From a virus, in the IMG/VR virus record IMGVR_UViG_3300035698_003578, positions 1-21,722 of that record: a stretch of DNA of 21,722 nt; one strand, 5' to 3'. Below the pieces are notes generated by a model that had not been told where the DNA came from, did no database searches, and worked only from the letters and a program-made list of their open reading frames with translations. Shown piece after piece: positions 1 to 21,722 of the stretch; position 1 is the stretch's first letter; each line of letters begins with the position of its first letter. The translations under genes were made by a program, and so were the position numbers.

Positions 1-103
1 TACGGCATAGTCCTTTTATCTCTGACTGAAGATAGTGGTCTTCTCGCTGCCATCTATACTCCTCACAATGAGGACACTTTACCCAAACTTGCCTGTGGCT
101 CAT
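1..103 (-). CDS. Small zinc-ribbon-like protein, C-terminus cut by window edge
   Basis: The reading frame opens with MSHRQVWVKCPHCEEY, with an ATG at 101-103, and runs off the left edge after 34 codons. A CxxC pair (CPHC) followed by charged residues suggests the first half of a zinc ribbon. The start is supported by the purine-rich GAGGTAAGAG just upstream. It follows the YopX gene in the same direction and probably belongs to the same early operon. The rest of the protein is outside the window, so a function cannot be given. Confidence 0.55.
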   Translation of the reverse strand, partial: MSHRQVWVKCPHCEEYRWQREDHYLQSEIKGLCR

Positions 104-129
104 ACTCTTACCTCTTTACTTGTCAAGTT

Positions 130-489
130 TTAGTCCTTTAACTCAAGGTTCTCATAGATGTTGCCGATGACTTTATATAATTTTACCCTAGCAAATGGTG
201 ATAGCCAACTCTCACAACCTTCGTAATTCTCATGCAAACAAAACTTGCCTAAATCTTCGCGCCAAACTACATCGTAAATAACAGGATTAACTTTAGTTAC
301 CCTTAATATATCCCCCTCATATATCTCCTTGCCGTTCTTGTCCTTGAGGCCTGTGTATTGCATGAGTTCTAAATGAGGAGAATAAATACCATAAGTGTGA
401 GCAATCTTACCCTCACAACTTATCTCGAATCCCTCATACCACATCTTCTTAGTTGCACTATCCCACGCTCTAAACTTAATCTCTCTCAT
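130..489 (-). CDS. YopX family phage protein
   Basis: This 119-residue protein has the hallmarks of the YopX family. The N-terminus reads MREIKFRAWD, the middle has the LMQYTGLKDKNGKEIYEGDI block (residues about 42-62), and the end reads VIGNIYENLEL. The family is common in phages of Gram-positive and related hosts; its biochemical role is unknown. The ATG overlaps the stop of the upstream sigma-like gene (ATGA), and GGGAGG lies a few bases before it, so the pair is translationally coupled. The length is usual for the family and nothing is missing. Confidence 0.9.
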   Translation of the reverse strand: MREIKFRAWDSATKKMWYEGFEISCEGKIAHTYGIYSPHLELMQYTGLKDKNGKEIYEGDILRVTKVNPVIYDVVWREDLGKFCLHENYEGCESWLSPFARVKLYKVIGNIYENLELKD

Positions 490-836
490 TTCTTACCTCC
501 CAAGAAATATCTCATGTGTTCCAACGCCCTCTCTTCCATATACCGTACCTCCTTAACTGTCTTACTTATCCAGAACGCTACGTCTTTGTAGTCGTGGCTA
601 AATATAGTTACCGCTATTATTATTAACCTCTCTGTCGGCCTGAGACTTTGTATTGCCCTGTCAATATCGCACTTGTATATGACAGGCATCTCAAAGGTGG
701 CTCGCCTACCTTTCCGGCTTCCTGTAAACACCTCTTCACTAACATCATCATCAAACGGCTCCGGTAATCTCCCTTCTTGTAAACTTACATAGTTCGATAG
801 TAACCAGATAAATTGTATTGGTAGAATAACCTTCAC
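486..836 (-). CDS. Sigma-70 region 4-like / phage transcription regulator
   Basis: The 116-residue product has a C-terminal half with the pattern of sigma region 4 or of RinA/ArpU-type phage activators: LRPTERLIII (about 66-75), then a helix-turn-helix DYKDVAFWISKTVKEVRYMEERALEHM. Regulators of this type usually switch on late or packaging genes. The position near the far end of the early operon fits that role, but this is inference. The start is a GTG, preceded by AGGTG and an overlapping ATG in another frame, so the first residues are uncertain. The N-terminal 60 residues match nothing I recognise. Confidence 0.6.
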   Translation of the reverse strand: MKVILPIQFIWLLSNYVSLQEGRLPEPFDDDVSEEVFTGSRKGRRATFEMPVIYKCDIDRAIQSLRPTERLIIIAVTIFSHDYKDVAFWISKTVKEVRYMEERALEHMRYFLGGKK

Positions 837-874
837 TCATTTTCACACCTGCATATCAACATTTTCCTTGTGTT

Positions 875-1309
875 TTACTTGCCAGCTCTTCTTTGCCCAT
901 CATTATAGCCCTTTTTATAACCAGCACGATAACCACTAGTATGCGTCCTCAAATGCTCACTGTGAGTAACCATTTCCAGGTTTCCCAACTGATTATCGCC
1001 CTTATTACCATTCTTATGGTGAACAATTTCCCACGGCCAGAGACACCTACCCAAATGTTTGGCCATTACGAGGCGATGTTCCAGAACATAACCATTCTTA
1101 CGTGCCATTGGGTAGAAAAAGTCATCTTGGTGGAGTAAGACTCCCACATAACCAACCCCTGGGTGAGAACACCCACCACACCAGCGCCCATTGCGACTTC
1201 CCTTCGCCGCACAGCTTTTGCAAAGACTGGGAAGTTTAGGCCAACCATCACCAGTAAAAGTATGCAACATTCTCCCACATTCCTTGCACCTTAACACATT
1301 ATCCGCCAT
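875..1309 (-). CDS. Free-standing HNH homing endonuclease (HNH1)
   Basis: This 144-residue protein begins with a zinc ribbon (C8, C11, C30, C33). The HNH core follows: EHRLVMAKHLGRC at 77-89, VHHKNGNKGDN at 96-106, NLE at 110-112 and H116/H119. This is the architecture of phage-type HNH nucleases that cut DNA and spread as free-standing homing genes. It interrupts an otherwise tightly packed operon and carries its own promoter at 1318-1346, unlike its neighbours. No SD precedes the ATG; only 8 bases separate it from the -10 box, so the mRNA is probably leaderless. Its core closely resembles HNH3 at 8573-9094 but not HNH2 at 7515-8009. Confidence 0.9.
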   Translation of the reverse strand: MADNVLRCKECGRMLHTFTGDGWPKLPSLCKSCAAKGSRNGRWCGGCSHPGVGYVGVLLHQDDFFYPMARKNGYVLEHRLVMAKHLGRCLWPWEIVHHKNGNKGDNQLGNLEMVTHSEHLRTHTSGYRAGYKKGYNDGQRRAGK

Positions 1310-1317
1310 TAATTTTT

Positions 1318-1346
1318 ACCATACCACAATATGTAGGGTTTGTCAA
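1318..1346 (-). promoter_or_regulatory. Promoter of HNH1
   Basis: On the minus strand TTGACA (1341-1346) is followed, after exactly 17 bases, by TATGGT (1318-1323). A TGG extension makes it an extended -10. Transcription should begin about 1311, one or two bases before the ATG at 1309. Basis: seen in sequence; activity is inferred. Confidence 0.65.
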
Positions 1347-1360
1347 GTTTTTCTGGGTTC

Positions 1361-1744
1361 TCAATGCTCATTGGTTGCCTCTAACTTAGCTAATCTCATT
1401 TGTTCTTTGCACTCACCATTAAGTGTTTCTGTGCTTGAGTCCCAACTATCTGAAAAATACCTTGGAGGGTATTTCATTATGTATTCGCACCATGCCATAG
1501 CCTTTCTTGTTTCTGCTTTTATACCTACAAAATGTCTTATTAACTCAAGGCTATGTTTTCCGCACTGTCCAAATTCAATAATATGAACTCGTGCAAAGCA
1601 AGTTCCAACACCATTTACACGAGATTCCACATGACCACTTCCAACGACTCTGTAATAGGGATAGTTTTGCTCAAGTAGCTCCGTATCAGTGTGGTAGAAT
1701 ATCGGGCCAGGAAACCTATACTTAGCATGGATGTTCCAGTTCAT
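1361..1744 (-). CDS. Hypothetical early phage protein
   Basis: The 127-residue product is not recognised. It starts MNWNIHAKYRF, has single cysteines and histidines but no clear metal site, and no membrane segment. The middle (HIIEFGQCGKHSLELIRHF, about 54-72) looks like a compact helical segment. The ATG overlaps the stop of the upstream gene inside the 16-base string GGAGGTTGAGGAATGA, which supplies both the SD and the coupled stop/start. It ends just before the HNH1 promoter, so HNH1 seems to have been inserted directly behind it. Confidence 0.65.
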   Translation of the reverse strand: MNWNIHAKYRFPGPIFYHTDTELLEQNYPYYRVVGSGHVESRVNGVGTCFARVHIIEFGQCGKHSLELIRHFVGIKAETRKAMAWCEYIMKYPPRYFSDSWDSSTETLNGECKEQMRLAKLEATNEH

Positions 1745-1756
1745 TCCTCAACCTCC
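1741..1756 (-). repeat. 16-bp SD-stop-start repeat, copy 1 of 3
   Basis: The string GGAGGTTGAGGAATGA (minus strand) occurs identically at 1741-1756, 4951-4966 and 5091-5106. Each copy supplies an SD and the ATG of the downstream gene. In copies 1 and 2 it also encodes the end of the upstream protein (VEE-stop). Near-variants stand before the genes starting at 2143 (GGAGGTAAGGAATGA) and 2004. Confidence 0.7.
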
Positions 1757-2004
1757 TTCTTAACCTTTTTGCGACCCTTATTCTTTACTCTTTCATAACT
1801 TATCGGTTTATCTACACCGCGAACACGCAGGCTAAAGTCCTCGCATAAGCTAACAATGTTTTCGGTAACTAGATGGATGCTGTCCTTGTATCCATAGTGA
1901 ACATCCCCTATCCAGTCACTAATAGCTCCTGAGACATTCATCCTCAGTTGTCCTAAAGCCTTCTTGTAATCGGCATCGTCCAACCAGTATACAGGCTTGT
2001 TCAT
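1741..2004 (-). CDS. Hypothetical early phage protein
   Basis: The 87-residue product begins MNKPVYWLDDADYKKALGQL and ends in a lysine-rich tail followed by EVEE. No domain is recognised. The last codons are at the same time the ribosome binding site of the next gene (GGAGGTTGAGGAATGA). The start is preceded by GGAGAAGGTGAGG, and its ATG overlaps the stop of a 12-codon mini-ORF. Real coding is supported by this coupling at both ends; function is unknown. Confidence 0.65.
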   Translation of the reverse strand: MNKPVYWLDDADYKKALGQLRMNVSGAISDWIGDVHYGYKDSIHLVTENIVSLCEDFSLRVRGVDKPISYERVKNKGRKKVKKEVEE

Positions 2005-2039
2005 TCCCTCACCTTCTCCAACTTCTCTTTGTCATTCAT
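2001..2039 (-). CDS. Twelve-codon coupling mini-ORF
   Basis: ATG at 2037-2039 opens MNDKEKLEKVRE and stops in TGA, which overlaps the ATG of the next gene. GGAGGAAGAG lies directly before it. It overlaps the end of the upstream small membrane protein by 4 bases. It may serve only to hand ribosomes from one gene to the next; a functional peptide is possible but unsupported. Confidence 0.35.
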   Translation of the reverse strand: MNDKEKLEKVRE

Positions 2040-2143
2040 CTCTTCCTCCATTTATCTTTCAGCCAGTGAGTTAGACAGTGCATAGTCTCACAGAACATGA
2101 AACAACATATCATACAGATTACTAACTCAAGCCACCAGTTCAT
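2036..2143 (-). CDS. Small cysteine-rich membrane protein
   Basis: This 35-residue ORF starts MNWWLELVICMICCFMFCET and ends in a basic tail KDKWRKR. Residues 3-18 are hydrophobic enough for one membrane span, with the basic tail expected on the inner side. The SD GGAGGTAAGGA before the ATG is strong. It overlaps the gene upstream (ATGA arrangement). It is too short for family assignment; its early-operon position argues against a lysis role. Confidence 0.5.
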   Translation of the reverse strand: MNWWLELVICMICCFMFCETMHCLTHWLKDKWRKR

Positions 2144-2445
2144 TCCTTACCTCCAAACGCCTTGTAACAAGCCTGATATAGAGCTTGAGCAAGGTCTTTG
2201 TCAAATATCAATCCCGAACTAACGCCTGAGTATTGAGCTACAGCACCAACTCGTTGGTTTTTCTCCTGTGATACTAACCAGTACTCTAACTTCGGCACAG
2301 CATACTTGAATAGGTTGTTGAGGTCTATTGGGGGTAAGTCTCTTGATACCTCTTCTTTACCAAAACACCAAGCCTCGGCAGTTTCCCACCATGTAAATCC
2401 ACACTGTTCCCAAAACCATTGTATCTGTTCTTTAGTCGGTATCAT
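2140..2445 (-). CDS. Phage protein, possibly ABA-sandwich-like
   Basis: This 101-residue protein starts MIPTKEQIQWFWEQCGF, contains the conserved-looking block DLPPIDLNNLFKYAVPKLEYW (about 36-56) and ends FDKDLAQALYQACYKAFGG. The alternation of aromatic residues and the final helix resemble small phage proteins annotated with an ABA-sandwich domain; this is recall, not a search. The function of that group is unknown. AAGGAG before the ATG is formed by the last codons and stop of the upstream gene. Confidence 0.6.
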   Translation of the reverse strand: MIPTKEQIQWFWEQCGFTWWETAEAWCFGKEEVSRDLPPIDLNNLFKYAVPKLEYWLVSQEKNQRVGAVAQYSGVSSGLIFDKDLAQALYQACYKAFGGKE

Positions 2446-2448
2446 TTT

Positions 2449-2781
2449 CTAACTCCTTCTTATCATAGATTCTTTTAAAGCTATTACCCTATCTTTATCA
2501 GCTAACCTCTCTTCATAATACCTCCCCATTAGAGTTATAGCTTCTATTAATTCATCTTTAGAGAGTTCCTCAAGCAGTTTTCCCCTAAATCTTATTATTT
2601 CTTTCACAGTTTCCTCCTTCTTATCAGGTAACGGACACCACTTAGGGATAGGTACGCCCCATATTTCTTTTAATATCCGACCTTTTTTCTCACAGTAATG
2701 TTTACCCTCACTAAACACCCAGCCACAATTAGTACACTCTCCGCAATGTTCATACTCAAACGTAACCGTCTCAATCTTCAT
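2449..2781 (-). CDS. Cysteine-rich zinc-binding protein with C-terminal helix
   Basis: In the 110-residue product, residues 13-50 hold HCGECTNCGW, HYC and KWCPLP: two CxxC-like pairs plus additional Cys/His that should bind zinc. The C-terminal 50 residues (EELSKDELIEAITLMGRYYEERLADKDRVI) are strongly helical and may form a coiled coil. The SD GGAGGGGAA precedes the ATG, which overlaps the upstream nuclease gene. It could be a DNA- or protein-binding accessory factor. The exact role is unknown. Confidence 0.6.
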   Translation of the reverse strand: MKIETVTFEYEHCGECTNCGWVFSEGKHYCEKKGRILKEIWGVPIPKWCPLPDKKEETVKEIIRFRGKLLEELSKDELIEAITLMGRYYEERLADKDRVIALKESMIRRS

Positions 2782-3170
2782 TTCCCCTCCAATAATTTTA
2801 TCTTCTCTTTCAACTCTATCTTGATGGCCTCACGGTCTATAGGGCGTTCCTTTATGGTTGAGTTAGCTAATATCTGTAAGTCTACAATCTCATCCAGTGT
2901 TAGAGCTTCATACATAAAGGTCACTATTAAAATATGGTCATTATCTATTAACTGGTGACACTCAGGACAAAGAGGATGTACGTTCCTCAAATCCCAACGC
3001 ACTGTCTTTCTTCTGCGCCGGTACAGATGGCACGTTTGTATCTCTCCACCTACATACCTCTTGCACCGCTTACAGTAACCGCCTGATATTAAGCGAACAT
3101 AGGTTCTCACTAACCCGTCTAATACCTCGTCACTAATCTTCTTAGGCTTGCTTGGTTTTGGAATTTTCAT
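2778..3170 (-). CDS. NinG-like / HNH recombination nuclease
   Basis: The product is about 130 residues from MKIPKPSKPKK. A central module carries the order CKRC (about residues 34-37), TCHLYRRRRKTVRWDLRNVHPLC and CPECHQLID, the Cys/His arrangement of lambda NinG (Rap)-like and HNH nucleases, which resolve recombination intermediates. It lies downstream of the Rad52-like and ATPase genes, which suits recombination or replication. A GTG five codons upstream (3185) is possible, but the ATG at 3170 has GGGGTG in front. It overlaps the preceding small ORF by 29 bases. Unlike the homing HNH genes it has no promoter of its own and is locked into the operon. Confidence 0.7.
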   Translation of the reverse strand: MKIPKPSKPKKISDEVLDGLVRTYVRLISGGYCKRCKRYVGGEIQTCHLYRRRRKTVRWDLRNVHPLCPECHQLIDNDHILIVTFMYEALTLDEIVDLQILANSTIKERPIDREAIKIELKEKIKLLEGK

Positions 3171-3291
3171 TCTTATACACCCCACTAAGATATACTTTTA
3201 ACGCAGATTCCCAGCCCCAAGTTAAGTAACCTTTACGCTTCTTATAATCTTTAAGGTCTTGGATTATCTTCTCTATCTGCTTTGGTTTCAT
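3142..3291 (-). CDS. Small basic phage protein
   Basis: A 49-residue ORF starts MKPKQIEKIIQDLKDYKKRK and continues GYLTWGWESALKVYLSG. It is rich in lysine and predicted mostly helical. AGAGGAAC precedes the ATG. Its end overlaps the start of the NinG-like nuclease by 29 bases, and its start lies 18 bases after the ATPase stop, so it fills a gap that would otherwise be empty. No family is recognised. Confidence 0.55.
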   Translation of the reverse strand: MKPKQIEKIIQDLKDYKKRKGYLTWGWESALKVYLSGVYKNENSKTKQA

Positions 3292-3308
3292 AGTTCCTCT
3301 AATAACCT

Positions 3309-4310
3309 CTACTTATCAACATACTTTGTACCAAAACATTCATCGCACTCACCACCCTTTGTAAAGCCCTGGCCTCGACATGATGAGCATTTAACAACCT
3401 CTCTAAAGTTTAATATCTTTACGCCCATATTATCCACAGTGTAAGTAAAGGTTCTTCCATTTACCCTGCGATTTGATTCTTTTACTTCACCCACTGTTAG
3501 TAATATATCTTTGTCATTTTTACCGAAGCCATCCAACAATAACTCACAGTCAGTAAAGTCTTTAGTAAATTGACCGCCTCTCCCTGCCCCCGCACCCTCT
3601 CCTTTCTGAAGGGCTACAATAGCGATACCGCTCCCTAGTTCTTTTTTAATATCCTCTAAGACCTTACTGATAGTAAATAGTTGGTTGGCATCTATGTTAA
3701 TCCAGTCTATTATATTTATCCTGTCCTTTACAATATGCTCGGCATAATCACCCCTCACAGGTAAAAGCTCAAACTTATCATACCCATTACTGTCTACCCA
3801 TTCTATCCAATCCATATCACACATACGGTTATAAAATCTTGACGATGGCTTAGGGGGGTCATCTAACGTAGTATACTCATTACCCATTAAAACAGGTGAG
3901 CGATCTACATTTTCCCCGCAAAAACTCATGGCCTGTAAAGTCTTAGATTTGTTCTTTACCCCTGAAAGCAAAACTAAATCACCCTCTCGTATGATAACAT
4001 CCTCAGCAAAGTCCATCTCCATTCCTGTGTCAAAGTTCCTGGGGAATATCAAGTCGAAAGGTGGTCTGCGCTTTCTATCAGGATGGAACACACGCACTGG
4101 CTTTACCTGAGTAATAACCTTGTAAACTCCATCATTACGGCCAGAAGGTTTAACTACCTTTTCTTTTGCTAGGTTTATCATCTGTTGCCGGATACCATCC
4201 CATGCAGGAGTACCGTGTTCAAGGCGTAGCTCTTCCCTTAAATATTTAAGGCTAACCTCCTTCCCTTGGCAGGCAAGTAGAAACTCTTTTAACTTATCAC
4301 TTAAATACAT
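3309..4310 (-). CDS. RecA/DnaB-like ATPase with winged-helix N-terminus and DnaJ-type zinc finger
   Basis: The product has 333 residues. Residues 1-65 look like a winged-helix DNA-binding domain. A RecA/DnaB-type core follows: GDLVLLSGVKNKSKT (110-124) is the P-loop position but has Ser where the canonical Gly should be (GxxxxSKT), INIIDW (198-203) is the Walker B strand, and IAIVALQKGEGAGAGRGG (229-246) matches the sensor/loop region. Residues 308-327 (CSSCRGQGF, CDECFGTKY) repeat the CxxCxGxG half-sites of the DnaJ zinc finger, an unusual tail for such an ATPase. The likely role is replicative helicase, helicase loader or origin binder. AAAGGAGG precedes the ATG. The iteron array lies directly upstream, so the winged helix is a candidate iteron binder (inference). 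Confidence 0.65.
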   Translation of the reverse strand: MYLSDKLKEFLLACQGKEVSLKYLREELRLEHGTPAWDGIRQQMINLAKEKVVKPSGRNDGVYKVITQVKPVRVFHPDRKRRPPFDLIFPRNFDTGMEMDFAEDVIIREGDLVLLSGVKNKSKTLQAMSFCGENVDRSPVLMGNEYTTLDDPPKPSSRFYNRMCDMDWIEWVDSNGYDKFELLPVRGDYAEHIVKDRINIIDWINIDANQLFTISKVLEDIKKELGSGIAIVALQKGEGAGAGRGGQFTKDFTDCELLLDGFGKNDKDILLTVGEVKESNRRVNGRTFTYTVDNMGVKILNFREVVKCSSCRGQGFTKGGECDECFGTKYVDK

Positions 4311-4320
4311 CCAACCTCCT

Positions 4321-4441
4321 TTGACGCTGTTGACGGGATTGACGGTAAAGACGTTGATTGACGCTGGCTGAGACTAAGGATTGACGGGATTGACGCTACC
4401 AGTCTCAGCGTCAAAGCCCTATATATAATATATATTTTATA
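4321..4441. other. Iteron array and AT-rich tract: candidate replication origin or operator
   Basis: TTGACG begins at 4321, 4330, 4339, 4358, 4381 and 4390 on the plus strand. The spacing is exactly 9 bases within 4321-4339 and again within 4381-4390, with a degenerate unit (AAGACG) at 4348 keeping the phase. An inverted copy (CGTCAA) lies at 4409-4414. TTGACGCTGGCTGAGACT (4358-4375) and AGTCTCAGCGTCAA (4401-4414) form a large imperfect inverted repeat. A run of A/T (4420-4437) follows. Iterons beside an AT-rich element and a DNA-binding ATPase gene are typical of phage and plasmid origins. Control of the ATPase gene is the alternative. Confidence 0.6.
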
Positions 4442-4703
4442 ACTCATACTCTTTATACTTACGCTTACCTTTAATGATAGCATTTAACTTATCAATTTCT
4501 AATAAAGCCTTAGCATTATTCTTTCTACTGTTGGTAAGTTCAGCTCTTAGTCTGTCAAAGTCATATCTCCATTGAGTAGGCTCTGGCTCTGGTGTTACTT
4601 GAGGTTGTTTAACTATTATAGGAGGTAAGTCTTCACCGTTAACCTCGGCCTCGTAACGCCTGAATGTATAACTGCATGGGAAATCAAACAAGTCTTTGCT
4701 CAT
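4437..4703 (-). CDS. Hypothetical early protein with C-terminal coiled coil
   Basis: This 88-residue product starts MSKDLFDFPCSYTFRRYEAE. The middle is proline-rich (QPQVTPEPEPTQW, about 40-52). The last 35 residues (DRLRAELTNSRKNNAKALLEIDKLNAII) are a likely coiled coil. I chose the ATG at 4703 because AAGGGAGGG stands just in front of it; a GTG six codons upstream would place that SD inside the gene. The gene sits immediately upstream of the iteron array, so it may take part in replication. No family is recognised. Confidence 0.6.
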   Translation of the reverse strand: MSKDLFDFPCSYTFRRYEAEVNGEDLPPIIVKQPQVTPEPEPTQWRYDFDRLRAELTNSRKNNAKALLEIDKLNAIIKGKRKYKEYEL

Positions 4704-4812
4704 CTTCCCTCCCTTTATCACACCCTAATTGATAGGCTGTCTTGTCAATTAGCTCTGAAGGTGTCAGCAATCCACTATCATAAGGCTTTGGCTTCTTCAC
4801 ATCCTCAATCAT
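4684..4812 (-). CDS. Small hypothetical protein
   Basis: This 42-codon ORF reads MIEDVKKPKPYDSGLLTPSE and ends CDKGREDEQRLV. The SD GGAGG in TTGGAGGCCACC lies six bases before the ATG. It overlaps the end of the upstream ORF by 8 bases and the start of the downstream gene by 20. The overlapping chain of starts and SDs argues that it is translated. No motif suggests a function. Confidence 0.45.
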   Translation of the reverse strand: MIEDVKKPKPYDSGLLTPSELIDKTAYQLGCDKGREDEQRLV

Positions 4813-4954
4813 TGGTGGCCTCCAAGTCTTCTACCTTCTTCTCCTGCTCTATTAGGTCATTAAGTATTTTCGTAGCTGTACTATACTTCTCATTCTCGAT
4901 AGCCCTTTTAACCCATGCTAGAGCGTCAGACCTTTTCATTTTTATAACAGTCAT
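4805..4954 (-). CDS. Small helical hypothetical protein
   Basis: This 49-codon ORF begins MTVIKMKRSDALAWVKRAIE and continues as a charged helix (TKILNDLIEQEKKVEDLEA). The GGAGGTTGAGGAATGA string provides its SD and overlaps the stop of the preceding ORF. It is likely an alpha-helical small phage protein; nothing more can be said from sequence. Confidence 0.5.
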   Translation of the reverse strand: MTVIKMKRSDALAWVKRAIENEKYSTATKILNDLIEQEKKVEDLEATND

Positions 4955-4966
4955 TCCTCAACCTCC
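4951..4966 (-). repeat. 16-bp SD-stop-start repeat, copy 2 of 3
   Basis: Identical to the string at 1741-1756. It encodes the VEE-stop end of the 47-residue ORF and starts the 49-residue ORF. Confidence 0.7.
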
Positions 4967-5094
4967 ATCACATTGGCGGCCTCCTGACCATGTTTTATTC
5001 CGTGGGCCATAGCATCAACATATAACTTGTGCAAAAGCGATTCCAGCCATAACCAGTGAGCCTCTGCCAGTTCTCTCGCTTCTTCCTCTGTCAT
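4951..5094 (-). CDS. Small hypothetical protein, helical
   Basis: This 47-codon ORF begins MTEEEAREL and continues AEAHWLWLESLLHKLYVDAM, then AHGIKHGQEA, ending EVEE. The helix followed by a HGxxHG-like segment is a pattern often seen in small phage proteins of unknown role. Both its own start and that of the next gene lie in identical copies of GGAGGTTGAGGAATGA. It does not interrupt any recognisable larger gene. Confidence 0.55.
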   Translation of the reverse strand: MTEEEARELAEAHWLWLESLLHKLYVDAMAHGIKHGQEAANVMEVEE

Positions 5095-5106
5095 TCCTCA
5101 ACCTCC
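5091..5106 (-). repeat. 16-bp SD-stop-start repeat, copy 3 of 3
   Basis: Identical to the other two copies. Here the upstream ORF stops just before it (TAA at 5107-5109), so only the SD and start functions are used. Confidence 0.7.
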
Positions 5107-5199
5107 TTACTCTGTGGGGCTTTCCCCACTATGGGTATTCACCCCACAATGCTTACTGGCTGATACATCGACTTTAACGGTACATTTAAGGGTAGGCAT
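5107..5199 (-). CDS. Small cysteine-containing protein, start uncertain
   Basis: From the ATG at 5197-5199 the product is 30 residues: MPTLKCTVKVDVSASKHCGV and a polar tail. The same frame is open upstream for nine more codons (IACWCGEAV), back to a TGA at 5227-5229. These add a CxCG pair that would complete a four-cysteine zinc site with the two cysteines downstream. The upstream segment has no ATG, GTG or TTG; the only candidate start is ATA at 5224-5226, and no SD is seen for either start. The ORF follows the Rad52-like gene and ends just before a strong SD. Either a short ATG form or a longer non-AUG form is possible. Confidence 0.4.
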   Translation of the reverse strand: MPTLKCTVKVDVSASKHCGVNTHSGESPTE

Positions 5200-5233
5200 T
5201 ACTGCTTCACCACACCAGCAAGCTATTCAGTTT

Positions 5234-6076
5234 TTATTTATCCCATCCGGCCAGTTCTTTAATCTCTTCATAGCACTTAGCCGGTTCTTTCTTTAGCCGT
5301 TGCTCGGATATCTTCAGAGAATTGACTACCCAAGTTAGGTTGTAAGATTTACCATGACGGGCTATCCATTCCATGAGCTCTTTAATGGTAGCAGGGACGT
5401 CCTTCAAGCCGCTTTCACTGGTATCTTGTTGGGTTGCTTCTAGAACGGCCTCTAGTGCACCAGGCGCCGGCTCAAGTATCTTGCTAGTGGGGATATCCTC
5501 TGACGCCTTTTCAGGCTTGTGCTTGTTCTCCACAGGCTTATCTTTGTGCTCGTGACACCATTCGCCAGTATCACCTATCGGATGGGCGTAGGCTTTCATC
5601 TTGCCTCTCATAAAGAAAGCTGTATTATGTTCTTTACACCAGTGGTGAGACTTTTCAATGGGCGCTTCTTGCGTTAGCGGTTTAGCCTCTTTCGGTTTAC
5701 TATTACCGTGTAAGCCCTTGAAAACATCCATACCAATCTCTAATTGTTGAGCTGATATCTTGGTGAATCCGTCTGTAACAGCACCCTTGAAAGCGTCTCC
5801 CCTGTCCTGGTTATCATTACCACCATAAGCCTCACCGTAAAACCCGTACTCCGGTATCTCCATAACAACCCTCATGATGATATCTTTTTCCATCATCTCT
5901 ACCGGCTCCCCTTTTAGAGTCCATGACCCGATACCAAATACGTCATTGATTCTCTCTGCCACATAGATTGACTTTATAGTTGACAGATAAGGCTTTGTTG
6001 GATGAGGTGATACCGCTTCACCGGGCAGGGGTTCACGCAATTTTGCCCTCATTTCAGTAGTGATTTTTTCGTTCAC
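5234..6076 (-). CDS. Rad52/DdrA-like single-strand annealing protein
   Basis: This 280-residue protein's N-terminal 120 residues show the Rad52-type annealing fold signature. LREPLPGEAVSPHPTKPYLS (13-32) is followed by IKSIYVAERINDVFGIGSW, then strands around MRVVMEIPEYGFYGEAYGG, and DAFKGAVTDGFTKIS (about 95-109). Such phage recombinases anneal complementary single strands during repair and recombination of replicating DNA. The middle has a His/Cys-containing stretch (HHWCKEHNTAFF, WCHEH) that may bind metal. The C-terminus (about 235-280) is a helical partner-binding tail. It overlaps the preceding 61-residue gene by 4 bases and lies in the same operon as the ATPase and NinG-like nuclease, consistent with a recombination module. 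Confidence 0.75.
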   Translation of the reverse strand: MNEKITTEMRAKLREPLPGEAVSPHPTKPYLSTIKSIYVAERINDVFGIGSWTLKGEPVEMMEKDIIMRVVMEIPEYGFYGEAYGGNDNQDRGDAFKGAVTDGFTKISAQQLEIGMDVFKGLHGNSKPKEAKPLTQEAPIEKSHHWCKEHNTAFFMRGKMKAYAHPIGDTGEWCHEHKDKPVENKHKPEKASEDIPTSKILEPAPGALEAVLEATQQDTSESGLKDVPATIKELMEWIARHGKSYNLTWVVNSLKISEQRLKKEPAKCYEEIKELAGWDK

Positions 6077-6258
6077 TTCTTCTCCTCCACTTTCGGCACT
6101 AGGTAACGCTTCCTTAGTTCATCCACCAATTCATCGCTTTCCTTTAGGACTTCATCTCTTGTAAACCCTGTCATATCAACTGTGCAGTCCCATGTCTCAA
6201 TACCCTTGACTGAAATCGTTGTGTTAACTCTGTACCTGACTGACTTCTCTACTTCCAT
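6073..6258 (-). CDS. Small hypothetical protein upstream of the Rad52-like gene
   Basis: The 61-residue product begins MEVEKSVRYRVNTTISVKGIETW. It looks like two or three beta strands and a C-terminal charged helix (EVLKESDELVDELRKRYL). AAAAGGAGGAGAAAG precedes the ATG and is also coding sequence for the end of the upstream gene. The stop overlaps the ATG of the Rad52-like gene, so the two are coupled and may act together. No family is recognised. Confidence 0.6.
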   Translation of the reverse strand: MEVEKSVRYRVNTTISVKGIETWDCTVDMTGFTRDEVLKESDELVDELRKRYLVPKVEEKK

Positions 6259-6476
6259 CTTTCTCCTCCTTTTAATTCTTCGCTCTGTTCTAATACCGTC
6301 GTTGGATAGATATTTACCACGGTTATCTTCGCCCCTGCCGCTTGAGCTGCACCGGCTAAGCCATCTGTTATCGGTTTATCTTGTGTCTCCCGTCGCTCCT
6401 TAATACACTCCGGGCATCCTTTCTCTAGTTGAAATACTCCATGTTTACATTTGCCAGTTAAGTTATAAGTTGCCAA
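6249..6476 (-). CDS. Small zinc-finger-like protein with TTG start
   Basis: The product has 75 residues. CKHGVFQLEKGCPEC (residues about 10-24) has the CxH-CxxC spacing of a small zinc knuckle. The rest is low complexity and then strand-like (ITVVNIYPTTVLEQ). The start is TTG at 6474-6476, supported by GGGGGTG six bases upstream; no ATG in frame would preserve the zinc site. The end of the gene encodes the SD of the next one. The function is unknown. Confidence 0.6.
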   Translation of the reverse strand: MATYNLTGKCKHGVFQLEKGCPECIKERRETQDKPITDGLAGAAQAAGAKITVVNIYPTTVLEQSEELKGGERWK

Positions 6477-6492
6477 GTTACACCCCCTTGCT

Positions 6493-6870
6493 TTATTTTA
6501 TTTCCTCGATATCCCATTCCTTGAGTTTGGCTTGCCACTGGTTCTCATTCATATCTAATAAAATACAACCTTTATCACCATCCAATCGTTCCTCAAACTT
6601 GCAGCCATCAATCCCAATGATTAAATCATCTATAAACTCCACCACTTCCTTTATCCCTGCCTTCTTAGCATCTTTCAGCACACCTTCGTTAAGATATTTG
6701 GTTTGTAATACAGCCTCTTTATACCCTGCCTTAAAAGAGATTTCAGCTTGGGCTTCTGCCAATGAATTGAACATCTTATTAAGGTCATCTTTATTTTTTA
6801 TCCCTGGGTAGTTTTTGAAGTACTCTCTAATAGCAGGCACTTTCATTACAGTATCTTCCCAGCTAGACAT
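6493..6870 (-). CDS. Hypothetical early phage protein
   Basis: The 125-residue soluble protein starts MSSWEDTVMKVPAIREYF and is mostly helical. It has an alanine/lysine-rich centre (SLAEAQAEISFKAGYKEAVLQ, about 36-56) and an acidic C-terminus ending IEEIK. SD GGGGGG stands five bases before the ATG, the same style of SD used by several genes here. No motif or family is recognised. Confidence 0.65.
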   Translation of the reverse strand: MSSWEDTVMKVPAIREYFKNYPGIKNKDDLNKMFNSLAEAQAEISFKAGYKEAVLQTKYLNEGVLKDAKKAGIKEVVEFIDDLIIGIDGCKFEERLDGDKGCILLDMNENQWQAKLKEWDIEEIK

Positions 6871-7035
6871 TTACGCCCCCCTTTTTGAGGCTACGCGCTC
6901 TCGGTGCCTTGCTATCACCATGTTGACGGCTCCAACCTTCATGTGATAGATGTTAGCGATTGACTGATAGCGATAGCCCTTTTCATAGAGCCTTATAATA
7001 CCGTTGTTTCGTTCTGTCTTCTTTCTGTTTGCCAT
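6871..7035 (-). CDS. Small helix-turn-helix protein
   Basis: From the ATG at 7035 (SD CGGAGAGAA) the product has 54 residues: MANRKKTERNNGIIRLYEKG, then YRYQSIANIYHMKVGAVNMV and a basic end. The middle is a classic helix-turn-helix of the region-4/terminase-small-subunit style (helix, SIANIYHM turn, recognition helix VGAVNMVIARHR). A longer frame from 7089 lacks an SD and lies wholly within the upstream gene. It probably binds DNA, perhaps as a regulator of the early operon. It overlaps the upstream gene by 43 bases. Confidence 0.6.
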   Translation of the reverse strand: MANRKKTERNNGIIRLYEKGYRYQSIANIYHMKVGAVNMVIARHRERVASKRGA

Positions 7036-7481
7036 TTCTCTCCGTCCCATATCTTTCCGTATTTCACGCTCATTACAAAGGCCAGCCATAGTTGCTCCAT
7101 TGAGGTAAAATGTTTACCATATTCAAACATCTCCCAATAACCACCATCTTCGTCAAGGTTTGGGTGGTCTTTATACTCGCTATAGAAATTAAGAAACAAC
7201 TCAAATAAGTCTTGTAAATTTGTAGCACTCGCCATCTCCTGTAGCTGGTCTTGTCGGGGAAGCCAGATACTTTCAGGAGGGTGATGCAGATAAAAAGGTT
7301 CATCTGCCCAAGCATCACTAGGGCGAGAAACCACATATGCCCCTTTATCAAACCTAAATACCGTCCGCCAGAAATCCCCCTCCTGCCACTTACCTGTATC
7401 TTTATGCCTTTCCTCACGTCTAAGTAACTGTATCTCCTCTGCCTTCTCGCACATCTTTATATATTGTTCTGTTGTATCCAT
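6993..7481 (-). CDS. First gene of early operon, conserved-looking phage protein
   Basis: The 162-residue protein is rich in aromatic residues. The block SIWLPRQDQLQEM (about 70-82), followed by LFELFLNFYSEY and SMEQLWLAFVMSVKYGKIWDG (about 130-150), has the appearance of a widespread phage protein of unknown function, recalled and not searched. It is the first gene after the consensus promoter at 7500-7528, with SD AGGGAGGTAGGGAA before the ATG. Its role is unknown; promoter-proximal position suggests high early expression. Confidence 0.7.
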   Translation of the reverse strand: MDTTEQYIKMCEKAEEIQLLRREERHKDTGKWQEGDFWRTVFRFDKGAYVVSRPSDAWADEPFYLHHPPESIWLPRQDQLQEMASATNLQDLFELFLNFYSEYKDHPNLDEDGGYWEMFEYGKHFTSMEQLWLAFVMSVKYGKIWDGEKWQTERRQNETTVL

Positions 7482-7499
7482 TTCCCTACCTCCCTTAAC

Positions 7500-7528
7500 A
7501 TTATATAACAGAAACTAACCTTTGTCAA
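7500..7528 (-). promoter_or_regulatory. Early operon promoter
   Basis: TTGACA (7523-7528) and TATAAT (7500-7505) on the minus strand are separated by exactly 17 bases: a perfect sigma-70-type consensus. Transcription should begin near 7493, giving a 12-base leader with the SD before the ATG at 7481. The stop codon of HNH2 (7515-7517) lies inside the spacer. Confidence 0.8.
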
Positions 7529-8009
7529 TAGGTCGGGATAGTTTTTTATATATTTGGTGAACTCTTTGCCTAGATATGTGTAATTGATTAGCAATAGATT
7601 GAAAGGTCATATTATTATCATCCCTCATCATTTTTATAAAATTGCGGTTTTTCCCTTCATTATGGATATGGCCGTGACAAACTGCACATAGCACCTGCAA
7701 ATTGCTAAGTTTATTATTCCTCATCCTTGATGGAGTGGTAATACCCATGCCGTCTTTGTGGTGAACGCAAAGACTATCAGAGGAACCACACAATTCACAA
7801 GTATAACCAGCTTTTATAAGCATTGGAAGAATATAATTTTTACCTTTTTCCATGTTTCGCACTCGAGGATGAGATGTATAATAGCGTCCTTTGTATCGCT
7901 CGCGATAATCCCTTTGCCTGCATTTTAGGCATACCCTACCAACAGCCCCTCGAGTTCCACTTATAAGCTCCACCCCACATATTTTGCAAATACCTGTTCT
8001 CACGCTCAT
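7515..8009 (-). CDS. HNH homing endonuclease with C-terminal helix-turn-helix (HNH2)
   Basis: The product has 164 residues. Zinc pairs CKIC (8-11) and CLKC (27-30) come first, then CELC (71-74), the HNH core VHHKDG (82-87) and NLQVLCAVCHGHIH (103-116). The C-terminus (about 133-157, MTFQSIANQLHISRQRVHQIY) is a helix-turn-helix likely to give site recognition. It is a different HNH subfamily from HNH1 and HNH3. It lies between the late terminator and the early promoter and has its own promoter (8016-8044). No SD precedes the ATG; the -10 box ends six bases before it, so the message is probably leaderless. Its stop codon falls within the early promoter. Confidence 0.88.
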   Translation of the reverse strand: MSVRTGICKICGVELISGTRGAVGRVCLKCRQRDYRERYKGRYYTSHPRVRNMEKGKNYILPMLIKAGYTCELCGSSDSLCVHHKDGMGITTPSRMRNNKLSNLQVLCAVCHGHIHNEGKNRNFIKMMRDDNNMTFQSIANQLHISRQRVHQIYKKLSRPIDKG

Positions 8010-8015
8010 ATGAGA

Positions 8016-8044
8016 ACTTTAGCATACCTTGACAATATTGTCAA
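8016..8044 (-). promoter_or_regulatory. Promoter of HNH2
   Basis: TTGACA (8039-8044), a 17-base spacer and TAAAGT (8016-8021) preceded by TGC give an extended -10 promoter on the minus strand. The predicted start coincides with the ATG at 8009. Confidence 0.65.
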
Positions 8045-8045
8045 G
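8028..8045. promoter_or_regulatory. 18-bp perfect palindrome over the HNH2 -35 box
   Basis: CTTGACAATATTGTCAAG is its own reverse complement. It contains the -35 TTGACA of the HNH2 promoter and an identical box on the other strand. A dimeric repressor site is the natural reading, but no repressor gene is in the window. Confidence 0.5.
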
Positions 8046-8056
8046 TGGTTACAAAT

Positions 8057-8108
8057 AAAAAAAACAGGGGGAGAACCCTACAGGACTTACCCTATAGAAC
8101 TCTCCCCC
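8057..8108 (-). terminator. Rho-independent terminator of the late operon
   Basis: On the minus strand GGGGGAGA (from 8108-8101) pairs with TCTCCCCC (8074-8067), with a partly paired inner stem CTATAGG/CCTGTAG. It is followed by TG and eight T (8064-8057). The orientation stops transcription coming from the structural and lysis genes just before the HNH2 promoter. Confidence 0.8.
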
Positions 8109-8131
8109 ATCGAAACCATTACCTTATTCTA

Positions 8132-8308
8132 TTACTCTGTCAGATTATTATCTGGTGGCCTCTCAGCGCACACTAGGCAGGCTCTCTTCAACCTAATAGA
8201 GCGCACACCTAGTTTCTCCTGGATGAATACATACTTGTATCCATGTTTAATAACTTGTTTACAAAAGTCACACCTTAGTTTACATTGAGCAGTTCTTACT
8301 ACTTTTAT
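8132..8308 (-). CDS. Small zinc-ribbon protein, start codon unresolved
   Basis: The frame reads KVVRTAQCKLRCDFCKQVIK, then HGYKYVFIQEKLGVRS and RACLVCAERPPDNN. CxxxCxxC and CxxC pairs 30 residues apart make a convincing zinc ribbon. The frame has no ATG, GTG or TTG; it opens after a TAA near the end of the XhlA-like gene. ATA at 8306-8308 is the only start-like codon in a sensible place. An 11-codon ORF in another frame (MEYKSSKNCSM) has an SD (GGGGTG) and an ATG just upstream. So either a non-AUG start, a frameshift, or a decayed start is involved. It is the last gene before the late terminator. Confidence 0.45.
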   Translation of the reverse strand: MKVVRTAQCKLRCDFCKQVIKHGYKYVFIQEKLGVRSIRLKRACLVCAERPPDNNLTE

Positions 8309-8318
8309 ATTCCATAAT

Positions 8319-8552
8319 TCACCCCAGTTTTATAATCCCGATCAGGCAGGTTAATACAAATAGCAAAGCAGCTCCGCCGACACTGGTGATTATCCTTATC
8401 CAGACCTTGTTGCTTACACTTCGGGAAGTGTTCTCTCTTACGTGGCCGTTCAGCTCTCTAATATTACCCTCTTGCTTCTCTGTTACTCTCCAGATATTAT
8501 GAGTCCTCTCGTCAAGCCTAGCTAAAAGTTGGTCTCTTTCTTCTTTGTCCAT
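8319..8552 (-). CDS. XhlA-like membrane protein of the lysis region
   Basis: The product has 77 residues. The N-terminus (MDKEERDQLLARLDERTHNI) and following residues form a charged, heptad-like helix, then a linker SNKVWIRI and one C-terminal membrane span (about 55-74, TSVGGAALLFVLTCLIGIIK). This is the layout of the XhlA/haemolysin-type accessory proteins next to phage holins. Its place at the end of the late operon fits a lysis or virion-tip role. No endolysin is visible in the window. HNH3 separates it from the other small membrane gene upstream. Confidence 0.55.
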   Translation of the reverse strand: MDKEERDQLLARLDERTHNIWRVTEKQEGNIRELNGHVRENTSRSVSNKVWIRIITSVGGAALLFVLTCLIGIIKLG

Positions 8553-8572
8553 TATAAGTTTCTGCCTTTATT

Positions 8573-9094
8573 TCAATTTCCTCTTAGGGATATAACTTCT
8601 GCTTCTAGTGCTTCAATGCGTTTTTCTAACTGTTTAATGTATCCCTTCATTACGGTATCAGGGAGATGAGCCTTAAGAGTTGGCAATAATTCTAGGTTTT
8701 CAATTCGGTTATCATCCCTTATTCCATTTATATGATGAACCACCTCCCAAGATAACAAACAGCGATTAAGGTATTTTGCCATCACAAGGCGATGTTCTCT
8801 TACATATCTATCCTTGCTAGCCATCAGATAAAAGAAATCGCTTGGATATAACCTTATCATCCAATAGCCGTGTCGCTTAAATCTACCCCCCTTCCATATG
8901 GGAGCTTTTTCCCTCAAATGGGCTTGTCCTTGCTTTATACAAGCACATTTACGACAGAGAATATATTTAGGCTTACCTTGCCGAATTTGAACCCATCGCT
9001 CCTTACCGCAATTAAGGCAAGCTTGCCATATCCATTTGGCGGTATCGTGGTATCCAAGCTCTTTACCTTGCCTAACATCACCTATCTTCACCAT
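8573..9094 (-). CDS. Free-standing HNH homing endonuclease (HNH3)
   Basis: From the ATG at 9094 the product has 173 residues. Zinc pairs lie at C26/C29 and C47/C50. The HNH core is EHRLVMAKYLNRC (100-112), VVHHINGIRDDN (118-129) and IENLELL (131-137). The C-terminus (about 151-170) is a short coiled coil. It shares the core with HNH1 almost residue for residue, so the two are paralogues. The ATG seven codons further upstream lies inside the promoter spacer and would not be transcribed. The start chosen is six bases after the TATAAT, and there is no SD, so the message is probably leaderless. It interrupts the lysis-type gene pair 9205-9444 and 8319-8552. Confidence 0.88.
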   Translation of the reverse strand: MVKIGDVRQGKELGYHDTAKWIWQACLNCGKERWVQIRQGKPKYILCRKCACIKQGQAHLREKAPIWKGGRFKRHGYWMIRLYPSDFFYLMASKDRYVREHRLVMAKYLNRCLLSWEVVHHINGIRDDNRIENLELLPTLKAHLPDTVMKGYIKQLEKRIEALEAEVISLRGN

Positions 9095-9100
9095 ACATAT

Positions 9101-9129
9101 ATTATAACAAAACATTAGTAGTTAGTCAA
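9101..9129 (-). promoter_or_regulatory. Promoter of HNH3
   Basis: TTGACT (9124-9129), a 17-base spacer and a perfect TATAAT (9101-9106) preceded by TGT are seen on the minus strand. Transcription should begin at the ATG (9094). The sequence resembles the LAGLIDADG gene promoter at 10860-10888. Confidence 0.75.
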
Positions 9130-9203
9130 GTAATCCAACCTGATAATCTGTTCATCACGCTCTACTGCTTTCACTTTGAAACACCTCTTATCAAATTATC
9201 CAT
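9115..9203 (-). CDS. Two coupled mini-ORFs ahead of HNH3
   Basis: MDNLIRGVSK (ATG at 9203, SD GGGGGT) stops in TGA, which overlaps a GTG at 9174. That GTG opens a 19-codon ORF (MKAVERDEQIIRLDYLTNY), preceded by GAGGTG, which stops at 9115 inside the HNH3 promoter. The second may be the remnant of a gene cut by HNH3 insertion, or a true small peptide. The evidence is limited to SDs and coupling. Confidence 0.3.
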
Positions 9204-9204
9204 T

Positions 9205-9444
9205 TTACCCCCAGATATGTAATATAAAGGCTACGGCTATCATTGCTATTAAGCTACCGAATACGTCGATAAAGCTACGGTCAGCAACTCTCCAATCTTC
9301 CATTATCTCATAGGCCAAGAAGTAAATTGCTATCATAACACCTAAAACAGGGTCTATCCTCATTATGGTATAGCCTATAATGCCACCAATAGGCAGGTGT
9401 AAAGCCCATCTAACTACGTCTTGTGGTTTCGTTTTATAACCCAT
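9205..9444 (-). CDS. Holin-like membrane protein
   Basis: From MGYKTKPQDVVRWALHLP (ATG at 9444, AGGGAT upstream) the product is 79 residues. Hydrophobic stretches at about 12-28, 29-43 and 57-78 suggest two or three membrane spans, with a charged loop (EIMEDWRVADRS) between. A longer frame from 9495 overlaps the upstream gene and lacks an SD, so it was not chosen. Small multi-span proteins at the end of the tail genes are often holins. Here that is a guess based on size and place only. Confidence 0.55.
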   Translation of the reverse strand: MGYKTKPQDVVRWALHLPIGGIIGYTIMRIDPVLGVMIAIYFLAYEIMEDWRVADRSFIDVFGSLIAMIAVAFILHIWG

Positions 9445-9452
9445 GTCAATCC

Positions 9453-9878
9453 CTAAAGCACACGTTTGGCCTCCAGTTTCTTGTGTATTCCCCAAATTAC
9501 CGTATCTGTCGGCTTATAACAACCGGGGCAAACGATGCCTGTTTTCTGAATATCCTTTAGCTTTTTTACTTCCTTTACCTTCACCAAATCGTTTATGTTA
9601 CCACTATCCCCTATATTTTGAAGTTCCTCCTCATCATATTCTGATTCTGAAATAATGAGATCGGGGTATTTCTTACGTTGCTTCTCCATGCCATCCTCTA
9701 TATGGGTTTCAATCTCCATCATCTTGGCTTTCTTAGATAAGGTAGTAGCATTATGCTTGAGTGCAACTATTATGTCTGTAAGTTCATTTATAATTGTGTC
9801 TGAAGCTATGACATAATCAGCGTTTCTATCATTTGGTGAATCTATACCTTTATTGCATCGATAGCATTTAATAATCAT
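9453..9878 (-). CDS. Zinc-ribbon protein of the tail-tip region
   Basis: The product has 141 residues. CYRCNKG (residues 5-11) near the start and CPGCYKP (about 117-123) near the end form two CxxC pairs that could come together as one zinc ribbon. They flank a long helical, highly charged centre (LTDIIVALKHNATTLSKKAK, MEKQRKKYPDL). The SD AAGGAGG is strong. It lies between the collar-domain protein and the holin-like gene. The function is unknown. Confidence 0.6.
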   Translation of the reverse strand: MIIKCYRCNKGIDSPNDRNADYVIASDTIINELTDIIVALKHNATTLSKKAKMMEIETHIEDGMEKQRKKYPDLIISESEYDEEELQNIGDSGNINDLVKVKEVKKLKDIQKTGIVCPGCYKPTDTVIWGIHKKLEAKRVL

Positions 9879-9889
9879 GCTCTGCCTCC

Positions 9890-10366
9890 TTAAGTTTTCA
9901 TAATGAAAGCTACATCGTAAAACGTCGGCTCGTTCTCATGGGCGCTGTCGCTACCAGCGCTTAATGTAGGTTCAGTACTATCATTGCCCGGCGGCGGATA
10001 GACTATATCCCCTCCGCCATCGGTCCCCATCCTATTTTCGTAGATAGGGATATCATGGGTATGAGCTGCTAGTTCAGCTACACTTAAAGTATGGGTGGCT
10101 GCGCCACCCGTAGCACCAGGATCGGTCGCAGCGGTAGCTACGCCTTGAAGGAATTTGGTCAATAAATTAGGAGTGCTATTATTACCATCGCATATAACAT
10201 AACCTGCAGGAATGTTTGCTATAGTACCATGCCATATGCCTATAAACCCTGATTGAACACCAAAATCAGCTTCAGCACTTTCGTATTGAGTCTCGAGATT
10301 GTTAAGATTCGCCGCGCTTATTCCAGGAGCCACACCGGCAACCCAAGTTGTCTTAGCGTATGCCAT
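9890..10366 (-). CDS. Phage tail collar-domain protein
   Basis: In this 158-residue product, residues 1-45 form a short shaft-like N-terminus. GFIGIWHGTIANIPAGYVIC (about 40-59), followed by DGNNSTPNLLTKFL, is the classic collar domain, and HTLSVAELAAHTHDIP (91-106) carries the conserved AHxH metal-binding histidines of tail fibre tips. The protein probably forms part of the receptor-binding tip. The SD GAGG precedes the ATG. It is coupled closely with the 159-residue gene upstream, which likely forms the partner part of the same tip. Confidence 0.75.
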   Translation of the reverse strand: MAYAKTTWVAGVAPGISAANLNNLETQYESAEADFGVQSGFIGIWHGTIANIPAGYVICDGNNSTPNLLTKFLQGVATAATDPGATGGAATHTLSVAELAAHTHDIPIYENRMGTDGGGDIVYPPPGNDSTEPTLSAGSDSAHENEPTFYDVAFIMKT

Positions 10367-10367
10367 A

Positions 10368-10847
10368 TTAAACCTCGCTTATCGTATCAGTTCTAACTAT
10401 GTAAAGCGACTCAAGGTTAGTCTTATTCCTTGAGTAGAGCACCCGGGCAATCATAATGCCCGAATCGGCTGCGGCTGTAGCCGCAACTCCGGCAAACCAG
10501 CCAAGCTCTTCTATCTGGTCTACCCATTCAGTAGGTAAAATGTAGCTTGTGGTCACGCATACCGCATCGGTGGTAACCGTGTCCGAAGTCTTGGCCTTCC
10601 GGGCTACTTCATTGACTAGCGTGGTCTGAGCTACTGCCACGGCGGTATTATCATCACCATAGGCCAGATACTTAATCTCACCGTCTGCGACGTCACCGCC
10701 CAGGATATCTCTAAACATATTCTTGCCTACTGTCATAATAAGGTTATGAAACTTGGTAACATCTTTAATATTGCCGTCAAGGTCATAGGCCGTAATCTTA
10801 ATATTGGTTATTATCTTCCAGCCTGTTTTGCTCTCCATGAATTTCAT
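10368..10847 (-). CDS. Tail-tip / fibre-associated structural protein
   Basis: The 159-residue product starts MKFMESKTGWKIITNIKITA. It is rich in Ala, Thr and Val, with the strand-like block IKYLAYGDDNTAVAVAQTTL (about 61-80) seen in phage fibre or tip accessory proteins. It has no membrane span. SD TAGGAG precedes the ATG. The gene follows the hub-like gene in the tail order, from which it is separated only by the plus-strand homing endonuclease. The precise role is unknown. Confidence 0.55.
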   Translation of the reverse strand: MKFMESKTGWKIITNIKITAYDLDGNIKDVTKFHNLIMTVGKNMFRDILGGDVADGEIKYLAYGDDNTAVAVAQTTLVNEVARKAKTSDTVTTDAVCVTTSYILPTEWVDQIEELGWFAGVAATAAADSGIMIARVLYSRNKTNLESLYIVRTDTISEV

Positions 10848-10859
10848 ACATACTCCTAC

Positions 10860-10888
10860 TTGACTTCTTTCTATCCTACTGTTATAAT
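10860..10888 (+). promoter_or_regulatory. Promoter of the LAGLIDADG gene
   Basis: TTGACT (10860-10865), a 17-base spacer and TATAAT (10883-10888) preceded by TGT are seen on the plus strand. It is the only rightward promoter recognised. Transcription should begin near 10895, leaving room for the SD GAGGG before the ATG at 10918. Confidence 0.8.
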
Positions 10889-10908
10889 TTATGTATCAAT
10901 TTAGGATA
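10872..10908. promoter_or_regulatory. Inverted repeat flanking the -10 box
   Basis: TATCCTA (10872-10878) and TAGGATA (10902-10908) are exact inverted copies, 23 bases apart. They bracket the TATAAT and the expected start of the LAGLIDADG transcript. It could be a repressor site or a hairpin in the 5' leader. Confidence 0.4.
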
Positions 10909-10917
10909 GAGGGATAA

Positions 10918-11895
10918 ATGAATAAACCTTTTACATTAACCGATAGTCAGCGGCAAACAATATGCGAGAGGTATCGTGCTGGTGAGAGTACAGTTGAACT
11001 AGCACAAGTTTATGGTGTTACAAAAGCGGCCATTCGGTCTTTACTCATTACCCGGAATATCCCCCGCAGGATAAATTCGCCTGAATTACATCGCACCTAT
11101 AGTTGTAATCATGCTTATTTTGATGAGCCAATAGATGAGCATCGGGCTTACTGGATTGGCTTTCTACTTGCTGATGGTTGTATAACTGACAGAAATAGTC
11201 TTCAAATTAACTTACAAAGAGCGGATGCACCCCACTTAGCTAAATTCCGCCAAGACCTTGCCAGTAATCATCACATAAAATATGGCAAGCAGTCCCCGGG
11301 AGGCTATGGTGCTGGGAAGCAATATGCCATAATATCGATAGTGTCAATACCACTGGCAACAGCCTTAGCCCGTTATGGTGTAATCCCTCGAAAGACTGGG
11401 TTAGAAGCAACTCCCGTCTTGCCATCCGATATGATGCGCCATATGTATCGGGGTTTTGTTGATGGCGATGGTTCAATCAGCTTATATTCATTAAGACGAT
11501 GGCTTAATGCTGAACTTGAGGTTGTCGGTCCCTTTAAATTTTTAAAAGACTTCTCGGATTGGTTAGCAAAATCAATCAATGCAAATTATAACCAACCCAT
11601 CAAATCTCCTAACACCGATATAGTCTACCGCCTCCGCCATGGTGGATTGCGGCAAGTATCAGATATAATCCGTCTTCTTTATGGAGGCAGTAGCCTTTAT
11701 TTAGACCGTAAATATGAGGTAGCTATAAAGATTGTAGAGATGGCAAATAAATTAAACTCCCATAGGCGAGATGATGGCTTGATGGTCAACAAGGCAGCAA
11801 ACTCTCGCTTGGATATAATGTCGCTGAAGGTACCGGGCAAGCGTGAACGGTGTAGGCGATTGATTCATCCCAGCCCCACGTCTCCGCTTTGTTGA
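10918..11895 (+). CDS. LAGLIDADG homing endonuclease, antisense to the tail genes
   Basis: The product has 325 residues. Residues 7-50 form an AT-hook/HTH-like N-terminal DNA-binding segment (ESTVELAQVYGVTKAAIRSLL). IGFLLADGC (80-88) and YRGFVDGDG (178-186) are the two LAGLIDADG helices, each with its catalytic acidic residue, so it is a single-chain double-motif enzyme and appears intact. It is the only convincing plus-strand gene. The core ends around residue 280; the last 36 residues (290-325) are read from the antisense strand of the 3' end of the hub-like tail gene, overlapping by 110 bases. The SD GAGGG and its own promoter make it autonomous. Confidence 0.88.
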   Translation: MNKPFTLTDSQRQTICERYRAGESTVELAQVYGVTKAAIRSLLITRNIPRRINSPELHRTYSCNHAYFDEPIDEHRAYWIGFLLADGCITDRNSLQINLQRADAPHLAKFRQDLASNHHIKYGKQSPGGYGAGKQYAIISIVSIPLATALARYGVIPRKTGLEATPVLPSDMMRHMYRGFVDGDGSISLYSLRRWLNAELEVVGPFKFLKDFSDWLAKSINANYNQPIKSPNTDIVYRLRHGGLRQVSDIIRLLYGGSSLYLDRKYEVAIKIVEMANKLNSHRRDDGLMVNKAANSRLDIMSLKVPGKRERCRRLIHPSPTSPLC

Positions 11896-13198
11896 GTAAA
11901 ATTATCAATACCTGGTCATCTCCCAGGCTTAAACGGCCAACCATGCGGTCAGCCTGGCTAGCAAGCTCGGCAAAGAATTTACTCCAGCTTCCCATTGATG
12001 GGCCTTCGATGGCAGTAATATCATACTGCCACTCGCCGCGGTCATTCCTGATTGTAACGGTATCAATAAGCATTTCCGTGCCGCTTAGGTTGTAACGGCT
12101 ATTGGTGACCGTTAATAATTGGCCGGGAAGGAAACCGGCATCACGCAATGTCATCTTAAAGCGCCTGCCCTCTATTGTATATTCGGCCAGTAGAGCATCG
12201 CCTGAGTCAAAGGCAACTTCCTGGTCTGTAATGTCCGGTCTGTCAACTACATTATCATAAAAGCCAGTGCCGCCTTCTACTGCCGACCTGACGTCTATAG
12301 CGTCCTCGTCTGTGACCAGGACTATGATATCAAACTCGCCATAATAGGTGATGACAACAGCTAAGGCGTTTCCAGGGGCCACGGCCGCGGTAACCACGGC
12401 ATCGCCCTTATTCCAGTAGAAGTCCTTAGCAGTATCAATGCCTTTAATACCTACCGTTTTTCCGACGGCATTAACTGTAATAGTCGGCACTTTAGCTATG
12501 GGGTAGCCCACATTAAATGATTTAACGCTGCCGTCGCCGGTGTGCGTCTCTGTCTGCTCGGAAGTCAGGCCACGGCCACCACGCAAATATTGTCTATTCC
12601 TGTATTTAGGGCTGCTAGTCTTTAGGCCCGATGTCTTCTGTAGTATCTCGGTGTCATCATCAATAGCACTAGGGGCCGCTGTAGTGGTCCTAACCTGGAA
12701 GTCAAGAGACTTATCAACATTGATTTGCCATATAAAACCAGCTTCCTTTGCCAAGCTATTTAGCACGGAAGTTAAAGAAACGTAATTAAAGACGGCCTCA
12801 AGAATGGTCGGGCCAGTTTGGATTGTTCCCTCTGTGATGCTGTCATCTGCCAGGTATTTAGTGATTAAGTCCTTAACAATAAAAGCTACCGTTTTATCTT
12901 CGTAAGACTCGGCAACTATCCTCTTATCGGCCAGTTTGTGCCAGTCAACACATCGGACTTTATGTAATAGCCCGCCCGCAGGGGCCTTGTATATCTCTTC
13001 GGTGTCTTCTATCATGCCGCCAAATACATTAGTGGCGTCGGCATCGGTTATGACAACTGTCTCACCCCTGACGTAATGAGCGCTGCCGTCTTCATCATTA
13101 ACAATAAAAGAGGCTATACTACGCTCTTCTATTCTAGTTTCTATAGTTAAAGAACCTTTTATGGGTATTACTTTAACCGTTGATATCTTGGTGGTCAT
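11786..13198 (-). CDS. Tail tip / baseplate hub-like protein
   Basis: This 470-residue protein follows the tape measure, with a stop/start overlap. Its order of features (N-terminal beta-rich domain, then KVRCVDWHKLADKRIVAESYEDKTV, later EYTIEGRRFKMTLRDAGFLPGQLL at about 340-363) is what I recall from gp27/gpD-like hub and tail-associated proteins that close the tail tube. The charged linker around residues 200-260 contains a GDGS-type insertion. The last 36 codons overlap the antisense end of the LAGLIDADG gene. The end may be original or may have been shortened by that insertion. The hub identity comes from position plus fold-like pattern. Confidence 0.55.
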   Translation of the reverse strand: MTTKISTVKVIPIKGSLTIETRIEERSIASFIVNDEDGSAHYVRGETVVITDADATNVFGGMIEDTEEIYKAPAGGLLHKVRCVDWHKLADKRIVAESYEDKTVAFIVKDLITKYLADDSITEGTIQTGPTILEAVFNYVSLTSVLNSLAKEAGFIWQINVDKSLDFQVRTTTAAPSAIDDDTEILQKTSGLKTSSPKYRNRQYLRGGRGLTSEQTETHTGDGSVKSFNVGYPIAKVPTITVNAVGKTVGIKGIDTAKDFYWNKGDAVVTAAVAPGNALAVVITYYGEFDIIVLVTDEDAIDVRSAVEGGTGFYDNVVDRPDITDQEVAFDSGDALLAEYTIEGRRFKMTLRDAGFLPGQLLTVTNSRYNLSGTEMLIDTVTIRNDRGEWQYDITAIEGPSMGSWSKFFAELASQADRMVGRLSLGDDQVLIILLNKAETWGWDESIAYTVHACPVPSATLYPSESLLPC

Positions 13199-14727
13199 AT
13201 TTGCAAGCCAGTCCTCAATCTTAATTCATCGACTAGCGGAGCGCCTATGATTCGGGCAAACGTTACACCGTCTATGTTTAAGGAAATATTGGCTGTTTTA
13301 TAACCACCGCCTCCGCCTAATCCTAAGTCAGCAAGGACACGCTTGTTAAGGGGAATAACGGCTTCCTTTTCGCTGGGAGCTAATTCACCTACTCTTAGCA
13401 TAGTGGGCTTTTTAATTATTGCACCGTATTGCGCAGTCGGGAAATCGGATTCAGATTGGGCTATCTCGGCCTCTGTCATCTCGTGATAGCCTTCAGCTTC
13501 AGACCATGCAAGCTGTGTTGGCTCCCCACCGGCACGCCTACCAGGTGATATGCCGAGAAAGCGCTGAACACTCAGCCATAATTTCTCAAGCCACTCCCAC
13601 ATCTGCATTACCCTGTCAAGCGCGCTTTTAATAGCATTACTGACGGCTGAAAACGCACTACTAGCAGCATTAGCAATATTATCAAAGATGGTTCCAATCT
13701 TATTCCATGCGCCCTCAAAGGCTAGTTCTACACTTTTCATGTTAGCAACTAAGAAAACGATAATCGCTATTAAAGCCACAACTGCCGCGATTATCAACCC
13801 TATGGGATTAGCCATCATGGCTATATTCCATAACCATTGAGCTCCGGCAACCAATTTTATGCCAGCTATTAATTGTGGTAATATGATAAGCATAGGTCCT
13901 AGTAAGGCCATAAGAGCACCAAAGCCGCCAACTATTACCATTAGAGCTTGAGTTAGGCCAGGGTGGGCATCCATCCATTCCCTAACGCCCGAAACTATCT
14001 CAGTAATATCATCGGCTAAGTCGGTGAGGGTAGGGATTAAAGCATCAGCGATGATATATTTTACACCTTCAAAGGACTTGCCCAGCCTATCCATATTGTC
14101 ATTAAATAAGGCCGCTTTGTCTGCGGCTTCCTGGTCGAAAACAATACCTAGTTCGTGGGCCTCTTGTCTTTGGGCTGCCATTGCTTCTGTGCCAGCGTCA
14201 AGAATGGGTAATAAATCAGTTCCCGACTTTCCGAAAATATCTTTAGCTAAGGCTGCCCTTTTTAACGGGTCTTCCACAGCTGCTACTGCTTGCGTTAGAA
14301 CCTCAAAGACTTCTTCAGGGCTTAAACCCTCAAGGTCTTCAACCTTAATATTTAATTTTTCAAAGGCAATCACCGTGGTGCTAAGCCCATCCTTCAGATC
14401 TTCTAAAGTTGAACCCATACGCTCGATAGCCTTCTCCACAACACCAAGTGTAGTCCCCCCAAGTTCAGCCATATGCCGCCATTCAGACAGGGACTCAGTA
14501 GAAAAGCCGGTGCGTAGAGCCATCTTCTGGACTTCATCACCCATCTTAGCATAGGCCTTGACACTCTTAACACCAACGGCAATTATAGCGCCACCCATAG
14601 CAGTCATGCCCAAACCTATAGCCTTGTTGTGCTTCATTATGTTATTTTTAAGGCCGGTCATGCCATTGTTTAGGTTGGTTGTATCTACACCTAACTTTAG
14701 AAGTGCATCACCTATTGAAATGCTAAT
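13195..14727 (-). CDS. Tape measure protein, probable ATT start
   Basis: The product is about 510 residues from ATT at 14725-14727 (488 from the first ATG at 14661). It contains coiled, Ala-rich helices (AVGVKSVKAYAKMGDEVQKM) and a hydrophobic block around residues 260-335 (ALMVIVGGFGALMALL, LIIAAVVALIAIIVFL). Near the C-terminus GEPTQLAWSEAEGYHEM and EKEAVIPLNKRVL are typical of tape measures. The 22 residues before the ATG (ISISIGDALLKLGVDTTNLN...) match the usual N-terminus of tape measures, and GGGGGG lies four bases before the ATT. No ATG, GTG, TTG or CTG exists between there and the upstream stop. At this length the tail would be fairly short, about 75 nm by the usual rule. Confidence 0.8.
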   Translation of the reverse strand: MSISIGDALLKLGVDTTNLNNGMTGLKNNIMKHNKAIGLGMTAMGGAIIAVGVKSVKAYAKMGDEVQKMALRTGFSTESLSEWRHMAELGGTTLGVVEKAIERMGSTLEDLKDGLSTTVIAFEKLNIKVEDLEGLSPEEVFEVLTQAVAAVEDPLKRAALAKDIFGKSGTDLLPILDAGTEAMAAQRQEAHELGIVFDQEAADKAALFNDNMDRLGKSFEGVKYIIADALIPTLTDLADDITEIVSGVREWMDAHPGLTQALMVIVGGFGALMALLGPMLIILPQLIAGIKLVAGAQWLWNIAMMANPIGLIIAAVVALIAIIVFLVANMKSVELAFEGAWNKIGTIFDNIANAASSAFSAVSNAIKSALDRVMQMWEWLEKLWLSVQRFLGISPGRRAGGEPTQLAWSEAEGYHEMTEAEIAQSESDFPTAQYGAIIKKPTMLRVGELAPSEKEAVIPLNKRVLADLGLGGGGGYKTANISLNIDGVTFARIIGAPLVDELRLRTGLQI

Positions 14728-14736
14728 ATTACCCCC

Positions 14737-14937
14737 CTAGTTGGCTTTCTTCTTCACCTTAATTAGATTTCCACCCTTAGAAAAGAGCATTTTATCTGAT
14801 ACCTTTGGAGTATGCGGCTTATTGTAAGCCTCAACTTCCCGGTTCTTACGGTCAACGGCCTTGGCTAACATGAGGTCTAGCAACTCTTCAGTCCAGTTAT
14901 TAACTATATCGTCTGGTGTAACGTGCCACTCTGCCAT
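14737..14937 (-). CDS. Tail assembly chaperone, T part of GT fusion
   Basis: The independent ORF from ATG 14937 has 66 residues (MAEWHVTPDDIVNNWTEEL, ending KVKKKAN). There is no SD in front of this ATG. The same frame is open upstream without stop to the slippery site at 14967-14973, so it is best read as the C-terminal extension reached by a -1 frameshift from the gene 14958-15356. The fusion would be about 206 residues: 130 from G and 76 from T. In lambda-like phages the GT protein binds the tape measure during tail assembly, and the tape measure follows immediately here. Confidence 0.8.
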   Translation of the reverse strand: MAEWHVTPDDIVNNWTEELLDLMLAKAVDRKNREVEAYNKPHTPKVSDKMLFSKGGNLIKVKKKAN

Positions 14938-14957
14938 AGCGAATTCGAAAACTAACG

Positions 14958-15356
14958 CTATTGAGCCCCCTTTGTTATGTGCTCTAGTGTTGCAGGGGCC
15001 ATCGTCGCTAAAGGGAAGGCTATTTCTAGCACCGCCTTAAATGCTGTGGCCATTTCGTCATCTGTAGCCTCATTCTCAATAACGTCACGGTCTAAATCTT
15101 TGGCGTACATAAAGAATAGGTCAATAGCTTGGTCGGGGGAAGTAACCAACATAGTAGTTAATATTTGCCCAAACTCTTCAGCATCCTCAATTTTTGCGCT
15201 AGCCAATTTTGGCAGAGGAGCTATTAACTTGATAGCTTCCTTCCTCCACTCTCTTGAATCTCGAATGACTAGGGGGCGGATAGAATATGTCTTGCCCCCT
15301 AGAATAACATCAATCCCCGCTTGAACTATTTTATCTTCTTCAGTTCGCTCCTTCAT
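14958..15356 (-). CDS. Tail assembly chaperone, G part
   Basis: The 132-residue product begins MKERTEEDKIVQAGIDVILG. KTYSIRPLVIRDSREWRKEA (about 23-42) followed by an all-helical acidic C-terminal half (EFGQILTTMLVTSPDQAIDL) is the pattern of tail chaperone G analogues. It lies between the tail tube and tape measure genes, the fixed place of this gene in siphoviruses. SD AAGGAG stands before the ATG. Its last codons contain the frameshift site. Confidence 0.8.
   Translation of the reverse strand: MKERTEEDKIVQAGIDVILGGKTYSIRPLVIRDSREWRKEAIKLIAPLPKLASAKIEDAEEFGQILTTMLVTSPDQAIDLFFMYAKDLDRDVIENEATDDEMATAFKAVLEIAFPLATMAPATLEHITKGAQ
14967..14973 (-). promoter_or_regulatory. Programmed -1 frameshift site A_AAG_GGG
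   Basis: Near the end of the G gene the zero frame reads ACA AAG GGG GCT CAA TAG. AAAGGGG has the XXXYYYZ form in the correct phase. A shift of -1 gives GGC TCA ATA GCG and continues through GSIALVFEFA into the MAEWHV frame without a stop. Placement 7 bases before the G stop codon is as in other phage tail chaperones. Confidence 0.8.
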
Positions 15357-15366
15357 ATTATCTCCT

Positions 15367-16467
15367 TCATACGGTATTATCGACTATCGTGCAAGCTGGG
15401 CTAGTACCCTTCAAGGCTTGGAATGTAACCGGGACAATGGTCTTTTCACCCTTCTTGTAGGACATACCAACTGCACCTGTGGATGTTGCCAATGGTACAT
15501 ATATCTCACGCTTAAATCCAGCTGGATTAAGCCCTGATATTTTGAGATTCATTGTTTTATTAACACCCTCGCCTAGCGTGAGAATGTTCCCTGACAACAC
15601 ACTGCCAGCCATTGCGTTACCAATGTTGGTAAGTGAACTTTCAGCCATATTGCAAGTAACTGATAGCGTTTCCTTAGTAATAACTCTATCAATCGGAAAT
15701 GTCTCTTCTTCAACCTCAATGTCTGCGGTGTCGGCGGTATATTCCATAGTCACGCCATCTTCCGTGTAACCAACATCTACGAATGGGCTGCTTAAAGCAA
15801 AACCAACCAGGGAAGCATCGCCTGGTTCCATATAATAATGGGTTGTATTTACTACAACTTCATCAATATAAGAATATCTCTCCGGTGTGGGTTCATAAAG
15901 CTCTAAACGAACTCTTGTCATCACCCAGTCACCACAATCAACAACAGCGAATGATGCCTCATTGTTAATAGTATTTACGATGTCATCAATTTGTATTAAT
16001 CCGGGTGTACCCCATCCGAAGAAACTGGAATCATCCTCAGCCCGTCCACCAACGCCAACATAAGCACTGTTATGAACAATTGTTGTTGTTGCCCAAGCAA
16101 CCAGGGCATCGTGACCCTGTTGAGGCACACATGTTACCTCACACCAACCTCCACTATTAAGGTCTTCAAAGAGAAACTCAAACTGTACATAGTTTCCAGT
16201 CTCAACACTGGATGGACCATTAAAATAGCGGAAACTATACTCAGCAGCCGCAGTAATTTGGTCCTCAAAGTTCTGCATTGTTATCCCTGCCGGCGGGTCA
16301 ACTTGTAGATGAGTGCTAACACCACTCCCGACACCACTCTTATAGAGCCTTACCGAATAAGTGCCTACCTCTGCTTCAACAGTTGACCATTCTGCGATAG
16401 CATTATTAGGTTGCGTAATCCCTAATGTCGCCACTCCTGTTAGTACGTTTGCGATAGTGTTTGCCAT
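15367..16467 (-). CDS. Major tail (tube) protein with large N-terminal insertion
   Basis: The product has 366 residues. The first 18 (MANTIANVLTGVATLGIT) and residues about 216-366 (SLVGFALSSPFVDVGYTEDG, ..., KISGLNPAGFKREIYVPLAT, KGEKTIVPVTFQAL) fit a normal tail tube protein. Between them, about 195 residues (20-215) form a Ser/Thr/Tyr/Trp-rich beta domain. It contains YSFRYFNGPSSVETGNYVQF and SYIDEVVVN and looks like a lectin/LamG-type jelly roll. Such an insert would decorate the tube surface, perhaps binding glycans. SD GGAGG stands before the ATG. Tube identity also rests on the position just before the G/GT genes. Confidence 0.75.
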   Translation of the reverse strand: MANTIANVLTGVATLGITQPNNAIAEWSTVEAEVGTYSVRLYKSGVGSGVSTHLQVDPPAGITMQNFEDQITAAAEYSFRYFNGPSSVETGNYVQFEFLFEDLNSGGWCEVTCVPQQGHDALVAWATTTIVHNSAYVGVGGRAEDDSSFFGWGTPGLIQIDDIVNTINNEASFAVVDCGDWVMTRVRLELYEPTPERYSYIDEVVVNTTHYYMEPGDASLVGFALSSPFVDVGYTEDGVTMEYTADTADIEVEEETFPIDRVITKETLSVTCNMAESSLTNIGNAMAGSVLSGNILTLGEGVNKTMNLKISGLNPAGFKREIYVPLATSTGAVGMSYKKGEKTIVPVTFQALKGTSPACTIVDNTV

Positions 16468-16469
16468 GA

Positions 16470-16568
16470 TTATTTACCTCCCTTTACTTTGTCTAAGTGA
16501 GCTTGATATCGGCTTTCGATATCAGTAGTAGATAGCTTGATAGGTTTAACTTTCTTTTTTCTAGGCAT
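16470..16568 (-). CDS. Short basic peptide upstream of the tail tube gene
   Basis: A 32-codon ORF begins MPRKKKVKPIKLSTTDIESR, continues YQAHLDKVKGGK and stops two bases before the tail tube ATG. SD GGGGGG lies six bases before the start. Its final codons (GGAGGT) are the SD of the tube gene, so translation is coupled. An exact hairpin (7-bp arms GATATCG/CGATATC, 16505-16523) lies inside it. No family is known to me for such a small protein. Confidence 0.55.
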   Translation of the reverse strand: MPRKKKVKPIKLSTTDIESRYQAHLDKVKGGK

Positions 16569-16579
16569 ATATTTCCCCC

Positions 16580-16993
16580 CTATTCTGCCTGAATCATCAC
16601 ACTGAAAAAGGCTAGCACTCTGAAGTAGTTAGGTATCTCGGTATCGACCATATCCTGACCTTGTACCTCTTCAATGACTGACCTTATATAGTAAGTATCG
16701 CTGCCTACAGCAACCGACTGATTCTGTATGCCCTGAAGGTTATCGTACAAAGCCTGATATAATGTCCGGGCACCTATAGGAGTGCTGGCCCAGCAATCAA
16801 ACTGAATAGAAGGCGTTACCAAGCCGGGGATATAAGGAGTAGAAACGCCGCCACGGGCAAAGAAGCTGATAGCCGGTAGACTATGGCTTTCGTGGAGCCT
16901 GGGGCAATATATCTCAGCGGTGACAATATCAGTAATCGTTGAACAGGTCAGGAGATAGGCCAGTATAATGCTATTTGTATTAGCTATTGTCAT
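16580..16993 (-). CDS. Tail terminator / tail completion protein
   Basis: The 137-residue product starts MTIANTNSIILAYLLTCSTI. Helix 1 followed by strands (AEIYCPRLHESHSLPAISFF, about 26-45) and the block SIQFDCWASTPIGARTLYQALY (about 62-83) are typical of the DUF3168/gp17-like tail terminator family, which caps the tail at the head end. The C-terminus (YFRVLAFFSVMIQAE) is a final strand. It lies between the connector genes and the tail tube gene, exactly where the terminator is found. Confidence 0.7.
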   Translation of the reverse strand: MTIANTNSIILAYLLTCSTITDIVTAEIYCPRLHESHSLPAISFFARGGVSTPYIPGLVTPSIQFDCWASTPIGARTLYQALYDNLQGIQNQSVAVGSDTYYIRSVIEEVQGQDMVDTEIPNYFRVLAFFSVMIQAE

Positions 16994-17219
16994 TCTTTAA
17001 CCTCTCCAAATCATCCCAGAGCATAGTAGCCTCGCGGTCGTTAGGAATAGATGACAGGACACTCATCACGTTAATAATATCCTTTGTTACCTGGCCGGAA
17101 GCTATCATCTCCCTGGCCTTTGCCTTTGCCCGGCTATGGGTAACTGTGATTCCTACAGCGATAATCAGGGCTACCCCGATAGCTGCCGCGATTAAGAATA
17201 GGCCTATTACAATAATCAT
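16980..17219 (-). CDS. Small single-span membrane protein in the connector region
   Basis: In the 79-residue product, residues 1-26 (MIIVIGLFLIAAAIGVALII) are one strong membrane span, and the rest is a soluble helical tail (KAKAREMIASGQVTKDIINV). SD AAAGGAG stands before the ATG. Its end overlaps the start of the tail terminator gene by 14 bases. A membrane protein between gp10-like and terminator genes is unusual; it could be a moron or an entry/exclusion protein. No family is recognised. Confidence 0.55.
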   Translation of the reverse strand: MIIVIGLFLIAAAIGVALIIAVGITVTHSRAKAKAREMIASGQVTKDIINVMSVLSSIPNDREATMLWDDLERLKNDNS

Positions 17220-17270
17220 ATTACGCTCCTTTTAGATGGTTCTTTAATCTAATTATTTAGCTCATAAATA

Positions 17271-17675
17271 TTATTTCAAGTATTGCTTAACCTTGCCAGC
17301 AAACTTTTCTTTGGTGTAATGTTTATCCAAGGCAGGTTTCATGTAGGGGCGTGGTGCCGTTTTAACTGTTCCTGTTTCCCCATAACCACCATATCCACTC
17401 GTAGAAAAAACAGCTCCCTCTATCTTGCTGTTATCTACAACTCGGTCAGGTTCAGCATCTTCACCTAGCAGCACTATTCCCATTCCGGATACTTCACTAG
17501 CCATAGAGCGGGCATTATGCCCGCTCTCCCAAAATCCAACTGCTTTGGCATTTTTAATAGCGTTATTGTGGATATCAACTACAGTATCCCGCATAGCAAG
17601 TTGACTCGCCTTCAACACTTTATTGATAGCCTCTTTTGTCTTTAGGTTGAGAGTTAATTTAGTCGTTATCTTCAT
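17271..17675 (-). CDS. HK97 gp10-like head-tail protein
   Basis: In this 134-residue product, after an N-terminal helix (KEAINKVLKASQLAMRDTVV) come HNNAIKNAKAVG and the late block TGTVKTAPRPYMKPALDKHY (about 101-120). The TAPRPYMKPAL string is the recognisable end of HK97 gp10-like proteins, which lie between head closure and tail terminator. AAGGAT stands before the ATG. The C-terminus is lysine-rich. Confidence 0.75.
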   Translation of the reverse strand: MKITTKLTLNLKTKEAINKVLKASQLAMRDTVVDIHNNAIKNAKAVGFWESGHNARSMASEVSGMGIVLLGEDAEPDRVVDNSKIEGAVFSTSGYGGYGETGTVKTAPRPYMKPALDKHYTKEKFAGKVKQYLK

Positions 17676-17685
17676 CGTTTAATCC

Positions 17686-18012
17686 TTAGCGGCTAACCCT
17701 AAGTAAACACTCCTTATGGTGAGAAGCCACGCCATCCTGTTTATCCAGGACTGATAGAATTTCGTATAATATAGTATCAACCGTAACCCTATCTTGCTCG
17801 GTGACATCCACATCACCAAGGAATAGCTTGTAATCAGCCACGACTATCTCAGCCCCTATCTTCAACTCAATAGCGTTAATACTCTGCAATCGGCATGGTT
17901 CATCTACTAAATTATCCGCCCAAGTTTCAGAGGGGTTGCCATAAGCATCTCTGGCCCCAGCGGTGTAACGCTCCGTGGTACAAAGGTCGATTAGTAGACT
18001 GCTATATGACAT
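17686..18012 (-). CDS. Head closure (head-tail joining) protein
   Basis: The product has 108 residues from MSYSSLLIDLC (ATG at 18012, SD GGAGGAAG). The frame continues upstream to 18066 but overlaps the previous gene without need. DAYGNPSETWADN, PCRLQSINAIELKIGAEIVV (about 39-58) and the final DGVASHHKECLLRV match the usual small beta-barrel head closure proteins of siphoviruses (SPP1 gp16/HK97-like). The TGATG overlap with the gp6-like gene supports coupling. Confidence 0.7.
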   Translation of the reverse strand: MSYSSLLIDLCTTERYTAGARDAYGNPSETWADNLVDEPCRLQSINAIELKIGAEIVVADYKLFLGDVDVTEQDRVTVDTILYEILSVLDKQDGVASHHKECLLRVSR

Positions 18013-18362
18013 CAGTCTTCCTCCGCCGTTATAGCGCTGCCGGAAGTGTAGTCCGGCTCGGACCACTCGAAGACAGGAGATGAAGCTGCCTTTTCTCTTA
18101 GGAATGTGGCTAGTTTAAGCATCTTATCTACTATCTTCTGAGCATAAGAGTAATCCCCTATCTTTTCGCTATCGGCGCTGGTAGCGTACTTAGATGCCCA
18201 TGCGTCAAGAACATCAGCCGCAGCCAGGTTAATATTGCTTGAGTTTTCAGTCAAGAAATAGTTAATTTCCTCATCAGAAAAGACATTATCTGTAATGTCG
18301 GTATCGCCTGTTATCAAGCGAACCTTGCCCACATTATTTGTAATATCATAAGTAACTGTCAT
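18012..18362 (-). CDS. gp6-like head-tail connector protein
   Basis: The 116-residue product starts MTVTYDITNNVGKVRLITGD. TDNVFSDEEINYFLTENSSN (about 24-43) and the following helices (AAADVLDAWASKYATSADSE) fit the gp6/gp15-like connector fold that forms the ring under the portal. Its ATG overlaps the stop of the 499-residue gene, whose last codons carry the SD GGAGG. The C-terminus is acidic. Context (connector before closure protein) agrees. Confidence 0.72.
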   Translation of the reverse strand: MTVTYDITNNVGKVRLITGDTDITDNVFSDEEINYFLTENSSNINLAAADVLDAWASKYATSADSEKIGDYSYAQKIVDKMLKLATFLREKAASSPVFEWSEPDYTSGSAITAEED

Positions 18363-19858
18363 TCGCAGTTCCTCCTTCTACGCCATAGGGGTAACCGGGT
18401 GGCTGCCATTCTACCTATTGCCATCCTTGTTAATTCCCTTAATACCGTACAATAATGAATAATCACAGAAATGGTAAGGTTTACAGAAATAGCTATATTT
18501 CTGCCCACTACTCTAACAACACTAACAGCCACAGTCAGCCCTGCCGTTACCGCCCTATTATATGCAACAGTTATATTAACCGTAACCGATGCTGTGAGAT
18601 TAGCGGTAGTTGCTCTTACTATCCCCCACACCTTTGCAATGGTAGCAGATATAGTTAAACCTGATATGATATCCCTGGTATAAGCAACCACCCTGTTCAC
18701 AGTGGCGGCTGCCGTTAAGCCAGGAGATGTACTGATAGGGTAATCTACTCCCCCTGCCTCTGTATATTCAATGTGGAGCTTGGGAGCATAGGTAGTGCTG
18801 CCATTATAGGAGTCGGCTGCTCTATAACAATCTGCTTCGTGGGTGCTTCTATCCTCAAAATCTTCCCAGAAGAGAACCACATCTTGTCCAGAAGCCCAAC
18901 CTACTCTGTCTACAATCTCCTGTATGACTGTTTTTATCTCAGGGCTATTGTAGTCAGCATCCGCAGTCCAAGCTGGTATACCATCCCAATCTACTCTAGC
19001 TGTTGTCCTTGCAGCCCAGCGAGTATCAAAGGCAGCACTATCATTAGCAAAGGTTACAGCATCATCTACATCTTCAGCACTTATTCTTGTGTTTACAACA
19101 GTGCCACTCGAAGTTTCCTTACAGCGTAGGGTTAAATAAGCACTATCAATAGTTGCCCCTTGTGGGATAGTAATATTTAGGAAACGTGCCCCAGCACCAT
19201 TTTGATAAACGGTATCACTAACGGCACCAGCATAGAAACCAACTACCGCTAAGCCAAAATAGGAAGGAACTAACCTCCGCAAGCAGTCATCCGTGCTTGC
19301 TCCAACCTGTAAATCAAGGGTAGGGTCAATCTTGATATTGCCTTTGGCTGGTCTTACCTCGCCTGTATCCTTATCCTTAACCTGAGATAGCTTCTCGGTA
19401 AGGACATCGCCAATAAGGCTGGTCTCTAGCTCAACCTCCCCGTCATCATCCCAAGCCCTTGTGATAAGTGGTATCTTACCTGTTACCCTGAAACTTGCCT
19501 CAAAGGGGACTTGAGCTGAAGGAGGTATATGTCGGAAACTTACCCTTGTATTCTCAGGAACTATCTCAAAGGGAATGCTAACAGAATTGACACTCAGTAG
19601 CTCAATAGTGGAAACTTCACCAGACTTCTTATCTCTAATGGTGAGCTTGTTTCCTTCAAGGGTCAGCTCGTAAGGTGCTTTGGTTATCTTGTTGCCCACC
19701 CAAGTAAGGTCAATATCTTTCCAAGCCTCGTTGGGGTCAGCATAATTGTCTTTATAGTGGATAGCACCAATAGTTCCATCCCAAGTGAATTTGTTTCCAC
19801 CTAGAGAATGAGTCTTACTGTTTCTGGTTCGCTTTTCTAAGACCTCAACTGCTGGCAT
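18359..19858 (-). CDS. DNRLRE-type virion protein with C-terminal 20-residue repeats
   Basis: The product has 499 residues. An N-terminal beta-rich domain (1-165) contains NKFTWDGTIGAIHYKDNYAD. It is followed by a DNRLRE/carbohydrate-binding-like domain (about 170-370) with FLNITIPQGATIDSAYLTLR and, near the end, YAPKLHIEYTE. Residues 380-459 are four exact 20-residue repeats, each starting GLT or NLT (GLTAAATVNRVVAYTRDIIS, GLTISATIAKVWGIVRATTA and so on); a fifth decays into an Arg-rich end. SD AAGGAG stands before the ATG. It sits between capsid and connector genes, where a decoration or host-binding protein could be added. A head fibre or surface-binding role is inferred. Confidence 0.6.
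   Translation of the reverse strand: MPAVEVLEKRTRNSKTHSLGGNKFTWDGTIGAIHYKDNYADPNEAWKDIDLTWVGNKITKAPYELTLEGNKLTIRDKKSGEVSTIELLSVNSVSIPFEIVPENTRVSFRHIPPSAQVPFEASFRVTGKIPLITRAWDDDGEVELETSLIGDVLTEKLSQVKDKDTGEVRPAKGNIKIDPTLDLQVGASTDDCLRRLVPSYFGLAVVGFYAGAVSDTVYQNGAGARFLNITIPQGATIDSAYLTLRCKETSSGTVVNTRISAEDVDDAVTFANDSAAFDTRWAARTTARVDWDGIPAWTADADYNSPEIKTVIQEIVDRVGWASGQDVVLFWEDFEDRSTHEADCYRAADSYNGSTTYAPKLHIEYTEAGGVDYPISTSPGLTAAATVNRVVAYTRDIISGLTISATIAKVWGIVRATTANLTASVTVNITVAYNRAVTAGLTVAVSVVRVVGRNIAISVNLTISVIIHYCTVLRELTRMAIGRMAATRLPLWRRRRNCE
18482..18721 (-). repeat. Four 60-bp (20-residue) tandem repeats
   Basis: In the frame of the 499-residue protein, units at residues 380-399, 400-419, 420-439 and 440-459 each begin GLT or NLT and continue with alternating small and branched residues, then a basic residue about 13-16 in. 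The period is exactly 20 residues. The DNA of the units has diverged, so it is a protein-level repeat. Confidence 0.7.
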
Positions 19859-19866
19859 ATATCTCC

Positions 19867-20283
19867 TTACGCCTGGTCTATAGTACTTTGCCCATCTATG
19901 GTCAGGGTATCGGTATTTTCCATTGCCAACACAGCGTTAAAGCAGCACTCAATGAAGGCTACGTCATCATCGTTATTGCAGACATGAATACCCGCTACAT
20001 TCTTAGTGCCTGTTGCCGTGAATACATGGTCAAAGAGGATTGTATCCCCAGCCGTATTAGTGGTGTCACCAGCAACAGTGTCTATAGCAGCTATTAAAAG
20101 CCCGCTATCTGTGTGGTGGATAGCCGTGTCAGCAGGGTCAGCAAAGGTAGAGGCTACTGCTGCCGCGCATGGTGTTGCCATCTCAAGGGCTACGATGCTC
20201 TCCATACCTGTAGATAATTCTTCCCTTAATAGTAAGATTAGTTCTGCGATTCCAGTGTCAGTCCACGTCTGTGTCTGTGCCAT
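19867..20283 (-). CDS. Small virion-like protein near the capsid gene
   Basis: The 138-residue product starts MAQTQTWTDTGIAELILLLR. After the helical start come Ala/Thr-rich strands (FADPADTAIHHTDSGLLIAA, LFDHVFTATGTKNVAGIHVC). The style resembles phage decoration or accessory virion proteins, but no family name can be given. SD GGAGGT stands before the ATG. Its place between the zinc-ribbon gene and the DNRLRE gene suggests a virion role. Confidence 0.55.
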   Translation of the reverse strand: MAQTQTWTDTGIAELILLLREELSTGMESIVALEMATPCAAAVASTFADPADTAIHHTDSGLLIAAIDTVAGDTTNTAGDTILFDHVFTATGTKNVAGIHVCNNDDDVAFIECCFNAVLAMENTDTLTIDGQSTIDQA

Positions 20284-20288
20284 TTCTT

Positions 20289-20756
20289 TTACCTCCTAAA
20301 TAATAATGGGTCTGTGTTATATTTCCTGCATATAGGACATTTCAGCTTGATATTTGCGTGAATAGCCTGCCATAGATTCTGGGGTGAAGGCTCTCCAGTC
20401 CTGTATCGGTCAAGTATCTTATGCCCCTTCTCCGGTCTGTTTGCCTCGGCATAAGCAACTCGTCTGCTGTGATATGATGAAAGGAAAGCCACAAACAGGG
20501 AGTCCATTAAAAACTTCCAGAGACAGCTAGGCTTGAGACATTGAGGCGGGTCCGGGGCTTGTATGCTAATGGGTCTAGCAATCAGGTGCCCGATCATACC
20601 TCCGCATTTAGGGCAGACTGCGCGTTTTCTGATTCTACCTTCTCCAATATCAACGTCCTTCACTTCCATCTGGGTATTGCACTCAATACAGATACCATTG
20701 AGATGGTTGGGATGGATGATAGTTTTTATAAATCCTCTAGTGGCTACTTCGGGCAT
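20289..20756 (-). CDS. Protein with two zinc ribbons near the capsid gene
   Basis: In the 155-residue product, CIECNTQM (about 23-30) with CPKCGG (about 48-53) forms the first ribbon. CLKPSC (about 73-78) and CPICRKY (about 139-145) provide further Cys pairs. The centre (FLMDSLFVAFLSSYHSRRVA) is moderately hydrophobic but not a clear membrane span. SD AAGGAG is made by the end of the upstream 51-codon ORF. The presence of a zinc protein here is odd for a head gene; its role is unknown. Confidence 0.55.
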   Translation of the reverse strand: MPEVATRGFIKTIIHPNHLNGICIECNTQMEVKDVDIGEGRIRKRAVCPKCGGMIGHLIARPISIQAPDPPQCLKPSCLWKFLMDSLFVAFLSSYHSRRVAYAEANRPEKGHKILDRYRTGEPSPQNLWQAIHANIKLKCPICRKYNTDPLLFRR

Positions 20757-20758
20757 AA

Positions 20759-20914
20759 TTAAATCTCCTTATGATGCCCATGGCCACCGCAGTGGGTGCC
20801 ATAGTTGTTATCGGCCATATTAAAGGTGATGCCATATTTACCTCCTGAAAAGTCCTGCCGGGCCCAAGAGGGAAGGAGCAACCCCCTTGAACCCGACGAG
20901 CTAGATTTAGGAAT
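20759..20914 (-). CDS. 51-codon ORF after the capsid gene, probable ATT start
   Basis: From ATT at 20912-20914 the frame reads PKSSSSGSRGLLLPSWARQD, then FSGGKYGITFNMADNNYG, and ends THCGGHGHHKEI. The His/Cys/Gly-rich tail could bind metal. SD AAGGAG lies seven bases before the ATT, immediately after the capsid stop. The last codons (AAG GAG ATT TAA) are the SD of the next gene. No ATG, GTG or useful TTG precedes the conserved-looking part. A rival frame (20737-20835, MASPLIWPITTM) has a perfect AGGAGG and ATG inside this ORF, so both must be considered. Confidence 0.5.
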   Translation of the reverse strand: MPKSSSSGSRGLLLPSWARQDFSGGKYGITFNMADNNYGTHCGGHGHHKEI

Positions 20915-20929
20915 GAATTAACTCCTTAT

Positions 20930-21722
20930 TTATGCGTTGACTTGCCCACCTGCATAGGTAGCTCTCCAGTCGAGTTCCGTGATACCGAAGCAATGGCGAA
21001 CACGATAGAAGACATTATCAGTAGCAAAGTCGCCGCTCATTGGGCCGATTGCTCCACCACCAACCGTTACCTTATCAGAAGCCTTCATGCAGATTTCAGG
21101 TCGTTCGTGTCCCTTTAGGTAACCGGCCTCAAGAGCCGCTATATCAGACGGGGCAGCGAACAGATACCATGCTGTATTGCCATCTGTAGCATCGCAAACA
21201 GGTAGCCAAGGCTCTACGATAAGCTCTAGCCCCATCTGTGCGACCACGTTGTTGGTAGGATAGGCCACCGGGCCGGCAGCATTGTCAGACCACACTTTAG
21301 ATGCAGAGGTTAGTATCTGGCGGGCTGTCATTTCAAGAGCCGGGGGTACGACGAGGTATTTTGCCCTGTTGTAAATAGGGCTTCCACCTGCATCCGTCCA
21401 ACCAGCCATAGCTTCAAGGCCAGCTTCAAGGTTGGCAATAGTCAGCAAGGCCGTGGAGCCGTTGATTTCTCCTGCGGTAGCATCATCGTATAGATTGCCA
21501 GCCGCATGAGTCCCGGTGTCGCTTGCATACTGATTGATGACTGTGTACTGCTCTGTCCTTAAAGCAGCTTTGGCAAACCGCATCGGAGTATCCTTGAGAG
21601 CGTCCAGGTCGTCATTTATCATGGCTTCCCAGGATATGTCGAACTGTCTACCGTATTTGTAGACATACAGGGTGTAGTGCGCCTCATCGCGTGTGCTGGC
21701 TAGATACTCGCCCTTCTCAGCA
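20930..21722 (-). CDS. Mu gpT-like major capsid protein, N-terminus beyond window
   Basis: 264 codons are present; the frame is open to the right edge, where it reads AEKGEYLASTRDEAHYTLYV. FDISWEAMINDDLDALKDTP, KYLVVPPALEMTARQIL, AWYLFAAPSDIAALEAGYLK and the C-terminal FGITELDWRATYAGG are the landmarks of the Mu-type major head subunit (gpT) family, which adopts the HK97 fold. The missing N-terminal part may include a protease or scaffold segment. The gene ends 16 bases before the ATT start of the next ORF. Confidence 0.8.
   Translation of the reverse strand, partial: AEKGEYLASTRDEAHYTLYVYKYGRQFDISWEAMINDDLDALKDTPMRFAKAALRTEQYTVINQYASDTGTHAAGNLYDDATAGEINGSTALLTIANLEAGLEAMAGWTDAGGSPIYNRAKYLVVPPALEMTARQILTSASKVWSDNAAGPVAYPTNNVVAQMGLELIVEPWLPVCDATDGNTAWYLFAAPSDIAALEAGYLKGHERPEICMKASDKVTVGGGAIGPMSGDFATDNVFYRVRHCFGITELDWRATYAGGQVNA

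Follow-up and report, generated by a model that had tools for sequence, protein, structure and literature searches.

A tape measure gene predicted to start at AUU in an uncultured phage, and its possible origin by insertion of an HNH endonuclease gene at the original start

The window analysed here, a fragment of 21,722 nucleotides of an uncultured phage from IMG/VR (IMGVR_UViG_3300035698_003578), carries on its minus strand a gene of 510 codons, from ATT to stop (13195 to 14727), which encodes the tape measure protein (TMP). Comparison with relatives makes it very likely that translation of this gene is initiated at AUU (ATT, 14727-14725), where fMet is the predicted first residue, and the same comparison leaves this ATT as the sole plausible start of TMP in the window. 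No ordinary start codon explains the conserved N-terminus, a Shine-Dalgarno (SD) sequence stands at a workable distance and the same type of start recurs in relatives. The AUU reading had already been put forward in a preliminary description of this DNA and is supported by our results, but the likely origin of such starts, insertion of an HNH endonuclease gene at the original start, was absent from it.

The identity of the TMP is given by matches to 38 PHROG families, mostly tape measure proteins (best match phrog_8462, E 2e-58), by the alignment of its N-terminus with relatives and by the gene order, as it is placed directly after the G/GT tail assembly chaperone pair and the major tail protein. 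The match to the Pfam family PhageMin_Tail was under the Pfam cut-off. The chaperone G part is found at 14958 to 15356 on the minus strand, and 65 of its 66 homologues start with ATG or GTG. The ORF at 14737-14937, described previously as the upstream chaperone, does belong to the chaperone; it resembles, however, the T portion of a G/GT frameshift pair, since the frame stays open upstream as far as and beyond CCCTTTA (15015-15009, minus strand), a candidate -1 slippery heptamer for the G/GT fusion. The T part, in the -1 frame, would thus extend over 14737 to 15009 and end with the TAG at 14739-14737, a layout that is present in 48 of 61 relatives. In most of these 48 a heptamer of the CCCTTTA type is conserved in the overlap of the G and T frames, between positions -250 and -304 relative to the TMP start. 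A second candidate slippery site, AAAGGGG, is also present in the window.

The minus strand reads AAA GCC AAC TAG GGG GGT AAT ATT AGC ATT TCA ATA GGT GAT GCA CTT CTA AAG TTA GGT GTA GAT ACA at the junction of the two genes. The TMP frame is open from the TAG of the chaperone to the stop at 13195, and between this TAG and the ATT there are only GGG, GGT and AAT. The SD GGGGGG (14737-14732) overlaps the last base of the TAG and is separated from the ATT by the four bases TAAT, with a predicted anti-SD duplex of -10.8 kcal/mol. The positions of these elements had been reported correctly, as had the absence of ATG, GTG, TTG and CTG from the 22 codons (14662 to 14727, minus strand; ISISIGDALLKLGVDTTNLNNG) that precede the first in-frame ATG at 14661. 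The same GGGGGG style had also been claimed for the gene at 6476, which is in fact preceded by GGGGGTG. Moreover GGGGGG is not enriched in the window (6 observed against 11.5 expected by chance), so the case for ATT rests on the relatives.

Relatives (designated by L numbers) were fetched by means of the head protease, the major tail protein, the TMP alignment and DNA patterns. Sixty-one distinct homologous TMP starts were obtained, 50 with ATG, GTG or TTG, ten with ATT (the window included) and one with ATC; a twelfth allele with an isoleucine codon as start, the ATC of L095, was found later, giving ten ATT and two ATC in all. The start codons of the 61 are placed at the position of the window ATT or at most one to two codons away. 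The alignment that had been recommended as a check therefore shows relatives beginning at the ATT position, mostly with ATG or GTG, and none at ATG 14661. A nucleotide search of known phages with the window gave no match, nor did the N-terminal 60 residues against named phages, which leaves the distant named phages L004-L006 as the only usable named relatives; their starts are no more than about two codons away from the ATT position. For S-CBS1 (L007) the alignment begins only at residue 19, and the extrapolated start is about four codons upstream. The sole cellular relative obtained in a search for prophage hosts was one contig of a Dehalococcoidales MAG, with a GTG start, and a family search around this MAG recovered that MAG alone.

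The 22 codons were proposed to encode a typical tape-measure N-terminus, and this is borne out by their conservation as protein: residues I3, G6, D7, A8, L10, G13 and D15 are invariant in 15 diverse relatives. Among 11 alleles with isoleucine-codon starts pN/pS was 0.29 over codons 2-22 and fell to 0.04 over codons 2-8, and in the latter stretch pS was 0.77 (saturated) and pN 0.03. This pattern indicates that codons 2-8 of these 11 alleles are under very strong purifying selection, and the near absence of amino-acid change alongside saturated synonymous change implies that the stretch is translated from codon 2. In some of the isoleucine-start alleles an in-frame alternative exists upstream, namely a GTG four codons up in L063 and L174, an ATG twelve codons up in L095, a TTG eleven codons up in L155 and a CTG in L059 and L085, so that there the isoleucine codon is not the sole option. 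No alternative of this kind is available upstream in the window, L013, L061, L170, L172 and L183.

The isoleucine-codon starts are scattered on a TMP tree that was built without the first two residues (110 columns, with many forks open). The best tree has 11 changes, at least seven of which are forced by well supported branches, and a single clade of these starts is rejected (AU test, p=3e-5). Given this scatter, the alleles were probably gained repeatedly or exchanged between phages.

The alleles share several features around the start. Their SD pairing is stronger, with a median of -11.4 kcal/mol in 11 isoleucine-codon starts against -8.5 in the 50 ATG/GTG/TTG starts (p=7e-6), and an A follows at +4 in 10 of 11 against 8 of 50 (p=5e-6), although the sequences have common ancestry and the p-values given here and below therefore overstate their independence. 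All ten ATT alleles read ATT AGY ATH TCN, and this held in a search that put no constraint on codon 2. A TCN serine codon at position 4 was present in all 11 isoleucine-start alleles compared with 12 of 31 others (p=3e-4); this excess is real, and a shared module or the avoidance of a second ATTAG are candidate causes.

The lack of an ordinary start codon is a peculiarity of the tape measure gene. None was found nearby in 11 of 61 TMP homologues, and for ten other genes of the window this was true of 4 of 374 homologues (p=2e-7); the four exceptions look like misplaced alignments. The head protease and ORF 17686 were left out of these counts because the start taken for each query is not the true start of a gene. 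An unbiased ATTNNN scan returned, at gene starts of the TMP family, the known ATT alleles only. Many matches to the ATT/SD patterns were unrelated and due to chance. A general scan for SD-preceded ATT or ATC starts without a nearby ordinary start gave nearly exclusively TMP genes and one other candidate. The latter is at L146:6018 on the plus strand, where a gene has GAGGAGG in front of a possible ATC start (IANELQHIPTAAG...) and lacks an ordinary start over 36 codons.

A clue to the origin of these starts is given by five relatives (L063, L174, L155, L095 and L113) in which a gene some 240 codons long (incomplete in L155) is placed on the opposite strand between the chaperone and TMP. Their TMP genes start with ATT in L063, L174 and L155, with ATC in L095 and with TTG in L113. 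The inserted gene matches HNH_3 (PF13392) above the curated cut-off in L063, L174 and L113 (E 4e-11 to 8e-12 and 1.3e-10), and L155 and L095 have homologues of it, in partial or full copies; the fragment in L155 is without the HNH part and is 60% identical to the L063 protein. These HNH genes have their own SD and promoter-like sequences, of the TTGACA/TATAAT type in several. The left junctions keep the old TMP start (ATGGCGATTAG in L063, ATGGCAATTAA in L113 and ATGGCGATAAA in L174), which has the form ATGGCRATWA and matches the uninterrupted TMP start of relatives (ATGGCRATTAGTAT...). To the right of the insert there is a new SD and a new start codon. The site is uninterrupted in close relatives and the flanks of the insert are identifiable. 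An isoleucine-codon start was found in four of five alleles with the HNH gene and in eight of 57 without it (p=0.004).

Three alleles without the HNH gene look like scars of such an insertion. In L061 the old ATGGCAATTAA is located 23 nt upstream and is followed by GGGAGGTGCAAC ATT, as at the right edge of L063, and in L183 the old ATGTCAATTAA is 25 nt upstream of the ATT; in both, the old start is out of frame to the new ATT, and the phase differs between the two. L172 reads CGCCAAATATTA GGAGGTGTAA, which matches the right edge of L095. In L059 the stretch between the chaperone and an ATT-start TMP (about 18034-18263) contains a small cargo unit, with a promoter-like TTGACA/TATACT and a 35-codon zinc-ribbon-like ORF, and also a 10-bp hairpin with a T-rich tail, followed by AAGGAGG and ATT.

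We suggest that the ATT alleles as a group probably arose via insertion of the HNH gene at the original start; the reverse order, insertion of the HNH gene into a pre-existing ATT allele, is the alternative. A homing-type HNH gene would have inserted at ATGGCRATTA, where the end of the chaperone and the start of TMP overlap, separating the old ATG from its gene, and the right edge of the element would have supplied a new SD together with ATT (or ATC/TTG). The window would then be a later form without the endonuclease. We are inclined, with slightly better than even confidence, to the broader proposal that the HNH gene is a selfish element which repeatedly invades the first codons of TMP, that the SD of its edge, the AUU or AUC and the recoded ISIS in place of MAIS keep the gene alive, and that the resulting starts are scars or resistance alleles. 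The AUU allele was perhaps kept after loss of the endonuclease since the altered start region resists cleavage.

For the window itself we consider it an even chance that the ATT derives from an HNH insertion whose endonuclease has since been lost. Neither an HNH gene nor a recognisable edge of one is found at 14727-14740, and an alignment for a remnant was not significant (z 0.9), so a scar status is something that we infer for this sequence. At 14737 to 14747 on the minus strand AAGCCAACTAG might be a decayed form of the old TMP start ATGGCAATTAG, to judge from its position in comparison with L061 and L113, which read ...CATGGCAATTAA at the end of the chaperone. Elsewhere the window encodes a distantly related HNH-type protein of its own (8573-9115, minus strand); over 119 residues it shares about 34% identity with the HNH protein that relatives carry at the start of TMP.

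As to the initiation event, ribosomes that end the chaperone, or that newly arrive, would bind GGGGGG and start at AUU with the initiator tRNA (fMet). Initiation at AUU would be less efficient, and the strong SD would compensate. Initiation factor IF3 discriminates against AUU, hence a reduced TMP output is expected; since few copies of the tape measure protein are needed per tail, we speculate that a low output may be harmless or useful. By analogy with infC and pcnB, a link between the TMP start and IF3 is plausible. In the Dehalococcoidales MAG (L189), the infC frame has no ATG, GTG or TTG at the expected start and a strong GAGGAGGT just upstream, and to judge from this the gene of IF3 itself might begin at a non-standard codon in that MAG.

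Other explanations of the start region have to be weighed against AUU initiation. As ATG 14661 (14661-14659, residue 23) is the first ordinary start, gene finders limited to ATG, GTG and TTG would choose it and leave the 22 codons upstream untranslated; this is highly improbable, given that these codons are strongly conserved as protein, that no relative starts there, that the Met is a Leu in L063 and L061 and that, as was noted before, the ATG has no SD. Hardly more probable is a read-through or frameshift fusion of TMP with the T part of the chaperone. The TAG of the window is indeed in the TMP frame, as previously pointed out, with no other stop before the ATT, but the chaperone ends in another frame in L013 and L183, the opposite-strand gene lies between the two genes in L063, L174 and L155, no single frameshift fits the old ATG, whose distance upstream is 23 nt for L061 and 25 nt for L183, and the relatives with ATG have an independent TMP start. 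Read-through of the TAG, which had been judged the less likely route, is thus not a general one. An ATG turned into ATT by faulty sequencing or assembly is a negligible prospect: the window is one metagenomic contig, but its second codon is AGY and not GCN, and the ten ATT alleles recur across many metagenomes. The alleles of L013 and L063 were each recovered in two of these, and together with the presence of ATT and ATC in divergent phages this excludes an assembly error.

A more serious competitor accepts AUU initiation and attributes it to point mutation and to selection for a low level of TMP, with no endonuclease involved. The few TMP copies that suffice per tail speak for it, and ATG AGT in L069 and L104 is one base from ATT AGT. 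In addition, AUU and AUA starts behind strong, extended SDs in Staphylococcus aureus reach about 10% of the output from AUG (PMC13009471). We regard this explanation as unlikely, though far from negligible, as the ATT AGY ATH TCN shared by all ten ATT alleles exceeds what a change of start would need, the isoleucine-codon starts are associated with the HNH gene, and relics of the old start persist upstream in L061 and L183.

AUU and AUC would thus serve as start codons in about a fifth of the sampled alleles of TMP, a conserved structural gene, in one phage group, and annotation restricted to ATG, GTG and TTG starts will cut up to 40 residues from all of these genes. The HNH gene lying on the old start suggests how a gene may come to change its start codon and, if the proposal is true, non-standard start codons can be scars or resistance alleles of homing. 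To our knowledge AUU starts are documented in only a handful of bacterial genes, and in the literature that we searched, with partial coverage, we found neither an AUU start in a phage structural gene nor an invaded gene repaired through a new non-standard start.

The known AUU-initiated bacterial genes include infC and pcnB of Escherichia coli. The cvfC1 gene of S. aureus also starts at AUU (PMC13009471). The TMP alleles resemble these three genes in having AUU behind a strong SD, in the maintenance of a non-standard start among relatives and in the lower, perhaps regulated, expression that is expected. However, infC, pcnB and cvfC1 are host genes backed by start-site or reporter data, whereas TMP is a phage structural gene whose start is supported by comparison, and its isoleucine-codon starts are dispersed among ATG-using relatives. 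T4-like phages have free-standing HNH (mob) homing endonuclease genes between other genes (PMC2988022). Like these, the TMP insert is a stand-alone HNH gene between conserved genes, with its own SD and promoter-like sequences, here on the opposite strand, and such genes can disturb or split their neighbours; the insert, whose homing is putative, differs in that it would displace the start codon of its neighbour and its edge would provide a non-standard start. In phage ICP1 the tape measure gene is interrupted by HNH-3 endonucleases and restored by intron splicing (PMC10448857). In both cases a tape measure gene is the target of an HNH_3 endonuclease gene, but the phages described here have the insert at the 5' end of TMP, and the gene would be restored by a new start codon instead of by splicing.
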